From contig DATMML010000083.1 of the NCBI GenBank assembly GCA_035570235.1, positions 62,001 through 126,000 on the forward strand: a DNA stretch of 64,000 bases, in the 5' to 3' direction. This stretch comes from Vicinamibacteria bacterium. GTDB lineage: Bacteria > Acidobacteriota > Vicinamibacteria > Fen-336. This document shows, one piece after another, positions 1 through 64,000 of the stretch. A program made the position numbers and the translations under genes. The notes under the pieces were generated by a model that worked only from the letters and a program-made list of their open reading frames with translations, did no database searches and had not been told where the DNA came from. Position 1 is the stretch's first letter. Every line of letters starts with the position of its first letter.

Positions 1-1025
1 CGGCGTCGGGCCAGGACCCCCTCTCGGTCGGCCTGGACGCGGGCGGCGGCGTCCGCGGCGCGGCCGCCCGTCCAAAGGGGGAGCCCGACCCAGAGGCCCG
101 CGCTCCAGTTGTCGGCCTTGAAGGTCCGATAGAAATCGTCGTATCCGGAGTAATGCACGAGCCGGGAATACTGGGCGGCGACGTTCACGACTGGCGCCCA
201 CCACCGACCACGCCAGGTCTCGGCCCGCTCCAGGCTGTGGGCGGCCGCGTCCAGCCCGCGGAGCTCCCCGTCGGCCGTCCGCGCCAGGGCCAGGTCGTCG
301 CCTTCTCGGGAGTCGGGCAGGCTGGTCAGGGGATCGCCGAGGAGGCGCAAGGGGGTGTTCGCGGCCCAGCCGATGAGCAGGCGCAGCTCGAGCTGGTCGA
401 GGTCGCGGTCGGATTCGCGGTCGAGCCGGGTCTGGCGGGCCTGGGCCTCCAGGAGGGCGGCGCGCTCCACCTCGAGCGGTGTGGCGCGCCCCTCCGCGAG
501 CAGGGCCTCCGCCTGCGCGCGGAGCCGGCCGTAGGCCTCGAGGCGCCGCTGGGCATCCGCGAGCCGGGCTTCGTCGGCCCAGCATCGGCCGTAGGCCGCC
601 ACCACCGCCCGCGCGGTCGTGACCCGGGCGGCCTCGAGGCGCGCCCGCGCCAACGACCACCGGGAGCGTGCCTCGTAGGCGTCGGCGCGACGGGCGGGAT
701 CGAAGAGGGCCTTTCGGACCTCGACCTCCGCGATGGCGGGAAGCCGACCACCCGTTCCTCCGGGTAGGCCCTGGGCGTAGCCCGGTGTCGTGGTCAGCAC
801 GGCCTCGGGGTTGAGGGCGTCCTCGGCCAGGCGCGCGCCGGCCGCCCCTTCGTTCTCGTTCGCGAAGGCCACGGCCACCTCGGGGGCGTGGGCGAGGGCG
901 AGCTCGATCGCCCGCTCCAGGCTGATCGGCTCGGGGGCTTGGGCCCGGCTGGAAGGGCCGAAGGCAGAGACCATGACGGCCAGGATCGGCGCCCAGGTCC
1001 AGGGGAAGAAGGAACGGTCATTCAT
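1..1025 (-). CDS. TolC-family outer-membrane efflux protein (3' part outside window)
   Basis: Outer-membrane channel of a tripartite exporter. The reading frame opens at ATG 1025 (MNDRSFFPWTWAPILAVMVS) with a signal-peptide-like start, then a segment beginning EPISLERAIELALAHAPEV, which is the typical first helix of the outer membrane efflux protein (OEP) repeat. Long Ala/Arg/Glu-rich helices follow (LEVERAALLEAQARQTRLDR), then a strand-like stretch (WAPVVNVAAQYSRL), as in the first OEP half. About 341 residues are visible and the frame runs off the window, so the second repeat is missing only because of the edge. Its ATG overlaps the stop of the upstream permease gene by 8 bp, so it is translationally coupled as the last visible gene of the efflux operon. 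Confidence 0.85.
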   Translation of the reverse strand, partial: MNDRSFFPWTWAPILAVMVSAFGPSSRAQAPEPISLERAIELALAHAPEVAVAFANENEGAAGARLAEDALNPEAVLTTTPGYAQGLPGGTGGRLPAIAEVEVRKALFDPARRADAYEARSRWSLARARLEAARVTTARAVVAAYGRCWADEARLADAQRRLEAYGRLRAQAEALLAEGRATPLEVERAALLEAQARQTRLDRESDRDLDQLELRLLIGWAANTPLRLLGDPLTSLPDSREGDDLALARTADGELRGLDAAAHSLERAETWRGRWWAPVVNVAAQYSRLVHYSGYDDFYRTFKADNWSAGLWVGLPLWTGGRAADAAARVQADREGVLARR

Positions 1026-2223
1026 GGCGAAGGGCCTCCACGGGATCGAAGGATGCGGCGCGCCGGGCGGGCACGACCCCGAACAGCACCGTGACGCAGC
1101 AGGAGAAGAGTACGGCCAAGAGGGCGGAGGCCATGGAGATGGACACCGCGACCTCGGGCCAGACGAGCTGGGCGAGGAGGGGAAGACCGAGGCCGATGGC
1201 CGCCCCCGCGGCGGAACCGGCACCGCCGAGCAGGAGCGCCTCCAGCAGGAATTGGGCGAGGATGTCGCTCCGGCGGGCCCCCAGGGACTTTCGGAGTCCG
1301 ATCTCGCGTGTTCGCTGCTCCACGGAGACGAGGAGCACGTTCATGATGCCGACCCCCCCCACGAGCACGGAGACCGCGGCCACGATCACGAACACCCCCA
1401 TGAGGCCCCAGGAGATGCGGTTGGCCATTCCGATCACGGTGGCCATGCTCTCGACCTCATAGCGGGAGCCGCTGTGATGGCGTTCGGCCAGGATCTGGCG
1501 GGCCGCCTGGGAAGCGTTCGCGATCTGCTGGAAGTCGCGGACCTCGGCGAAGAGCGTGCTGACCCTGCGCTCGGGCGTGAACAGCCAAGCGGTCGTGATG
1601 GGGACGAAGATCGAATCGGGAGTCACGTCGCCCTGCCCCAGGGTGTCCACCGGCTCCTCGAACTCGCCCACCACTGCGAACGCCACCCCCAGATTGCGGA
1701 CCATCTTGTCGGGGGAGTCGTCGTTGGCGAAGAGCTCCTCGTACAGGTGGCGGTTGACCACGCACACTTTGGCCCGCGTGCGGACGTCGTCCTCGTCCAA
1801 AAAGCGCCCGCGCAGCACGCGCAGGTTCTTGCGGACCCGGGGATAGTTCGCGGTCGTGCCGAGGACGGTCAGGTCCACCATGCGGGCGAGGGCGGGGGTC
1901 TGGCCGTGGAGGATGAGCAGGGGGGTCACGCCGGAGAAAAGGTCGGTACGCTCCAACCAGGCGGTCAGGTCGCCTTCGTTGATGCGGTCGCTGAGATCGC
2001 GGGCCACCCCCGAGGTCACGGTCCCGGTGTAGCTGGCCCAGATGAGGTGCGAGCCCACGCCCTCGATCTGGGACATCACAAAGCCCCGCCCGGTGAGGCC
2101 CAGGGACACGGAGATGATGATGGAGGCCGTGCCCACCACGAGGCCGGCCAGGGTCAGTGCGGTCTGGAAGGGGTGGGTGCGGAAGCGCTGGAGGGCGGTC
2201 TCGAGAATCTCGGGCCGTCTCAT
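1018..2223 (-). CDS. MacB/FtsX-like ABC transporter permease (no ATPase domain)
   Basis: Inner-membrane permease of a MacB-type ABC exporter, 401 aa. An N-terminal membrane helix (about residues 18-40, FQTALTLAGLVVGTASIIIS) is followed by a periplasmic MacB_PCD-like domain and a C-terminal FtsX block with three membrane helices (from about 270). That block carries the conserved VGGVGIMNVLLVSVEQRTREIGLRKSxGA-type signature. I chose ATG 2223 because an in-frame extension upstream would run through the adaptor gene. It starts 4 bp after the adaptor stop and overlaps the TolC-like gene. The nucleotide-binding domain fused in true MacB is absent, and no separate ATPase is visible here. A partner ATPase may lie beyond position 1 or elsewhere. 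Confidence 0.88.
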   Translation of the reverse strand: MRRPEILETALQRFRTHPFQTALTLAGLVVGTASIIISVSLGLTGRGFVMSQIEGVGSHLIWASYTGTVTSGVARDLSDRINEGDLTAWLERTDLFSGVTPLLILHGQTPALARMVDLTVLGTTANYPRVRKNLRVLRGRFLDEDDVRTRAKVCVVNRHLYEELFANDDSPDKMVRNLGVAFAVVGEFEEPVDTLGQGDVTPDSIFVPITTAWLFTPERRVSTLFAEVRDFQQIANASQAARQILAERHHSGSRYEVESMATVIGMANRISWGLMGVFVIVAAVSVLVGGVGIMNVLLVSVEQRTREIGLRKSLGARRSDILAQFLLEALLLGGAGSAAGAAIGLGLPLLAQLVWPEVAVSISMASALLAVLFSCCVTVLFGVVPARRAASFDPVEALRHE

Positions 2224-2227
2224 CGGG

Positions 2228-3412
2228 TCAGGAGCGGGGGGTGACGCGGAGCCCCCCAAACAGCGGCCCGTCGCCGGAGAGGATGACGCTCTCCCCCTCC
2301 GTGAGCCCGGCCGTGACCTCCACATCGGTCAGGCCCACGAGCCCCACCGAGATCTCACGGCGCTCCGCGCGCCCGGCGTGCTCGACATAGACGAACCGCC
2401 CCTGACCCTCCTGATGGAGAGCGGCCCGGGGGACGAGCAGGGCCGACGGCTTCTCGCCCACCACGATCTTGACGTTCACGGAGGCGTTGAAGGGAAGGTC
2501 TTGGCCCCCGCCCGTGAGCGCGCCCAGCACCTCCGCCACCTCCCGGCCCGAGGCCTCGCGCAGGCCCCGGCCCACGGCCTCGATGCGACCATCCCACTCG
2601 CGGTTCGGGAGGCCGTCAAAGGTGACCACGAAGCGCTGGCCCTCGGCCACCAGGGGCAGGTCCGGCGGATCCACGCGCAGCCTCACGTAAGGGTGCGCGG
2701 GTTCCGTGACGCTCGCCACCACCTGCCCGGGGGAGACGGGCTCTCCCACCCGGCGGGGGAGGCCGTAGACGACGCCCGCGGCGGGCGCGCGCACGGTGAG
2801 GCCGTCGAGTTGGGCCGCGAGGTCCCTCGCGCGGGCGGCCACGAGGTCGAGCCGCGAGACCGCGCCCGGGCCGCCCCCGGCAATCGATCCCATCCGAGCC
2901 TCGGTCACGCGAAGCTGAGCTTCCGCCTGCCGGGCCGCGAGCTCATCCGCCTCGTAGGCGGCGCGGGAGATCGCCTGCTGCTCGAGAAGCCGGCGGTCCG
3001 CTTCCCAGACGCTGCGGCGGTAAGAGGCCTCCCGTTTCTCCCCGTCAAGCTGCGCCTCCGCGACAGCCTTCGCCTCGCGCAGAGCGAACAGCTCCTCGCG
3101 GGCCGCGGCCGCCTTGCCCGCCAGCTCGGGGGCGTCCAGCCGGAGCAACGGCGCCCCCTTGAACACCCGCTCGCCCTCCCTCACCCAGATCGCCCCCACC
3201 AGACCCGCCTGGCGGGCCATGAGGTCGCCGCCGGGTGGGGGTTGGAGGGTGCCCGCGCAGAGGACGGGCACCACGAGCCGGGAGCGGCTGGCCCGCCCGA
3301 GCCGCACGGAAACCCGCTGGGCCCGGGCGAGATCGAAGGCCACCCCGGCGGCCAGGAGGACGGCGATGCCGGCGACCCAGCGCCAGCGGAAACGGAGAGC
3401 AGGGTCGATCAT
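2228..3412 (-). CDS. MacA/HlyD-family periplasmic adaptor (membrane fusion) protein
   Basis: Links the inner-membrane permease to the TolC-like channel. The protein is about 394 aa. An N-terminal membrane anchor (WRWVAGIAVLLAAGVAFDLA) is followed by a split biotinyl-lipoyl-like domain (near GLVGAIWVREGERVFKGAPLL and LTVRAPAAGVVYGLPRRVGE). These flank an alpha-helical hairpin rich in Ala, Glu and Arg, and beta-barrel segments make up the C-terminal half. ATG 3412 is chosen; a GTG at 3427 in the same frame is possible. It is the first gene of the minus-strand efflux operon and is divergent from the TPR gene. Substrate cannot be inferred. Confidence 0.88.
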   Translation of the reverse strand: MIDPALRFRWRWVAGIAVLLAAGVAFDLARAQRVSVRLGRASRSRLVVPVLCAGTLQPPPGGDLMARQAGLVGAIWVREGERVFKGAPLLRLDAPELAGKAAAAREELFALREAKAVAEAQLDGEKREASYRRSVWEADRRLLEQQAISRAAYEADELAARQAEAQLRVTEARMGSIAGGGPGAVSRLDLVAARARDLAAQLDGLTVRAPAAGVVYGLPRRVGEPVSPGQVVASVTEPAHPYVRLRVDPPDLPLVAEGQRFVVTFDGLPNREWDGRIEAVGRGLREASGREVAEVLGALTGGGQDLPFNASVNVKIVVGEKPSALLVPRAALHQEGQGRFVYVEHAGRAERREISVGLVGLTDVEVTAGLTEGESVILSGDGPLFGGLRVTPRS

Positions 3413-3469
3413 GCTGGCAATGCTCACACCCTCGGCGGAAGGAGCGCCTCCCTACGCGACACCCGATCA

Positions 3470-3475
3470 TATTAT
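3470..3475 (+). promoter_or_regulatory. -10-like TATTAT upstream of the TPR gene
   Basis: TATTAT lies 16 bp before ATG 3492, with a weak purine stretch (GAGCGGG) just ahead of that ATG. No good -35 is seen. If it is used, it argues against the alternative ATG at 3474, which overlaps the hexamer. Confidence 0.3.
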
Positions 3476-3491
3476 GCAAGACTTGAGCGGG

Positions 3492-4517
3492 ATGGCGGTG
3501 GGCAGGCGTCGGGCCGTGCGGGGGGCGGTGTGGCTCGCCCTGCGGCCGGGACCGGCGATGCTGTGCGCGCTTCTGGCCCTGCCCCCGGGACCGCTCCGCG
3601 GAGAGGGGGCGTCGGGAGAGGCGCAGCGGGCCTTCTCCGGGGGAGAGTACGCCCGGGCCGCCGCCCTGTTCAAGGCGGCGATCGAAAAGGATCCCTCCGA
3701 CCCCGGTCCCCGCCATTGGCTCGCACGCTGCCAATACGAGCTTCGCCAATACGACGAAGCGGCCAAGAGCGAGGAAAGGGCCGTGGCCATCGACCCCGGC
3801 CGCTCGGAGTATCACCAATGGTTGGGCCGGGCCTTGGGCGGCCGCGCGGAACGGGCGGGGTGGCTGACCGCCTTCGTGCTCGCCCGGAGGGTGGGGGCGG
3901 AGTTCGAGCACGCGGTGCGGCTGGACCCTCACAACCTGAGGGCCCAGCGCGACTTGATCGAATTCTACGGGCGCGCCCCTGGCATCGTCGGCGGCGGGCA
4001 GGCGAAGGCGTGGCGGCAGGCGGAGGCTCTGGCCGGGATCGCTCCTCTGGAAGCCCGCCTGGCGCGGGCCGAGCTCTGGCGCGACCAGGCAAGGCCGGAT
4101 CGTGCCGAGGCCGAGTATCGGCTGGTGCTCGAGGCACGCCCGGGGCTCCCGGGCCCCTGCCTCGAAGTGGCCGACTTCTATGAGCAGCGCCGCGACGGTC
4201 CCCGCATGTCGGAAGCCGTGGAGGCTGCCACCGCCGCCGACCGCGGGGACCCGCAGCTGGCTTACTACGCGGGGGTAGCCGCCTTCCTTTTGGGGGGGCG
4301 GGACGCGGAAGCGGAGAGGCTCCTGGCGAAGTACCTAGACACCGTGCCCCCCCGCAGTGACCTGCCCACCCCGGCCGCGGCCCGGGAATGGCTGGGTCGG
4401 CTCTACGAGAGAGGGGGCCAACGCGCGGCTGCGGCCCGGGAGTATCAGAGCGCGTTGGCGCTCGATCCGGATCGGAAGGGCGCCCGCGAGGCCCTGCGCC
4501 GCCTCGGCCGGGAATGA
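3492..4517 (+). CDS. TPR-repeat protein, probably exported
   Basis: A protein of about 341 aa with an N-terminal Arg-rich then hydrophobic stretch (ending GPAMLCALLALPPGPLRGEG) that looks like a signal peptide. Tetratricopeptide-like repeats follow: AQRAFSGGEYARAAALFKAA, ARCQYELRQYDEAAKSEERA, and at the C-terminus LYERGGQRAAAAREYQSALA. Such proteins are protein-interaction scaffolds in the periplasm or outer membrane; the partner is unknown. ATG 3474 is an alternative start. The last 183 bp are covered on the other strand by the tail of the neighbouring membrane-protein frame, and the TPR frame is the one with recognisable repeats there. Confidence 0.8.
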   Translation: MAVGRRRAVRGAVWLALRPGPAMLCALLALPPGPLRGEGASGEAQRAFSGGEYARAAALFKAAIEKDPSDPGPRHWLARCQYELRQYDEAAKSEERAVAIDPGRSEYHQWLGRALGGRAERAGWLTAFVLARRVGAEFEHAVRLDPHNLRAQRDLIEFYGRAPGIVGGGQAKAWRQAEALAGIAPLEARLARAELWRDQARPDRAEAEYRLVLEARPGLPGPCLEVADFYEQRRDGPRMSEAVEAATAADRGDPQLAYYAGVAAFLLGGRDAEAERLLAKYLDTVPPRSDLPTPAAAREWLGRLYERGGQRAAAAREYQSALALDPDRKGAREALRRLGRE

Positions 4518-6140
4518 GGCGCCCCCCGGGCCGAGCACTCTTCGGGGGGTCATCGCGAGACAGGGGGCAGTTGGCCACGGCTGCGAGGGGCGTTCTTCTT
4601 CGGTGGGAGCCTCGAGTCCGGGCGGCGGCCCCATGCAGCAGGGGGGCATGACCGCTTCCGCGCTCCCGGGCCAAGCTCGTTCCGGGCCCGCCGTTTCCCA
4701 CTTAGGGGTCGGCCGGCCGCGCGGGGCGTAGACGAAGTAGGGCCGCAGGTACGCGCGCCGCGCGTAGTTCCGGCCCAGGGCCGCCCAGAGCTCGGGGGTG
4801 AAACGCTCCCGGGCATCATCATCCGTGAGAGGCTCCTCCAGGGGGGACTCCGTCACCACCCACGCCACGCGACGCTCCTCCACCTCCCGGAGGAGCGGTC
4901 CCTGGTCCCACCTTCCCATCTGGGCCAGGCCGGTGAAGTGAAAGAGCTGGATGTGGATGTCCCCGCGGGTGAAAAGGGAGAAGCTGCCCTGCTGAGAGAT
5001 CACCGGGCCCGGAGCGCTCTCCAGGATGGCCCGAACCGCGGGAGCCGCCCGGATGCTGTCCCGGTCCCAGGGTCCCTCTTCGAGCAGGACGAAGGCGGGC
5101 CCGTAGGCCAGCACGAGCGCGAGCTGGGCGACGGCGAGACGCCGGTGGGCGGGGGGGAAGAAGAGGCCACCCGTCCGGAGCAGGAAGAGGGCGCCCACGA
5201 CCAGAAGCTCCACCACCCACTGCCCGGAGGCGCCGGCCCGGCCCAGAGAGGGGATGGTCACGAGCAGCACCACCAGCAGGTAGCAGTCGATGGGCTCCAG
5301 GGTGCCCGCACGCAGGCGGGTGGCCAGACGGGATAGAGCAAGCCACAAGAAGGGGAAGAAGGCTCCCGCGTGGTGGATCAGGACGGGTGCGATCTGCGCG
5401 GCGTGATAGGGAAGGACGTTCATGCCCACCACGCTGTCGAGGAAGGTGCCCGCGGTCCAGGCTTGAAGCCAGGGGACGGGGGCCAAGCCGAGGACGGCGA
5501 CGGTGGCGGCGTATGCGATCAGCCGCGGGCGGTCCTTGGCCAGCAGCCAGAGACCCAGAGCCAGGGGCAGGACGAGCTGGGTCTGCTTGGTGTAGACCGC
5601 GAGCACCGCCAGCAAGGGGCTGAGGACGGCGGCCAGGATACGGTGCCGGCTCTCGAACAGGGCGAACGACCAGACGGAGAGGGCGACGGCCAGCATTTGG
5701 GGGTGCGGCCGGGCGACGTTGTAGAGAACAGCAGGGAGGAGGAGGAGGAGACAGGAGGCCCAGAGGCCCTCCCGGGCGTGGCCGCGCCACCTTTGGGCGA
5801 GCCCGGCCAGGGCCGCGGCCAGGGCCAGGCTGGCGAGGAGGGAGAGAAAGCGGGCGGGCCGGTAGCCGAGATCGGTGATGCGGAGGGCGGCGGCAAGGAG
5901 GGTGTGGTACAGCGGTGTGTAGGGGCTGACCACCCAGGGAGGCGCGTTCACGCCATGATAGAGGGGCTCCCCGCGGGAAAGGCGATAGGCGTTGTTGAGG
6001 ACCTCAGGGTCCGCGTCGTCCCAAGAGTGTCGCTGGGGAAGGATGAGCGGGGCCCAAAGGAGGCAGGTGAGGAGCGCGACCCAGGGCACGAGCCGCCGCA
6101 AGCGGGTCTCGAGATCGGGGGCGGGCGCGGATGCGTGCAT
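4335..6140 (-). CDS. GT-C-type multi-pass membrane protein (glycosyltransferase family 39-like)
   Basis: The first ~480 residues form a polytopic membrane protein with the layout of GT-C glycosyltransferases. An early loop carries acidic residues (HSWDDADPEVLNNAYRLSRG), then comes YTPLYHTLLAAALR, about ten hydrophobic helices and a soluble C-terminal part (FTRGDIHIQLFHFTGLAQMG). Such enzymes use polyprenyl-phosphate sugars on the periplasmic face; donor and acceptor are unknown. ATG 6140 is used, divergent from the sulfatase-like gene. Residues after about 490 (past [15 protein letters not shown]) are Pro/Gly/Arg-rich, unlike a real domain, and lie antisense to the TPR gene. The true end may be nearer 4700, with the frame staying open only because of high GC. 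Confidence 0.75.
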   Translation of the reverse strand: MHASAPAPDLETRLRRLVPWVALLTCLLWAPLILPQRHSWDDADPEVLNNAYRLSRGEPLYHGVNAPPWVVSPYTPLYHTLLAAALRITDLGYRPARFLSLLASLALAAALAGLAQRWRGHAREGLWASCLLLLLPAVLYNVARPHPQMLAVALSVWSFALFESRHRILAAVLSPLLAVLAVYTKQTQLVLPLALGLWLLAKDRPRLIAYAATVAVLGLAPVPWLQAWTAGTFLDSVVGMNVLPYHAAQIAPVLIHHAGAFFPFLWLALSRLATRLRAGTLEPIDCYLLVVLLVTIPSLGRAGASGQWVVELLVVGALFLLRTGGLFFPPAHRRLAVAQLALVLAYGPAFVLLEEGPWDRDSIRAAPAVRAILESAPGPVISQQGSFSLFTRGDIHIQLFHFTGLAQMGRWDQGPLLREVEERRVAWVVTESPLEEPLTDDDARERFTPELWAALGRNYARRAYLRPYFVYAPRGRPTPKWETAGPERAWPGSAEAVMPPCCMGPPPGLEAPTEEERPSQPWPTAPCLAMTPRRVLGPGGASFPAEAAQGLAGALPIRIERQRALILPGRSRALAPSLVEPTQPFPGRGRGGQVTAGGHGV

Positions 6141-6221
6141 GCCGGCCCGGATTCTATCCCTGGCCGGCGAGGGCGCGGGCGACCCCTGCCTGCAAGCGAC
6201 GCTGTGCTATCGTTTCCAAGA

Positions 6222-7583
6222 ATGCGCGGTCCCCTGGCGATGCTGCTCCTCCTTGGCGGTCCCCCCGCCCTGACTGCGGCAGAGCCCCCGCGCGCGATCG
6301 TCCTCGTGACCATCGACACCCTGCGCGCCGATCACCTAGGTGTCTATGGCTATGGGCGGCCCACCTCGCCCTTTCTGGATCGCCTGGCGCGCGAAGGGGT
6401 TCTCTTCGAAAACGCCTTCGCCTCTTCGTCGATGACGGCGGCCTGCCACTCCTCGCTCTTCACCGGCCTTCATCCGCCCCAACACGGAGTGAGGCTCAAC
6501 GACGAAGGCTTCAGCGCCCCGAACCACCGGCGCTTCCGTACCCTGGCGGAGACCCTGTCCGGGGCGGGCTACACGACCGGCGCCTTTTCCGCGGTCGGGT
6601 TCCTGAACTCGATCGCGCAGGGCTTCGAGACCGTTGACGCCGGGAGCGGGGACTACCTGCGGTACCGCCAAGCGGACGCGGTGGTCGACCGGGCCCTGGC
6701 CTGGGTGGGAAAACGGAAGCGCGACGAACGATTCTTCCTCTGGGTCCACCTATTCGACGTGCACCCGCCGCGCCGCTCCCCCCCCCACGGCACGAGCCGG
6801 CTCCTCTTCGAATCGGCCGCCGCCGCCGAGCATTTCGCGCGGGAGGCCATGGAGCGCCGTGGCGTCACGCCGAGCGCTTACCCTACCCCGGCCGCCCTGG
6901 CCCTGAGCTACGCCCAGTACGACACCGAGGTCGCTTTCGTGGACCAGGAGCTGGGGCGGTTGTTCGACCGCATGGGAGCCATGCACTTGAACGAGCGCGC
7001 GGTCTGGATCGTGACCGCGGACCACGGCGAGGGCCTGGGGAACCACGACTGGCTCGATCATGTTCGCTTTCTTTACAACGAGGCGGTCCGCGTTCCTCTG
7101 ATCATCTACGCGGAAGAGCGATGGGAAGAGCGGCGCGTGAAGGACCTCGTGCGGCATGTAGACGTCATGCCCACCCTCCTCGCCCTCCTCGGCCTTCCCT
7201 TCGAGCAGCCGGGCTTTACCCCCGTGGGACGCTCCCTGCTCCCCCTCTTGGAAGGAGGCAAGATGGTCCCCGCCATGTCGTTCTCTCTGCGGCGGCCCTG
7301 GGGCTCCGATCACCGCGACTGGGAGCGGGGAGAGGTCTTCGCCCTGCAGGACCTGGATTGGAAGTACATCGCCCACACCGACGGCAAGGACGAGTTCTTC
7401 GATCTGCGGAGCGATCCCCTCGAGCTCCGGAACCTGGTGGATGCGCCCTCACCCGTGAGAGACCGTCTCTCGGATATGACGCGGGAGGTCTTTGCGGCCC
7501 TGCGCAGAGAGGGGCAGGTGGCCACCAAGCACGCCGAGCCGGCGGTGACGGACGAGCTCAAAGCGCTCGGCTACATCCACTAA
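6222..7583 (+). CDS. Sulfatase-superfamily (alkaline-phosphatase fold) hydrolase, exported
   Basis: A 453-aa protein with a signal peptide (MRGPLAMLLLLGGPPALTAA) and the metal-binding N-terminus of sulfatases (VLVTIDTLRADHLGVYGYGR). Other family marks are the HLFDVHPP region, the metal site VTADHGEGLGNHDWLDH, and a C-terminal tail ELKALGYI that is common in this branch. The nucleophile region reads TAACHSSLFTGLHPP. Aligned to the sulfatase pattern (C/S)-x-P-S-R-x4-T-G, the nucleophile position is Thr, and the Pro and Arg are changed. A formylglycine sulfatase is therefore unlikely; a phosphodiesterase or phosphotransferase role is more plausible. The gene is convergent with the hopanoid operon. 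Confidence 0.85.
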   Translation: MRGPLAMLLLLGGPPALTAAEPPRAIVLVTIDTLRADHLGVYGYGRPTSPFLDRLAREGVLFENAFASSSMTAACHSSLFTGLHPPQHGVRLNDEGFSAPNHRRFRTLAETLSGAGYTTGAFSAVGFLNSIAQGFETVDAGSGDYLRYRQADAVVDRALAWVGKRKRDERFFLWVHLFDVHPPRRSPPHGTSRLLFESAAAAEHFAREAMERRGVTPSAYPTPAALALSYAQYDTEVAFVDQELGRLFDRMGAMHLNERAVWIVTADHGEGLGNHDWLDHVRFLYNEAVRVPLIIYAEERWEERRVKDLVRHVDVMPTLLALLGLPFEQPGFTPVGRSLLPLLEGGKMVPAMSFSLRRPWGSDHRDWERGEVFALQDLDWKYIAHTDGKDEFFDLRSDPLELRNLVDAPSPVRDRLSDMTREVFAALRREGQVATKHAEPAVTDELKALGYIH

Positions 7584-7634
7584 AGAAGGCATCGAACCCG
7601 GACCCGGGCGTGGCCGGCCGGCCCCGCGCGCCCG

Positions 7635-8552
7635 TTACCGAGCCCACTTCTGACGGAACCAGTCCACGGTGATGCGGATGCCCACCTCGAAGTCGACCCG
7701 GGGAGACCACCCCAGCTCGCGGCGAGCTTTCTCCCCCGAGACCTCCTTGCCCGCAAAGTCACCGGCACGTTCCGGACCGAGCTCGATGCGCACTCCGTTG
7801 CCGAGGACCCGGCGGATCCCCTCTGCCACCTCCAGCACCGTGACTTTGCGCACACCCTCCAGGTTGTAGGTCTTGTTGGCCGCCACGTCGTTCATGGCCA
7901 GCAAGTGGCCCTCGGCCATGTCGCGCACGTAGATGAACTTCCGGTATTGATCGCCCGTGCCCGAGACCGTGAGTGGCTCCCCCGCCAACGCCTTCTTGAT
8001 GAACACGGGGATGAGGAGTTCCTCGCGCATGCGGGGACCGTAGGGGATCCCGTAGCGGAGCACGGTGAAAGGGACGCCGTAGAGCTGGCCATAGTTGTGG
8101 CAGACCATCTCGCTCGCCATCTTGGTGGAGGTGTAGATGTGGCCGGCGCCGTCCAGGTAGAAGGGGGTGCTCTCATCCACCGCGTCTCCGCCGGGAGCTC
8201 CGTTGTAGACCCAGACCGTGGACGCCAGGTAGAACCGCCGCGCCCCGTTGAGGCGCGCCGCCTCCAGGATGTTAGCCGTGCCCACCACGTTGAGGGTGGC
8301 GGTGTACACGGGGTACTTGAGGGCGTAGTTGACGTTGGACACCGCGGCCAAGTGGAAGATGTGTTCCGCGCCCCGGGTCGACGTGAGCACGGAGGAGAGG
8401 TCCATGAGGTCCACGTCCTCGAAGCGCACGTCCGGACGATGGGGCCGCACGCGGTGATCGATGACGGTCACGTCGTGCCCGGCCTCGATCATGACGTCCA
8501 CCACGTGGGATCCGATGAAGCCGCTACCGCCGGTGACGACGACCTTCGCCAT
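7635..8552 (-). CDS. NAD-dependent sugar epimerase/dehydratase (extended SDR)
   Basis: A 305-aa extended short-chain dehydrogenase. The Rossmann motif GGSGFIGSH is at residues 8-16, the NAD-binding region HLAAVSN follows, and the catalytic Tyr-Lys pair sits in IYTSTKMASE. The RKFIYVRDMAEGHLLAM segment and C-terminal LGWSPRVDFEVGI are typical of UDP-glucose 4-epimerase/ArnA-like enzymes. ATG 8552 is preceded by GAGGAG. It is the last gene of the long minus-strand hopanoid operon, 12 bp after the aminotransferase. Its exact sugar substrate is not readable from sequence. I infer it works with the aminotransferase on a nucleotide sugar, possibly for a hopanoid head group. Confidence 0.87.
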   Translation of the reverse strand: MAKVVVTGGSGFIGSHVVDVMIEAGHDVTVIDHRVRPHRPDVRFEDVDLMDLSSVLTSTRGAEHIFHLAAVSNVNYALKYPVYTATLNVVGTANILEAARLNGARRFYLASTVWVYNGAPGGDAVDESTPFYLDGAGHIYTSTKMASEMVCHNYGQLYGVPFTVLRYGIPYGPRMREELLIPVFIKKALAGEPLTVSGTGDQYRKFIYVRDMAEGHLLAMNDVAANKTYNLEGVRKVTVLEVAEGIRRVLGNGVRIELGPERAGDFAGKEVSGEKARRELGWSPRVDFEVGIRITVDWFRQKWAR

Positions 8553-8564
8553 GGCGCCTCTCCT

Positions 8565-9719
8565 CTAACCGATGGTTTCTCGGATGGCCCTCATCACGAG
8601 CTGGGTCTGCCGGGGTTCCATCCCCGGGAAGATGGGCAGGCAGATGTGGCGGGCACAGAGATCCTCGGCCACGGGGAGGGCCGATGATGCGTAAGCACGG
8701 AAGACGGGCTGAGCGTGGAGGGGCGTCTCGTAGACCTCGCCCGCCAGCGACACCCCGAAGCGTTCCTTGAGATGCTTCTTCAGGGCGGGCCGGTCGCGCC
8801 GCTCGCGGAGGACGGCGACGTACTTGTAGTAGTTGGACACCCCACCCGGGGGCACGGCGAGGGGACGAAGCCCATGCTCACCCCGGAGCCCGTCGTCGTA
8901 GGCAGCGGCGATGGCCTGCCGCTCGGCCATCAGGGTCGGCAGCCGCTCCAGGTGCCGGAACCCGATGATCGCGTGCGGCTCCGACATCCGCCAGTTGTAG
9001 CCCAGCCGGACGTGGGCGTTCTGCCCGAAACTGGCCTTGCCCTGGTCGCGGTAGATCCTTGCCTCCTCCGCAAGGCGGTCGTCGTCGGTCACGATCATGC
9101 CCCCCTCCGCGGAGGTCACCACCTTGGTGGGGTAGAAGCTGAAGGAGGCCGCCACCCCGAAACGGCCCGCGGCCACGCCGCCGTGGGAAGAGCCGTGGGC
9201 ATGGGCCGCATCCTCCACGAGCCAGAGGCCCTTTCCCCGGGTCCACTCCGCCAGCTCGCGCATCCGCCGCGAAATGAGACCGCCGATGTGGACCGGGACC
9301 ACCCCCACCGTGCTGGGTGTGATCCGCCTCTCCACGTCCTCGGGGGAGATGCCGAGGGACTCGGGATCGGTGTCCACGAAGATGGGCCGGCCGCCCGCGT
9401 GTACGACCGCGGCGGCGGTGGCGAAGAAGGTGTTCGTGGGGACGAGCACGTCCTTTCCCTCGATCCCGAGCACCCTGAGGATGATCTCCAGGGCGCTGGT
9501 TCCGCTGTTCACCGCCACCGCGTGGCGGGCCCCGCAGAGGCCGGCAAAACTCTGCTCGAAGGCAGCTCCGTACCTCCCCAGGGTGAGCTCCCCCGAGGCC
9601 AGGACCTCCTGGATCCGCTCCGCGATCCAGGCCCGGTCTTCGGGCGGAAAGTGGATCCGGGCGGCGGGGACGCTGAGCGGAGCGGCGGAATCAGCTCTCT
9701 CGGGCGGCAGGGGCGGCAT
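8565..9719 (-). CDS. DegT/DnrJ/EryC1/StrS-family aminotransferase (ArnB-like)
   Basis: A PLP enzyme of 384 aa that aminates keto-sugars bound to nucleotides. Family marks are ASGELTLGRYGAAFEQSFA near the start, AVNSGTSALEIILR, the PLP-binding VEDAAHAHGS, and FSFYPTKVVTSAEGG with the Schiff-base lysine. The C-terminal third has the family's HAQPVF and LPIFPGM segments. ATG 9719 is supported by a strong GGAAAGGAGG ribosome binding site. The gene overlaps the upstream small transporter by 29 bp. Position in the hopanoid operon suggests an amino-sugar product, but the link to hopanoids is inferred from neighbours only. Confidence 0.9.
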   Translation of the reverse strand: MPPLPPERADSAAPLSVPAARIHFPPEDRAWIAERIQEVLASGELTLGRYGAAFEQSFAGLCGARHAVAVNSGTSALEIILRVLGIEGKDVLVPTNTFFATAAAVVHAGGRPIFVDTDPESLGISPEDVERRITPSTVGVVPVHIGGLISRRMRELAEWTRGKGLWLVEDAAHAHGSSHGGVAAGRFGVAASFSFYPTKVVTSAEGGMIVTDDDRLAEEARIYRDQGKASFGQNAHVRLGYNWRMSEPHAIIGFRHLERLPTLMAERQAIAAAYDDGLRGEHGLRPLAVPPGGVSNYYKYVAVLRERRDRPALKKHLKERFGVSLAGEVYETPLHAQPVFRAYASSALPVAEDLCARHICLPIFPGMEPRQTQLVMRAIRETIG

Positions 9720-10137
9720 GGCTTTCCTCCTTTCCCGTGGGATCTCCGCTCCCACGCGGCCCGCTCTCGGCCAGCCCGATCAGGACTACGCCCCCGATCA
9801 CGAGGGCGATCCCTAGCCAGCGAAGGGCGGGCACCGCTTCCTTGAGGATCACGACCCCCAGCACGGCGGCGAAGGCGTACTCCAGGGCGGTGAGGGGAAG
9901 CGCGACCGTCACCTCCGACCAGGAGAGAACGGCCAGGAAGAGAAGATAGAAAATCGCGTTCATCAGCGTTCCCCCGATGACGTAGGGGTTGGCCGCGGCG
10001 CGCACGAAGTAGGCGACGAGATCGAGGGGGGCCCATCGCTCGAGGGAGCCGACCTGCTGCATCCCATATCGAACCAGGATCTGTCCGACCGCGGCGCTTG
10101 CGCAAGCCAGGGTCATTGCGGTGAGGGTTCGCGACAT
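9691..10137 (-). CDS. Small DMT-superfamily transporter (SMR/EamA half, ArnE/ArnF-like)
   Basis: A 148-aa protein with four hydrophobic segments, among them MTLACASAAVGQILVRYGMQ, PYVIGGTLMNAIFYLLFLAV and LGIALVIGGVVLIGLAESG. The region LPLTALEYAFAAVLGVVILKE is the most conserved part of EamA/SMR halves. Start ATG 10137 is preceded by GGAAGGAG. Four-helix members include multidrug exporters and ArnE/ArnF, which flip undecaprenyl-phosphate-aminoarabinose. The next two genes encode an ArnB-like aminotransferase and an ArnA-dehydrogenase-like epimerase, so a lipid-linked amino-sugar flippase is attractive, though not shown. Confidence 0.8.
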   Translation of the reverse strand: MSRTLTAMTLACASAAVGQILVRYGMQQVGSLERWAPLDLVAYFVRAAANPYVIGGTLMNAIFYLLFLAVLSWSEVTVALPLTALEYAFAAVLGVVILKEAVPALRWLGIALVIGGVVLIGLAESGPRGSGDPTGKEESHAAPAARES

Positions 10138-10175
10138 CGGGCTCTCCTTCCGAGCTCGGCCCCCAGCCCGCTCGA

Positions 10176-11027
10176 TCAGAGGTCGCCGAAGGCAATCCGG
10201 CACGCGCCGGTCGCCCGCAGCGCCTCCATCACCGAGGGGCTAGTGAGGGCTTGTAGCTCCGCCTCGTGCCGATAGGCGGGCATGTGCCGCTCCGTCTGGG
10301 GACAACGGGCGGTGGCGGGGTGAAAGTACATCTCGGTGACTCCGTCCGGAAGCCTCTGGAGGAAGCGGGCCACGAGCGCGGCGTGCATGTTGCCGCTGTC
10401 GTGGAGCCCGAAGGCGAACTGGTTCGACTTCAGGCCGGCTTGGGCGAGCCGCCGCCTCAGGAGCCCGATCCAGGGGGCGAGGAAGGCGGAACCCAGAAGC
10501 CGCCGCGCGAAGGCGGTGCGCGCGGCGCCCCACGAGGCCAGGGGAGGCTCGTAGGGCACGCGGACGGCAGCCAGGCCGAACTCTCGCCCCACCTCCACGA
10601 TCATGGCCAGGACGGAGGGGTGCAGGTGCATGTGGTTGTGGGCGTTGACGTGATCGAGAGGGAGGCCGGTGGCGGCGAAGGCCTCGAACTGCGCGCGGAT
10701 CTCGGCCCGAAGCTGCCGCCGGACGCGACTTCGGAAGAAGAAGCGGACCCCCGCGCGCACGAGGTGAGTCGAGAACTCGCCGTGCTCGTCCACGAGGTCG
10801 GGGACGACGGCGGGGGGAAGCAGCGGCCTCCCCTCCACCAGGACCAGGTGAAGGCCCACGCCGAGGGAGGGGAGCCGGCGCGCGCGCTCAATCGCGTCTG
10901 CGGTGGCCTCCGCCCCGACCATCAGGCTGGCTGCGGTCAGGATCCCCCGTTGGTGGGCCTCTTCGATGCCCTGGTTGACGGGGAGGGCCAGGCCGAAGTC
11001 ATCGCCGGTCACGATGAGCCGCTTCAC
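10176..11027 (-). CDS. hpnK: Hopanoid biosynthesis-associated deacetylase HpnK (YdjC family)
   Basis: A 283-aa YdjC/ChbG-like carbohydrate deacetylase. The metal-binding start KRLIVTGDDFGLALPVNQGI and the His cluster HVNAHNHMHLHPSV are clear, with a C-terminal TEMYFHPA segment. In known hopanoid pathways HpnK removes the acetyl group from N-acetylglucosaminyl bacteriohopanetetrol after HpnI adds GlcNAc. I place the start at GTG 11027, which overlaps the hpnI stop by 4 bp (GTGA) and puts the first strand right at the N-terminus. HpnJ, the next enzyme toward the cyclitol ether, is not present in this window. Confidence 0.9.
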   Translation of the reverse strand: MKRLIVTGDDFGLALPVNQGIEEAHQRGILTAASLMVGAEATADAIERARRLPSLGVGLHLVLVEGRPLLPPAVVPDLVDEHGEFSTHLVRAGVRFFFRSRVRRQLRAEIRAQFEAFAATGLPLDHVNAHNHMHLHPSVLAMIVEVGREFGLAAVRVPYEPPLASWGAARTAFARRLLGSAFLAPWIGLLRRRLAQAGLKSNQFAFGLHDSGNMHAALVARFLQRLPDGVTEMYFHPATARCPQTERHMPAYRHEAELQALTSPSVMEALRATGACRIAFGDL

Positions 11028-12193
11028 GGCAGGGGCTCCCGGGCAACCATGCGCCCATCCGGGGTCAGGTTGAACTGCTCCCCCCGCCAGATGACGGTCG
11101 GTTGGATGAAGGCCAGGGCCCAGGACACGAGCCCGGCCAGGTCGCGCAAGGGGAGAAGGCCTAGCCTTCCCACGCTCTTGCCGTCCCCGAGCCCAAAGCG
11201 GAGGGTCACCGCGGCGGCGAGGAGCCGGACGGCGAGGGCACCAGCCAGGACCTCCCAACCCAGAGGGTCGAAGAGGCGGACGACTGCGAAGAGGAGCGCG
11301 AAGGGGACGGAGCGCACCAAGACCGTGCCCAGGAATCCCCAAGGGTTGGCGGAGCGCGTGTTCTGATCCCAGTACACCTGGTGGTTCCACCATTGCCGCG
11401 GCGACTTGAGGTCCACAATCGTATCTACGAAATAGGGGGCCACGACGATTCGCTTACCGGCCGCGAGTATGCGCCGACCCATCTCGAAGTCCTCGACAAG
11501 GTAATCGGAGAGGGCGGCGAGGCCCCCGATCTCCGCGAGGACAGAAGAGGAGAGGGCGGTGGAGGCCCCGAGCACGAATCGGGAGGCCCCGCTCCAGGCG
11601 GCGAAGACCAAGCTGGGTACGAAATCAGCGTTGAGCGTGAGCTGCTCCAGGGCTTCGTACCAGCTCTGGGCCCCCACCGCCTTGTAAAACGTGCAGGCGC
11701 AGCCCACTCCCGGCTCGGCCAGAAGGGGCACGATCGTTACGAGGTAATCGGGTCTCAGGCGAACGTCGCTGTCGCTGATGACCAGGAAAGTGTGCCGGGC
11801 CCGGGGCAGCGCTCCCAGGAGATTCCGGATCTTTCCGTTGGGGGCGGTCTGGGTGTCGTCGACCACGACGTCGACCTTGGCGGAACCGAACTCCTGCTGG
11901 AGCCGGAGGAGGAGGGGGAGGGCGGGGTCGTCTTTTCTCTGCACGGAGAAGATGACCTGGAACTCGGGATAGTCCTGCTGGCACGTACTCCGCAGGTTCT
12001 CCTCCAGGCCCTTCTCCAGCCCATGAATCGGCTTCAAGACCGTGACGGGCGGAGAGAAGGCGAGCCCCGCTCGCCCTCGTCCCGGCCCCCGCCGGAGCCG
12101 GAGCACGGCGGCCAGACACAGCACCGCGTAAACCGAACCTCCGGCCACGGGCAAGAGCAGCGCCCACTGTAGGGCGAGCCAAAGCGTCAACAT
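11024..12193 (-). CDS. hpnI: Hopanoid glycosyltransferase HpnI (GT2, ceramide-glucosyltransferase-like)
   Basis: A 389-aa membrane glycosyltransferase. An N-terminal membrane helix is followed by the GT-A domain (SPPVTVLKPIHGLEKGLEEN; VVVDDTQTAPNGKIRNL; the metal-binding region VISDSDVRLRPDYL). Then come a catalytic acidic region (LSDYLVEDFEMGRRIL), the WWNHQVYWDQNTR segment and C-terminal membrane helices. HpnI transfers GlcNAc to bacteriohopanetetrol. ATG 12193 begins 51 bp after hpnG ends. Together with hpnK it predicts glucosaminyl-hopanoids. Confidence 0.9.
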   Translation of the reverse strand: MLTLWLALQWALLLPVAGGSVYAVLCLAAVLRLRRGPGRGRAGLAFSPPVTVLKPIHGLEKGLEENLRSTCQQDYPEFQVIFSVQRKDDPALPLLLRLQQEFGSAKVDVVVDDTQTAPNGKIRNLLGALPRARHTFLVISDSDVRLRPDYLVTIVPLLAEPGVGCACTFYKAVGAQSWYEALEQLTLNADFVPSLVFAAWSGASRFVLGASTALSSSVLAEIGGLAALSDYLVEDFEMGRRILAAGKRIVVAPYFVDTIVDLKSPRQWWNHQVYWDQNTRSANPWGFLGTVLVRSVPFALLFAVVRLFDPLGWEVLAGALAVRLLAAAVTLRFGLGDGKSVGRLGLLPLRDLAGLVSWALAFIQPTVIWRGEQFNLTPDGRMVAREPLP

Positions 12194-12244
12194 GGGGGGG
12201 CTTGATACACGGTGATCCGGCGGGAGCGCGGCTCGGTCATGACG

Positions 12245-13099
12245 TCACGGCCTTCGCTCGAGACTCGGTATTGTCGCTCCATTCTGCGGCCCCGCCCCCC
12301 CCCGGGGATCGCGCGCCGCCTCCCCCTTCAGGAGCCCCTCGACAAAGCGGGCCAGACCCTCCCCTCCGGATCGCGTGCGGGCGCGCAGGGCGATCAGGTC
12401 GGACACGAGCCGGGGGCGGAGGAGGGCCTGGCGCACGACCTTGGCCCGGCTCAGGCCACCGTCGGGGTCCTGGCAGCGGGCGAGGATCTCAGGCAGGTTC
12501 TCCTCGGCCCGGTCGAGGACGCTGCGCACGATCAGGTAAGGGATGCCCTTCTCGGCCGCCACCCGCGCCCAAGCCGCCGACTCCAGGTCGACGGCCGCGG
12601 GTTGGGCGGGGGAGCACGTCCTCCAAAGGGAGGCCTTGCCCTCCGCACTCCAGAGCAGTTCGTCCACGGTCACGAGGGTGGCCCGCCGGGGGGCCCCCTC
12701 CGAGCGCAGGGCGCGTTCCACCCAGGAGGCGTCCGGTGCCCCCACCGCGCCCGAGGAGTCCCGGACAGGGTCGCCCACGAGAATCTCTCCCGCGCCCAGG
12801 CCCGGGGAGAGGCCCCCCGCGACCCCCGCTCCCAAGAGTCCGCGGACGGAGAAGGCATCGAGCAACGCCCGTGCGCCCCGGTCCGCCCTGCGCTGTCCGA
12901 CCCCGGTGCAGGTCATGACTACGGGTTTTCCCGCGAGGTCTCCCAGGAGGAAGCGGGAAGACCGGGCCCGGGTCGCGCGCACGTTCGCCGCCCGCCGCCG
13001 GAGGGGAGCGAGCTCCTCGGGGAGGGCGGTGACGATGCCCAGGAGAGGGGTCGACGCTTCCCAACCCTCGGTGCCCGGCCGGCTAGCGGGGACGGACAT
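12245..13099 (-). CDS. hpnG: Hopanoid-associated nucleoside phosphorylase HpnG
   Basis: A PNP/MTAN-family protein of 284 aa: LLGIVTALPEELAPLRRR at the N-terminus, VVMTCTGVGQRRADRGARAL, GVAGGLSPGLGAGEILVGD and the ribose-binding region AAVDLESAAWARVA. In hopanoid producers HpnG removes adenine from adenosylhopane to give (phospho)ribosylhopane. ATG 13099 overlaps the end of hpnA by 17 bp. The last ~45 residues (after about GGEGLARFVEGLLKG) are Gly/Arg-rich and poorly conserved in character. Confidence 0.88.
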   Translation of the reverse strand: MSVPASRPGTEGWEASTPLLGIVTALPEELAPLRRRAANVRATRARSSRFLLGDLAGKPVVMTCTGVGQRRADRGARALLDAFSVRGLLGAGVAGGLSPGLGAGEILVGDPVRDSSGAVGAPDASWVERALRSEGAPRRATLVTVDELLWSAEGKASLWRTCSPAQPAAVDLESAAWARVAAEKGIPYLIVRSVLDRAEENLPEILARCQDPDGGLSRAKVVRQALLRPRLVSDLIALRARTRSGGEGLARFVEGLLKGEAARDPRGGAGPQNGATIPSLERRP

Positions 13100-14090
13100 A
13101 GCCGTTCTCTCGAAACCAGCGGACCGCCCGCTCGAGCGCGTCCTCGATGGCGGTCTGCGGAAGCCCCAGCTCGCGCACGGCCTTGCCGGCATCGAAGAAC
13201 ATGCGATGACGGGAGAGTCGGACGCTCTCGATCGGTATCTCAGGGGAGCGCCCGACCAGGCGCGCAAACGATGTGTCCACCGCGGCCACGGCGAGAGGAA
13301 TCCAGTGGGGGACGCGGAGGCGCGGCGCGGGGAGGCCGGTCAGCCGGGCCAGCGTCTCCAGGAGCTCCTTCAAGGTCATGTTCCGGTGCCCGAGGATGTA
13401 TTTCTCGCCCACCCGGCCCTTCTCGGCGGCCAGGAGGTGGCCCTCGGCGACGTCGCGGACATCCACCAGGTTCAGGCCGGTCTCCACGTAGGCGGGCATG
13501 CGGCGGTTCAGGAACCGGACCAGGATCTGGCCGGTGGGGGTGGGTTTGATGTCCAGCTCGCCGACCGGCGCCGAGGGATTGACGATGACGAGGGGGAGCC
13601 CCTGGACGGACCACTCCTGCGCCACCCGCTCGGCCAGGAACTTGCTGCGCTTGTAGTGACCGACCATGTCCGCGAGGGCGACCGGGGTCTCCTCGGTGGC
13701 GGGCCGCCCAGTTCGGTTGAGGCCCAGGGCCCCCACCGAACTCGTGTAGACGACCCTCGACACCCCCGCCTCGGCGGCGGCGCGGAGCACGTTCCGGGTT
13801 CCCTCGACGTTGTTGGCGTAGGTCTCTCGGGGATCGCGCACGTAGAGCCGGTAGTCGGCGGCGCAGTGGAACACCGTGGCCACGCCTTGGGTCGCCCGCC
13901 GGAGGGATGCCGCATCCGTGAGGTCGCCGGGAACGATCTCAACGGGCAGGCCCGCGAGGTTGCGCCGGTCGCTCGTGGGGCGGACGAGGCAGCGCGGGCG
14001 CTCGCCCCGCCCCACAAGGGCGCGCACGAGGTGGGCTCCCAGGAAGCCGGTGCCGCCGGTGACGAGGGTGGGGCCGGACGACGAGGCCAT
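13083..14090 (-). CDS. hpnA: Hopanoid-associated sugar epimerase HpnA (extended SDR)
   Basis: A 335-aa NAD(P)-dependent enzyme of the dihydroflavonol-reductase-like branch. It shows VTGGTGFLGAHLVRAL at residues 9-24, FHCAADYRLYVRDP, VVYTSSVGALGL, the catalytic YKRSKFLAE and NPSAPVGELDIKPTPTG. These last two segments are characteristic of HpnA, whose reaction is still unsettled. It lies between hpnH and hpnG, as in many hopanoid clusters. ATG 14090 follows a 37-bp gap after the hpnH stop. Confidence 0.9.
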   Translation of the reverse strand: MASSSGPTLVTGGTGFLGAHLVRALVGRGERPRCLVRPTSDRRNLAGLPVEIVPGDLTDAASLRRATQGVATVFHCAADYRLYVRDPRETYANNVEGTRNVLRAAAEAGVSRVVYTSSVGALGLNRTGRPATEETPVALADMVGHYKRSKFLAERVAQEWSVQGLPLVIVNPSAPVGELDIKPTPTGQILVRFLNRRMPAYVETGLNLVDVRDVAEGHLLAAEKGRVGEKYILGHRNMTLKELLETLARLTGLPAPRLRVPHWIPLAVAAVDTSFARLVGRSPEIPIESVRLSRHRMFFDAGKAVRELGLPQTAIEDALERAVRWFRENGYVRPR

Positions 14091-14127
14091 GGACCCGAGC
14101 CTCGACCCCTTTGGTCGAGGGCCCTCT

Positions 14128-15129
14128 TCAGCCTAACAGGTTCCAGGCCACGAGCCGGACCATGTCCCCCGGGCTCTTGGGGAGCTCGCGGACCACGGAG
14201 GCCTCGAAGCCCGAGTGCATCGCGCAGTTCTGGCACAGCCGGTTGGTGCGGGACTCCCAGTATGGCCAGTTCGTGCCGTTCCAGAACTCCTCCCAGGAGA
14301 AGGTGTAGGTCTGGCCGATCAAGTAGCAGGGCCCCTTCCAACCTCGGGGGGTGAAGGTGACCGTGCTCCAGGGCGAGCATTTGTAGTCGCGCAGGCCGGC
14401 TGCGAATTCGAGGAACATCGGGGTCGAGGTCAAGCGGTACCGCTTCGAGATCTCCAAGATCTTCCCGAACTTCTTTTGGATCTCGACCTTCGTCATGAAG
14501 ATGTCCCGCTCCACCGACTCGTAGTGGTAGCCGGGGGTGACGAGCATTCCCTCCACTCCCAGCTCGCTCAGGAGATGGCAGAGCTCCTCGACCTCGTCCA
14601 CTTCGGTGTCCTTGAAGACGGTCATGTTCGCCATCACGTGATGGCCCAGCTCGAGCCCCTGCTTGATCATGGCCAGCGCCTTGTCGAAGACCCCCGCCCG
14701 GGCGCAGACCCGGTCGTGGGTCTCCCGCAGGCCGTCCAGGTGCACGTTGATCATCAGCCTCTTGTTGGGCGGGATGCGTCCGTAGACGCTCTCGTCCAGG
14801 AGGAGGCCGTTCGTGCAGAGGTAGATGTGCCGGCTGCGGGCGATGATTTCCGTGACCAGCTGGGGGAGCTCGGGGTAAAGGGTGGGCTCCCCCCCGCAAA
14901 GAGAGACCACCGGTGCGCGTGATTCCTCCACCGCTTGCAAGCACGCGGCCACGGGCAGGCGATCCTTGAGTTTTCCCGTGTGACGCTCGACGGCGCAGCC
15001 GATGCAGGCGAGGTTACAGGCGTACAGCGGTTCCAGCATCAGCACGTAGGGGAACCTCTTGTTCCCGCGGAGGGCGTTGCGGACCTGGTTGCGGATCATG
15101 TCCGTCGTGATGTGCAGGGGGTATCTCAT
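14128..15129 (-). CDS. hpnH: Adenosylhopane synthase HpnH (radical SAM)
   Basis: A 333-aa radical SAM enzyme that joins hopene with a 5'-deoxyadenosyl group to make adenosylhopane, the first side-chain extension step. The N-terminus MRYPLHITTDMIRNQVRNAL is characteristic of HpnH. The CX3CX2C iron-sulfur motif is at about residues 37-44 (YACNLACIGCAVE), the SAM-binding GGEPTLYPELPQL follows, and a C-terminal part ends in an extra Cys cluster (LCQNCAMHSGFE). ATG 15129 overlaps the shc stop by 4 bp (ATGA), so the two genes are coupled. Confidence 0.95.
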   Translation of the reverse strand: MRYPLHITTDMIRNQVRNALRGNKRFPYVLMLEPLYACNLACIGCAVERHTGKLKDRLPVAACLQAVEESRAPVVSLCGGEPTLYPELPQLVTEIIARSRHIYLCTNGLLLDESVYGRIPPNKRLMINVHLDGLRETHDRVCARAGVFDKALAMIKQGLELGHHVMANMTVFKDTEVDEVEELCHLLSELGVEGMLVTPGYHYESVERDIFMTKVEIQKKFGKILEISKRYRLTSTPMFLEFAAGLRDYKCSPWSTVTFTPRGWKGPCYLIGQTYTFSWEEFWNGTNWPYWESRTNRLCQNCAMHSGFEASVVRELPKSPGDMVRLVAWNLLG

Positions 15130-17129
15130 GCCCGCATCTCCTCGATGAGCGCGAAGGGGGCGGTCGTGCCCTCGAGCGCCTGCAGGCTCTGGAAAACCCC
15201 CAGGGCCAAGAGCGGGGAATAGACCGCATAAAGGTGATAACGCAAATAGAAGACCTTGGGGAACCCGGTACCCGTCCAGTAGTCGTCGCGCCACCCTCCC
15301 TCCGGGCCCTGGTTGCGCAGCAGATACTCGAGGGCACGCCGGACCCCGGGGGAGTCCAGATGGTTTAGGGCAAAGAGCGCGAGCAGGGCCCACGACGTCT
15401 GCGACGCGGTGCTGGGGCCGATCCCCTTCTGGGCGGGATCGTCGTAGGAGGTGGGCAACTCCCCCCAGCCTCCGTCGTCGTTCTGGCAACGGTAGAGCCA
15501 GGTCGCCGCCCGCTGGTAGCGTTCCTGGGTCAGGTCCTCACCCACCTGCGCGAGGCCGCGCAGGGCCAGCCAGGTGCCGTAGAGATAGTTGCAGCCCCAG
15601 CGCCCGTACCAGGTCCCGTCCGGCGCCTGCTTTGCCCGCAGAAAAGCCATGGCCCGCCGTAGGGCGGCACTCTGGGGGGAAATGCCCAAGTGGTGCAGGG
15701 CCTCCAAGCCGCGGCCGGTGATGTCTTCGCAACTGGGGTCGATCATGGCGTTGTGGTCGGCGAAGGGAATGAAAGTGAGGACCTCGTTGTCGCAACCTTT
15801 GTCGAAAGCCCCCCATCCCCCGTCCGCGTTCTGCATGCTGAGAAGCCAGCGAAGCCCCCGATCGAGGGCTTCCCTCCGGTCCTGATCGCTGGCCGGATGG
15901 GCCAGGCGGAGGCGGCTCAAGGCGGTCAGGACGGCGGTGGTGTCGTCGGCGTCGGGATAGAAGGGGTTGCGGTACTCGAAGAACCAACCCCCCGGCTCCG
16001 CTTGGGGACTCCTCCGCTGGTAGTCGCCCGGTCCCCGTGCCTCTCGGTCCAGGAGCCATCGCGCTCCTTTCTCGAGCGCGGGGTGCGCGGCGGGCAAACC
16101 CGACTCGAGGAGAGCCTGGAGGGCGAGGGAGGTGTCCCAGGTAGCCGAGAAGCAGGGCTGAATCCGCAGCGTGTCCTCGTCCTCGATCTCCAGCTTCTCC
16201 AGCTCGCCAACTTGGCTCACGAGCAACGGGTGGTCGAGGGGGTAGCCCAAGCAGCGGAATGCGATGACGGTGTTGATGATGGGAGGCAGAATCGCCCCCA
16301 GGCCATCGCTGCCCTCGAGCCGCTCCCGGATCCAGGACTCCGCCCTCTTGAGGGCCCTCGCCCGGAGTGGGGTCAGGGAGGCGGCCTCCAGCGCTTTGAG
16401 AGTCCAGTTGGCGGCACGGAAGAAGGTGGTCCACAGTCGCTGCCGGAGCCCGCCCGCAGGGCGGCGGGGCTCGAGGGGCGCGCCCGGGCGATGAAGCTCG
16501 AGAATGTTCGCGTGGTCCGGGACCGGGCAGGAAGGTCTACAGGCCCAGATGATCGAGAGGGGGACCACGATGGCTCTCGACCAAGACGAAATCCGGTAGA
16601 TGTTCAAGGGGAACCAGTCGGGCAGCAGGATCAGTTCGGGTGGCACGGCGGGGCAGCTATCCCAGCGGCACTGCCCGAAGATGGCCAGGTAGATCCGAGT
16701 GAAAGAGTTGCAGGCGTCGATGCCCCCCAGACCCAGGATCACGTCCCGGGCTCTGACCATGTGGGGGGCACCGGGATCGTCGCCCATCACCTTGAGGACA
16801 AAGTAAGCCTTGACGGAAGCGCTGACCTCAGGCGGACCGCCGGGATACACGGCCCACCCCCCCCGGGGAAGCTGCCGGCGCCGGATGTACTCGGCGGCCT
16901 TGCGCGCCCGCGCCTCACCGCTACGGCCGAGCAGATGGAGAGTGAGCAGGTATTCCGATTCGACGATCGTGTCGCCTTCGAGCTCGCCGCACCAGTGGCC
17001 ATCGGCTGCTTGCAGGGAGAGCAGGTACGCTTGCGCCGATTCCACCGCGGCGCCCACGCGGGCGCCGAACGACGCGTAGACCTCCTCGGCCCTAAACTGT
17101 AAGTCCTCCACCAACGGGCGTGCCCTCAT
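15126..17129 (-). CDS. shc: Squalene-hopene cyclase
   Basis: About 667 aa, the usual size of the family. It cyclises squalene to hopene and is the entry enzyme for hopanoids, acting at the membrane. The catalytic DXDD motif is DADDTTA at about residue 390. Several QW repeats are seen, for example QNADGGWGAFDKG, QNDDGGWGELPTSYDD and QGPEGGWRDDYWTG. ATG 17129 is used; a TTG at 17135 in the same frame is closer to the GGGGAGGG binding site and cannot be excluded. It is the first gene of the nine-gene minus-strand operon that reaches 7635. Confidence 0.95.
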   Translation of the reverse strand: MRARPLVEDLQFRAEEVYASFGARVGAAVESAQAYLLSLQAADGHWCGELEGDTIVESEYLLTLHLLGRSGEARARKAAEYIRRRQLPRGGWAVYPGGPPEVSASVKAYFVLKVMGDDPGAPHMVRARDVILGLGGIDACNSFTRIYLAIFGQCRWDSCPAVPPELILLPDWFPLNIYRISSWSRAIVVPLSIIWACRPSCPVPDHANILELHRPGAPLEPRRPAGGLRQRLWTTFFRAANWTLKALEAASLTPLRARALKRAESWIRERLEGSDGLGAILPPIINTVIAFRCLGYPLDHPLLVSQVGELEKLEIEDEDTLRIQPCFSATWDTSLALQALLESGLPAAHPALEKGARWLLDREARGPGDYQRRSPQAEPGGWFFEYRNPFYPDADDTTAVLTALSRLRLAHPASDQDRREALDRGLRWLLSMQNADGGWGAFDKGCDNEVLTFIPFADHNAMIDPSCEDITGRGLEALHHLGISPQSAALRRAMAFLRAKQAPDGTWYGRWGCNYLYGTWLALRGLAQVGEDLTQERYQRAATWLYRCQNDDGGWGELPTSYDDPAQKGIGPSTASQTSWALLALFALNHLDSPGVRRALEYLLRNQGPEGGWRDDYWTGTGFPKVFYLRYHLYAVYSPLLALGVFQSLQALEGTTAPFALIEEMRA

Positions 17130-17811
17130 GTCCAATGCACCCTCCCCTTCAGAAAGGGCTCCTATCAGGGAAGGGGTGCGTTAACGATGGTGCCTTTGTA
17201 CTCAAGACTGAACCGCGTACGTCGGCGATTCTTGGCTGCCTACCCTTTGCTCCCTTGCGCGTGGGCGCGCGTGCGAAGCAAGACAACGTAGCATAGGCGG
17301 TTTTCGACGGCAATCCCCGAATGGCCACCGTCCAGACTCGACCGCAATGCCCCCACGCCAGTTTCCTACGCCACGGCCCGGTCGCGCAAGGGGTGCGGTC
17401 GACAGGCGCCGGGCTAATTGTTATTTTTTGTTAAGAGTCGCCGCGGGTGACGCTTCCAAGCGGGGGCGGCCGTCGTGCTCATCGCCAGGGGAGGCGACGT
17501 TCAGGGCCAGGTGGTAGCGGAGAGCGCGACCGGTGGTTCCGAAGCGGCGAACGCCGCAGAGGTCGGGGGAGAGGTTCTGCGAGTCGAGGTCCGATGACCC
17601 GCCTCCCTTCGGACTCAACCTCCTCCCGGGGTTCACCTTCGATCAAGCGCTTCAACGTGGGCAGGGCTCCTTGAGGAATTGACCTTGGGGTAGTGGCGAC
17701 GGTGATCTAGACGGGGTGGAGATGGCGGGGGCGGGTGACGACCCAGGGGTGGCAGGCTCGACCCAAAGGGATGTATAGGTAGAGGAAAGGGCGGCGGAGT
17801 CGCCCGACTTT
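17130..17811. other. Long divergent intergenic region before the hopanoid operon
   Basis: No convincing gene is seen. Short open frames here are Arg/Gly/Ser-rich and look non-coding. It should hold the hopanoid operon promoter on the minus strand. The best candidate is weak: TTGAGT (17205-17200), a 16-bp spacer and TAACGC (17183-17178). The stretch 17410-17440 is locally AT-rich (TTGTTATTTTTTGTTAAGAG), unusual for this genome. No RNA gene was recognised. Confidence 0.35.
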
Positions 17812-18648
17812 ATGTCAGGAGCCGTCCGCAGGTCAGCCGTGGCCGGGACCTGGTATCCCGGCAGCCCCCGGGGAATCGTGGCCGAGGTCGAGGAGTACCT
17901 CGCGGCCGCGGGGAGGCCCCAGGTCGACGGGCGGCTCGTGGGCCTCATCAGCCCCCACGCGGGTCTTCGCTACTCGGGTCCGGTGGCCGCCCATGGCTAC
18001 TCTCTGCTGCGCGGCCGGTCCTCCCTCACCGCCGTCCTCGTGGGCCCCTCCCACCGAGCGGCCTTCCCCGGCGTCAGCGTTTTTGCCGCGGGTGCGTTCG
18101 AGACCCCGCTCGGCCGGGTCCCCATTGCCGAAGACCTGACCGCCGCCCTCTTGGCCGCGGAGCCCGCGATCCGCGACCTGCCCGGGCCCCACGGGCAGGA
18201 GCACTCCCTGGAAATGCAGCTGCCATTCCTGCAGCACCTCGTTCCCAGCCTGCGCATCGTGCCCCTCCTCATGGGTAGTCAAGCCCGGGCCGAGGTGGAG
18301 GTCCTGTCCCGGGCCCTCGCTCGCGTTCTTGCCGGACGCGAGGCCCTTCTCATCGCCTCCACCGATCTCAGCCACTATCAGCCTGCGCCCGTGGCCCACC
18401 GTCTGGACGCCCTCGTGAGCGGCGATGTCGAACGCTTCGACGCCGACGGCCTCCTGGACCGCCTCGAGTCCTCGCCTGGCCATGCCTGCGGGGGGGGGGC
18501 CCTGGCCGCGGTGATGAAGGCGGCCCGGGCTCTCGGAGCGGATCGCGCCGCCGTTCTGCGCTACGGGGACAGCGGCGACGTGAGGGAAGGGGATAAGAGC
18601 CAGGTCGTGGGCTACCTGTCCGCCGCCCTCGTGGCGGGCTCGGCCTGA
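17812..18648 (+). CDS. Memo-like protein (AmmeMemoRadiSam system protein B)
   Basis: A 278-aa protein of the MEMO1 family, related to class III extradiol dioxygenases. Recognisable blocks are VAGTWYPGSPRGIVAEVEEYL, GLISPHAGLRYSGPVAAHGY, LVGPSHRAAFPGVSVF, HGQEHSLEMQLPFLQH, ASTDLSHYQP and the C-terminal CGGGALAAVMKAARALG with YGDSGDV. The conserved His and Cys residues of the Memo pocket are present. Biochemical function in bacteria is not established. It is followed 4 bp later by the AMMECR1-like gene, but the radical SAM member of the usual triad is not here. Confidence 0.9.
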   Translation: MSGAVRRSAVAGTWYPGSPRGIVAEVEEYLAAAGRPQVDGRLVGLISPHAGLRYSGPVAAHGYSLLRGRSSLTAVLVGPSHRAAFPGVSVFAAGAFETPLGRVPIAEDLTAALLAAEPAIRDLPGPHGQEHSLEMQLPFLQHLVPSLRIVPLLMGSQARAEVEVLSRALARVLAGREALLIASTDLSHYQPAPVAHRLDALVSGDVERFDADGLLDRLESSPGHACGGGALAAVMKAARALGADRAAVLRYGDSGDVREGDKSQVVGYLSAALVAGSA

Positions 18649-18652
18649 GAAG

Positions 18653-19198
18653 GTGGAGCTCTCGGCAGAGGACGGACGTCGTCTCCTTCTCATCGCACGG
18701 CGTGCCATTGCCGCCCATCTGGCGGGGGAGAGGCCGGGCCGGGAGGAGCCGGCCCTCGGCCTGCGCGTGCCGCGGGGCGCCTTTGTCACCCTGCGCCGCC
18801 GCGAGGGGGGGGAGCTTAGGGGATGTGTCGGCTTGATGGAAGCGCAAGCCCCTCTCTCGGAGACGGTGGCGCGCGTGGCGGTGATGGCGGCCAGCGCGGA
18901 TGGGCGTTTCGATCCCGTGACCCCGGGGGAGCTGGCCGGGCTGGAGCTCGAGGTCTCGGTTCTGGGTCCTCTCTGTGAAGTGCGGCCCCAGGAGATCGAG
19001 GTCGGGCGCCATGGGCTCCTCCTGAGATCGGGGGAGCGGCACGGCGTCCTGCTCCCCCAGGTGGCCCTCGAGCAGGGTTGGGACCGCGAGACCTTCCTCG
19101 ACCGGGCCTGCGGGAAGGCCGGGCTCCCCGCCGGCGCTTGGCGCCAGGCGGGGGTCCAGGTCCTGGCCTTCACGGCCGAGGTGTTCAGCGAGGAGTAG
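18653..19198 (+). CDS. AMMECR1-domain protein (AmmeMemoRadiSam system protein A)
   Basis: A 181-aa single-domain protein. The family signature is LRGCVGLMEAQAPLSETVARVA, with PRGAFVTLRR before it and ELEVSVLGPLCEV, GRHGLLLRSGERHGVLLPQVA and WDRETFLDRACGKAGLP after it. It starts at GTG 18653, 4 bp after the Memo-like gene, so the two are co-transcribed. Role unknown; it is convergent with the pilB-like gene. Confidence 0.9.
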   Translation: MELSAEDGRRLLLIARRAIAAHLAGERPGREEPALGLRVPRGAFVTLRRREGGELRGCVGLMEAQAPLSETVARVAVMAASADGRFDPVTPGELAGLELEVSVLGPLCEVRPQEIEVGRHGLLLRSGERHGVLLPQVALEQGWDRETFLDRACGKAGLPAGAWRQAGVQVLAFTAEVFSEE

Positions 19199-19228
19199 AG
19201 AGGGGGCCCGCGGTCCTCTGCGCGGCCG

Positions 19229-20974
19229 TCATTTGCCGGTCACCCGCACCATCTCGGTGGTGGTGGTGATGCCCCGGAAGACCTTCTCGATGGCCGCCTC
19301 CTTGAGCGTGCGCAGCCCCTCCTCGCGTGCGGCCTTGAAGATATCGAGGGAGCCGGCCTGCGTGCTGACCAGGCGGCGGATCTTCTCCGTCATGGGCAGG
19401 ACCTCATAGATGCCCGTGCGGCCGATGTAGCCGGTCTCCCGGCAGTGCAGGCAGCCCTTGCCGCGTTTGAAACTGTAGGGCTGGAGCTTCTCCATGGGGA
19501 TGCGCAGGGCCACCCCTTCCGCGGGCGTAGGCGCGTACTCCTCCACGCAATGCGTGCAGTTCTCGCGGACGAGGCGCTGGGCCAGGATCCCGATCAAAGT
19601 AGAGGTGATGAGAAAGTGGGGCACGCCCAGGTCCAGGAGTCGGGTGATGGCAGAGGATGCGTCGTTGGTGTGGAGGGTAGAGAGGACCAGGTGGCCGGTG
19701 AGGGCGGCCTGGACGGCATGATCCGCGGTCTCGGCGTCGCGGATCTCACCCACCATGATGATGTCCGGGTCCTGTCGAAGGACGGTGCGGAGGGTGTTGG
19801 CAAACGTTATATCGATCTGGGGGCGCACGGACACCTGGTTGAAGTCCTCGAAGACCATCTCGATGGGGTCCTCGATGGTGACGATGTTCACCTCGGGCTT
19901 GGAGAGGTGCTTGAGAACGGAGTAGAGGGTGGTGGTCTTGCCGCTCCCCGTGGGCCCCGTGACCAGGATGATGCCGGTGGGGCGCGCGATGAAGTCGTGG
20001 AACTTGGGCAGGTCGTGGCCGGACAGTCCGAGTTGGTCGACGCTCTTCAGCAGAATGTCGGGATCGAAGATGCGGAGCACCGCCTTCTCTCCGAAGGCGG
20101 TCGGCATGGTCGAGACCCGGAGCTCCACCTCCCTGCCGCCTTGGTCCCTCTTGATCCGTCCATCCTGGGGGCGACGCTTCTCGGCCAGGTTGCAGCCGGA
20201 AAGGAGCTTGATGCGCGACACCACCGCTTGGTAGACGATCTTGGGGATGAGGTGGACATCGTGCAGGATCCCGTCGATGCGCAGCCGCACCAGGGTAAGG
20301 TCGCGCTTGGGCTCGAAATGGATGTCGGAGGCGCGCTGCTCGAAGGCGTAGCTGAGGATGTGGTCGAGGGCCCTCACCACGGGGGCGGCCGCGGGGTCCA
20401 GCTCGGTGGCCTCGGCGGAGAGGAACTCCTGGTTCCCGAGGTCCATGGTGGACAGCCGGCTGGCCGTGAGCTGCTTCTCCGCGGTCTGGAGGCTGGTCTT
20501 GAGGTCGTAAAAGCCCTTGTTGATGGTCTCCACGTCGGTGCGGGTGGCCACCACCCGCTCCACGTCCAGCCCGGTGACTCGTTTGATGTCGTCGGCAGGG
20601 AAGGGAGCAGAGGGGTCGAAGACCGCGATCGTGATCTTCTCCGCGGTCTTGGAGATGGCCACCATCCCGTGCTTGCGGGCGAAGGGACCGGCGATCCCCT
20701 TGGTCACCACGTCAAGGTCCAGGTCGAGGGGGTTGAGCTTCACATACGGAAGCCCGGCGTGGGCGGCCAGGGCCTGCGCGATCTGGACCTCGTTGGCGAA
20801 GCCGAGCTGGATGATGACCTGCTCGGGCGAGACCCCGCCCACCTTGAGGGTGCGCCGCACGCGGTCCGCCTGCTCCGAGGTCAGGACCTTGCGGGAGACG
20901 AGCAGGGGGAGGATGTCGATCGCGTCGGGGGCGGCGGCGGGTGGGCTCGGCTTACGATGCGAGGGGGTGCTCAT
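19229..20974 (-). CDS. pilB: Type IV pilus / type II secretion assembly ATPase (PilB/GspE family)
   Basis: A 581-aa cytoplasmic motor ATPase. Residues about 15-165 form an MshEN (GspE N-terminal) domain (LVSRKVLTSEQADRVRR; LGFANEVQIAQALAAHAGLP). The ATPase core has Walker A GPTGSGKTTTLYS at about 339, an Asp box (TIEDPIEMVFEDFNQVSV), Walker B (LRQDPDIIMVGEIRDAETAD) and a His box (LSTLHTNDA). A zinc tetracysteine module follows (CTHC at about 471, CLHC at about 507), as in PilB/GspE. ATG 20974 is preferred to a TTG 45 bp upstream. No other pilus or secretion gene is nearby, so pilus and T2SS roles cannot be separated. Confidence 0.9.
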   Translation of the reverse strand: MSTPSHRKPSPPAAAPDAIDILPLLVSRKVLTSEQADRVRRTLKVGGVSPEQVIIQLGFANEVQIAQALAAHAGLPYVKLNPLDLDLDVVTKGIAGPFARKHGMVAISKTAEKITIAVFDPSAPFPADDIKRVTGLDVERVVATRTDVETINKGFYDLKTSLQTAEKQLTASRLSTMDLGNQEFLSAEATELDPAAAPVVRALDHILSYAFEQRASDIHFEPKRDLTLVRLRIDGILHDVHLIPKIVYQAVVSRIKLLSGCNLAEKRRPQDGRIKRDQGGREVELRVSTMPTAFGEKAVLRIFDPDILLKSVDQLGLSGHDLPKFHDFIARPTGIILVTGPTGSGKTTTLYSVLKHLSKPEVNIVTIEDPIEMVFEDFNQVSVRPQIDITFANTLRTVLRQDPDIIMVGEIRDAETADHAVQAALTGHLVLSTLHTNDASSAITRLLDLGVPHFLITSTLIGILAQRLVRENCTHCVEEYAPTPAEGVALRIPMEKLQPYSFKRGKGCLHCRETGYIGRTGIYEVLPMTEKIRRLVSTQAGSLDIFKAAREEGLRTLKEAAIEKVFRGITTTTEMVRVTGK

Positions 20975-21064
20975 GGCCAAGAATAGAAGATTATCCGGAC
21001 GCGTGGCGGTCGAAGTCAAACCCGGCTTGAAGCCGCCCGCCGCCGCATGCTAGCGTCTGCCGCC

Positions 21065-21979
21065 ATGTCGAAGCGCGCGGTCACGTTGATCGGAGTACCG
21101 CTCGACTTGGGTGCGGGGCGGCGGGGGGTGGACATGGGCCCCTCCGCCTTCCGGGTGGCCGAGATCGAGCGAAAGATCCGCGACCTGGGGTACGGGGTCG
21201 AAGACGCGGGCGACCTCCCGGTCCGCATCCCCGAGACCCAGAGCCCGGGCGACCCCCGGGCCAAGTACCTGCAGGAGATCAAAGAGGTCTGCGAGACCCT
21301 CCGCGACAAAGTGGGGGTAGTGCTGGAGGAGGGGAAGCGGCCCGTGATCCTGGGCGGCGATCACTCCATCGCCATGGGCACCCTGGCCGGGCTCTCGCGC
21401 TTCTTCAGGGATCGGGGGGGGAGGATCGGCCTCATTTGGATCGATGCCCATGCCGACTCCAACACCCCCGAGACCAGCCCCTCGGGCAACATCCACGGGA
21501 TGCCGCTTGCGGTCGCCCTCGGGCTCGGCCCCCCCGCGCTCGTGAACCTGCCCGGCTTCTCTCCCATGGTCGAGGGCTCGGCGGCGGCCCTGGTAGGCAT
21601 CCGCGACGTGGACCCGGCGGAGCGAACGAACGTCAAGGCCTTGGGCATCGGGGCCTTTACCATGCGGGACATCGACGAACGCGGCATGAGGGCGGTCATG
21701 GAGGAAGCCATCGCCCGGGCCAGCCGCGACACCGCGGGCATCCACGTGAGCTTCGACCTCGACGGCATGGACCCCGACTTCGCCCCCGGAGTGGGCACCC
21801 CATCCCCCGGGGGCCTCTCCTACCGGGAAGCCCACCTGGCCATGGAGATGCTGGCCGACTCGGGCAAGGTCGTTTCCGCGGAGTTCGTCGAGGTGAACCC
21901 GATCCTGGACCACCAGAACGGGACGGCCCGGTTGGGCGTGGGGCTCCTAGCCTCCCTGCTGGGCAAGAAGATACTCTGA
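21065..21979 (+). CDS. rocF: Arginase (ureohydrolase family)
   Basis: A 304-aa enzyme that hydrolyses arginine to ornithine and urea. The three binuclear manganese motifs are intact: GGDHSIAMG at about residue 96, DAHAD at about 126, and [18 protein letters not shown] at about 228. The C-terminal [10 protein letters not shown] is also conserved. The N-terminus ([23 protein letters not shown]) and [16 protein letters not shown] are the arginase rather than the agmatinase type. ATG 21065 is divergent from the pilB-like gene. Confidence 0.92.
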
Positions 21980-22040
21980 AGATACTCAGAGCATTGACAG
22001 TCCCGTATCCCTCCGGTACGATGCGACTTTCGCCTGTCGT

Positions 22041-22115
22041 AGGCGCGTGGCTCAGTGGTAGAGCGCTTCCTTGACACGGAAGAGGTCGGTGGTTCAATTC
22101 CACCCGCGCCTACCA
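22041..22115 (+). tRNA. tRNA-Val (anticodon GAC)
   Basis: A complete cloverleaf with encoded CCA. The acceptor stem is AGGCGCG/CGCGCCT, the D-arm GCTC-AGTGGTA-GAGC, and the anticodon arm CTTCC-TTGACAC-GGAAG, giving anticodon GAC at 22073-22075. The variable loop is 5 nt, and the T-arm is GGTGG-TTCAATT-CCACC. All stems pair fully. It stands 200 bp upstream of thrS on the same strand. Confidence 0.97.
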
Positions 22116-22316
22116 GGGCTGAGTGGAATCGGAGGAGCGTGGTTTTCGAGGTGAGGAGAGCGTCACGAGAGCGCCGACCGCGGCGCGATCGTTTCCGCCC
22201 GGCCGGGATTCCCCTCCCGCGGGGCGGCACGCGATGAGGGCGCCGGAGCGGGGCTTCACCTCTCTCGCCCGCCGCATTCGCTCGCGCCTGCGCGACCGGC
22301 CGCGTTTCCGTTGAAG

Positions 22317-24137
22317 ATGTCGACCGCGCTGGAGCCACCCGATACCACCGGTCCTTCGGGCGAGAGCAAGCCGGCCGACTCCCCGATCGAGATCTACCGC
22401 CACTCCTCGGCCCATCTCTTGGCCGCAGCCGTGACCGAGCTCTTCCCCGAGGCTCAGTGCGGCATCGGCCCGCCCACCGAGGAGGGCTTCTTCTACGACT
22501 TCCTGGTGGCCAAGCCCTTCACGCCCGAGAACATCGCGGCCATCGAGAAGCGGATGGGGGAGATCATTAAGCAGGACCGGCCCATCGAGAAGAAGATCCT
22601 GCCCAAGGCGGACGCCCTCGCTCTCTTCAAGAGCAAAGGGCAGACCCTGAAGTGCCAGCTCATCGAGGAGAAAGCGGGTCCGCAGGTGCAGTGCTACACG
22701 ATGGGCAGTTTCATCGACTTCTGCTTGGGCCCACACCTGCCCTCCACCGGGCGCATCAAGGCCGTCAAGCTCTTCCCGACCCCCTCGCAGTCCTATTGGA
22801 AGGGCCGGGAGGGGAACCCCGCCCTCCAGCGCATCCACGGAACCAGCTTCTTTACCCGGGAAGAGCTGACCGCGCACCTGCAGCGGCTGGAGGAGGCCAA
22901 GCGACGCGACCACCGCAAGCTCGGCCGCGAACTCGACCTCTTCTCGGTCGCGGAAGAGACGGGGGCGGGGCTCATCCTCTGGCACCCCAAAGGCGGTTTC
23001 ATCCGCAAGCAGATAGAAGACTTCTGGCGGGACGAGCACCTCAAGGGGGGATACGACCTCGTCTATACCCCCCACATAGCCAAGCTCGACCTTTGGAAGA
23101 CCAGCGGCCACACCGAGTACTACCGGGACTCCATGTACGCCCCCATCGAGATCGAAAACGTGGAGTACCAGCTGAAGCCCATGAACTGCCCCGGGCACAT
23201 CACGATCTATCGGGCCCGCCCCCACAGCTACCGTGAGCTGCCTTTTCGCTTCGCGGAGCTCGGCACGGTCTACCGTTTCGAACGCTCGGGGGTGCTGCAC
23301 GGCCTCTTGCGGGTGCGGGGCTTCACCCAGGACGACGCCCACGTGTTCTGCCGCCCGGACCAGCTGGAGGCGGAACTGGTGCGGGTGTTGGACTTCGTGA
23401 CCATGATCCTGCGCACCTTCGGCTTCGAGCGCTACGACACCTACCTCTCCACCAGGCCGCCGAAATCGAGCGGCACCGACGAGCAGTGGCAAGTCGCCAC
23501 CGCCGCCCTGAAGAAAGCGCTGGAGGTGCGGGGCCTCCCCTACACCGTGGACCCCGGGGAGGGGGTCTTCTACGGTCCGAAGATCGACATCAAGATCAGG
23601 GACTCGCTGGAGCGGGCCTGGCAGTGCTCCACAATCCAGGTGGACTTCCACAACCCCGACCGCTTCCAGCTCGAGTACATCGGAGAGGACGGCAAGGCCC
23701 ATCAGCCCATCATGATCCACCGAGCTCTCCTGGGAAGCCTGGAACGGTTCTTCGGCGTTCTCATCGAGCACCACGCGGGGGCCTTCCCCCTCTGGCTGGC
23801 CCCCGTGCAGGCGGTGGTGGTGCCGGTGGCCGAGCGTCACCAGGACTATGGGCGCAGCGTGGCCGATCGGCTGCGGGCCCAAGGGGTGCGCGTCACCGTG
23901 GACGATCGCAACGAGAAGATGGGCTACAAGATCCGAGAGGCCCAGGTCCAGAAGATTCCCTACATGCTGGTGGTGGGGGACAAGGAGATCGAGGCTAAGA
24001 ACGTGGCCCTCCGGCACCGTCAGGCGGGGGATCTCGGGGCCGCGGACGTGGACGCCCTGGCCGCACGCATCGCCCGGCTGGCGGCCGAGCGCGCGCTCCA
24101 CGAGGAAACGCCGCCCTCTTCCGGAGGTGTCTCATAG
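22317..24137 (+). CDS. thrS: Threonyl-tRNA synthetase, lacking the N-terminal TGS domain
   Basis: A class II synthetase of 606 aa that charges tRNA-Thr. The editing domain (YRHSSAHLLAAAVTELFP; FIDFCLGPHLPSTG) is intact. So is the catalytic core (ILWHPKGGFIRKQIEDFW; YQLKPMNCPGHITIYR; GLLRVRGFTQDDAHVFC; the zinc ligands Cys of MNCPGH and His of MIHRA) and the anticodon-binding domain (WLAPVQAVVVPV). Only about 28 residues precede the editing domain, so the ~60-residue TGS domain of most bacterial ThrRS is absent. I found no TGS-like reading frame in the 200 bp upstream. ATG 22317 is preferred to TTG 22311. The stop codon overlaps the infC start. Confidence 0.95.
   Translation: MSTALEPPDTTGPSGESKPADSPIEIYRHSSAHLLAAAVTELFPEAQCGIGPPTEEGFFYDFLVAKPFTPENIAAIEKRMGEIIKQDRPIEKKILPKADALALFKSKGQTLKCQLIEEKAGPQVQCYTMGSFIDFCLGPHLPSTGRIKAVKLFPTPSQSYWKGREGNPALQRIHGTSFFTREELTAHLQRLEEAKRRDHRKLGRELDLFSVAEETGAGLILWHPKGGFIRKQIEDFWRDEHLKGGYDLVYTPHIAKLDLWKTSGHTEYYRDSMYAPIEIENVEYQLKPMNCPGHITIYRARPHSYRELPFRFAELGTVYRFERSGVLHGLLRVRGFTQDDAHVFCRPDQLEAELVRVLDFVTMILRTFGFERYDTYLSTRPPKSSGTDEQWQVATAALKKALEVRGLPYTVDPGEGVFYGPKIDIKIRDSLERAWQCSTIQVDFHNPDRFQLEYIGEDGKAHQPIMIHRALLGSLERFFGVLIEHHAGAFPLWLAPVQAVVVPVAERHQDYGRSVADRLRAQGVRVTVDDRNEKMGYKIREAQVQKIPYMLVVGDKEIEAKNVALRHRQAGDLGAADVDALAARIARLAAERALHEETPPSSGGVS
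24123..24136 (+). promoter_or_regulatory. infC ribosome binding site with AUA start codon
   Basis: GGAGG at 24123-24127 is followed by six bases and then ATA at 24134-24136. No ATG, GTG or TTG occurs in the right frame at this spot. The conserved IF3 N-terminus ([20 protein letters not shown]) begins exactly at this ATA. The first ATG in frame is at 24221 and would remove 29 conserved residues. Rare AUU-class starts are known for infC in other bacteria, where IF3 discriminates against them and so limits its own synthesis. Confidence 0.8.
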
Positions 24138-24769
24138 ACAACAAGACCGTCCGCATCAACGACCGCATCCGCGCCAAGGAGATCCGGGTCATTGACGACG
24201 ACGGCACCCAGCTCGGGATAATGCCCCCGGCCCAGGCCCTGGTCATCGCCGAGGAGAAGGGTCTGGACCTGGTGGAGATCGCAGCCACCGCCGCCCCGCC
24301 CGTCTGCCGGATCATGAACTCGGGGAAGTTCTTCTACCAGCAGGCCAAGCGGGAGTCGGAGGCTCGGAAGCACCAGCGCCACATCCAGGTCAAGGAAGTG
24401 AAATTCCGGCCCAAGATCGACGAGCACGATTTCCAATTCAAGCGCCGCAACGCGGAGAGGTTCCTGCTCGACGGCAACAAGGTGAAGTCCACCGTCATCT
24501 TCCGGGGCCGGGAGATGGTTCACAACGAGATCGGCCGCCGGATCCTGAACCGGCTGGCCTCGGAGCTGACGGAAGTGGCCCTGATCGAGGTTCCTCCCCG
24601 GCAGGAGGGCATGACGATGGTGCAGATCCTGGGGCCCAAGAAGGAGGCCCCGGCCCGGCCGGCAAAGGCAAAGAAGGCCCTCCGGGCGCCGGTCGGAGAG
24701 AAAAAGGAAAAGCGGAAGGCGGAACCGGCTCCGAGCGTGGAGGCGGGGAGCAAGGAAAGCGAGAAATGA
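24134..24769 (+). CDS. infC: Translation initiation factor IF-3 (apparent AUA start)
   Basis: About 211 aa. IF3 binds the 30S subunit, checks the start codon and initiator tRNA, and prevents early 50S joining. The N-terminal domain is complete if ATA 24134 is used ([20 protein letters not shown], then [20 protein letters not shown] and [20 protein letters not shown]). The C-terminal domain has [20 protein letters not shown] and the region [20 protein letters not shown]. The last ~40 residues are a Lys/Ala/Glu-rich tail beyond the usual end. The gene overlaps thrS by 4 bp (ATAG) and rpmI by 4 bp (ATGA), keeping the classic thrS-infC-rpmI-rplT order. Confidence 0.93.
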
Positions 24770-24978
24770 GAAAGCCCAAGAAGCACCTCAAGCTGAAGAG
24801 CAAGCGGGGGGCGGTGAAGCGCTTCAAGCTGACCGCGAGCGGAAAGGTCAAGCGCGGCCACGCCTTTAAGCGGCACATCCTCACCAAGAAGGCGACCGGC
24901 CGCAAGCGCGGCCTGCGCAAGTCGACCTTGGTCTCGAAGGCGGAGACGCCGAGCGTGCGGAGGATGCTGCTGGGGTAG
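24766..24978 (+). CDS. rpmI: 50S ribosomal protein L35 (bL35)
   Basis: A 70-residue, very basic protein with the typical bL35 pattern: [40 protein letters not shown], and a C-terminal VRRMLLG. Its ATG overlaps the infC stop, so it is translationally coupled. A 107-bp gap with two perfect hairpins separates it from rplT. Confidence 0.95.
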
Positions 24979-24999
24979 TCGGCGGAATGGTTGGTCAAG

Positions 25000-25068
25000 G
25001 GGCGGTCGTCGCACCGCCCGGGCTTCGTCGCCGCCTGGAAGAGTGACGGGCTGGCCGCTTCCGGCCAG
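25000..25068 (+). promoter_or_regulatory. Two perfect hairpins between rpmI and rplT
   Basis: Hairpin 1 is GGGCGGT at 25000-25006 with ACCGCCC at 25013-25019 and a 6-nt loop. Hairpin 2 is CTGGCCG at 25051-25057 with CGGCCAG at 25062-25068 and a CTTC loop. No T-run follows either, so simple intrinsic termination is unlikely. They may be mRNA processing or L20-responsive structures; this is inference. Confidence 0.5.
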
Positions 25069-25088
25069 GCCTTCGAAGGGAAGTCGTG

Positions 25089-25451
25089 ATGCCCAGAGTC
25101 AAACGGGGAAGCAAGCGCCGGGAGCGACGTAAGAAGATCCTGGGGTTGGCAAAGGGGTACTTCCTCACCAAGGGGAAGCTCTACCGGTCCGCCAAGGAGT
25201 CCATCGAGCGCGCGGGAAACTTCGCCTACGTCGGTCGGCGCAACAAGAAGCGGGACTTCCGTCGGCTATGGATCATCCGCATCAACGCGGCCACCCGGCT
25301 GCACGATCTCTCCTATAGCCAGTTCATCGCGGGGCTGAAGCGGGCGGGGGTGGACCTCGACCGCAAATCACTCGCCGACCTCGCGGTCCGGGACCCCCAG
25401 GGCTTCGGCCGCCTGGTGGAGTCGGCCAAGGCGGCCCGGGCGAGCGCCTGA
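25089..25451 (+). CDS. rplT: 50S ribosomal protein L20 (bL20)
   Basis: A 120-aa protein with all the usual bL20 blocks: [79 protein letters not shown] and a short C-terminal helix with [11 protein letters not shown]20 helps early 50S assembly and represses its own operon in several bacteria. ATG 25089 gives the standard N-terminus; an upstream GTG at 25086 adds only one residue. Confidence 0.96.
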
Positions 25452-25500
25452 TCTCCTAGAGGGGCGGGGTCCGGCACGCCGGGAACCCCGTCCGGCATCC

Positions 25501-26580
25501 ATGGCTGATTCGCCAGACGACCTGCGGGGAAAAATCCACGCCCTGCGCGAGGAGTTCGAGCTCGCGCTGGCGGACCTGCGGGACCCCTCCGGCCTCCAAG
25601 CCCTTCGCGACAGGTACCTCGGCCGCAAGGCGGGGTCCGTGACCACCCTCCTCAAGTCGGTGGGCGGGCTGCCCGAGGGGGCGCGCCGGGAGGCGGGCCG
25701 GGAGTTGAACGCCCTCAAGGCCGACTTGGAGGCCCGCTTGGACGCGGTCGGTAGCGCGCTGGAATCGCGCGCGCGCGAGGAGCATCTCCGCCAGGACCGC
25801 GTGGACATCACCCTCCCGGGCCGTCCCCTCGACCTCGGCCGGCGGCACCCCCTCTCCGTCGTTCAGGAGGAGCTGGAGGACATCTTCCTGGCTATGGGCT
25901 ACGAGGTATACGGGGGCCGTGAGGTGGAGGACGACTACCATTGCTTCGAGGCCCTGAACATGCCCCCGGACCACCCCGCCCGGGACATGCAGGACACCTT
26001 CTACCTCAAGGGATCGCCCGGCGTTCTTCTGCGCACCCACACCTCGTCCGCCCAAATCCGCTACATGCTGGAAAACCCTCACCCCCCTCGGGTGCGCATC
26101 ATCTGCCCGGGGAAGGTCTATCGGCGGGACAGCGACATCACCCATTCCCCGATGTTCCTGCAGGTAGAGGGGCTGGTGGTGGGCCCCGGCATCAGCGTGG
26201 GCGACCTCAAGGGCACCATCGAGGCCTTCCTGCACGCCCTCTTCGGCCCCGGCTACCCCTTGCGCTTTCGCCCCTCCTACTTTCCCTACACCGAGCCCTC
26301 GGTCGAAACGGACCTCCGCTGCGTCGTTTGCGGAGGTTCGGGGTGTCGGGTCTGCAAGGGCACTGGCTGGCTGGAGATTTTGGGCTCGGGTATGGTCCAC
26401 CCCGCGGTCTTCGAGGCCGTGAACGCCCGCCTGGGCCGGGTGGTCTACGACCCCGAGGAGGTCACGGGCTTCGCCTTCGGGCTGGGCATCGATCGGGTGG
26501 CCATGGTGAGGCACGGGGTGGACGACATCCGGCTCTTTTACGAGAACGATCTCCGCTTCCTGGAGCAGTTTCGGGGATGA
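25501..26580 (+). CDS. pheS: Phenylalanyl-tRNA synthetase alpha chain
   Basis: The 359-aa catalytic subunit of the (alpha-beta)2 enzyme. The N-terminal coiled coil (residues 1-90) is followed by the class II core: RRHPLSVVQEELEDIFLAMG, FEALNMPPDHPARDMQDTFY, LRTHTSSAQIRYML, VYRRDSDITHSPMFLQVEGL, and motif 3 near FGLGIDRVAMVRHGVDDIR. A CVVCGGSGCRVCKGTGW cysteine-rich loop is present, as in many bacterial PheS. Its stop overlaps the pheT start (ATGA). Confidence 0.96.
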   Translation: MADSPDDLRGKIHALREEFELALADLRDPSGLQALRDRYLGRKAGSVTTLLKSVGGLPEGARREAGRELNALKADLEARLDAVGSALESRAREEHLRQDRVDITLPGRPLDLGRRHPLSVVQEELEDIFLAMGYEVYGGREVEDDYHCFEALNMPPDHPARDMQDTFYLKGSPGVLLRTHTSSAQIRYMLENPHPPRVRIICPGKVYRRDSDITHSPMFLQVEGLVVGPGISVGDLKGTIEAFLHALFGPGYPLRFRPSYFPYTEPSVETDLRCVVCGGSGCRVCKGTGWLEILGSGMVHPAVFEAVNARLGRVVYDPEEVTGFAFGLGIDRVAMVRHGVDDIRLFYENDLRFLEQFRG

Positions 26581-28628
26581 GGGTCCCGCTGTCCTGGCTA
26601 AAGGAGTTCGTGGAGGTGCCGGTCGAGGCGGCCAAGCTCGGCGAGGACCTCACCCTGGTCGGCCTGGCTCTGGAGGGCCTGGAGACGATCGAGGGAGACC
26701 CGGTGCTGGACCTCGACATCACCACCAACCGCGTGGACTGCATGAACGTCTACGGCGTCGCCCGCGAGGCGGCGGTGATCTACGACCTCCCCTTGAAACC
26801 GCTGGAGGTCGGTCTCCGCGAATCGGGACCGCCGGCCGCGGAAGCCCTCGCGGTCTCGATCGAGGCCCCCGACCTCTGCCCCCGGTTCTGTGCGCGGGTG
26901 CTCGACGTCCGGCTCGGCCCCTCCCCGGCCTGGCTTCGCCGGCGGCTGGAGTCGGTGGGCCTGCGTCCCATCAACAACGTCGTGGACCTCACGAACTACG
27001 TGATGATGGAGATGGGGCAGCCCTCCCACGCCTTCGACCTCGCACGCATCCCCGACGGCCGGCTCCACATTCGCTGGGCCCGCGAGGGGGAGGGGCTCGT
27101 CACCCTGGACGGGGTGGCGCGGACCCTCTCCCGGCAGGTGGGGGTGGTGTCCGGGCCCCGAGATCCGCTGGGCCTGGCCGGGATCATGGGCGGTGCCTCC
27201 AGCGAGGTCTCGGCCGACACCAGGGCCGTGGCTCTCGAGGCCGCATACTGGGAGCCCCGAGCCGTACGGCGCGCGGCCCGGGTCCTGGGCATGCACACGG
27301 AAGCCTCGCACCGGTTCGAGCGGGGGGCGGACCCGGAGGGGCCGGTGGTGGCCACCGCCCGCATCGTCCACCTGCTCGAGAAGATCGGCGCGGGAACCGC
27401 GCGCCCGGGGCTCGTGGATGTGGTTCCCGCGCCGCGGCCCCGGCGACGGACCCTCCTCCGGTCGTCGACGATGGCCACCCTCCTCGGGACCGAGGTGCCG
27501 GAAGAGCGGGCTCGCGCCATCCTGCGCGGCCTGGGCTTCGAGATCGGGGGACGCGAAGGGGAGGGAGTCATCGTGGAGATCCCGACCTGGCGCGGGGACG
27601 TGAGCCGGGAAGCGGACCTGATCGAGGAAGTGGGACGGCACCACGGGTTGCAGAGGATCCCTTCCACCCTACCCGCGGGCGCCGGTCTGGGCGGGCTGGG
27701 CCCGGGCCAGGGGCGAGAGCGGGCCCTTCGACGCGCTCTGGTCGGGGCCGGACTCAGCGAGGTCATCAACTATGCGTTCGTGGGGCAGGGGGCGATCCCC
27801 CCCGGGCCCCGCCCGCCGGTGACCCTCGCCAACCCCCTGGCCGACGAAAAGAACGTGCTCCGCACGTCCCTCGCCGTCCCTGGCCTCTTGACGAACCTAG
27901 AGACGAACCAGCGGCAGGGCAGGCACGATCTGCGGCTTTTCGAGTTGGGGCGCATATTCCAACCCAATCACGTGCTGCCCGTCGAGGAGCAGCGGCTAGC
28001 CGTGCTGCTCACGGGCGCCGCCCGCCCCCGTCACTGGGGAGAGAGACCCCTCGGGGGGGAGAAGCCCCGCTCCCTCGACTTCTTCGACCTCAAAGGCCTC
28101 CTGGAGGGGCTCTTCCAGCGGTTGGGTCTGGAAGCGCCGGTGCTGGTCGGGGACCTTGAGCGACCGCCGTTCTTGCACCCGGGCAAGAGCGCGATCGTCC
28201 GCTGGCGTGGAGGTGACCTGGGCTTTATCGGCGCCCTCAGCCCCGGCCTGCGCGAGGCGCGGGACGAGGTTCTCTTGGCCGAGATCAGCCTCGGGGGGGT
28301 CCTGGGGGCGGAAGTCGCCCCCGTTCGTTTCCAGGCCCTGCCACGCTTTCCGGGGGTCAGCCGCGATGTGTCCTTTCTCTGTCCGGAGGGCCTGGCCGCG
28401 GCCGAGATCGAGGCGCGCATCCGCGGGGCGGGAGGCGGGCTCCTGCGCGAGGCGCAGGTGGTGGACCGCTACCAGCGTCCAACCTTCCCGCCCGGCTACG
28501 TGAGCCTCACCGTGAGCCTCCGTTACCAGCACCCCGAGCGGACTTTGACCGGCGAGGAGGTCCAGGCTTCGGTGGAGGACGTGATCCGGGAGCTGCGGTC
28601 CGCAGGGGCCGAGATCCGGGGAGAGTGA
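26577..28628 (+). CDS. pheT: Phenylalanyl-tRNA synthetase beta chain, without EMAP-like tRNA-binding domain
   Basis: The 683-aa editing and structural subunit. It starts MRVPLSWLKEFVEVPVEAAK and then moves within about 45 residues to LDLDITTNRVDCMNVYGVAR, skipping the ~110-residue OB-fold (EMAP-like, B2) domain of long PheT chains of about 800 aa. The B3/B4 editing region (GLRPINNVVDLTNYVMMEMG; HAFDLARI; LAGIMGGASSEVS), the B5 region, the catalytic-like fold (HTEASHRFERGADPEG) and a C-terminal anticodon-binding ferredoxin-like domain (ALPRFPGVSRDVSFL ... GYVSLTVSLRYQHPERTL) are all present. ATG 26577 overlaps pheS. Confidence 0.93.
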   Translation: MRVPLSWLKEFVEVPVEAAKLGEDLTLVGLALEGLETIEGDPVLDLDITTNRVDCMNVYGVAREAAVIYDLPLKPLEVGLRESGPPAAEALAVSIEAPDLCPRFCARVLDVRLGPSPAWLRRRLESVGLRPINNVVDLTNYVMMEMGQPSHAFDLARIPDGRLHIRWAREGEGLVTLDGVARTLSRQVGVVSGPRDPLGLAGIMGGASSEVSADTRAVALEAAYWEPRAVRRAARVLGMHTEASHRFERGADPEGPVVATARIVHLLEKIGAGTARPGLVDVVPAPRPRRRTLLRSSTMATLLGTEVPEERARAILRGLGFEIGGREGEGVIVEIPTWRGDVSREADLIEEVGRHHGLQRIPSTLPAGAGLGGLGPGQGRERALRRALVGAGLSEVINYAFVGQGAIPPGPRPPVTLANPLADEKNVLRTSLAVPGLLTNLETNQRQGRHDLRLFELGRIFQPNHVLPVEEQRLAVLLTGAARPRHWGERPLGGEKPRSLDFFDLKGLLEGLFQRLGLEAPVLVGDLERPPFLHPGKSAIVRWRGGDLGFIGALSPGLREARDEVLLAEISLGGVLGAEVAPVRFQALPRFPGVSRDVSFLCPEGLAAAEIEARIRGAGGGLLREAQVVDRYQRPTFPPGYVSLTVSLRYQHPERTLTGEEVQASVEDVIRELRSAGAEIRGE

Positions 28629-28635
28629 GGGAAAG

Positions 28636-28926
28636 GTGGAAGACGGCTTCGAGCTGCTCGAGCAGAAAGTCCGCAAGGCGGCCGAGCTGGTGAGGCGACT
28701 GCAGGGTGAGAACAATGTCCTCCGGAACGACCTTGGCCAGGCTCAGGCCCGCTTCAAGGAAGCGGAGAGGAAGCTGGAGGGGCCGGAGACGCGGGGAGGC
28801 GCGTCCGCGGAGGAGAGCCAGCAGATCGACGCCCTCGGGCGCCAGCTGAAGGCCCTGCGGCAGGAGCGAGCGGACGTTCGGGCCCGAATCGTCAAGCTGG
28901 TCGAGGTCCTGGACGGTCTTGACTAG
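28636..28926 (+). CDS. Small coiled-coil protein, ZapB-like
   Basis: A 96-aa protein made almost wholly of heptad-like helix: VEDGFELLEQKVRKAAELVR, then LQGENNVLRNDLGQAQARFK, then IDALGRQLKALRQERADVRA and ending KLVEVLDGL. Size, composition and position next to zapA fit a ZapB-type or ZapA-associated division factor, but coiled coils carry little family signal. It starts at GTG 28636, 7 bp after the pheT stop. Confidence 0.65.
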   Translation: MEDGFELLEQKVRKAAELVRRLQGENNVLRNDLGQAQARFKEAERKLEGPETRGGASAEESQQIDALGRQLKALRQERADVRARIVKLVEVLDGLD

Positions 28927-28936
28927 CCGGGGGCGC

Positions 28937-28942
28937 TATAAT
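28937..28942 (+). promoter_or_regulatory. Consensus -10 TATAAT just upstream of zapA
   Basis: A perfect TATAAT lies 9 bp before the zapA ATG. Transcription from it would start about 2-3 nt before the start codon, giving a leaderless or near-leaderless mRNA. No good -35 is seen at 16-18 bp. Confidence 0.4.
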
Positions 28943-28951
28943 CGGCGCCCT

Positions 28952-29257
28952 ATGGCGGACAAACCGAACCTGGTTCACGTCGAGATCTTCGGTCAGACCT
29001 ACGCCGTGCGGGCGGGGGCGGACCCCGGATATGTGGAGCGGCTCGCCGCCCACGTGGACGGGCAGATGCGGGAGGTGAGTCGGGCGGCGGGGGCGGTGGA
29101 CTCCATGCGCATAGCCGTCCTGGCCGCGCTGAACCTGGCCGACGAGTGCTTCCGCCTGCGATCGCAGCTGGAGGAGGCGGAGAACCGGGCGCGGGCGCGC
29201 GCGGCGGCCCGGGCCGAAGACCTCGCCCGCCAGCTGGCCGCGGCCCTGGGGGAATGA
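28952..29257 (+). CDS. zapA: Cell division protein ZapA
   Basis: A 101-aa protein that bundles FtsZ filaments at the Z-ring. The N-terminal beta part is VHVEIFGQTYAVRAGADPGY with VERLAAHVDGQMREV after it. The C-terminal coiled coil is SMRIAVLAALNLADECFRLR, then an Ala/Arg/Glu-rich helix. ATG 28952 gives the standard ZapA N-terminus (MADKPNLVHVEI); a longer in-frame extension upstream overlaps the -10 element and is less likely. It is followed directly by the 6S RNA, the same order as zapA-ssrS in Proteobacteria. Confidence 0.9.
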   Translation: MADKPNLVHVEIFGQTYAVRAGADPGYVERLAAHVDGQMREVSRAAGAVDSMRIAVLAALNLADECFRLRSQLEEAENRARARAAARAEDLARQLAAALGE

Positions 29258-29269
29258 TTCTCTCTTCGC

Positions 29270-29298
29270 TTGCCTGGAGACCCGGGCACGGCTATGAT
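29270..29298 (+). promoter_or_regulatory. Promoter of the 6S RNA gene
   Basis: -35 TTGCCT at 29270-29275, a 17-bp spacer, and -10 TATGAT at 29293-29298. The predicted start falls at about 29305, right at the base of the closing stem of the RNA. Confidence 0.7.
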
Positions 29299-29304
29299 GC
29301 CGCT

Positions 29305-29490
29305 CGAGGTCCTCTGTATTGTTCGTGATGGATTCGAAAGCCTCGAACCAACGTCCTTAAGTCGGGGACTCAAAGTCGCTCCGCGGTGTGCATGCCTCCG
29401 AGCCGAGGAAGCCTAAAGCGGCGCGCAGGGTTCCCACCTGGTGGCCCGGTTCAGGTCACGCTCCACACGGCAACGCGGAGGGCCTTTTTT
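29305..29490 (+). ncRNA. ssrS: 6S RNA
   Basis: About 180 nt. 6S RNA mimics an open promoter and sequesters sigma-70 RNA polymerase. The ends pair (GGTCCTC at 29308-29314 with GAGGGCC at 29478-29484) and a T6 run follows at 29485-29490 as terminator. The interior matches the order of conserved 6S blocks known from E. coli: GCTCCGCGGT, then GCATGC, then CCGAG...GAAGCCTAAA, then a hairpin around CCCACCTGG, then GGTTCAGG. A good sigma-70 promoter lies just upstream, and the zapA-ssrS gene order supports the call. Confidence 0.88.
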
Positions 29491-29503
29491 GCCGGTTCTC
29501 GGA

Positions 29504-30598
29504 ATGAGGTCCCGCTTGCTTCAGCCTGAGACCCCGCTGGGCGAGATCGGAGAGCGAGAGCTGGTTCGCCACCTGCAATCGCGCATCCCGCTGGGGCCGG
29601 GGGTCGTGGTGGGAGTGGGGGACGACGCGGCGGCGGTGGAAGTGGGGCCCCTCACCCTGGTGACGGCGGACAGCCTGGTCGAGGGCGTTCACTTCCGCCG
29701 GGAATGGTCCCCCCCGCGCCTCCTCGGCCGCAAGGCCCTGAGCGTGAATCTCTCGGACATTGCCGCCATGGCCGGCGTCCCCCGGCACGCCACCGTCAGC
29801 CTCTGCCTGCCCCCGGAGACCACGCTCGCGTTCGTGGACGGTCTCTACGACGGCTTGCTCGAGCGCGCCGCGGAGACGGGGGTCAATCTGGTGGGCGGGA
29901 ACCTTTCCGCCAGCGGCAACGCGATCGTGGTGGACGTGACCCTCCTGGGCGAGGCCACGCGCATCGTGCGCCGCTCGGGGGCGCAGGTGGGCGACCTGGT
30001 CGTGCTCACGGGCTCCCTCGGTGCTTCCGTGGCAGGTCTCCGCCTGCTTCTGCAGGGGGCTCGCCTGGACGAGGAAGGCGAGCTTCTGGCCACGGGCATG
30101 TGGACAGAGACCTCGGCGGAGGCCGTCGGCCACTGTCTGCGCGCCCACCTCGATCCGCGCCCGCCCCTGACCTTCGCCCGCGCTCTTTCCGAGCGGGACT
30201 TGGTGCATGCGGCCATCGACGTCTCGGACGGGCTGTCCGGGGATCTCCAGCAGGTCTGCCTGGCCAGCGAGGTGGGCGCGACCATTGACGGGGCCACGGT
30301 GCCGGTGAACCGGCACGCGGCGGGACTGGAGCGGGCGCGGGGAGGGGACGCCCTGAGCTTAGCCCTCAACGGCGGGGAGGACTACGAGCTGCTGCTCGCC
30401 GTCCCTCCGGATGGGCTGGGCGCGCTCCGGGACCTGGCCGTGGTCTGGAATCTTCCCTTGACCGTGCTCGGGGAGTTCACCTCCGGGCGGGATGTCTTGC
30501 TGAAAAGAGGGGAAACGCTGGCTCCCCTGCCCGCGGCAGCGCACGATCATTTCCGCTCCCTTCGATCGGACCCTCCGGCGGCGGGGGGTGGAGGGTGA
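29504..30598 (+). CDS. thiL: Thiamine-monophosphate kinase
   Basis: A 364-aa ATP-dependent kinase making thiamine diphosphate from thiamine monophosphate. The PurM/ThiL fold is clear: LGEIGERELVRHLQSRIP, VVVGVGDDAAAVEVGP, LVTADSLVEGVHFRREWSPP, the LGRKALSVNLSDIAAMAG helix, VNLVGGNLSAS, and the C-terminal half with AAIDVSDGLSGDLQQVC and NGGEDYELLLAVP. ATG 29504 comes 13 bp after the 6S terminator. It overlaps the next gene by 4 bp (GTGA). Confidence 0.93.
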   Translation: MRSRLLQPETPLGEIGERELVRHLQSRIPLGPGVVVGVGDDAAAVEVGPLTLVTADSLVEGVHFRREWSPPRLLGRKALSVNLSDIAAMAGVPRHATVSLCLPPETTLAFVDGLYDGLLERAAETGVNLVGGNLSASGNAIVVDVTLLGEATRIVRRSGAQVGDLVVLTGSLGASVAGLRLLLQGARLDEEGELLATGMWTETSAEAVGHCLRAHLDPRPPLTFARALSERDLVHAAIDVSDGLSGDLQQVCLASEVGATIDGATVPVNRHAAGLERARGGDALSLALNGGEDYELLLAVPPDGLGALRDLAVVWNLPLTVLGEFTSGRDVLLKRGETLAPLPAAAHDHFRSLRSDPPAAGGGG

Positions 30599-31056
30599 GC
30601 CGCATCCGCCACGTCGTCCAGCTCCTGGTGCACGTCGACGATGCGCCCGGACGCGTGGCCCTAGCCTTCGCGGTCGGCGTCTGGATCGCCTTCTTCCCCA
30701 TTCTGGGTATCCATACCGGCTTGGCCCTCGCCATCGCCTTCATGTTCCGATTGAGTCGGGTGGCCATCCTGACCGGAGCCTGGATCAACAACCCCTGGAC
30801 CCTGGGCCCCATGTACATGGCGGGCACAGTCCTCGGCTGCAGCATCCTGGGGGTCTCCACCGAGGGCCTGGAGGGAATCGACTGGAGCCTGCACGGCCGG
30901 GCGTTCTACGTCGCCCTCCTCGAGAGCCTGCGACCCTACGTCTTGCCCTTCATCGTCGGCAACACGGTCCTGGGCCTGGCTTGCGCGGTCCTCGCTTACT
31001 TCCTCCTGCGTACGATCCTGGAGCGCCGTCGCCAGATCGCGGCCCCTGCGCCCTAG
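30595..31056 (+). CDS. DUF2062 membrane protein
   Basis: A 153-aa inner-membrane protein. The DUF2062 pattern is seen in ALAFAVGVWIAFFPILGIHT, then GLALAIAFMFRLSRVAILTG, WINNPWTLGPMYMAGTVLG and a C-terminal PYVLPFIVGNTVLGLACAVL helix. Function unknown. It starts at GTG 30595, coupled to thiL, and is convergent with gatA. Confidence 0.85.
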   Translation: MSRIRHVVQLLVHVDDAPGRVALAFAVGVWIAFFPILGIHTGLALAIAFMFRLSRVAILTGAWINNPWTLGPMYMAGTVLGCSILGVSTEGLEGIDWSLHGRAFYVALLESLRPYVLPFIVGNTVLGLACAVLAYFLLRTILERRRQIAAPAP

Positions 31057-31065
31057 TGGGCGGGC

Positions 31066-32526
31066 TCAGAGCGGCGGGGCCAACCGATGGTGGGGGCTGG
31101 CCTGCTGGTAGGCGTGGCCGGCCCGGAGTAGCGTGGCCTCGTCGAAGCTCCGGCCGAGAAGCTGCAGGCCCACGGGCAGGCCCGCGGCCGGCCCGCAGGG
31201 CAGCGAGAGGCCCGGGACCCCGGCCAGGTTCGCAGGCACGGTGAAGATATCGGCCAAGTACATCTGCAGCGGGTCCTCCGTCTTCTCCCCGAAGCGGAAG
31301 GCGGGGCTGGGGGTGGTGGGCGTGGCCACCACGTCGCAGCTCCCGAAGGCCTGCTCGAAGTCCCGACGGATCAAGGTCCGTACCTTCTGGGCGCGCAGGT
31401 AATAGGCGTCGTAGTAGCCTGAGGACAGCACGAAGGTGCCGAGGATGATCCGCCGCTTCACCTCGGGACCAAAGCCGTGGTCGCGGCTCTCGCCGTACAT
31501 CCTCCCCAGATCGGGGGCAGGGGCGCGGAGGCCGTAGCGTACGCCGTCGTAGCGGGCCAAGTTGCTGGAGGCCTCGGCGGTGGCCACGATGTAGTAGGTG
31601 GCGATGGCATGGGGGAGGTGGGGCAGCGAGACGTCGACGACGCGGGCCCCCACTCCCTCCAGCACCCGCAAGGCCTCCCGAAAAGACGAGAGCACCCCCG
31701 GCTCGACTCCCTGCTCCAGGAAGCTCCAGGGCACCCCCACCCGGAGCCCTTCCGCGCCCGCGGCCAGGCCCTGCACGAAATCGGGAACCGGCCGTTCTGC
31801 GCTCGTGGCGTCACAGGGGTCGGGGCCGCAGAGCAGAGAGGCCACGCGGGCCACGTCCTCCACGCTGCGGGCTAGCGGGCCGACCTGGTCCAGGGAGGAG
31901 GCGAAGGCGACGAGCCCGTAGCGGCTCACGCGGCCGTAGGTGGGCTTGAGGCCGACCACCCCGCAAAGGGAAGCGGGCTGGCGAATCGAGCCGCCGGTGT
32001 CGGTGCCCAAGGCCAGGCACGCCATTCCTGCCGCCACCGCCGCCGCCGAGCCCCCCGAGGAGCCGCCGGGCACGCGGGTCGGATCCCACGGGTTCTTGGT
32101 CTTTTTGTAGGCGCTGTTCTCGGTGGACGACCCCATGGCAAATTCGTCCATGTTGGTCTTGCCCACCACGATGGCCCCGGCCGCCTCCAGGCGGGCCACG
32201 GCGGTGGCGGTAAATGGGGGCCGGTAGCCTTCGAGGATCCGGGAGCCACAGGTGGTGGGGAGCCCCTCCATGTCGAGCACATCCTTGACGGCCAGGGGTA
32301 CCCCCGCCAGGGGGGGCGCCGGTCGTCCCGAGGCCAGGGCGGCATCGAGGTCGCGGGCCTTCCCGAGAGCGCGGTCGGCAAGGACCTGGAGGAAGGCGTC
32401 CACCTTGGGCTCGACCGCGGCCAGCCGATCCAGGTGCGCCCGGGTCACCTCTTCCGCGGAGTGCTGCCGCGCGGCCACACGGCGGGCGATCTCACCGGCG
32501 GTGAGGCGCCAGAGCGGCTCCGTCAT
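31066..32526 (-). CDS. gatA: Asp/Glu-tRNA(Asn/Gln) amidotransferase subunit A
   Basis: A 486-aa amidase subunit that releases ammonia from glutamine for transamidation of misacylated tRNA. The catalytic Lys is in [11 protein letters not shown], the cis-Ser in [16 protein letters not shown] and the nucleophile Ser in [34 protein letters not shown] and [15 protein letters not shown] are typical. ATG 32526 overlaps the gatC stop by 4 bp. gatB is not in this window. The presence of GatCA implies that tRNA-Gln and/or tRNA-Asn is made by the indirect route. Confidence 0.96.
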
Positions 32527-32813
32527 CCGCCGAGGACCCGGGGGACCCGGAAGAGGCCGTCGGCAGGGTCGGGGGCGGCGGCGAGCACCCGTTCCCGAGG
32601 CAGGCACTCGCGGGGGGTATCCTCGCGGAAGCCGCCGGATGTCAGGGCGTGGCTCATGGGCTCGACACCCGAGGTGTCGATGGCCTGGATGGACTCCGCG
32701 TAGGCAAGGATCTGGTCGAGCTGGCGAGCGAAGAGCACGCGCTCCTCTCCGCTCAGGGAGAGGTGGGCCAGCTTCGCGACGTGGTCCACGGTTTCAACGG
32801 TGGCCCGCGGCAT
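32523..32813 (-). CDS. gatC: Asp/Glu-tRNA(Asn/Gln) amidotransferase subunit C
   Basis: A 96-aa small subunit that stabilises GatA-GatB. It shows the family start [20 protein letters not shown], the helix [20 protein letters not shown], and the extended tail GVEPMSHAL...[20 protein letters not shown] ending [12 protein letters not shown] 32813 is preceded at 8 bp by a TATAGT hexamer rather than by a ribosome binding site. Confidence 0.94.
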
Positions 32814-32821
32814 GGTCGGCT

Positions 32822-32893
32822 ACTATACCGCGCACCGGCGGGGCCGGTAAACGCGGGCGCGGCCTTGACCGCGGTCGCCCCTGCCCCTAGACT
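32822..32893. promoter_or_regulatory. Divergent promoter region between gatC and the YIP1-like gene
   Basis: Plus strand: TTGACC at 32865-32870, a 17-bp spacer and TAGACT at 32888-32893, about 70 bp before the YIP1-like gene. Minus strand: TATAGT at 32827-32822, 8 bp before the gatC ATG, with a weak TTACCG 17 bp further up. The minus-strand transcript would be almost leaderless. Confidence 0.5.
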
Positions 32894-32964
32894 CGCGGGC
32901 AGTACCAAAGAAACGGCGACCCGGTTGGCTTGCTGAAGGCGACGTCGCCGCGCGAGAGTCTCCC

Positions 32965-33723
32965 ATGGCTTTGTGTCCCTACTGCGCGCAGCCGCTTCCG
33001 GAGCCCCCGGACCAGTTCTGTCCGAGTTGCGGGCGCGACCTGCCCCCCTCGCTGCCGCCACCGGCAGCGGGGGGAACGCCCTGGGAGCGGCGGGCCCAGA
33101 TCGGCATCGTCACCGCGCTCATCGACACCACGCGGGAGGTGCTCACGGGCCCGACCGCCTTCTTCCGCTCGATGCCCGTGGTGGGGGGCATCGGCGCTCC
33201 CCTGGGCTACGGGGTGATCGTGGGTTACATCGGCCTCGTGGCCCAGGCCCTCTATCAGGCCATCTTTCGGAGCGTGCTGGGGAGCGGCCTGGGGAGCCTC
33301 GCGGGCCGGCCAGAGTGGGAGCGTCTCGCCACCACCTTGCAGAGCGGGCTCGGCCTGGTTATCCAAGTCATCTTGGGGCCGGCGATCCTGACGGTGGGAC
33401 TCTTCCTGTCCGCGGGCATCGTCCATCTTCTGCTCATGCTCCTGGGCGGGGCCCGACGGAACTTCGAGGCCACCTTCCGGGTGGCTTGCTACGCGGAGGC
33501 CCCCGCCCTCTTCGCGTTGTTGCCCTTCTGCGGCGGCATCGTGGGGATCATCTACCGGCTGGTCCTCTACATCATCGGCCTGGCCGAAGCCCACCAGATC
33601 GGCAAGGGGACGGCGGCCGCGGCCGTGCTCCTTCCCATCCTCCTCGTGTGCTGCTGCTGCGCGGGGGGGATCGCGATCTTCGCGGGCAGTCTGGCCGCTC
33701 TCCTGAGCCGGGCCGCCCGATGA
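32965..33723 (+). CDS. Zinc-ribbon YIP1-family membrane protein
   Basis: A 252-aa protein. The N-terminus is a zinc ribbon with two CPxC pairs (LCPYCAQPLPEPPDQFCPSC). After a Pro-rich linker come several hydrophobic helices: VGGIGAPLGYGVIVGYIGLV, VILGPAILTVGLFLSAGIVH, and a Cys-rich helix VLLPILLVCCCCAGGIAIFA. FEATFRVACYAEAPALFALLP is typical of the Yip1 domain. Function unknown; it forms a two-gene unit with the following DUF2752 gene. Confidence 0.8.
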   Translation: MALCPYCAQPLPEPPDQFCPSCGRDLPPSLPPPAAGGTPWERRAQIGIVTALIDTTREVLTGPTAFFRSMPVVGGIGAPLGYGVIVGYIGLVAQALYQAIFRSVLGSGLGSLAGRPEWERLATTLQSGLGLVIQVILGPAILTVGLFLSAGIVHLLLMLLGGARRNFEATFRVACYAEAPALFALLPFCGGIVGIIYRLVLYIIGLAEAHQIGKGTAAAAVLLPILLVCCCCAGGIAIFAGSLAALLSRAAR

Positions 33724-34163
33724 GCGCCGAGGCCCACATCCCTCCCGCCCCTCCCCGTCTGGTGCGCTTCTCCGCTCCGGTCGGAAAGCTGCCCCTGGGC
33801 GCCATCTTCGGGGCTCTGGGCTTGCTGGGGGCGGTGGGGGTAGGCGTGCTCCGGCTGGATCACCTGCCCTTCACGCTGTGCGTGTTCAAGCACTTCACGG
33901 GCTTGCCCTGTCCGACCTGTGGCTCGACGCGGGCGCTCGGTCGGCTGTTCGCCCTCGATCCGGCGGGGGCGTTGGCCATGAATCCCCTGATCACGACGGC
34001 CGCCCTCCTTCTTCTGCCCTGGGCAGCGGCCGATCTGCTGTTGCTGACTCGGGGGCGGGCCCTCGATCTGGAGGTTTCGGCCCCCGCGGCGCGGACTCTG
34101 CGCGTGATGGCGGTGCTGGCGGTTCTCCTGAACTGGGCGTTCCTTCTGGCCGCGGGACGTTAG
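33720..34163 (+). CDS. DUF2752 membrane protein
   Basis: A 147-aa protein starting at ATG 33720, overlapping the upstream stop by 4 bp. The DUF2752 signature is LCVFKHFTGLPCPTCGSTRA, followed by ALDPAGALAMNPL and two more hydrophobic helices. The CPxCGxTR motif suggests metal binding, but no role is known. YIP1-like/DUF2752 pairs often occur together in bacteria. Confidence 0.85.
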   Translation: MSAEAHIPPAPPRLVRFSAPVGKLPLGAIFGALGLLGAVGVGVLRLDHLPFTLCVFKHFTGLPCPTCGSTRALGRLFALDPAGALAMNPLITTAALLLLPWAAADLLLLTRGRALDLEVSAPAARTLRVMAVLAVLLNWAFLLAAGR

Positions 34164-34272
34164 CCCGGAAAGGAGCGTCCTCAGGGTCCGGCGCTCCGCG
34201 CCCGCTTCGGCCTTCCTGGGAAGAAGGCGGCTCCCTCCTAAGCCGCTCTAGGGCCCACGCCGGACCCTCGCT

Positions 34273-34278
34273 TATACT
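34273..34278 (+). promoter_or_regulatory. -10-like TATACT just upstream of the GT2 gene
   Basis: TATACT ends 8 bp before GTG 34287. A transcript from here would begin about two bases before the start codon. No clear -35 or ribosome binding site is seen. Confidence 0.35.
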
Positions 34279-34286
34279 CGTCGCCA

Positions 34287-35279
34287 GTGTTGAATAGCGT
34301 GCGTCCCCGGATCTCCGTCGTCATCCCCTTGTTCAACGAGGCGGAAAACGTCGAGGACCTCTACCGCGAGCTTACGGCCACCCTGGAACAGCTCGGCCGC
34401 GCCTACGAGATCCTTCTCGTGGACGACGGCTCCACCGATGGGACCCGGGAACGGCTGGCCCCGCTCGAGGAACGGGACCCCCGCGTGCGCGTGCTGAGAC
34501 TGCGGCGCAACTTCGGGCAGACCGCGGCCTTCTCGGCCGGCTTCGACCACGCTCGCGGGGACGTGGTGGTCACTTCGGACGGCGACCTGCAGAACGACCC
34601 CGCCGACATCCCGCGGCTGCTCGCCAAGCTGGACGAAGGGTTCGATATCGTCTGCGGATGGCGGCGACGGAGGATGGACTCGCTGTCGAAGCGCGTCCCC
34701 TCCTGGTTTGCAAACCGGCTCATCTCGTGGGCCACGGGTGTGCATCTCCACGACTACGGCTGCTCGCTGAAGGTGCTGCGCGCCGATGTGGTGCGGCAGA
34801 TCAAGCTCTACGGGGAGATGCACCGGTTCATACCCGCGGTGGCCTCCTGGATGGGAGTGACGGTGGCTGAGATCCCAGTCGGCCATCGGCCGCGCACCCG
34901 CGGCGCCAGCAAGTACGGGCTGGGTCGAACCGCGCGCGTGGTGCTCGACCTCTTCACCGTGAAGTTTTTGCTTTCCTACGGTACCCGCCCCGCGCACCTC
35001 TTCGGCCTGATGGGGCTGGGCTTTGGCGGGGTCGGCCTGGCCATCCTGACCTACCTGTCCTATATCCGTCTGTTCGAGGCCACCCCCATCGGGGGCCGGC
35101 CCCTTCTCCTGCTCGGTGCTCTCCTCTTCCTCACCGGGGTCATCCTCGTGAACTTCGGCCTTATGGGAGAGCTGCTGGTGCGGACCTACCACGAGAGCCA
35201 GGGCAAGCCGACCTACGTGGTGCAGGAGCGGCCGCCGACCGCGGAGCCGGAGCCCGGACCAACCCTCTCCCGCCGTTGA
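34287..35279 (+). CDS. GT2 glycosyltransferase, polyprenyl-phosphate sugar synthase type (DPM1/GtrB-like)
   Basis: A 330-aa enzyme moving a sugar from a nucleotide donor to a polyprenyl phosphate. The GT-A domain has ISVVIPLFNEAENVEDLYRE, EILLVDDGSTDGTRE, LRRNFGQTAAFSAGFDHARG and the metal motif SDGDLQNDP. HDYGCSLKVLRADVV and PVGHRPRTRGASKYGLGRT follow. Two C-terminal membrane helices (FGLMGLGFGGVGLAILTYLS; LLLLGALLFLTGVILVNFG) anchor it. Start is GTG 34287, and a TTG three bases on is also possible. It overlaps the next gene by 4 bp, so both act in one polysaccharide or glycolipid pathway. Confidence 0.9.
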   Translation: MLNSVRPRISVVIPLFNEAENVEDLYRELTATLEQLGRAYEILLVDDGSTDGTRERLAPLEERDPRVRVLRLRRNFGQTAAFSAGFDHARGDVVVTSDGDLQNDPADIPRLLAKLDEGFDIVCGWRRRRMDSLSKRVPSWFANRLISWATGVHLHDYGCSLKVLRADVVRQIKLYGEMHRFIPAVASWMGVTVAEIPVGHRPRTRGASKYGLGRTARVVLDLFTVKFLLSYGTRPAHLFGLMGLGFGGVGLAILTYLSYIRLFEATPIGGRPLLLLGALLFLTGVILVNFGLMGELLVRTYHESQGKPTYVVQERPPTAEPEPGPTLSRR

Positions 35280-36505
35280 TACGGATCCTCTTCCTGACCG
35301 AGTCCTTCCATCCCGTGCTGGGGGGAGGCGAGCAGCACATCCGGGCTCTGGGGGAGCGTCTCGTAGAGGGGGGGATGGGGGTCACCGTGGTCACGCGGCG
35401 GGGGCACCCCTCCTGGGCGCAGGAGGAGTTGCTGGGGGGAACCCGGGTCGTGCGCGTGTTCCCCCCCGGGCCGGGGCGCACCGGTAAGTACGCCATGGTC
35501 CTGCCCGCGCTGGCCGCGCTTTGGCGCGAACCGCACGACCTGTTGGTGGTGCGGGGCACCCGCGTCCTCGGCCTGCCCGGGCTCCTCGCTGGTCGGGCCC
35601 GGAGGCGGCCGGTCGTGCTGCAGCCCGACCTCAACGGCGAGATGAGCGGGGAGGTCTACCTCTGGGGGACGCCCTGGGCGCGGGGGCCCGCCGGATCGCT
35701 CGTGCGGGGGGGGGTCGCCCTTCGCAACATCCTGTTCCGCGACGCGGATGCCTTCGTGGCCATGTCCCGCCAGATCCGCGCCGAGCTGCTCGGCGCGGGC
35801 GTGGCCGAGGAACGGGTGACCCTGATCCCCCACGGTGTCGACACCGGGCGCTACCATCCCGCGGACGCCCGCGAGCGGGCCGACCTCCGGGCGCGGCTGG
35901 GCCTGCCGGCCTCTGCCCTCCTCGTCACCTACACCGGCCGGCTCCTGAAGGGTAAGGGGCTGGAGACGCTGATTGAAGCCTTCGCCGCCCTAGCCGCCCG
36001 TGACGCGCGCGCGCACCTCCTGCTCGTGGGCACGGGGGCGGGCCAGGCCCTTTCCATCGAGGCGGAGATCAAGTCGGGCGTCGCAGCGCGCGGCCTGGGT
36101 GAACGGGTGACCTTCACGGGGCGGGTGGAAAACGTGGAGGACTTCCTCCGAGCCTCCGATGTCTTCGCCTTTCCTTCCGTATTCGAGGCGCTGGGCTTAT
36201 CGCTCCTGGAGGCCGCCGCCTGTGGCCTCCCCTGCGTGGGCAGCCGGACGGGTGGGATCGTGGACGTGATCGAGGACGGGCGCTCTGGCCTGCTCGTGCT
36301 CCCCGACGACGGGCCGGCACTCGCGGGCGCCCTGCTCGCGCTCGCCTCCGATCCCGACCAGCGGCGGGCCATGGGCATGCGGGGCCGCGAGGTGGCCCTC
36401 TCTCGCTTCGACGTCGAGGACAGCATCGACCGCTACCGCAGCCTATTCCGCGAGCTCTGCTCCCGAGCCGCCGCCTCCCCGACGGCAAGGGGTGGGGCCG
36501 CCTGA
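35276..36505 (+). CDS. GT4-family glycosyltransferase
   Basis: A 409-aa retaining GT-B enzyme. The N-terminal domain has the glycine-rich loop FHPVLGGGEQHIRALGERL; the C-terminal domain has TLIPHGVDTGRYHP, VTYTGRLLKGKGLETLIEAF and the donor-binding FPSVFEALGLSLLEAAACGL with the EX7E pattern, then SGLLVLPDDG. It starts at TTG 35276, overlapping the upstream GT2 stop. Sugar and acceptor unknown. Confidence 0.9.
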   Translation: MIRILFLTESFHPVLGGGEQHIRALGERLVEGGMGVTVVTRRGHPSWAQEELLGGTRVVRVFPPGPGRTGKYAMVLPALAALWREPHDLLVVRGTRVLGLPGLLAGRARRRPVVLQPDLNGEMSGEVYLWGTPWARGPAGSLVRGGVALRNILFRDADAFVAMSRQIRAELLGAGVAEERVTLIPHGVDTGRYHPADARERADLRARLGLPASALLVTYTGRLLKGKGLETLIEAFAALAARDARAHLLLVGTGAGQALSIEAEIKSGVAARGLGERVTFTGRVENVEDFLRASDVFAFPSVFEALGLSLLEAAACGLPCVGSRTGGIVDVIEDGRSGLLVLPDDGPALAGALLALASDPDQRRAMGMRGREVALSRFDVEDSIDRYRSLFRELCSRAAASPTARGGAA

Positions 36506-36767
36506 GGCCCGGCCCGGGCGTGCGGGGCGATACCGCAATTCCGGGAAGGGCCGGGCTAACGCTTGTAAATCCCGACGCAGACCAGGGTGGACTCGACCCG
36601 TTCGCAATGGGTGGACTTCTCTTGGTAGGCCTTTTCCGCGCCCACGCGGTCCTCTGTAGGCGACCGCCCTGTCCACCATGGCGACCGCCTCCGCCACGGA
36701 CCCGAACTCCTCTGGGCGCCGGGGGCGGCGCCGCTCAGGCCCCTAGGAGAGTGACTGCGACCGCGCT
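36506..36767. other. Intergenic stretch with a possible gene remnant
   Basis: No intact gene. On the minus strand a peptide-like end (AEKAYQEKSTHCERVEST...CVGIYKR, stop near 36557) sits in one frame, while the bases upstream fit better in another (EEFGSVAEAVAMVDRAVAYR). This could be the frameshifted 3' end of a small lost gene. It borders the IS remnant. Confidence 0.3.
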
Positions 36768-36889
36768 GAGATATTGTCAAGAGTTGTGGATCGAAGACTA
36801 GGCGGCGCTCCTCTCTTTCTTCGTATCCTCTCGCTCCACTCGAAGGCCATCTTGAAATCTCACACCCGCCCGGACGAGCGGCAGTAGCC
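36768..36889 (-). mobile_element. IS256-family remnant (terminal repeat plus transposase 3' end)
   Basis: A terminal-repeat-like start (GAGATATTGTCAAGAG at 36768) leads into about 90 bp that match the 3' end of the transposase in the larger element at 37299-37388 with only a few changes. The match stops abruptly at 36889, 6 bp before the cupin stop codon. It keeps the AGTTGTGGAT block that is also found in the right end of the larger element. Confidence 0.75.
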
Positions 36890-36895
36890 TGGGGA

Positions 36896-37258
36896 CTACT
36901 TCAGTTCAACGATCAGCGCATGCACTTCGGTATCCCCTAAGTTCTCGCCCTTATGCGTTATCGGCTGGCCCCAGAAGACGTCGCCGGCTTTGCGCTCGAA
37001 GACCTTGGAGGTACCGTCCGCCGCCGTGTTCTTGACGCGGTAATTAGTGAGCGCGTAGAGCACGTACTGTGGATGGGTGTGAAACCCTTCCTGCTCGCCT
37101 GGCTTGAGCCGAAGCTCGAGGACGCGCACTTTCTCGTTCTCAAGCCTGAGTGTCAGTCTCTGGCTCTCGAGGTGCGGGCCAGCATGCGCCCAGGCTCTGA
37201 GCACAGCGAAAAGAAGTCCCAGGATCGCGCCCACTGCATACGCGTGTCTACTCTTCAT
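36896..37258 (-). CDS. Cupin-domain protein, exported
   Basis: A 120-aa protein with a signal peptide (MKSRHAYAVGAILGLLFAVL, then RAWAHA) and one small cupin barrel. The cupin motif 1 metal ligands are in GEQEGFHTHPQYVLYALTNY and motif 2 in ERKAGDVFWGQPITHKGEN. Metal-binding periplasmic role likely, substrate unknown. ATG 37258. Codon use is less GC-rich than the neighbours, and it lies between an IS remnant and a decayed IS256 copy, which points to a mobile or accessory origin. Confidence 0.8.
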   Translation of the reverse strand: MKSRHAYAVGAILGLLFAVLRAWAHAGPHLESQRLTLRLENEKVRVLELRLKPGEQEGFHTHPQYVLYALTNYRVKNTAADGTSKVFERKAGDVFWGQPITHKGENLGDTEVHALIVELK

Positions 37259-37279
37259 TAGGAGTCCTCCGACTCATCT

Positions 37280-38607
37280 GAGGTATGTCAAGAGAAATTA
37301 GGCGGCGCTCCTCTTTTTCTTCGTATCCTCCCGCTCCACTCGAAGCCCGTCTTGAAATCTCAATCCCGCCCGGACCAGCGGCAGTAGCTCGGATGCATTG
37401 AGTCGGCGCCAGCGTTGCTGCGCCATGAGGAGCAGCCTGAAGGCCATCACGAGCCCCTTCGTTCGTGAGCCAGCTCCTTTCGTCACTCTCTGACGAAGCC
37501 GGACCGTGGCAAAAGGCGACTCGATGGGATTTGTCGTCCGCAGATGCACCCAGTGCTCCGCCGGGAGATCGTAAAAAGTGAGGAGCTTGTTCCTTCGTCT
37601 CCGCCTTCATGATCTCGTGCAGGGCTCGTTTGGCCTTGGGCCGGAGACCCTTCGGGAGTTTGTCGAGGACATTGACCAGACGGTGCACCCAGCATCTCTG
37701 CTCCCGGGTTTCCGGAAAGACGTCCCGGACAGCTGCCCAGAATCCCAGGGCTCCATCCCCGTTCCCCAGCACCGGAGCGCGCATCCCTCGCTTCTTCAAT
37801 CCACGGAGCACACGCGCCCAGCTCTCGGCGCTTTCTCGATATCCATCCTCCACCGCGATCACTTCCTTCGTCCCGTCCGCACGCGCCCCCATCAAAACCA
37901 GCGTGCAGAGCCGCTCTTCCTCAAGCCGGATATTGAAGTGAACCCCGTCGGCCCAGACGTAACGTAGTCACGGTCCGACAGATCCTCCTTCCGAAACTCC
38001 TCGTACTCCTTCTGCCACTCCGCGGTCAGCCTCGTGATAGTCGTCGGCGACAAGCCCGAGGCGTCTTCCCCCAAGAGAACCGGCAACGCCTCCCGAAAAT
38101 CCCCGGTGGAGAGCCCCCGAAGGTAAAGAATGGGGAGGACCTCTGCGACCTTCGGCGAACGGCGCATGTACGGCGGCAAGATCTGGCTGCTGAAACGCTC
38201 CCTCTCCCCAGCCCCGTTCACCCTCCGATCGTTGACTCGAGGCGCCCTTACCTCCATCGTCCCCGCCCCCGTCGTCACCTTCCGAGGTCGCGCCAGGCCG
38301 TTGCGGACGACCAGGGCGTGTCCCTTCTCATCCCGAGCCTCTCCGTGACGCTCGATGTACTCCTCGACCTCCGCCTCCAGAGCCCTCACCAGCATCCTCC
38401 GGGCCCCCTCCCGCGCCAGCTCGTCCAGGGTCGTCCTCGAAATCTCTTCCTCAGAAGCGTCCTCTTGTATTACTCTCAACACCGGTGGCGTCTCCTTCCT
38501 CCTAGCCCTGACAGGCCGGGTGTTGGTTTGATTGCTCAAACTCAAACGGGAGGATACGCCGCCTCTTCTTTTCTTACTCCCTCATCCACAACTTTCGGTT
38601 ATACCTC
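37280..38607 (-). mobile_element. IS256-family insertion sequence, decayed
   Basis: About 1.33 kb, the usual size of the family, with the transposase filling most of it. The left end begins GAGGTATGTCAAGAG at 37280 and the right end finishes with ATACCTC at 38601-38607. The two ends share GAGGTAT, and the right end also shares AGTTGTGGAT with the nearby remnant, so the left end seems partly deleted. No clear target-site duplication is visible. The transposase is broken, so the element cannot move by itself. Confidence 0.85.
37298..38545 (-). pseudogene. IS256-family (Mutator-type) transposase, frameshifted and partly deleted
   Basis: Three frames together give a DDE transposase. Residues 1-200 (frame from TTG 38545) include EISRTTLDELAREGARRMLV, LPPYMRRSPKVAEVLPILYL and the sequence up to SDRDYV. 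One missing base near 37965 shifts the frame just before YVWADGVHF, which holds the first catalytic Asp. The second frame carries LVLMGARADGTKEVIAVEDG and NGDGALGFWAAVRDVFPETR (second Asp region). Near 37580 a further shift joins KAETKEQA directly to LTFYDLPAEHWVHLRTTNPI, where intact relatives have about 28 more residues. The last frame (RTTNPIESPFATVRLRQRV) ends at 37298. Confidence 0.9.
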
Positions 38608-38795
38608 GACCGCGCTCGCGTTGGTCCCTCCATAGGAGAGAGCGATCCCAGATCCCTCGCCGCGGGAGCGACCTCCTCGGGAGAAGGGGTCCGCGGGAAG
38701 GCCCAAGGGCTCACGTACTGTCGATTGAGACTTCTCCGGTAAAGTACGTTTGTGATCCACCGGAGTCAAGGAAAGCCCAGCGCGGGAGCGTCGGC

Positions 38796-39776
38796 GTGAG
38801 GGTCGCCCTCACCGGCGCCTCGGGCTACACGGGTGGACGCCTTCTGGCCGCACTCCTGGCCCGGGGCGACGAGGTCTCCGCCCTCGTGCGGGGAGGGCCG
38901 GGGCGCAGGGTCCCGCTCGGGAGGGGAACCCGCATCGTGGAGGGCGACCTGGCGGACGGCCGGAGCTTGGCGGGCCTGGTGGAGGGGGCCCAGGCCGTGG
39001 TCCACGTGGCGGCCGTTTACCGCACCGCCGGCCACCCGGATTCCTACTACCGGGATGTCAATGTGAGGGGGACGGAGCGGCTGCTGGAGGCCGCGGCCCG
39101 GAGCGGCGTGCAGCGGTTCATCCACACCTCCAGCGTCGGAGTCCATGGCCACGTAGCCACGCCGCCCGCGGACGAGACGACACCCTTGGCTCCGGGGGAC
39201 ATCTACCAGACCACGAAGGCGGAGGCGGAGCGCCTGGCCCTGCGGTATCACGGAAAGGACGGATTGCTTGTCTCCGTGGTTCGCCCGGGCGCCATCTACG
39301 GCCCGGGGGAGACACGACTCCTGAAGCTCTTCCGTGCCATTGCCCGCGGCCGCTACGCGATCGTCGGCTCCGGGCGCCCGTTCTACCATCCCGTGTACAT
39401 CGACGACCTCGTGAGCGGCTTTCTCCTCGCCCTCGACCGTCCGGAGGCCCCGGGGGAAGCCTTCCTCATCGCGGGCCCCCGCTATGTCTCGCAGTCCGAG
39501 CTGGCGGCTATCATCGCCCGCCATACCCACGGCCGCGTGCTGCCCTTCCGCATCCCCGCCTGGCCCGTGCAGCTGGCCGGCGACCTCTGCGAGGCTCTCT
39601 GCGTGCCCTTCGGGATCGAGCCGCCCCTGCACCGGCGCCGCGTGGACTTCTGGACGAAGAGCCGGGCCTTCTCCATCGAGAAGGCCCGGCGGCTGTTGGG
39701 TTACGCGCCGAAAGTGGACGTGGAGGAAGGGGTCGCCCGGACCGCGGCCTGGTACTCCCAGGAAGGGTGGCTGTGA
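38796..39776 (+). CDS. NAD-dependent epimerase/dehydratase (extended SDR)
   Basis: A 326-aa enzyme with VRVALTGASGYTGGRLLAAL at the N-terminus (cofactor loop GASGYTGG), VVHVAAVYRTAGHPDSYYRD, FIHTSSVGVHGH, and the catalytic YQTTKAEAERLAL. VVRPGAIYGPGETRLLKLF and YHPVYIDDLVSGFLLAL resemble HpnA/3-beta-HSD-like sugar or sterol epimerases. Start GTG 38796 has GGGAG upstream. It overlaps the following membrane gene by 10 bp, so it belongs to the first polysaccharide module. It begins about 190 bp after the IS right end. Confidence 0.87.
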   Translation: MRVALTGASGYTGGRLLAALLARGDEVSALVRGGPGRRVPLGRGTRIVEGDLADGRSLAGLVEGAQAVVHVAAVYRTAGHPDSYYRDVNVRGTERLLEAAARSGVQRFIHTSSVGVHGHVATPPADETTPLAPGDIYQTTKAEAERLALRYHGKDGLLVSVVRPGAIYGPGETRLLKLFRAIARGRYAIVGSGRPFYHPVYIDDLVSGFLLALDRPEAPGEAFLIAGPRYVSQSELAAIIARHTHGRVLPFRIPAWPVQLAGDLCEALCVPFGIEPPLHRRRVDFWTKSRAFSIEKARRLLGYAPKVDVEEGVARTAAWYSQEGWL

Positions 39777-41671
39777 CCGAGCGGGCGGCCCGGCTGGTCC
39801 TGGGTGCGCTCGTGGCCGGCTTGGCGGCGGCGGCCCTGGCCACAGATTTGCCCAAACTCTCGGGCGGCCGATTCTGGGGCGACGGCGCCACCTACTACGC
39901 GATGGCGGCCAGCCTCGCCGAGGACGGCGACATCCGTTACGAAGCCCGGGATGTCCTCCGCATCCGGCGCGAATACTCGTTCGGGCCCCAGGGTGTGTTC
40001 CTAAAGAGGGCGAGCGGGGGCTTTACGCTCGACCGGGGGGCCGGCTTTCCGTGGGTCCGCCGCGTGGGCCCGGCCGAGCCCCGCCTTTACTACGCGAAGG
40101 CCCTCGTTTACCCGGCCCTGGCGGCGCCCTTCGTGGCTCTGCTGAAGACGAGGGGTCTGCTTCTGGTCAACGCCCTCTTCCTCGGGCTGACGCTCGTGCT
40201 CGGCTACAGCGAGCTGCGCCGCGGGGCGAGCCCCGCCTCCGCCCTGGCCCTGACCGTGGTCCTGTTCCTGGGAACGGTGACTCCTCTCTACGTGCTTTGG
40301 CTCACACCGGAGATCTTCACCCTCGCTTTGGTCACGGCCGGTCTCGTGGCCGGGAGGCGCGGCCGGCCCGCCCTGGCCGCGGTCCTCTTGGGCATCGCCG
40401 TCTACTCAAAACCCAGCAACCTGTTCTTGGCCCTTCCCCTGGGCGTGGAACCGGTGCTGCGCGGTTGGACGGGGGAGGCGGGGGAGCGGACCTGGCTCCG
40501 CGGCCTTCTGGAGTCGGCCCGCCGCGGCGCCATCCTGGGCGCGGTCGTGCTTGCGCTCTTCGGCATCAACGCCGCCGTCACGGGGGAGGCGAACTACCAA
40601 GGCGGGGAGCGGAAGACCTTCGACGGGCGATATCCCCTCGAGTCCCACGGGGTCACTTTCGACAGCAGCGGCTTCTGGATGACGACCGAGCACGTGGGGC
40701 CGCTCGTTCAGGGGGAGGACGAGGGGCAGCAGTCGGAGCGGACGGACCCCGTGCGCTCGGGGACGGAGCTGCGCGCCTCCCTGCTTTGGAACCTCGGGTA
40801 CTTCTGGGTGGGCCGGTTCGGGGGGGCGGTGCCGTACTTCTTCCCCGCCGTGCTGGCGGTTGCCCTCTTCCTCCTCGCGGGCCCGCGGGAGGGGACGGGC
40901 GGGCCTTACCTCGCCGCCCTGCTGGTGTCGTACCTGTTCTACATCTGGTTGATACCCGCCAATTGGTACGGGGGCGGGGGTGCGGTCGGCAACCGCTATT
41001 TCCTGAACCTCCTTCCCCTCGTGCTTTTTCTCGTCCCCCGCGGCCGGGAGTGGGTGGTCGTGACGGGGGGCGCGATGGCAGGAGTGGTCTTCCTGGCCCC
41101 GATCCTGGGCGCCCCCGTGGAGCACTCGCTGAATCCCGGGCGGCACGCCACCTACGAGACCTTCCGCATCTTCCCGATCGAGCTCACCGAGCTCAATGAC
41201 CTCGCGATCTTCACCGAGACCTGGCGCAAGAAGCTTCGGTTCGGCGACACGGAGGGCAGCCGCGTCGAGCATCGGGCCTCCGATCCGAACGCCTACTACC
41301 TGTACCTGCCCGACAACGGGACCTGGGGCAAGGAGACCGCCTTTGAGGGCGAGGGTGTGTGGCTGCGGGGGGGAGCGAGCGCGGAAGTGATCCTCCGGGC
41401 CCTCGAGCCTGTCCGGAGAATGATGGTGCGGATTAAGGGGGGGCCGGGGGGCGACGAGGTGAGCCTCAAGGTGGAGGGGGCCGCCCTCACAACCCGGGTG
41501 GGCCCTGGGGAGAACCACGAGCTGGAGCTGGCCCCGGCGCGGGGATTCCCCTACTACGGGACGGTCCTCTACGACCTCCATTTCCGCTCGCGGGCGTCGG
41601 GGCCACCGGACGCCGATGGGCGCATCCGGGGGGCCTTCGTCCAGATCAAGCTCGAGGCGGAGCAGCCCTAG
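39767..41671 (+). CDS. GT-C-like multi-pass membrane protein, copy 1
   Basis: A 634-aa protein. The first ~440 residues hold about ten membrane helices, with an early acidic loop GGRFWGDGATYYAMAASLAE as in GT-C glycosyltransferases. About 190 mostly soluble, beta-rich residues follow. Conserved blocks shared with copy 2 at 43860 include FLGTVTPLYVLWLTPEIF, NYQGGERKTF, GRFGGAVPYFFPAVLA and NWYGGGGAVGNRYFLNLLPL. I do not recognise a named family; transfer of a lipid-linked sugar is the likeliest job. It starts at GTG 39767, coupled to the epimerase, and ends 71 bp before the convergent flippase gene. Confidence 0.8.
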   Translation: MAVTERAARLVLGALVAGLAAAALATDLPKLSGGRFWGDGATYYAMAASLAEDGDIRYEARDVLRIRREYSFGPQGVFLKRASGGFTLDRGAGFPWVRRVGPAEPRLYYAKALVYPALAAPFVALLKTRGLLLVNALFLGLTLVLGYSELRRGASPASALALTVVLFLGTVTPLYVLWLTPEIFTLALVTAGLVAGRRGRPALAAVLLGIAVYSKPSNLFLALPLGVEPVLRGWTGEAGERTWLRGLLESARRGAILGAVVLALFGINAAVTGEANYQGGERKTFDGRYPLESHGVTFDSSGFWMTTEHVGPLVQGEDEGQQSERTDPVRSGTELRASLLWNLGYFWVGRFGGAVPYFFPAVLAVALFLLAGPREGTGGPYLAALLVSYLFYIWLIPANWYGGGGAVGNRYFLNLLPLVLFLVPRGREWVVVTGGAMAGVVFLAPILGAPVEHSLNPGRHATYETFRIFPIELTELNDLAIFTETWRKKLRFGDTEGSRVEHRASDPNAYYLYLPDNGTWGKETAFEGEGVWLRGGASAEVILRALEPVRRMMVRIKGGPGGDEVSLKVEGAALTTRVGPGENHELELAPARGFPYYGTVLYDLHFRSRASGPPDADGRIRGAFVQIKLEAEQP

Positions 41672-41742
41672 GCCAGGCGGGCGAGAGCGGACCCGCTTCC
41701 TTTGACCCCGCTCGGGGCTCGTGGCCTGGCCGGCCAGTCCGA

Positions 41743-43233
41743 CTAGCCTTGCGGCCGCCCGAAGCTCTCTGGGGGTGGGTCTGGCTCGGGGCGGAAGAGC
41801 CGGCGCAGGGTGGCTCTTTCCGCGGCATCCCAGACCCCGAGCAGGAACGTCGCGAGCAGAAAGACCGCGCTGGCGACGCCAGCCGCGGCCACTAGGCCAA
41901 AGCCGCGGGAAGCCCAGAGCGCGGCGGCGAAGGCCAAGGTGGCCAGGAGCGGCCGGAGGGCCACCGAGGCCATGCGCGTCCGATAGCCGTAGAGATGCAA
42001 GGCGGTGACGGTCAGGAGGGCGTACGCGCCCTCGGCCAGAAGGCGGGCCAGGGCCGCGCCTGTCCCCCCGTAGAGGGGGATCCAGACGATGTTCAGGACG
42101 ACGTTCAGGAGGAGAGCGAGGGTCGAGGTGACCACGATCGTCCCCCAGCGGTTGACGCAGGCGAGTGTCGTCTCGCTGAAGTTTGAAAGGAACATGAAAA
42201 GAGCGGTGGGGAGGAGCAGGCGAGAGAGGGGGATGCTCGGCCCATAGGCGGGACCGAAGACCAGGCGGATGAAAGGCTCGGACGCGAGGAGGCCGAAGGC
42301 GGCCAGGGGCATGCCCGCCAGCAGCAGGTACTTCTGGCCGCGGCGATAGAGGTCGCCTACCGCGGCCGGCGAGCGGACATTGAGGGCGGCCATGGTCGGG
42401 AGGAGGGCGTAGCCGAGGACGCGGGGAACGAGCGTCAAACCTTCCAGGATTCGCACGGGCGCGCTGTAGAAACCGGCCTCCACCGCGCCCCGCATCTTCT
42501 CCAGGAGCACGATGTCCACCTGGAAGAGCAGGGTGATGACGAGGCCGACGTAGGCGAAGGGCAGGCCCTTGCGCAGGAGCTCCGCCCAAAGCGCGGGGTC
42601 GCGGGCGGGGCGTAGGCGAAGGACGCGGGCGTTGGTGTAGGCCCAGAGGCCGGTGGTATCGAAGCTACGGACGATCACGAACACGAGGACGAAGCCGATC
42701 GCCCCCCGGCCGGTACGGAGGCTGACCAGGCCCAGCGCCAGGAGCGCGACCCGCTCCAGGAGCAAGGAGACGGCCTCGGTGCCGAAGCGCTGGAAGCCCT
42801 TCAAGAGCCAACGGAGGGTGGCCTTTGCGGACTTGAGCACGAGGTCGAACGAGAGCAGGAGGACCGCCGTCCAGGTGATGCCATCTTCGGGCGCGGAGAA
42901 GAGCATGCTCCCCAGAGCGAGGCAGAGGGCCACGGTCAGAAGGGAGAGGACGCCCTGAAACCCGAGCAGGTTGCCTATGAGGCGGCCGGCCAGCGAACGG
43001 TTCCGGCTGATCTCCAGGGTGGAGGCATAGGCCATCCCGAAATCGGGCAGGATTCGAAAGATGCCCACGAAGGCGAAGGCCGCGCTGTAGGCGCCAAACG
43101 CCTCGGGGGCCAGGTAGCGGGCGGCCAGGAAGCCGAGCAGGAAGAGAAGGAGGTTCGATCCTTCCCCGATGGCCGAGAAGATCGTGTTGCGCGCGATCCG
43201 GGGGCGTTCGGGAGCCGTATCCAAGCTGCCCAT
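41743..43233 (-). CDS. Polysaccharide flippase (Wzx/MATE-MOP superfamily), copy 1
   Basis: A 496-aa inner-membrane protein with about 14 hydrophobic helices. It has the typical MOP-flippase start (RIARNTIFSAIGEGSNLLLF, AARYLAPEAFGAYSAAFAFV), an internal LLFQVDIVLLEKMRGAVEAG, and ETTLACVNRWGTIVVTSTLA in the C-terminal half. It probably flips lipid-linked glycans made by the neighbouring enzymes. ATG 43233 lies only 18 bp from the divergent methyltransferase-like start. It is a paralogue of the gene at 45831. Confidence 0.9.
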   Translation of the reverse strand: MGSLDTAPERPRIARNTIFSAIGEGSNLLLFLLGFLAARYLAPEAFGAYSAAFAFVGIFRILPDFGMAYASTLEISRNRSLAGRLIGNLLGFQGVLSLLTVALCLALGSMLFSAPEDGITWTAVLLLSFDLVLKSAKATLRWLLKGFQRFGTEAVSLLLERVALLALGLVSLRTGRGAIGFVLVFVIVRSFDTTGLWAYTNARVLRLRPARDPALWAELLRKGLPFAYVGLVITLLFQVDIVLLEKMRGAVEAGFYSAPVRILEGLTLVPRVLGYALLPTMAALNVRSPAAVGDLYRRGQKYLLLAGMPLAAFGLLASEPFIRLVFGPAYGPSIPLSRLLLPTALFMFLSNFSETTLACVNRWGTIVVTSTLALLLNVVLNIVWIPLYGGTGAALARLLAEGAYALLTVTALHLYGYRTRMASVALRPLLATLAFAAALWASRGFGLVAAAGVASAVFLLATFLLGVWDAAERATLRRLFRPEPDPPPESFGRPQG

Positions 43234-43251
43234 GCTACCATCACCACCCGA

Positions 43252-43863
43252 GTGGCCGAGCGTGGCGAGACCAGCCTGTGGGAGGACGCGCGCGACAAGC
43301 TGAAGTCGCTCCTCTTCCACGGCCTCAACGCATGGCTAGGATGGGACGTCACTCTGGACACCGATGACCGGCGGGTCCTGGACGGGATCATCCTGCCTCA
43401 TTTGGCAGCCGCCCCCGAGTTCGGCAAGGTCCTCTTCGTGGGCAGCGACTGGTACACCCGACGCTACAATCGGGTCTTCGCGGACAAGGAGTACTGGACG
43501 ATCGACAAGGATCCGAGCCGAGCCCGGTACGGTGCCTCCCGCCACCTGACCGACGTGCTCCAGAACCTCGAGCGGCACTTCGCGCCCGGCTATTTCGATC
43601 TCATCCTCTGCAACGGAGTGCTTGGCTGGGGCCTGGACGCCAAGGACGATGCGGAGGCGGCCTTCGCGGCCTGCTGGCACACCCTGCGCGAGGGGGGGGT
43701 CTTTGTTCTCGGCTGGAATAACATTCCCCGTCGGCGGCCGCTCTCCCTCGAGTCGTCGACGGGCCTCGCCCGTTTCAAGCCCTACGTCTTCGCCCCTCTG
43801 AAGGAATCGCGGTACCTCACGCGTAGCCGGAACCAACACACCTTCGACTTTTACGTCAAGTGA
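43252..43863 (+). CDS. Methyltransferase-like protein with altered SAM loop
   Basis: A 203-aa protein with the order of a class I methyltransferase: GKVLFVGSDWYTRRYN (strand 1 and loop), YWTIDKDPSRARYGASRHLT (acidic residue at the end of strand 2), YFDLILCNGVLGWGLDAKDD (strand 4) and CWHTLREGGVFVLGWNN (strand 5). The usual GxGxG loop is replaced by GSDWY, so SAM binding is uncertain. It starts at GTG 43252 and overlaps the next gene by 4 bp (GTGA). It is present only in the second copy of the duplicated module. Confidence 0.65.
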   Translation: MAERGETSLWEDARDKLKSLLFHGLNAWLGWDVTLDTDDRRVLDGIILPHLAAAPEFGKVLFVGSDWYTRRYNRVFADKEYWTIDKDPSRARYGASRHLTDVLQNLERHFAPGYFDLILCNGVLGWGLDAKDDAEAAFAACWHTLREGGVFVLGWNNIPRRRPLSLESSTGLARFKPYVFAPLKESRYLTRSRNQHTFDFYVK

Positions 43864-45776
43864 CCGATCGCCACGCACGCGTCGCCCTGGGCCTGGTGAC
43901 GGCGGCCTTCATGATCGCCGGCCTGAGCCTGGACTTGCCCGGGCTCACGGACCATCGCTTCTGGAACGACGGGGCCACTTATTATTCGATGGCCCGCAGC
44001 CTGGCCGAAGACGGCGACTTGCGCTTCGAGACGCGCGACCTAGAGCGCGTGAAGAAGGCCTACCCCGCGGGCCCGCAGGGCATCTTTCTGAAGCGGACCC
44101 GCGGCGGCCTCGTCTTCGACTCGGGGGCGGGCTTCCCTTGGCTCCGGCGCGCCCGGGCGGACGAGGGGCGGCTCTACTTTGCCAAGCCGTTCGTCTATCC
44201 GTTGGCTTCGCTCCCGTTCGTGTGGGTGTTCGGGGCCCCCCGGGGCCTCCTCCTCACCAACGCCCTCTTCCTGGGCCTCGCGCTGTTCCTGGGGTATGGG
44301 GAGGTGCGCCGCGGGGGGAGCCCCGCCTCGGCCCTGGCCGTGGTGCTGGTCCTCGTTCTCGGCACCGTCACGCCCCTCTACTTCCTTTGGCTGACGCCCG
44401 AGATCTTTGGGCTGGGGCTCATCACCGCCGGCCTGGTGGCCTGGCGGGGGGGGCGGCCCCTGCTCTCCGCGCTCCTGCTCGGTGTCGCCACCTACGCGAA
44501 GCCCACGAACCTGTTCCTCGCCCTCCCCCTTTGCCTGGCTCCTATGTTTGGCGGCGGGAGCGAGGGGGAGTCACGAGCCCCCGCTCGCCTCCTCAGGGGC
44601 TTTGGCGAATCGTTGCGGCGGGCGGCGGTGCTGGCGGCGGTTGTGCTCAGCCTCTTCGGGGCGAACGCCCTCGTCACCGGGGAGATGAACTACCAGGGGG
44701 GCGAGCGGAAGACCTTCTACGGGAAGTTCCCCTTCGAGGCTCCGGGCCTCGATTTCGACAACACGGGCTTCTGGATGACGACGGACTACGTGGGGCCCCT
44801 CGTCGAAGGTCAGGACGACGAAAAATACACCGGGCGCACAGCGCCTCCGCGCCCGCGGGAGGAGATCCCGGACTCGTTCCTCCGCAACCTGGCCTACTTC
44901 TGGACGGGACGCTTCGGGGGGGCCGTGCCCTACTTCTTTCCAGCCGTTCTGGCGGGGATCCTGTTCCTGGCCCGGGGACCCCGCGACCGGCCAGGCTGGC
45001 TGGCCTTGAGCGCTTTGCTCGTGTCCTACCTCGTCTACATCTGGCTAATCCCCGACAACTGGTACGGCGGAGGAGGGACGGTGGGGAACCGCTACTTCCT
45101 GAACCTGCTTCCCCTTGCTTTTGTCTTCATGCCCCGGGGGCGGGAATGGGTGGTGGTGGGGGGGGGGTTGCTCGCCACCGCGACCCTTCTCGCCCCCATC
45201 TTCGTGGCTCCCCTGCACCACTCGCTGCATCCGGGGGATCACGCGACCCTTGGCCCTTTTCGAGTCTTCCCGGCCGAGGTGACGATGCTCAACGACCTCT
45301 CCGTGTTCCTCGACGTCTGGCGTAAGAAGAGGCCCTACGGGGACACGGAAGGGGACGCCCGTAGTGGTCGCTCCGCCGATCCCACGTCCTACTGGCTGTA
45401 TTTCGTGGACGACGGCACGTACGGGCAGGAGTCCTCCTTCGGAGAGGACGGCTTCTGGATCCGGGGGGGCGAGCGCGCGGAGGTCTTCCTGCGCGCGCTC
45501 GAACCGGTGCAGAGGATGACGGTCCAGGTGACGGGGGGGCCCGCGGGGGACGTGACCACGGTGCGGGTGGGCGGCCATCGTGCTCGGCTGGCCGTGAGCC
45601 CGCTCCACGCCCAGGAGGTGGTTTTCGACATCGACCGGCCCGGCTATGGGTTCTACGACTCCTTCGTCTACCGGTTGGAGCTGGCCTCCCGTTTCGGGAG
45701 CGTGTCGGAGAAGGATCCACGCCCCCTAGGCTCCTTCGTCCGGATCACGCTCCAAGTCCACGCGCGTCGTCCCTGA
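43860..45776 (+). CDS. GT-C-like multi-pass membrane protein, copy 2
   Basis: A 638-aa paralogue of the gene at 39767 with the same layout: DHRFWNDGATYYSMARSLAE in the first loop, LGTVTPLYFLWLTPEIFGLG, NYQGGERKTFYGKFPFE, GRFGGAVPYFFPAVLAGILF, NWYGGGGTVGNRYFLNLLPL, then a soluble beta-rich C-terminal domain (about residues 450-638). It starts at GTG 43860 inside the stop of the methyltransferase-like gene and ends 54 bp before the convergent flippase copy 2. Family not named; a lipid-sugar transferase is inferred. Confidence 0.8.
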   Translation: MTDRHARVALGLVTAAFMIAGLSLDLPGLTDHRFWNDGATYYSMARSLAEDGDLRFETRDLERVKKAYPAGPQGIFLKRTRGGLVFDSGAGFPWLRRARADEGRLYFAKPFVYPLASLPFVWVFGAPRGLLLTNALFLGLALFLGYGEVRRGGSPASALAVVLVLVLGTVTPLYFLWLTPEIFGLGLITAGLVAWRGGRPLLSALLLGVATYAKPTNLFLALPLCLAPMFGGGSEGESRAPARLLRGFGESLRRAAVLAAVVLSLFGANALVTGEMNYQGGERKTFYGKFPFEAPGLDFDNTGFWMTTDYVGPLVEGQDDEKYTGRTAPPRPREEIPDSFLRNLAYFWTGRFGGAVPYFFPAVLAGILFLARGPRDRPGWLALSALLVSYLVYIWLIPDNWYGGGGTVGNRYFLNLLPLAFVFMPRGREWVVVGGGLLATATLLAPIFVAPLHHSLHPGDHATLGPFRVFPAEVTMLNDLSVFLDVWRKKRPYGDTEGDARSGRSADPTSYWLYFVDDGTYGQESSFGEDGFWIRGGERAEVFLRALEPVQRMTVQVTGGPAGDVTTVRVGGHRARLAVSPLHAQEVVFDIDRPGYGFYDSFVYRLELASRFGSVSEKDPRPLGSFVRITLQVHARRP

Positions 45777-45830
45777 CCGACTCCCCGCGGGGAGCGATCC
45801 GGGAACGGATGACCCCGGCCCCGGTGCTGC

Positions 45831-47330
45831 CTAGGGCGGAGGTCGACGCACCAGGAAGCGGCGCAGGAGATCCTTCTCCGTCTCGTCCCACACCCCGACC
45901 AGGAAGGTGGCCAGGACGAAGGCCGCGGAAGCCAGGGCCGCCCCCCAGAGCAGGGGCCATCCCCGGAGGAGCCAGAGCACGACCGCGAAAGTGCCGGCGG
46001 CAAGGAGGGGGCGGACGAGGAGCGATGGCCAAGAGGCGCGGTAGCCGTAAGCGAACAGAGCCAGGGCGGTCATGGCGAAGTAGGCGGCTTCGGTGGCGAC
46101 GGTAGCCCAAGAAGCGCCTTGGCCGCCGTAACGCGGAATCCAGAACAGGTTCAGGCCCACGTTCAAGGCCAGGGCCAGCGTGGCGGTCAGAACGATGGTG
46201 CCCCAGCGGTTGACGCAGGCCAGAGTGGTCTCGTTGAAGTTGGAGAGGAACATGAAGGCGGCGGCGGGGAGGAGGACCCTCGCCATGCCCGCGCTGGGCC
46301 CGTAGTCCGGACCGAACAAGAATGAAATGAAGGGATCGGACGCGAGGGCGCCGAAGGCGGCGATAGGCAGACCCACGAGCAGGAGGTACTTCAGCCCCCG
46401 CCGGTAGAGCCGGCTGACCGCCTCCCGCGGTCCTAGGTGCAAGGCGGCCATGGTGGGGATCAGCGCGTAACCCAGGATGCGCGGGACGAGAGTGAGTCCC
46501 TCCAGGACGCGCACGGGGGCGCTGTACCACCCCACCTCCTGCGCCCCCCTCATCTTCTCGAGCATGACCGCGTCCACCTGGAAGAACATGAGGATGACGG
46601 CTCCCGCGTAGGCAAAAGGCAGGCCCTTGCGGAAGAGTTCCCCCCAGAGCCGGAGGTCGGCGGCCGGGCGCACGGGGATGACCCGCGTGTAGACGTAACC
46701 GTAGAGGGCAGCGTCGTCGAAGAGCCTTACGAGGGCGAAGACGAGCACGAAGCCCACCACACCGTAGCCCGCGTGCAGACTCGCCCAACCGAGCAACAGA
46801 AGCGCCGTTCGCTCCGCCAGGAGGGAGAGCGATTCGGCGCCGAACATCTCGAAACCTTTGAGTAGCCAGCGGAGCGTCGCCTTGATCGACTTCAAGATGA
46901 GATCGAAAGACAGGACCAGGACCGCCGTCCAGGTCGGACCCTCGTAGAGCCAGTGCCCGATGCCGAGGCAGAGGACGAGGGTCAGGACCGAAAGTACGGC
47001 CTGAAACCCGAGCAGGTTGCCGATCAGGCGAGCGGCGAGGGAGCGGTCTCGGCTGATGGCCAGAGTGGTGGCATAGGACATCCCGAAGTCGGGTAGGAGT
47101 CGGAAGAGGCCCACGAACGCGAAGGCCGCGCTGTACTGGCCGAAGGCCACGGGGGCCAAGTAGCGGGCGGCCAGGAAATAGAGAAGGAACAACGGCAGAA
47201 TCGAGGACTCGCCGATAGCGGAGAAGAGCGTGTTGCGCGCGATCCGGCTGGGGCTGGGCCCGGGGGGGGGAGTCAGCTGCCCGGCTCCGGGGGGAGCAAC
47301 CCGTCCCGCAGGCAGCTGATCCTGAGGCAA
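45831..47330 (-). CDS. Polysaccharide flippase (Wzx/MATE-MOP superfamily), copy 2
   Basis: A 499-aa paralogue of the gene at 41743. Shared blocks include SRIARNTLFSAIGESSILPL, AARYLAPVAFGQYSAAFAFV, LKATLRWLLKGF-type segments, FFQVDAVMLEKMRGAQEVGW and ETTLACVNRWGTIVLTATLA. About 14 membrane helices. The only nearby start in frame is TTG 47330, which gives a Pro/Gly-rich lead of about 28 residues not seen in copy 1; an ATG at 47335 is in another frame. Confidence 0.88.
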   Translation of the reverse strand: MPQDQLPAGRVAPPGAGQLTPPPGPSPSRIARNTLFSAIGESSILPLFLLYFLAARYLAPVAFGQYSAAFAFVGLFRLLPDFGMSYATTLAISRDRSLAARLIGNLLGFQAVLSVLTLVLCLGIGHWLYEGPTWTAVLVLSFDLILKSIKATLRWLLKGFEMFGAESLSLLAERTALLLLGWASLHAGYGVVGFVLVFALVRLFDDAALYGYVYTRVIPVRPAADLRLWGELFRKGLPFAYAGAVILMFFQVDAVMLEKMRGAQEVGWYSAPVRVLEGLTLVPRILGYALIPTMAALHLGPREAVSRLYRRGLKYLLLVGLPIAAFGALASDPFISFLFGPDYGPSAGMARVLLPAAAFMFLSNFNETTLACVNRWGTIVLTATLALALNVGLNLFWIPRYGGQGASWATVATEAAYFAMTALALFAYGYRASWPSLLVRPLLAAGTFAVVLWLLRGWPLLWGAALASAAFVLATFLVGVWDETEKDLLRRFLVRRPPP

Positions 47331-47823
47331 GTCATGCGCCAGTAATTTATGGTCCCTCTGTCAGTTACGACTGACCTCGGCTTCTGCCACTGCCCCCAGC
47401 TGGCAGACAGACTGGCCACGGCCCTGCGTCCGCGCGTCGTCGAAAGAGAGTGGCCGCTCGCCCGTGGGAGGGTCAAGGCGCCAAGCCGACCCCGCCAGAG
47501 GCCCAGACACCCTTCCCGGCCCCGCGCATTATGGCCCGGCATCGCCTTTGCCGTCCATTAGCGCGAGCCCGGACGGACAGCCTGGCTTTCGATCCTGTTG
47601 AGGGCTGCCTTCGGGGGCATCGAGATCCGGCGCCCCGCCAGACGCTTCCGCCCGCCCTTCTGATCCCTTCCGCGGGCCTTTAGTTACTAGCTCTGGTAGT
47701 AGTTGTGGGCCTGCCGCTATAGTCCCGCTCGTATCGGGCCTCTTGAGGCTGAGAACTCTGCCCCTGGAGACTCCGGCCGGGAGCGAGGTAGCAACCCCAA
47801 GGCGTCGACCAACGGAGCAAGTG
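47331..47823. other. Intergenic region upstream of the TonB-dependent receptor
   Basis: No convincing gene. A perfect inverted repeat GTCAGT-TACG-ACTGAC lies at 47360-47375 and could be an operator or a small hairpin upstream of flippase copy 2. A -10-like TATAGT at 47718-47723 lies about 100 bp before the receptor gene, without a clear -35. The local sequence is less GC-rich than the coding parts. Confidence 0.35.
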
Positions 47824-50763
47824 ATGATTCTCGCGCGTCTAGCCATCCGCGTGCTTATCGGCGGTGTTTTCGCCACGGCCGCGGTAGTCTCGGCCCAGAG
47901 CCCCGAAGCATCGATTGTCGGCACGGTGAAGGATCCCTCGGCGGCCCGGGTTCCGGGGGCCCACCTCAGCGCCAAGTCTCTCGCGTCGGGTGCCGAACGG
48001 GAGACGAACGCCAACGCCCTGGGGGAGTTCCGTTTCGATCTTCTCCCTCCAGGGCGGTATCAGGTCCGGGCGGCGGCGCCCGGCTTCCAGGTCACGCAAA
48101 TCGAAGTGGCCCTGGCCACGGGTGTCACGCACGCGCTCGAGATCCAGCTCGCCATTTCCGGGCCGAGAGTGGAGGTCGAGGTTCGCCGACCCATCGACAC
48201 GGCCAGCAGCGTGGTCCAGACCGTGGTGTCCGCGCGCGACACTGCCTCGATACCGCTCGCCGCACGCAGCTTCGCAAACATCGCCTACTTCGCCCCCATG
48301 ACCCAACCCGTCGAACCTTCCGATCCGACCAAGGCCCGAATCACGGCGGTCTCCTTTGCGGGAAGCTCCGGCCTGAATGTCGACCTCTCCGTGGATGGAG
48401 GCGACAACAACGACGACTACATCGGCGGATTCCTGCAGAATTTCTCGCCCGACGCCATCGAGGAGTTTAACGTTCGCACGGCACAATTCGATGCCGACAC
48501 TTCGCGCACCAATGGTGGCTCCGTGATCATTACCACCCGGCGTGGCAACGACCAGTGGCACGGTAGCGTCGCCGACTACTTCCGCGGCGCGGGGCTGAAT
48601 GCGCGCAATCCCCTTGATAACCCCGAGCCCAATCCCAAGCAGCCCTTCTCCCGAAACCATCTCGCCGGCTCGATTGGCGGCCCCATTGTCAAGCAGAAGC
48701 TCTGGTTCTTCACCGCCTTTGAGTACGTCGATGAGGACGCGAGCATCTCCTACAGCAATCAGAGCCTCGCCCAGTTCCAGGCGCTGGCTCAGCTGGCTTC
48801 TATGGGTCTCGTTCCCGGAGTGACCTCCATCAGCATTCCGTCATCGGTGCCGGTTTTATTCCGGGATTCCATCTTTTCCACTCGAGTCGACTGGCGGCAA
48901 TCGGATCGTTCGGAATGGTTTCTTCGGGGTGCCACCGACCGGTACCACACCGCCAACGATCTGCTCCAGCAGGCCACGCTTCCTTCCACGGGCGCCTACT
49001 CTCGTTCGAACTACTGGAACGTTCTCCTCCACAACGACTTCCAGTTCAACCAGAGCTGGCTAGGCGTGCTGACTCTGCAGGCCAACAGCTTCCATCGCTC
49101 CTTAGAGCGAAACTCGAACTACGGCTTTGCCCTCGCATTTCCGTTCAGCACGACGCAAAGCACCATCTCCGGCTTCGAGACCTTCGGCGACAACCAGTTC
49201 GTCACGCCCATCACCGCCTTCCCTGTGGAACGTGACCAGCGCAAGTACCAGGTCCGGTACGATCTGGCCCGCTCAGGGATCAAGCACTCGGTCAAGGTTG
49301 GTGTGAACTTCATCGATGAGCCGGAGCTCTCAGGCCGACTGTCGGACAATCCTGAGACCCTGGTCAGCTTTCCCTTGGATCCGACCGACTACCTCGCCAA
49401 CCCGACACAGTTTCCGCTGGACTACGCCGCCGGCTCATCGCCACTGGGCGGGTCAAGCGGCATCTTCTCGCAGCATGTCCGCCGTTTTGGCGTGTACGCC
49501 CAGGACGCGTGGCGCATGAGCCCTTCCCTCACCCTGAATCTGGGCCTCCGCTATGATACGACCTTCGGGCTCTTCACGGCCTCCGGCCGGGAGCAGGATC
49601 AGAACTCCGCCTACATCACCCTCAAGGCCCTGGGCCTCGACCTCGTCTCCGGCATTCCCCACGACTACCGGGGTGCCATCGCTCCCCGCATCGGGCTTGC
49701 CTGGGCTCCCGGCGGTAGCGGGAAGACCGTCGTTCGCGCCGGCATCGGCCTTTACTACAACGACCTCGCTCAGAACGGTTGGGTCGCCGCCTTCCAAGCC
49801 GTCAACGCCCCGCCCGCGGGCCTGCTCCAACCCGCGGACAAAGGTGCCCTCATCGATCCACGCTACAAGACCCCTTACGCCCTGCAAGCGAGCCTCGGTT
49901 TCGAGCACGACCTCGGTAATGACTGGCGGGTCGACTTGCGCTACCAACACCAGCAGGGAGTCCATCAATATCGCCGGTACGAATACGTTTCCGGCAGTAC
50001 GCTCCCCGACGACGCCCCCAGCATCTCGCTCTTCCGGTCTGACAATCGTTCCCGCTACGATGGGATCTCCTTTGGGATCCAGCATCGCTTCTCCAACCGC
50101 TTTGACCTTTCCGCGCACTACACGCTGGCGAGCGCCGCCACCTGGGGAGCGGTGGTGGGGGAACTGTTTGACTATGTCAACGGCGTCAGCGACGTAAGGA
50201 ACCCTTTCGGGCCCGGCGACCACGGGCCTTCCGGCGAGGACGTTCGGCATCGCGTCGTGGTCACGGGGAGGGTTCAGCTCCCGGGCAAGTTTGAGTTGGC
50301 CACGCTGTCCCAGTTCGAGAGCGCGCGTCCTTTCACGCTTGCCACCTCGCTGGACGTCAACAACGATGGGAACCCAGCAAACGACCGCGCGGTGGTGAAC
50401 GGTGCGCAGACGTCCCTGGATCAATTTCGCGGCACGGCCTTCATCCAGGTGGACCTTCGGGTGAGTCGCCCTATTCGGCTCTCGGATCGTACCGAGCTCC
50501 GGCCCTTCCTTGAGCTTTTCAATGTCTTCAATCGGCAGAATCCCGGCAACAACTACGTCGGCCAGGTGGCAGCCCTCTCCGTCCCCCCCAACCAACTGGC
50601 CAACGTCACCCAGCACTGCCTTGATCCAGGCTGCACCGCCACCCGTGCTGTGACCCTGAACGATCTCCGCGTGCCGGCGGGAGCGCTCGGCGATTTCTTC
50701 GGCCCCGGGACCACAGTGGGGATTCCCTTCACCGCCCAGCTCGGCCTCCGACTGAGCTTCTGA
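47824..50763 (+). CDS. TonB-dependent receptor, Oar-like, with N-terminal carboxypeptidase-regulatory domain
   Basis: A 979-aa outer-membrane protein. After a signal peptide (MILARLAIRVLIGGVFATAA) comes a CarbopepD_reg-like fold (SIVGTVKDPSAARVPGAHLS; NALGEFRFDLLPPGRYQVRA). A plug-like region follows (NVDLSVDGGDNNDDYIGGFL; QFDADTSRTNGGSVIITTRR), then a long beta-barrel with alternating aromatic strands ending in the C-terminal Phe (TAQLGLRLSF). Such Oar-type receptors are very numerous in Acidobacteriota. ATG 47824 is chosen although GTG 47821 is adjacent. Substrate unknown; there is no TonB or ExbBD nearby. Confidence 0.92.
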   Translation: MILARLAIRVLIGGVFATAAVVSAQSPEASIVGTVKDPSAARVPGAHLSAKSLASGAERETNANALGEFRFDLLPPGRYQVRAAAPGFQVTQIEVALATGVTHALEIQLAISGPRVEVEVRRPIDTASSVVQTVVSARDTASIPLAARSFANIAYFAPMTQPVEPSDPTKARITAVSFAGSSGLNVDLSVDGGDNNDDYIGGFLQNFSPDAIEEFNVRTAQFDADTSRTNGGSVIITTRRGNDQWHGSVADYFRGAGLNARNPLDNPEPNPKQPFSRNHLAGSIGGPIVKQKLWFFTAFEYVDEDASISYSNQSLAQFQALAQLASMGLVPGVTSISIPSSVPVLFRDSIFSTRVDWRQSDRSEWFLRGATDRYHTANDLLQQATLPSTGAYSRSNYWNVLLHNDFQFNQSWLGVLTLQANSFHRSLERNSNYGFALAFPFSTTQSTISGFETFGDNQFVTPITAFPVERDQRKYQVRYDLARSGIKHSVKVGVNFIDEPELSGRLSDNPETLVSFPLDPTDYLANPTQFPLDYAAGSSPLGGSSGIFSQHVRRFGVYAQDAWRMSPSLTLNLGLRYDTTFGLFTASGREQDQNSAYITLKALGLDLVSGIPHDYRGAIAPRIGLAWAPGGSGKTVVRAGIGLYYNDLAQNGWVAAFQAVNAPPAGLLQPADKGALIDPRYKTPYALQASLGFEHDLGNDWRVDLRYQHQQGVHQYRRYEYVSGSTLPDDAPSISLFRSDNRSRYDGISFGIQHRFSNRFDLSAHYTLASAATWGAVVGELFDYVNGVSDVRNPFGPGDHGPSGEDVRHRVVVTGRVQLPGKFELATLSQFESARPFTLATSLDVNNDGNPANDRAVVNGAQTSLDQFRGTAFIQVDLRVSRPIRLSDRTELRPFLELFNVFNRQNPGNNYVGQVAALSVPPNQLANVTQHCLDPGCTATRAVTLNDLRVPAGALGDFFGPGTTVGIPFTAQLGLRLSF

Positions 50764-50932
50764 CCAGTCGCACGGAGCCAACACCTTGAGGGACGGCAAT
50801 CCGCAGCCCGTCTTTAGCCTCGTCGCTGTCTTTAGTCTCGACTGGCTTCCCGCGTGCGCGCTTTTGGCAACGGCCTCGTCCGACCGCACAGCTTGTTCGA
50901 GGCCGTGCTGATCAGAATCTCGGGGTTGCTGG

Positions 50933-51175
50933 CTACACCCTCTTGATTGCCCTTACGATTAACACCAGTACGACCGCCCCGATGGTGGCAACGATGATGC
51001 TGGCCAGGGTTCCGCCAGCCGCGATCCCAATCATGCGAAAAAGGAATCCGCCAACGAACGCTCCAATCACGCCGAGCACGATGTCACCCAGGACCCCGTA
51101 CCCGGATCCCTTTGTGATCTTTCCCGCCAACCAACCCGCAACCAAGCCAACCAACAAGAACCACACTAGATGCAC
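50933..51175 (-). CDS. GlsB/YeaQ/YmgE-family membrane protein
   Basis: An 80-aa protein with three membrane helices: HLVWFLLVGLVAGWLAGKIT, GVLGDIVLGVIGAFVGGFLF and ASIIVATIGAVVLVLIVRAI. It has the KGSGYGVLGD loop of the transglycosylase-associated (GlsB/YeaQ) family, which is often stress-induced. The GTG start at 51175 has a strong AAGGGAGGT site upstream. Molecular role unknown. Confidence 0.9.
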   Translation of the reverse strand: MHLVWFLLVGLVAGWLAGKITKGSGYGVLGDIVLGVIGAFVGGFLFRMIGIAAGGTLASIIVATIGAVVLVLIVRAIKRV

Positions 51176-51241
51176 GGGTTACCTCCCTTCGTGATAGGAC
51201 TGGCCCTTGACTCCTCTACGAGAACGAGGTGACGGAACGTC

Positions 51242-51862
51242 TCAATCGCCTTTCTCCTTGCGGAGCAAGGCATCCAGCCCGCGGCTGATTTTGAGGCAGC
51301 GCTCCAAGGGATCGGACTCCAGCAGCTTTTGGCGGGCCGAGGCGGTGATCGGCAAGTGCTGACAAGCGAGGTTGACCCAAGACATGGGCTCCTTGGACCG
51401 ACGCTGCTGGTCTAGGAATGAGCGGAGGTCGGCATGGGTGTGAAGATAGCGGGCCAGGGCCTCCACCGCGGGTCCCCATTCGTCTCCGGGATCCTCTTCG
51501 TCGAGGGGCTGGACCTCCGCGATGAGGACGTCCACTCCGATCAGGCTCACCACCTTGCCCCGGCGGAGCCCATCCAACTCCACGCGGCGGCCCCCGTCCG
51601 TGAGCGGCAGGTCCTCCATGAGAAAGGCCACCGTGCCCACCGACTGGAGGTCGCGGGGGTTGGGACTGGCCGCGGTCGTGTCGCGCTGAGCCATCGCGAG
51701 CAGGCACTTGCCGCCCCGGGTGGCCATCTCCACCGCGGCCAAGGCCCCCGGGCGCGACACGACCAGCCCCAATGATGATTCCGGGAATAGGCAGACCTCC
51801 CGGAGGGGGAGAACGGGCAGAAGGAGGTTGCCCGGCGTCGCCCCCGGTATCGAGCGGGTCAG
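51242..51862 (-). CDS. Stand-alone Lon N-terminal (substrate-binding) domain protein, apparent CUG start
   Basis: About 206 aa. It begins LTRSIPGATPGNLLLPVLPL, then REVCLFPESSLGLVVSRPGA, matching the first strands of the Lon/PUA-like N domain, and continues with GGKCLLAMAQRDTTAASPNP, SVGTVAFLMEDLPLTDGGRR and a C-terminal helical part (LDQQRRSKEPMSWVNLACQH). There is no ATPase or protease domain. An AAGGAGGT ribosome site at 51874-51867 stands 4 bases before CTG 51862. No ATG, GTG or TTG exists upstream of the domain in this frame; the first one (TTG 51772) would remove about 30 residues including the first strands. Confidence 0.75.
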   Translation of the reverse strand: MTRSIPGATPGNLLLPVLPLREVCLFPESSLGLVVSRPGALAAVEMATRGGKCLLAMAQRDTTAASPNPRDLQSVGTVAFLMEDLPLTDGGRRVELDGLRRGKVVSLIGVDVLIAEVQPLDEEDPGDEWGPAVEALARYLHTHADLRSFLDQQRRSKEPMSWVNLACQHLPITASARQKLLESDPLERCLKISRGLDALLRKEKGD

Positions 51863-51931
51863 GCTGACCTCCTTGTTCCGCGGCGCGTCCCAGAAGCCCA
51901 GGGGGGACGCCCGCCTGTGCGGCGCATGTTA

Positions 51932-53122
51932 CTACGGGGTCCCGCTGAGGCGCCGGGACAACTTTCGATAAAGAATAGACGAGAGGCTGAGGCGATCCCG
52001 GCCGGGGAGCAGTTCGAGGTAGTCCTCCCCGATGCGGGCTACCGTCTCGGGGTCGCCCCCCACCCGCGTGATCGGGACACCGGGGACCTTCCCCGAGAAA
52101 GCCGTGCGGTAGCCCAGCTCCCGGACGAGGCGCCGGGCGCTGGGACCGGAGGCGTGCCAAGGGTAAGCGAGGTGGACCACGGGCTTGCCCGTCCGCGCCT
52201 CGATGAGCCGCTTCGATTCCGCCAGCTCGGTGCGGATGGCCGCTTCTCGCTGGGCCGGGGACTCCAAGCGGCCACGAATGCGGCTCCGGCTGGTCAGCCG
52301 CCTCAGTATCGTCTCCCAGTCCTTGCGCGCGAAAAAGCCCTCGCCCCCTTGCTGGGTGACGGCCTCCACGCAGGCGGTGCGGATGTACGGCTCCTCGTGG
52401 AAGCGGAGCGACTCCGACAGCCGGGGTGCGGAACGGAGGAGGGGCGTGCCCAGGGGAATCTCCTCCCCCATGAGGTCGCGTCCCGCCTCGCCGATCAGGG
52501 GCAGATCCATGGCCGCGTAGCCCCGGCGGCTCTGGGGCGTGGCGAAGCCAGCCACTTGGGGGCTAACGTGGATGCGGGCATGGAGAAGGCTGTGGCTTTG
52601 GAAGTCCAGATAGCCCGCGCGGGACAGAGCCTCGACTTCCTCCCAGGAGAGGAAGGCGGCTTCCCCCTGCTCGCGCCCCAGCACGGCCTCCGGCCGCACG
52701 CGTCCAGCCTCGACCTCCTCCCAGGTGGGGGGCAGGGGACCCGGACGCTCGCGCATGCGTCCGGGAACCAGAAACACGACCCCCCGCATGGCGTACCGCC
52801 GCAGCAAGGGCGCCCCCACGCCCCAGACGCTGCTGCGCCCGTCATCGAAGGTGAGGAGAACGGCCCGTTCGGGTACCGGCCCCGCACCCATGAGAGCCCG
52901 GAAGTACTCGTCCGCGGAAAGGGTAGAGTAGCCGTTCTCAGCTAGATAGCGGAGCTTGCGCCCGAAGGACTCCGGCTCGAGGCTGTGGAAGACGAAGACG
53001 GGGATGTCGCCCCGGGCGAGTGGCCCCCCCGTCACAAAGTCCGGGTAGCGGCCCAGGAGGAGGTCCCGCGGTACCTCCCAGGCCGGGCCGGCGTCGTGGG
53101 CAAGCTTACGAAAGGACTTCAT
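51932..53122 (-). CDS. Polysaccharide deacetylase (CE4 family)
   Basis: A 396-aa protein with a NodB-homology domain. Motif 1 is in RAVLLTFDDGRSSVWGVGAP (the Asp pair), motif 2 near DFQSHSLLHARIHVSPQVA (metal His), and a later motif in KPVVHLAYPWHASGPSARRL. An insert between these is longer than in minimal CE4 enzymes. It removes N-acetyl groups from a glycan, perhaps the exopolysaccharide made by the neighbouring genes. ATG 53122 overlaps the stop of the upstream GT4 gene by 4 bp. No signal peptide is obvious. Confidence 0.85.
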   Translation of the reverse strand: MKSFRKLAHDAGPAWEVPRDLLLGRYPDFVTGGPLARGDIPVFVFHSLEPESFGRKLRYLAENGYSTLSADEYFRALMGAGPVPERAVLLTFDDGRSSVWGVGAPLLRRYAMRGVVFLVPGRMRERPGPLPPTWEEVEAGRVRPEAVLGREQGEAAFLSWEEVEALSRAGYLDFQSHSLLHARIHVSPQVAGFATPQSRRGYAAMDLPLIGEAGRDLMGEEIPLGTPLLRSAPRLSESLRFHEEPYIRTACVEAVTQQGGEGFFARKDWETILRRLTSRSRIRGRLESPAQREAAIRTELAESKRLIEARTGKPVVHLAYPWHASGPSARRLVRELGYRTAFSGKVPGVPITRVGGDPETVARIGEDYLELLPGRDRLSLSSILYRKLSRRLSGTP

Positions 53123-54255
53123 CGGGGGCTCCGCGCGTCGGAGAGCACCTCATCATAGAGCGCTTCCATCTGGAGCACGCAGGAGCGCACGTCGTAGCGG
53201 CCGGAGGCCCCGTGCGCGCCCTGGGCGAGAGAGTGCCTCAGTCCCTCGTCGTCGAGCACCCGCAGGAGGGCGGCGGCCAGGGCGGGGGCACTCTGAGCGG
53301 GTACGAGCAGGCCTGTCCGGCCATCCTCCAGCACTTCGCGGCAGCCGTCTACGGCCGTGGAGACGATGGCCTTACCCGCTGCCATGGCCTCGAAGAGGGT
53401 GAGCGGGGTTCCCTCATAGAGGGAGGAGATGCAGAGCACGTCGATGGCCCCCAGCACCCTGGGGATGTCGGTGCGGTGCCCCGCGAAGACCACTCGGTCG
53501 GCGATGCGGAGCTCCTGAGCCTGGGCGCGCAGCGGAACCGCCAGGTCGCCGTCACCCACGATCAAGAACCGGGTCTCCGGGCGAGCGGCCAGAACAGAGG
53601 CGGCGGCCTCGATCAAGAAGCGATGCCCCTTCTGGGCGTTGAGGCGCCCGATGGCTCCGACCACCAGTGCCTGCGCGGGCAAGCCCAGCTCCTGCCTGGC
53701 CTCGAGCGCCTGGGCGCGGGGCACCGGCCCAAACTCGTCGAGGGGGGCCCCGTTCCAGATGAGCCGGACCCTATCCGCGGGCACGTGGCGCTGCTGCACC
53801 AAAAAGTCGCGGGTGCTGCCGCTCACCGCGATGGCCCGGTCGACGAGGGGGGCGAGGAGCCGGTCGGCCCATCCCTGGTAGACCGGCATGCGCGGATCCG
53901 CGAAGTGCTCGTGCAGCACAAGGGCGGCTCCCACCCGACGTGCGGCCAGGCGGCCAAAATCGGCCGCCGCATACCCGTGCACGTGGAGGACACGCGCCTG
54001 GCGTGCGCGGGCGAGAGTCACGAGATCCAACAGCAGGCGGGGATCGAAGCGCCCGCGTCCGAGGTGGGAGACGGGGATGCCCTGCGCGGCGAGGAGGCGG
54101 GAGGCGGGTTCCGATTCCTTCAGCCCGCACAGCGAGACCTCGAAGCGGGAGGGGTCGTAGCGGGGGAACCACCAGGAAAAGAGACGGGAGACGCCGTGGA
54201 TGCTGGAGCCAGCGACCCCAAACTTGTCGCAGACGTGAAGCACGGAGACGGGCAT
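53119..54255 (-). CDS. GT4-family glycosyltransferase
   Basis: A 378-aa GT-B enzyme. The N-terminus is MPVSVLHVCDKFGVAGSSIH; the linker region has ALVLHEHFADPRMPVYQG and AIAVSGSTRDFLVQQ. The donor domain shows RLIWNGAPLDEFGPVPRAQA, VVGAIGRLNAQKGHRFLIEA and ISSLYEGTPLTLFEAMAAGK with the EX7E pattern. ATG 54255 starts 1 bp after the membrane-protein gene upstream. It is the middle gene of a three-gene minus-strand operon. Confidence 0.9.
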   Translation of the reverse strand: MPVSVLHVCDKFGVAGSSIHGVSRLFSWWFPRYDPSRFEVSLCGLKESEPASRLLAAQGIPVSHLGRGRFDPRLLLDLVTLARARQARVLHVHGYAAADFGRLAARRVGAALVLHEHFADPRMPVYQGWADRLLAPLVDRAIAVSGSTRDFLVQQRHVPADRVRLIWNGAPLDEFGPVPRAQALEARQELGLPAQALVVGAIGRLNAQKGHRFLIEAAASVLAARPETRFLIVGDGDLAVPLRAQAQELRIADRVVFAGHRTDIPRVLGAIDVLCISSLYEGTPLTLFEAMAAGKAIVSTAVDGCREVLEDGRTGLLVPAQSAPALAAALLRVLDDEGLRHSLAQGAHGASGRYDVRSCVLQMEALYDEVLSDARSPR

Positions 54256-54256
54256 G

Positions 54257-55219
54257 TCAGGGCACGGGCTCGGACTCGAGGCCGGGGCCCCGCGACATCC
54301 AGACGAAGGCCCCCGAGAGAGAGAGCAGAACCACGAGGCCCGCGCCGACAAGGCTGAAGGCGAGGGCGCCATCGCGGGCGAGGCCGATCTGGCCGAAGTA
54401 GACGATGAAGACACTCTCCCGGATGCCCCACCCGTTGAAGGAGACGGGAACGGTTTGGAGCAGCGTGCAGAGCGGAACCATGAGGAAACAAGCGCCGAGG
54501 GGGAGCGGAATGCGGAGGGCATGCGCCACCGCATAGTAGTAGCAGACGACCAGCGCCTGCAGAGCCACGCTCGCCAGGAAGGCGAACCCCACCGCGGGCA
54601 GACGCGCGCGGTACACGTGGACCGCGGCTTGGACGATCTCGAACTGTTCCCGGGCCCAGCCGAACGAGGCGAGGCGGGTCGCGGACATGAGCCGCCGCGC
54701 CGTGCCCGGCCGGAAGAACACGTAGGCCAGACCGCTGAAAACACCGCCCATGAGGACGAGCATGGAGCGGGCGCCGGCGAGCTGGCGGACGGAGGGGCCC
54801 CCGAGCACGAAGGCCACCAGGGCCAGGACGTAGAGGGCACCCAGCCCCAAGATGCGATCGATCGCCACCACCGCGAGGGAGGTCGTGGTGGAGCCCGTGA
54901 GCTGGGAGCTGTCGCGAACGCGGATGACGTCCCCCCCTATGTTGCTGGGCAGGAAGTTGTTGAAGAAGGTGGCCACCAGGTAGGAAGCGGATAGCCGCCG
55001 CACGGAGGCGGGGAAGCCTTGGGCCTGCAAGAGGACCCACCAGCGCCAGGTGCAGAGGGCGAGCATGGCGCTGTAAAACCCCACCGCGGCCGCGATCAGG
55101 ATCAGATCCCCCCCGCGAACCCGCCGTTCGAGCGCGACCAGATCGGTGGTGGAGAGGAGGTAGGCCAGAAGGGCGAGGCTAACGCCAATCTTGGCCGCGA
55201 GCAGGGCGGTGCGCTTCAT
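54257..55219 (-). CDS. Lysylphosphatidylglycerol synthase-type (UPF0104/AglD-like) membrane protein
   Basis: A 320-aa polytopic membrane protein: LLAAKIGVSLALLAYLLSTT at the N-terminus, the conserved RRLSASYLVATFFNNFLPSN followed by IGGDVIRVRDSSQLTGSTTT, AVVAIDRILGLGALYVLALV, and near the C-terminus VPVSFNGWGIRESVFIVYFG. This is the flippase-like half without the aminoacyl transferase domain; similar proteins sit in polysaccharide and glycolipid clusters. ATG 55219 is used, the first gene of the operon, divergent from the acyltransferase. Confidence 0.88.
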   Translation of the reverse strand: MKRTALLAAKIGVSLALLAYLLSTTDLVALERRVRGGDLILIAAAVGFYSAMLALCTWRWWVLLQAQGFPASVRRLSASYLVATFFNNFLPSNIGGDVIRVRDSSQLTGSTTTSLAVVAIDRILGLGALYVLALVAFVLGGPSVRQLAGARSMLVLMGGVFSGLAYVFFRPGTARRLMSATRLASFGWAREQFEIVQAAVHVYRARLPAVGFAFLASVALQALVVCYYYAVAHALRIPLPLGACFLMVPLCTLLQTVPVSFNGWGIRESVFIVYFGQIGLARDGALAFSLVGAGLVVLLSLSGAFVWMSRGPGLESEPVP

Positions 55220-55259
55220 GACTCTGGGCGGATCGCGGCACCTGTCGCCAAAGCCGCAT

Positions 55260-55270
55260 GCTACAGTAGC
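55260..55270. promoter_or_regulatory. Symmetric GCTAC-A-GTAGC element between divergent genes
   Basis: An 11-bp palindrome that offers a -10-like hexamer on both strands (TACAGT plus, TACTGT minus). It lies 42 bp before the acyltransferase start and 42 bp before the minus-strand operon start. It could serve as a shared promoter core or operator. No strong -35 on either side. Confidence 0.3.
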
Positions 55271-55309
55271 TTCCGCGCGAGGGTCAAACCTCAGGAGGCG
55301 CGGGAAGTC

Positions 55310-56083
55310 TTGGGCACGACGCCGGACGAGGGGCGGCCGCCGATCGCGATCCAGGAGGCGGTGGGCGCGGGGGGCAAGTCCGCCCTCGCCAAGTACCAGG
55401 ATCTGGTGGTGGGGAGCCGGAGCCCCGGCCGCCTCGTTCTCCACGAGCTGGTGGTGACGCTGACCTCCTGGGTGCCGGGCGCGCTGGGGCTCGTGCTCCG
55501 GCGGGTGGCCTACCGCCTGCTATTGGGCGGGATGGGCCGCAACGTCACCTTCGGCTACGGAACCGTCTTGCGGCACCCCGCTAAGATTCGGCTCGGGAAC
55601 AACGTGACCATAGACGACCTCGTGGTCCTGGACGCCAAGGGCAGCGGCAACCGGGGGATCATCGTCGGGGACGGCGTGTTTCTGGGTCGGGGGACGATCC
55701 TCTCCTGCAAAGACGGCGACATCGTCCTTGGCGATCACGTGAACATCGGGTTCTATTCCGAAATCTTCTCCGGCTCGCGGGTAGTCGTCGGCCGATACGG
55801 CCTGTTCGCCGCCTATACTTATCTAGTCGGGGGAGGACACGAGTACGAGCGGACGGACCGCGCGGTCCTGGAGCAGCCCCGCTCCTCCCGGGGCATCGAC
55901 CTGGGGGAGAACGTCTGGTTGGGAGCGGGGGCCAAGGTCCTGGACGGCGTGCGCATCGGCAACAACGTGGTCGTGGGGGCGGGGGCGGTCGTCACCGAAG
56001 ACTTGCCGGACGGGGTGGTGGCAGCGGGCATTCCCGCCCGCGTGATACGGCCGCGGGAAGACGGGAAGGGGGCCCGCCTTTGA
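55310..56083 (+). CDS. Hexapeptide-repeat acyltransferase (left-handed beta-helix)
   Basis: About 257 aa. A lead of about 65 residues, with an amphipathic or membrane-touching part (TLTSWVPGALGLVLRRVAYR), precedes the beta-helix. Repeats include KIRLGNNVTIDDLVVLDAKG, GIIVGDGVFLGRGTILSCKD, DIVLGDHVNIGFYSEIFSG and NVWLGAGAKVLDGVRIGNNV. It ends with VVVGAGAVVTEDLPDGVVAA, the usual cap of O-acetyltransferases. TTG 55310 is the best start (AGGAGG upstream, somewhat far), but the N-terminus is uncertain. It probably acetylates a glycan of the neighbouring cluster. Confidence 0.82.
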   Translation: MGTTPDEGRPPIAIQEAVGAGGKSALAKYQDLVVGSRSPGRLVLHELVVTLTSWVPGALGLVLRRVAYRLLLGGMGRNVTFGYGTVLRHPAKIRLGNNVTIDDLVVLDAKGSGNRGIIVGDGVFLGRGTILSCKDGDIVLGDHVNIGFYSEIFSGSRVVVGRYGLFAAYTYLVGGGHEYERTDRAVLEQPRSSRGIDLGENVWLGAGAKVLDGVRIGNNVVVGAGAVVTEDLPDGVVAAGIPARVIRPREDGKGARL

Positions 56084-56108
56084 CGGGTCTCTGGCCGCCC
56101 CCTAGAAT
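56080..56108 (+). promoter_or_regulatory. Promoter of the methylmalonyl-CoA mutase operon
   Basis: -35 TTGACG at 56080-56085, a 17-bp spacer, and -10 TAGAAT at 56103-56108. The -35 overlaps the stop codon of the acyltransferase gene. The mutase ATG follows 24 bp after the -10, with GAGGGAG between. Confidence 0.65.
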
Positions 56109-56132
56109 CAAGAGCTTCGAGGGAGTTAGGGC

Positions 56133-57763
<1,631 letters not shown>

Positions 57764-57764
<1 letters not shown>

Positions 57765-58204
57765 TGGTCGCGATGCCTGAGAAAAAGTCGCCGCCCGGGG
57801 GTTTGGCTTCTCGCAAGATCAGGGTCCTCATCGCCAAGCCCGGCCTGGACGGCCATGACCGTGGGGCCAAGGTGGTGGCCCGCGCCCTCCGCGATGCAGG
57901 GATGGAGGTCATCTACACCGGCCTGCGCCAGAGCCCGGAGCAAATCGTGGCCGCGGCTGCGCAGGAGGACGTGGATGCGGTCGGCCTCTCCATCCTGTCC
58001 GGTGCCCATCTCCAGATCTGCAAGCGCGTTCTGGAACTCCTCCGGGCCAAGGGGAGCGGGGGGGTCCGGGTGTTCCTGGGCGGGATCATCCCCGCCCAGG
58101 ACATCCCCCTCCTGAAGAAGATGGGCGTGGCGGAGGTGTTCCTTCCCGGCTCCTCGACCCAAGACGTCATCCGGCTGATCGAGTCCTCCCTTCCCGTCCG
58201 CTGA
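57764..58204 (+). CDS. Methylmalonyl-CoA mutase small subunit (cobalamin-binding domain)
   Basis: A 146-aa Rossmann-like B12 domain. The cobalt-ligand motif DxHxxG is in [20 protein letters not shown] at about residues 27-36. [31 protein letters not shown] and [20 protein letters not shown] complete the fold. ATG 57764 overlaps the large-subunit stop; ATG 57773 is an alternative. With the upstream gene it forms a split mutase, as in archaea and several bacteria. The chaperone MeaB and the epimerase are not in this window. Confidence 0.93.
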
Positions 58205-58229
58205 CCGGGGCGCAAGCCCCGATAGATCC

Positions 58230-58258
58230 TTGACATACAGGCAGGAGCGGTCTATCTT
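58230..58258 (+). promoter_or_regulatory. Promoter of the response-regulator gene
   Basis: A consensus -35 TTGACA at 58230-58235, a 17-bp spacer, and -10 TATCTT at 58253-58258. It leaves a leader of about 50 nt before ATG 58315. Confidence 0.65.
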
Positions 58259-58314
58259 GGTGCGACGGTCCGGCGCCGGAGAGCCGCCCGATTTGGCGTG
58301 GAGGGCCACAGGCG

Positions 58315-59688
58315 ATGGGCAAGAAAATACTGCTAGCGGACGACAGCATCACGATCCAGAAGGTCATCGAACTCACGTTCTCGGACGAGGACTTCGACGT
58401 GGTGACCGTAGGCAACGGGCGTCTGGCAGTGGAAAAGGTCCAGGAAGTACGTCCGGACGTGGTGCTCTGCGACATCATCATGCCCGAAAAGGACGGCTAC
58501 GAGGTCTGCGACTTTATCAAGAGAAACGCGTCCCTATCCCACATACCGGTCCTGCTCTTGACGGGTGCTTTCGAGCCCTTCGACCAGGAGCGCGCGGCGC
58601 GAGTGGGCTGTGATGGCTTTCTGGCCAAGCCGTTCGAGCCGGAGACGCTCATCGCCAAGGTCAAGGATCTGTTGAAGAAGGCGGCCTCCCGAACCGTGTC
58701 GTCCGCCGGGCTGCGCACCCCACCGGTCGTTGCCGAGCCCTTCCCGGTCCCGCCTCGGGAGCCCGAGCCCAGCCCCCCGGCCACGAGCTCGTTCCCCCCG
58801 GGTCCGCCCGCGCGACCGCCCGAGCTGATACCGTTCCCGACGGCGGCCGTCCGCCCCCCAGGGATCGAGCCACCCCCCGCCCCGCCTTCCCCTCCGGAGG
58901 TGAGGTTCATCCCGGACGAGCCGTTTGGAGACCTGGACGGTGCTACGTTCGCCCCCGACACCGCCACCGCCTCCTTCGGGGCTCCCCCCGTCGAGCGCCG
59001 GACTTTCCCCGTCGCGGAAGAGGCGGCGGCAACGCGGGACCTGCTGCCGATGACGCCCGAGGAGTCCGAGAGTCTGGCCGCACCCGCCGCCCCCTCCGAT
59101 TCCGCGAACACGGTCATGTTCAAAGCGGGGGCCGTCTCCTGGTCAGCCCCGCTGGCCGAGCCGCCAACCGCCGCCGCCCCGCCTCCCTCGCCCCCCGCGG
59201 CCGCAGAGCCCGAGTTTGAGGAGGTGGTCGACGAGGACGTAGTGGGATTCCCCGGTGCTTTCGGGGCGTCTCCCGCCCCCGCTGCCTTCGAGCCGCCCGC
59301 AGCCGCGCCGCCTCCTCCGCCCGCCGCGCCGCCTGCGCTGGCCACCTCCGCCCCCGAACCTCGCATGATCTCGGGGGCAGGGAGCGTCCCCGGGCCCACC
59401 GGGCCACGGGCTCCCGCTCCGCCCTGGGCGGCCGCGGAAGCGGCTCCGTCATTCGCGGATGTGGCGGGGGACGAGGTGTTGGCCGTGAACACCGCAGCCG
59501 TGGCCGCCTCCGTGGCGGCCGAGGTAGCAGTTCCCGTGGACATGGTCGCCCAGATCGCCCAGCGCGTCGTCGCCCAGATCTCCGAGAGAGTCGTCGCCCA
59601 GATCGCCTGGGAGGTCATCCCCGACTTGGCCGAGGCCATGCTCAAGAAAGAGATCGAGCGCCTCAAGGCCGAGCTGCAGCGGACCTAG
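58315..59688 (+). CDS. Response-regulator receiver protein with long Pro/Ala linker and C-terminal helix
   Basis: A 457-aa protein. Residues 1-122 are a receiver domain: KKILLADDSITIQKVIELTF (acidic pair), PDVVLCDIIMPEKDGYEVCD (phospho-Asp), VLLLTGAFEPFD (switch Thr) and GFLAKPFEPETL (Lys). Residues about 130-390 are a Pro/Ala/Ser-rich disordered linker. The last ~60 residues form an amphipathic helix with the repeated element RVVAQI (MVAQIAQRVVAQISERVVAQ), ending in a charged coiled coil LKKEIERLKAEL. There is no DNA-binding output domain; the C-terminal helix is probably an interaction or oligomerisation site. It has its own strong promoter. Confidence 0.88.
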   Translation: MGKKILLADDSITIQKVIELTFSDEDFDVVTVGNGRLAVEKVQEVRPDVVLCDIIMPEKDGYEVCDFIKRNASLSHIPVLLLTGAFEPFDQERAARVGCDGFLAKPFEPETLIAKVKDLLKKAASRTVSSAGLRTPPVVAEPFPVPPREPEPSPPATSSFPPGPPARPPELIPFPTAAVRPPGIEPPPAPPSPPEVRFIPDEPFGDLDGATFAPDTATASFGAPPVERRTFPVAEEAAATRDLLPMTPEESESLAAPAAPSDSANTVMFKAGAVSWSAPLAEPPTAAAPPPSPPAAAEPEFEEVVDEDVVGFPGAFGASPAPAAFEPPAAAPPPPPAAPPALATSAPEPRMISGAGSVPGPTGPRAPAPPWAAAEAAPSFADVAGDEVLAVNTAAVAASVAAEVAVPVDMVAQIAQRVVAQISERVVAQIAWEVIPDLAEAMLKKEIERLKAELQRT

Positions 59689-59767
59689 GGCGCGGGCTTC
59701 CCAGCCCGGGCCGCCGCGCTCAGAATAAGGGGCCGACCCCTCTCATGCCCGCCCCGCGGACGAGACA

Positions 59768-62413
59768 ATGACTGGAGATATGTCCAAAGAGCCGCTCGCG
59801 AAGGCCTACGAACCGAAGGAGGTGGAGGCGCGCTGGTACCGCTTCTGGGACGAGGGCGGTTTCTTCCGCGCCAACCCGGAATCCGGCAAACCGCCCTTCG
59901 CCATCGTCATCCCGCCCCCGAATGTAACGGGCTCCCTCCATATTGGCCACGCCTTCACCCTCACCCTGCAGGATGTGATCGTGCGCTGGAAGCGAATGTG
60001 CGGCCACGACACGCTCTGGCTGCCGGGACTGGACCATGCCGGCATCGCCACCCAGCTGGTGGTGGAGCGGCAGCTTGCCCGGGAGGGCAAGCGGAAAGAG
60101 GACTTAGGGCGGGCCAGCTTCGAGGCGAGGGTCTGGGAGTGGAAGGCGGAGAGCGGGGGCAAGATTCTGAACCAACTCCGCCTCATGGGCTACTCCCTGG
60201 ACTGGACGCGGCTGCGCTTCACTCTCGACCCCCAACTCTCGCGGGCCGTGCGCGAGGTCTTCGTCTCCCTCTACGAGGCCGGGCTCATCTACCGCGGCGA
60301 CTACATCGTGAACTGGTGCCCACGCTGCGGTACGGCTTTGTCGGATCTGGAGGTCGAGACCGAGGCCGAGAGCGGAAGCTTGTGGCACATCCGCTACCCG
60401 GGGGCGGATGGCGGGCCCGGCGTCGTGGTCGCGACCACGCGCCCCGAGACCCTGCTCGGGGACACCGCGGTGGCGGTTCATCCCGACGACGAGCGTCACC
60501 GGGCCCTCCTGGGCGGGAAGGTGATCCTGCCCATCCTGCATCGTCCCATCCCGGTGGTGGGGGACTCCTTCGTCGACCCGGAGTTCGGGACGGGGGCAGT
60601 CAAGGTCACCCCCGCCCACGATCCGAATGACTTCCTGGCTGCCCAGCGGCTGGGCCTGCCCGCCATAAACATTATGGACGAGCGGGGAGTCCTCAACGAG
60701 AACGCCGGACCCTACGCGGGTCAGGACCGCTTTCAGGCCCGGGAGGCGATCGTCCGCCAGCTCGCGGCGGAAGGACTCCTGGTGAAGACGGTCCCGCACT
60801 CGGTGCCCTTGGGGCGCTGCCAGCGCTGTCAGACGGTGGTGGAGCCCCGGCTCTCCCGGCAGTGGTTCGTGAAGATGGCCCCCCTGGCGGAGCCAGCCAT
60901 CAAGGCGGTGGAGGACGGGCGCATCGTCTTCGTGCCCGCGAGCACGGCTAAGACCTACTTTGAGTGGATGCGGAACATCCGTGATTGGTGCATCAGTCGG
61001 CAGCTCTGGTGGGGGCACCGCATCCCGGCCTGGACGTGCGGGGCCTGCTCCCGGCTGACGGTGGCGCGCCAAGACCCCGCGACCTGCCCCCACTGCGGCG
61101 GGAAGGAACTCACCCAGGAAAGTGACGTCCTGGACACTTGGTTCTCCTCCGCCCTCTTTCCCTTCTCCACCCTGGGCTGGCCGGACCAGACCCGCGATCT
61201 CGAGCGCTACTACCCCAACAACGTGATGATGACCGGGTTCGACATCATCTTCTTCTGGGTAGCCCGGATGATCGTGATGGGGCTGCGCTTCAAAGATGAC
61301 GTGCCCTTCCGGCGCGTCTTCTTCAACGGTCTGGTCCGTGATGACAAGGGCGTGAAGATGTCCAAGACCCGGGGCAACGACGTGGACCCGCTGGAGCTTG
61401 TCGCCAAGCACGGGACGGACGCCGTTCGCTTCACCCTTACCGCCCTGGCCGCGCCGGGGACCGACCCTTCACTCTCCGAAGCGCGTCTGCTGGGCTATAA
61501 GGCCTTCGTCAACAAGCTCTGGAACGCCTCGCGCTTCGTGCTCATGAACCTGGACGGCGACCGGGCCCCTTACTCGTTCTCCCAGCTCCCCCTGGCCAGC
61601 CAATGGATCCTTGGCGAACTGAACAACACGGCGGGGCTGGTGCAGGAAGCCCTGGAGGAGTTTAGGTTCGATCTGGCCGCCAACACCTTGTATCACTTCG
61701 TCTGGAGTGAGCTCTGCGACTGGTACATCGAGATCTCCAAGGTCCTCTTGGCCGATCCAAAGCACGGTCCCGAGACCCGGACCGTCCTTCTAGAAGTGCT
61801 CGAGGGATCGCTGCGACTCTTGCATCCGATCATGCCCTACGTCACGGAAGAGATCTGGCAACGGCTCCCCCACGACGGAGACTCGATCATGGTCGCGCCC
61901 TTTCCGCAGAGGCGGGAGCTGGCCCTTGCCGGCAAGCGGATGAGCGATCTCATCGATCTGGTGACCGCCATTAGAACCATTCGGGCGACCTACGAGGTGG
62001 ATCCGAAACGGCGCATCGACGTCACGCTCCTGGCCCCGGCCGCGACCGGCTTCGCCTTTCTCGAGGAGCAGCGCCCGTTGATATCGGCCCTTTGTCGGAT
62101 AGAGCATCTCAGGATCGTGTCGCAAGCGGCGAGGTCCCGGCAGACGATCGTCCAGCCGGTGGGGGAATTCGAGATCCACATCCCCATGGCCGGGCTCTTC
62201 GACCTCGCGGCGGAAAGGAGCCGGCTGACCAAGGAGCGCCTGAAGATCGACGGGGAGCTCGGGAGCCTAAGCGCTCGGCTGGGCAACCCGCAGTTCGTAG
62301 AGCGCGCAAAACCCGAGGTGGTCGAGGAGAGCCGGGCGCGGGTGGCGGAGCTCGAGGCCCGAAAGCGCAGGGTGGAGGAGATGCTCCGCGAACTCGGGGG
62401 CGAGGCCCAATGA
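59768..62413 (+). CDS. valS: Valyl-tRNA synthetase
   Basis: An 881-aa class I synthetase of normal length. The HIGH motif is in PPPNVTGSLHIGHAFTLTLQ at about residue 50-60. The editing (CP1) domain has VVATTRPETLLGDTAVAVHP and TPAHDPNDFLAAQRLGLP. Zinc-like cysteines lie in NWCPRCGTAL and TCPHCGGKEL, and the KMSKS loop is GVKMSKTRGNDVDPLELV at about 529. The anticodon-binding domain and a C-terminal coiled-coil arm (from about 800; AERSRLTKERLKIDGELGSL) are present. ATG 59768 is used; ATG 59780 would remove four residues. Confidence 0.96.
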   Translation: MTGDMSKEPLAKAYEPKEVEARWYRFWDEGGFFRANPESGKPPFAIVIPPPNVTGSLHIGHAFTLTLQDVIVRWKRMCGHDTLWLPGLDHAGIATQLVVERQLAREGKRKEDLGRASFEARVWEWKAESGGKILNQLRLMGYSLDWTRLRFTLDPQLSRAVREVFVSLYEAGLIYRGDYIVNWCPRCGTALSDLEVETEAESGSLWHIRYPGADGGPGVVVATTRPETLLGDTAVAVHPDDERHRALLGGKVILPILHRPIPVVGDSFVDPEFGTGAVKVTPAHDPNDFLAAQRLGLPAINIMDERGVLNENAGPYAGQDRFQAREAIVRQLAAEGLLVKTVPHSVPLGRCQRCQTVVEPRLSRQWFVKMAPLAEPAIKAVEDGRIVFVPASTAKTYFEWMRNIRDWCISRQLWWGHRIPAWTCGACSRLTVARQDPATCPHCGGKELTQESDVLDTWFSSALFPFSTLGWPDQTRDLERYYPNNVMMTGFDIIFFWVARMIVMGLRFKDDVPFRRVFFNGLVRDDKGVKMSKTRGNDVDPLELVAKHGTDAVRFTLTALAAPGTDPSLSEARLLGYKAFVNKLWNASRFVLMNLDGDRAPYSFSQLPLASQWILGELNNTAGLVQEALEEFRFDLAANTLYHFVWSELCDWYIEISKVLLADPKHGPETRTVLLEVLEGSLRLLHPIMPYVTEEIWQRLPHDGDSIMVAPFPQRRELALAGKRMSDLIDLVTAIRTIRATYEVDPKRRIDVTLLAPAATGFAFLEEQRPLISALCRIEHLRIVSQAARSRQTIVQPVGEFEIHIPMAGLFDLAAERSRLTKERLKIDGELGSLSARLGNPQFVERAKPEVVEESRARVAELEARKRRVEEMLRELGGEAQ

Positions 62414-62429
62414 GTGACCCCCCGGCCCC

Positions 62430-63269
62430 ATGACCCTCGAGCTCCCCGACGTCGCGGCCCTCGTGCGACGGGCCCTGGCCGAGGACTTGGGGGGCCGTGA
62501 TTTGACCACGGAGGCGGTCGTGCCCCCCGACCTCCGGGCCCGGGGCGTGCTGCTGGCAAAGCAAGACCTGGTCGTCTCGGGCCTGGACGCCGCCGGGGCC
62601 ACATTCCAAGCTCTGGACGGAACGATGTCCTTCGCGCCCCGGGCCGGGGAGGGTGAGCGCGTCCCCGCCGGAAGCATCCTCGCCCTCGTGTCCGGCCCGG
62701 CCCGCGGGATCCTGACCGGGGAACGCGTGGCCCTGAACTTCCTTCAGCGCCTCTCGGGGGTGGCCACTCTCACGCGTCGCTTCGTGGAGGCAGTGGCGGG
62801 AACGGGCGTGCGCATCCGCGACACCCGCAAGACGACGCCGTTCTTGCGCGCGCTGGAGAAGAGGGCCGTGGGGGCGGGAGGGGGAGAGGCCCACCGCGCG
62901 GACCTCGCCGCCGGTATCCTCGTCAAGGACAACCATGTGCGTCTGGCCGGCGGGGTCGCCGAGGCGACCCGGCGCGCGGTGGCGGAGGCGGGAGCGCGTC
63001 CCGTCGAGGTGGAGGTGGAGCGGATCGAGCAGATCGAGGACGCCCTGGGGGCGGGCGCGACCATGCTCCTGCTCGACAACTTCACGGCCCCCGATGTCCG
63101 CCGGGCGGTCGCGCTCATCGGGCACCGGGTGCCGGTGGAGGTCTCGGGAGGGGTGACCCTGGCCACGGTCCGCTCCTATGCAGAGGCCGGGCCGGATTAC
63201 ATCGCGGTGGGAGCGCTGACCCATTCCGCGCCCGCTGCCGACATCTCGCTCGAAATCGAGGGGGCGTGA
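62430..63269 (+). CDS. nadC: Nicotinate-nucleotide pyrophosphorylase (quinolinate phosphoribosyltransferase)
   Basis: A 279-aa NAD-synthesis enzyme that turns quinolinate and PRPP into nicotinate mononucleotide. Key blocks are RRALAEDLGGRDLTTEAVVP, GERVALNFLQRLSGVATLTR, the substrate-binding IRDTRKTTPFLRALEKRAVG, HRADLAAGILVKDNHVRLAG, VEVEVERIEQ and MLLLDNFTAPDVRRAV, and SGGVTLATVRSYAEAGPDYI near the C-terminus. It lies 16 bp after valS and overlaps birA by 4 bp. Confidence 0.95.
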   Translation: MTLELPDVAALVRRALAEDLGGRDLTTEAVVPPDLRARGVLLAKQDLVVSGLDAAGATFQALDGTMSFAPRAGEGERVPAGSILALVSGPARGILTGERVALNFLQRLSGVATLTRRFVEAVAGTGVRIRDTRKTTPFLRALEKRAVGAGGGEAHRADLAAGILVKDNHVRLAGGVAEATRRAVAEAGARPVEVEVERIEQIEDALGAGATMLLLDNFTAPDVRRAVALIGHRVPVEVSGGVTLATVRSYAEAGPDYIAVGALTHSAPAADISLEIEGA

Positions 63270-64000
63270 CCACTACCACGGAGCGGCTCCGGGGTTTTCT
63301 CCAGGCGAGGGGAGGCGCCTGGACGGGGCCCATCGAGCATTTCCCGAGCCTGGGCTCCACCAACGATCTCTTGAAGGAGCGGGCCCGGGCGGGCGCCCCG
63401 GAATGGAGCGTGCTCCTGGCCGACGAGCAAACGGCGGGGCGGGGGAGGCAGGGCCATGCCTGGGCCTCGCCTCCGGGGGGGCTCTATCTCTCGGTTCTGA
63501 TGCGGCCCCGTTTCCGCCCCGGTGGTCTCATCCCCCTCGCGGCGGGGGTGGCGGTGGCAGACGCGCTCGCCGACCAAGGGCTGAGCGCCCAGCTCAAGTG
63601 GCCGAATGATGTCCTGATCGGCGAACGCAAGCTCGGGGGAATCCTCGCGGAATCGGCGGCCGGCGTTGCAGGCTTGGAATGGGTCGTGGTCGGGGTGGGG
63701 ATCAATCTCGAGCTTCCCCCCGCGGGCCTGCCCGCGGGGGTGAGAGCGACCGCCACTTCCTTCCGGGCCGAAACCGGCACCGCCTGCGATGCCGCCGCCC
63801 TGGGGGCGGGGGTTCTGGCGGGTTTGGCCGTCTGGTATGATGACTTGATTCGAGGGGAGCCTGCGGCCCTGCTGGCCGCGTGGCGCGCGCGCTCCGTACC
63901 CTGGTGGGGGCGGGCGGTGGAGGCTCGCTCGGCCGCGGGTGCCGCCATCCGGGGCTTGGCGCGCGACGTGGACGAGGGGGGCGCGCTTCTCCTCGAACTC
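63266..64000 (+). CDS. birA: Biotin-[acetyl-CoA-carboxylase] ligase (3' end outside window)
   Basis: At least 245 aa; the frame runs off the edge. It attaches biotin to the carboxyl-carrier protein. Motifs are EHFPSLGSTNDLLKERARAG, the biotinoyl-AMP loop DEQTAGRGRQGHAWASPPGG, LSAQLKWPNDVLIGERKLGG and VVVGVGINLELPP. The start GTG 63266 sits in the nadC stop (GTGA). There is no N-terminal helix-turn-helix, so it is the ligase-only type without the BirA repressor function. Confidence 0.94.
   Translation, partial: MTTTTERLRGFLQARGGAWTGPIEHFPSLGSTNDLLKERARAGAPEWSVLLADEQTAGRGRQGHAWASPPGGLYLSVLMRPRFRPGGLIPLAAGVAVADALADQGLSAQLKWPNDVLIGERKLGGILAESAAGVAGLEWVVVGVGINLELPPAGLPAGVRATATSFRAETGTACDAAALGAGVLAGLAVWYDDLIRGEPAALLAAWRARSVPWWGRAVEARSAAGAAIRGLARDVDEGGALLLEL

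Follow-up and report, generated by a model that had tools for sequence, protein, structure and literature searches.

The window analysed here, a stretch of 64,000 nucleotides from a Vicinamibacteria genome, carries on its minus strand the gene order SHC-HpnH-HpnA-HpnG-HpnI-HpnK, followed by a four-TM protein of the SMR fold, a DegT aminotransferase and an extended SDR, with all nine genes from SHC to SDR running in the same direction. The squalene-hopene cyclase (HpnF/SHC; 15126..17135), upstream in the same operon, reached 654 bits against TIGR01507 (cut-off 431), the adenosyl-hopene transferase HpnH (14128..15129; start set by the model match) 347 bits against TIGR03470 (cut-off 225), and the hopanoid-associated SDR HpnA (13083..14090), distinct from the SDR at the end of the operon, 481 bits against TIGR03466. 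The HpnG-like phosphorylase (12245..13096; start uncertain) obtained 116.5 bits with TIGR03468, its top NCBIfam match, below the cut-off of 187. The glycosyltransferase HpnI (11024..12193), assigned below to type II from its tree position and residues, and the YdjC-type deacetylase HpnK (10176..11027) scored 324 bits against TIGR03472 (cut-off 310) and 393 bits against TIGR03473 (cut-off 233), respectively. The three remaining genes encode a small membrane protein of the SMR/EamA fold (9691..10137; PF00892, E 1.1e-9), a DegT/DnrJ/EryC1/StrS aminotransferase with its PLP lysine in the motif FSFYPTK (8565..9719; PF01041, E 3.6e-102) and an extended SDR of the ASTVWVY family (7635..8552; PF01370, E 1.1e-53). 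A gap of 38 bp separates the end of HpnK (10176) from the start of the SMR frame (10137), the SMR frame (end 9691) and DegT (start 9719) overlap by 29 bp, and 12 bp lie between DegT (end 8565) and SDR (start 8552); the coordinates, gene order and spacings given by the first-pass annotation proved exact on re-checking. Promoter and terminator scans yielded nothing useful. A PMT_2-family gene lies near the module at 4335-6140; it was considered as the module's ArnT and dropped, having scored 22.7 bits against the ArnT-like gene of relatives. For a plus-strand sulfatase-like neighbour, the similarity to the LtaS-like gene found at Nitrospirota loci is only weak (40.8 bits; 24% over one stretch).

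The predicted structure of the SMR protein (pLDDT 88) has four long helices and one short one, and a Foldseek search with this model returned Gdx-Clo and EmrE as the best matches (probability 1.00; TM by target 0.72-0.77; E 0.04-0.09 for the best and no lower than 0.04-0.4 overall), so that, as modelled, the protein has a four-TM EmrE/Gdx-like fold. By its similarity to ArnE/F and its context, it is a candidate lipid-sugar flippase. In the SDR, alignment showed Y140, K144 and the phosphate-site R204 to be invariant; we take the Arg equivalent to R204 to bind the NDP phosphate in SDR relatives. The closest solved fold is the UDP-glucose 4-epimerase 4zrm. The first-pass annotation had likened this protein to the dehydrogenase domain of ArnA, a likeness not borne out at the catalytic site: where UXS-type decarboxylases have S-T-S-E-V-Y, the family has an invariant S-T-V-W-V-Y, so that T-V-W stands where the ArnA dehydrogenase/decarboxylase has its catalytic Glu, and it lacks the acid residues for dehydration or decarboxylation. 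Therefore, a 4-keto-pentose is not expected as its product.

HpnK of the window retains the metal-binding and catalytic residues D9, D10, H60 and H126, and no HpnK residues are specific to either HpnI type. HpnJ, reported as missing by the first-pass annotation, is indeed absent from the whole genome (99.57% complete), the best match reaching 70.6 bits against a cut-off of 577.6. Among 392 genomes of Acidobacteriota, DegT was found in 13/13 testable HpnJ-less HpnK genomes and in 0/12 HpnJ-bearing ones (Fisher p = 1.9e-7, relatedness ignored); within this phylum, HpnK goes with either DegT or HpnJ, the two excluding each other, as seen in 13 DegT genomes from 3 families. Universal exclusivity was abandoned, since DegT and HpnJ coexist in some Nitrospirota, Myxococcota and Pseudomonadota, with both present in L006, L008, L010, L024, L029, L049 and L204. 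The SDR family follows a similar distribution, occurring in none of the 12 HpnJ-type genomes and in 12/15 DegT-type genomes. This form of the SDR is therefore not essential everywhere: it was not found at E<1e-60 in genomes G126 and G262 and is only ~43% identical in most f37 genomes. The first-pass reading is partly upheld: HpnJ is missing and the tie to hopanoid genes holds, but the idea of the three genes as a strict unit was dropped. SMR genes, usually paired, also occur in HpnJ-type clusters that have no DegT, where they separate HpnK from HpnI, and certain DegT loci carry no SMR gene or have a divergent SDR only.

Phylogenetic analysis placed the aminotransferase in a hopanoid DegT clade of 44 members (support 99/91) from Acidobacteriota, Nitrospirota, Pseudomonadota, Myxococcota and MAGs labelled Marinimicrobia. 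Its members adjoin HpnI/HpnK or hopanoid core genes, or share a genome with HpnI, so that the free separation of the trio from hopanoid genes, named by the first-pass annotation as grounds for rejecting its reading, was not what was found. Outside the clade, HpnI occurs in only 2/34 genomes, both type I by residue. In a family-level search, none of 13 relatives within the window's family yielded a DegT homologue; a private insertion in the window lineage, briefly considered as an explanation, was overturned by wider searches. The linkage of DegT to hopanoid genes is not due to chance. The motif FSFYPTK is present in nearly all DegT homologues, and the best solved relatives are mostly NDP-keto-sugar aminotransferases, namely perosamine synthase, QdtB and ArnB.

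The main new result, and the strongest evidence obtained, is that HpnI splits into two deep types, a division not visible to the first-pass annotation. In the HpnI tree a single branch (support 100/100) parts 38 HpnI with DegT from 19 without it, across five phyla, the 38 type II sequences being taken from DegT loci or DegT genomes, two of them on truncated contigs. Position 274, in the HxxRW motif, is Y in 38/38 type II sequences (HxxYW) and R in 19/19 type I sequences; position 234 is likewise E in 38/38 and D in 19/19, and the other fixed differences in glycosyltransferase motifs are C versus T at 167, W versus L/F/M at 268 and N versus T/S/G at 278. No such change affects DxD, which is retained. 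The window HpnI has Y274, E234, C167, W268 and N278, lacks HxxRW and the preceding D-D pattern of type I members, and its TIGR03472 score of 324 bits compares with 384-456 for type I in Pseudomonadota. R274 is retained in nearly all later-typed HpnI sequences without DegT. Over 392 genomes, the association between DegT and HpnI type gave a Fisher p of ~8e-22, ignoring relatedness and with not all HpnI typed by residue. Genome G221 has a type II HpnI with no DegT call on a fragmented contig (genome 89% complete). HpnI type and DegT could both follow ancestry rather than function, although they are concordant across phyla.

From these computed features (gene order, HpnJ absence, linkage, HpnI types, HpnK and SDR residues, SMR fold) we infer a donor, an order of steps, flipping and a product as follows. 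SHC, HpnH, HpnG and HpnA would supply bacteriohopanetetrol (BHT), while the SDR would oxidise an NDP-sugar at one hydroxyl, C4 of UDP-GlcNAc being the likeliest, with neither dehydration nor decarboxylation. DegT, with SDR as its usual but not invariable partner, would then aminate the ketone to give an amino-sugar donor, from which type II HpnI would move an amino sugar other than plain GlcNAc onto BHT. HpnK would take off the N-acetyl group just as it does classically, the SMR protein may carry the product across the inner membrane, and in Acidobacteriota this branch would stand in for HpnJ, that is, for the cyclitol-ether branch. That the genes form a variant hopanoid-glycosylation module with a DegT-made donor for type II HpnI is the reading tentatively preferred here, at slightly less than even probability. 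A little more tentative is its extension to a second hopanoid-glycosylation branch in at least five phyla, including some Nitrospira, in which type II HpnI and a sugar made by DegT, with or without SDR, yield a diamino- or novel-aminosugar hopanoid that TIGR03472 files as BHT-glucosamine. The product might be BHT-2,4-diamino-2,4-dideoxyhexose, although the diamino identity taken by itself is doubtful; its calculated [M+H]+ is 707.557, against 708.541 for classical BHT-glucosamine. The new amino-sugar head group proposed by the first-pass annotation remains the best reading, its pathway being as conjectural as before.

It is unlikely that the module instead builds an amino-glycolipid on an acceptor that is not always a hopanoid, the window organism having placed it in its hopanoid operon. 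This explanation draws on the closest solved relative of HpnI, a ceramide glucosyltransferase, and on the absence of core hopanoid genes from most type II flanks: the window, a Marinimicrobia/Rhodospirillaceae group and L025 (HpnA only) are the sole cases with such genes next to the module, and SHC was not seen in the examined flanks of most other type II carriers, nor in the ~1.0 Mb of 2.8 Mb examined in one f37 genome, whereas type I loci often have SHC or HpnH nearby. It is countered by the co-directional run from SHC to SDR in the window, by the Marinimicrobia/Rhodospirillaceae group, in which a stretch of ~20 kb holds SHC, DegT, squalene-synthase-family genes and HpnI-II-HpnJ, and by the HpnK scores, which lie above the hopanoid cut-off for almost every type II genome tested. 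Modification after transfer, in which type II HpnI adds GlcNAc, HpnK gives BHT-glucosamine, and oxidation and amination then replace HpnJ, is improbable. It would suit the replacement of HpnJ, the classical last enzyme, by DegT in Acidobacteriota and a gene order that runs on after HpnI-HpnK, but HpnI motif residues switch with DegT while HpnK is unchanged, the SDR retains the presumed phosphate-binding Arg, and tight DegT-SDR pairs also occur in HpnI-less genomes beside glycosyltransferases or NeuB.

Slightly more improbable is a role for DegT as an HpnO analogue aminating the side chain: the conversion of ribosylhopane to aminobacteriohopanetriol is a transamination by HpnO (PMC12583986) and DegT lies inside the hopanoid operon, yet its nearest relatives and its SDR partner are NDP-sugar enzymes, and it covaries with the glycosyltransferase type. 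Little credence is given to a true Arn-like route, in which undecaprenyl phosphate would carry the amino sugar, the SMR protein would flip it and an ArnT-like enzyme would pass the sugar to lipid A or a different acceptor in the envelope, the hopanoid neighbourhood reflecting envelope co-regulation. The folds do match ArnB and ArnE/F, and an ArnT-like PMT follows SDR in L078, L020/L195 and L017/L202 and adjoins DegT in L009; however, the module has no ArnC, ArnD or ArnA-type decarboxylase, the PMT-family gene of the window has no usable homology to the ArnT-like gene, and the HpnI type switch and HpnJ exclusivity would be left unexplained. Coincidental neighbourhood with no functional link, for which nothing speaks beyond the separability of the trio, is extremely improbable given linkage in several phyla (Fisher p from 6e-6, with two truncated contigs scored as DegT-negative, to 8e-22).

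Hopanoids are cholesterol-like lipids of bacteria; composite forms are predicted from hpnI, hpnK and hpnJ, and their reading as biomarkers draws on these genes too. If the product of type II HpnI differs, hopanoids in acidobacterial and Nitrospira-related lineages are wrongly assigned by current annotation, and there would be a candidate gene source and a target mass for N-bearing composite hopanoids that have no identity so far. The findings point to a novel head group on the hopanoids of some soil and nitrifying bacteria. Nitrifier hopanoids are treated by Elling et al. 2022, as cited in PMC10579370. Among the papers searched, none was found to describe a DegT, SDR or SMR protein as a partner of HpnI, or a gene for the transport of glycosylated hopanoids, a step for which SMR genes, single or paired, are candidate flippase genes.

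Among known systems, HpnO is likewise an aminotransferase of hopanoid metabolism, presumably of a class other than DegT. It is typically encoded outside hpn clusters (PMC12583986), and PMC5462960 places it close to ArgD. With the classical HpnIJK system (2015, as described in PMC12583986) the module shares HpnI and HpnK above NCBIfam cut-offs, operon logic and HpnK residues; it differs in that its genome lacks HpnJ, its HpnI has Y for R in HxxRW, and DegT and an NDP-sugar SDR are added. The DegT-SDR pairs of surface glycan clusters (PseC/LegC/perosamine-like) belong to the same two families, and a sister clade has an ASTVWVY-type motif and a conserved pair order. Unlike that surface-glycan clade, with its rare type I HpnI, the module goes with HpnI, and its SDR lacks the 4,6-dehydratase signature. 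In common with the Arn pathway, the module has a DegT of the ArnB fold, an extended SDR and a four-helix SMR protein of the ArnE/F fold, although scores against the Arn profiles fall far below cut-off (ArnB 183 versus 631 bits, ArnE 31 versus 92, ArnF 24 versus 99). Unlike Arn, it has an SDR without the decarboxylase Glu and no formyltransferase, ArnC (none among the scanned neighbour genes) or ArnD, and its acceptor is most likely a hopanoid.

Family scans of the window placed nine genes on the minus strand, in the order SHC (squalene-hopene cyclase; 15126-17135), HpnH (about 14128-15129), HpnA (13083-14090), HpnG-like (12245-13096), HpnI (11024-12193), HpnK (10176-11027), a 148-aa membrane protein of SMR fold (9691-10137), a DegT aminotransferase (8565-9719) and an extended SDR (7635-8552). 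Re-measurement returned exactly the coordinates and spacing of the last three genes reported in the first-pass annotation (a 38 bp gap, a 29 bp overlap and a 12 bp gap), confirming that the hopanoid operon continues into this trio, and the reported lack of HpnJ, the cyclitol-ether enzyme, extends to the whole genome (5.72 Mb, 99.57% complete). The operon end adjoins a PMT_2 glycosyltransferase gene (4335-6140, minus strand) and a convergent sulfatase-like gene (about 6150-7583, plus strand), neither clearly orthologous to neighbours of the HpnI-HpnK-SMR-DegT module elsewhere. Since neither HpnI nor HpnK was found in the relatives from the same family and class included in the phylum samples, the operon (7635-17135) may have been acquired horizontally; no other DegT relative was found in the 14 genomes searched of the window's own family.

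Homologues close to the window's DegT, at 65-78% identity, were recovered from Nitrospira, other Nitrospirota, Acidobacteriota, Myxococcota and Pseudomonadota; nearly all of them adjoin HpnI and HpnK, most commonly in the order HpnI-HpnK-SMR-DegT-SDR. The two DegT searches share contigs and genomes (e.g. locus L009 overlaps with genome G209, and L020 with G247), and distinct sequences were therefore counted in the trees. In the DegT tree (86 sequences), a clade of 44 (support 99/91) takes in all hopanoid-linked DegT but that of L030, and HpnI proved to be present in the genomes of its four members without that label; for six loci (L027, L039, L044, L047, L050 and L068) the link was assigned without an HpnI search, from SHC, squalene-synthase-family genes or other shared members of hopanoid clusters lying next to DegT, or from the same neighbourhood. 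Because the clade is linked to HpnI or hopanoid genes, while only 2 of 34 genomes with DegT outside it have an HpnI match (both type I by residue), free separation of DegT from hopanoid genes was not seen.

The main new result is that HpnI exists as two types. A single branch (100/100) of the HpnI tree (57 sequences) sets 38 sequences from loci or genomes with DegT (type II; truncated contigs in two cases) apart from 19 DegT-less ones (type I). As the type II set was chosen largely via DegT, samples drawn independently of DegT were also checked. Among Pseudomonadota sampled by HpnI, DegT is present in both type II genomes (G419 and G885) and missing from the remaining eleven. Acidobacteriota sampled in the same way include 85 genomes with HpnI, among them 13/13 DegT genomes; sequences typed outside the DegT genomes are type I or off-motif, except in G221, whose HpnI (G221:C147:3-893, locus L307) is type II by residue (Y274), with no close DegT called in the genome, which is 89% complete, the HpnI contig being 3.3 kb long. 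At residue 274, within the H-x-x-R-W motif, all type II sequences (38/38) have Y and all type I sequences (19/19) have R, and types II and I also differ at residues 234 (E vs D), 167 (C vs T), 268 (W vs L/F/M) and 278 (N vs T/S/G); both retain the DxD aspartates and D235. In the Acidobacteriota check, R274 was present in nearly all DegT-less genomes, with the motif lost in some second copies. Extra copies in L304, L328 and L330 of some Acidobacteriota carry D, S or G at 274 and appear to be additional types, either degenerate or divergent. Among solved structures, ceramide glucosyltransferase is the nearest relative of HpnI; in this superfamily the donor phosphates interact with the second Arg of (Q/R)xxRW.

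HpnI, HpnK and HpnJ form a three-step route to bacteriohopanetetrol (BHT) cyclitol ether (PMC12583986). HpnK exceeded the cut-off in 27 of 392 sampled Acidobacteriota genomes; a close DegT accompanied it in none of the 12 with HpnJ and in 13 of the 15 without, the remaining two (G318 and G270) having contig breaks within or just past the SMR gene that follows HpnK. Ignoring kinship, with the DegT genomes drawn from three families and the HpnJ genomes from six (f73 having both states), Fisher's test gave p = 1.9e-7 when the two truncated cases are left out and p = 6e-6 when they are counted. Outside Acidobacteriota, DegT and HpnJ coexist in Nitrospirota (L006, L008, L010, L029 and L204), Myxococcota (L023 and L024) and Gammaproteobacteria (L049). 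A second GalE/TviC-like SDR adjoins HpnJ or HpnI in nearly all HpnJ-containing type II loci (L010:5709-6668, with matching genes in L006, L008, L024, L028, L029, L034 and L204).

Several acidobacterial loci encode an ArnT/PMT-like glycosyltransferase after the SDR or DegT (L078:11094-12836, L195:11094-12764, L202:685-2382 and L009:9371). Nitrospirota loci carry, after the SDR, genes for an LtaS/phosphoglycerol-transferase-like protein of the sulfatase superfamily and an Omp85 protein (L010:11089-13227 and 15216-16574; likewise in L014, L015, L018, L019 and L071), several of these loci having an NtrC/histidine-kinase pair upstream of HpnI.

The deacetylase chemistry of HpnK is probably unchanged, since no type-specific residue was found among 63 compared sequences and D9, D10, H60 and H126 are conserved in at least 97% of them. 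The SMR protein, with a predicted fold resembling EmrE and Gdx-Clo, is not DegT-specific: HpnJ-type Acidobacteriota clusters that lack DegT (L119, L121, L122, L126, L127 and L130) have pairs of SMR genes beside HpnK, usually placed between it and HpnI, which suggests a general partner of the hopanoid glycosylation step and a candidate flippase. The SDR family (E<1e-60) is absent from 12/12 HpnJ-type and present in 12/15 DegT-type Acidobacteriota genomes; in G201 and G247 it adjoins DegT, with 74-76% identity, and in most genomes of family f37 it lies one gene away or elsewhere, at about 43% identity.

The aminotransferase co-varies with the glycosyltransferase HpnI and not with the deacetylase HpnK, and the simplest account has the donor of type II HpnI made by DegT, in most cases together with the SDR. 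The sequences themselves show gene content, linkage and residues; for donor, step order, product and transport, one concrete chain is inferred: the SDR would oxidise UDP-GlcNAc at C4, DegT would aminate the oxidised sugar, type II HpnI would place the amino sugar on BHT, HpnK would de-N-acetylate the product, and the SMR protein would move it. The sugar could then be a diaminodideoxyhexose, a doubtful identity that we advance tentatively; the computed [M+H]+ of BHT-diaminodideoxyhexose is 707.557, vs 708.541 for BHT-glucosamine or the cyclitol ether.

The chief weakness of this account is that core hopanoid genes adjoin the module in few carriers: the window, a Marinimicrobia/Rhodospirillaceae group, where SHC and genes of the squalene-synthase family lie no more than about 10 kb away, and L025, which has HpnA. 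A non-hopanoid acceptor in some carriers is therefore an alternative, though a less likely one. SHC is reported from only some acidobacterial subdivisions (PMC5462960). No SHC was found in the roughly 1.0 Mb covered of one 2.8 Mb f37 genome; shc and hpnH are reported in marine Nitrospirales (PMC10579370).

The proposed supply of an amino-sugar donor to type II HpnI would represent a new variant of hopanoid glycosylation, of which the HpnI type switch is the strongest and most testable part. In 2022, Elling and colleagues reportedly described novel nitrogen-containing hopanoids in nitrite oxidisers, a lead and not evidence. The literature searched yielded no description of a DegT, SDR or SMR partner of HpnI. 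Rhodoligotrophos appendicifer, without hpnJ, produces only BHT glucosamine, and isomers of BHT glucosamine and of the cyclitol ether that elute later, with structures still unassigned, have been described (PMC12583986); the strains concerned could not be tied to type II HpnI. The earlier reading of the trio as Arn-like, and as pointing to an undescribed amino-sugar hopanoid head group with its own flippase, is partly supported: the missing HpnJ and the hopanoid linkage of DegT favour it, but the trio is not a strict unit, SMR genes also occurring in DegT-less clusters, and the SDR lacks the decarboxylase acid residue. Residues invariant in the SDR alignment (T112, V113, W114, Y140, K144 and R204) are consistent with an oxidoreductase or epimerase that uses NAD and acts on an NDP-sugar. 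The acid residues of the 4,6-dehydratases and of the UXS/ArnA decarboxylases are missing from the enzyme in the alignment. UDP-glucose 4-epimerases rank first among its matches in both sequence and structure searches.
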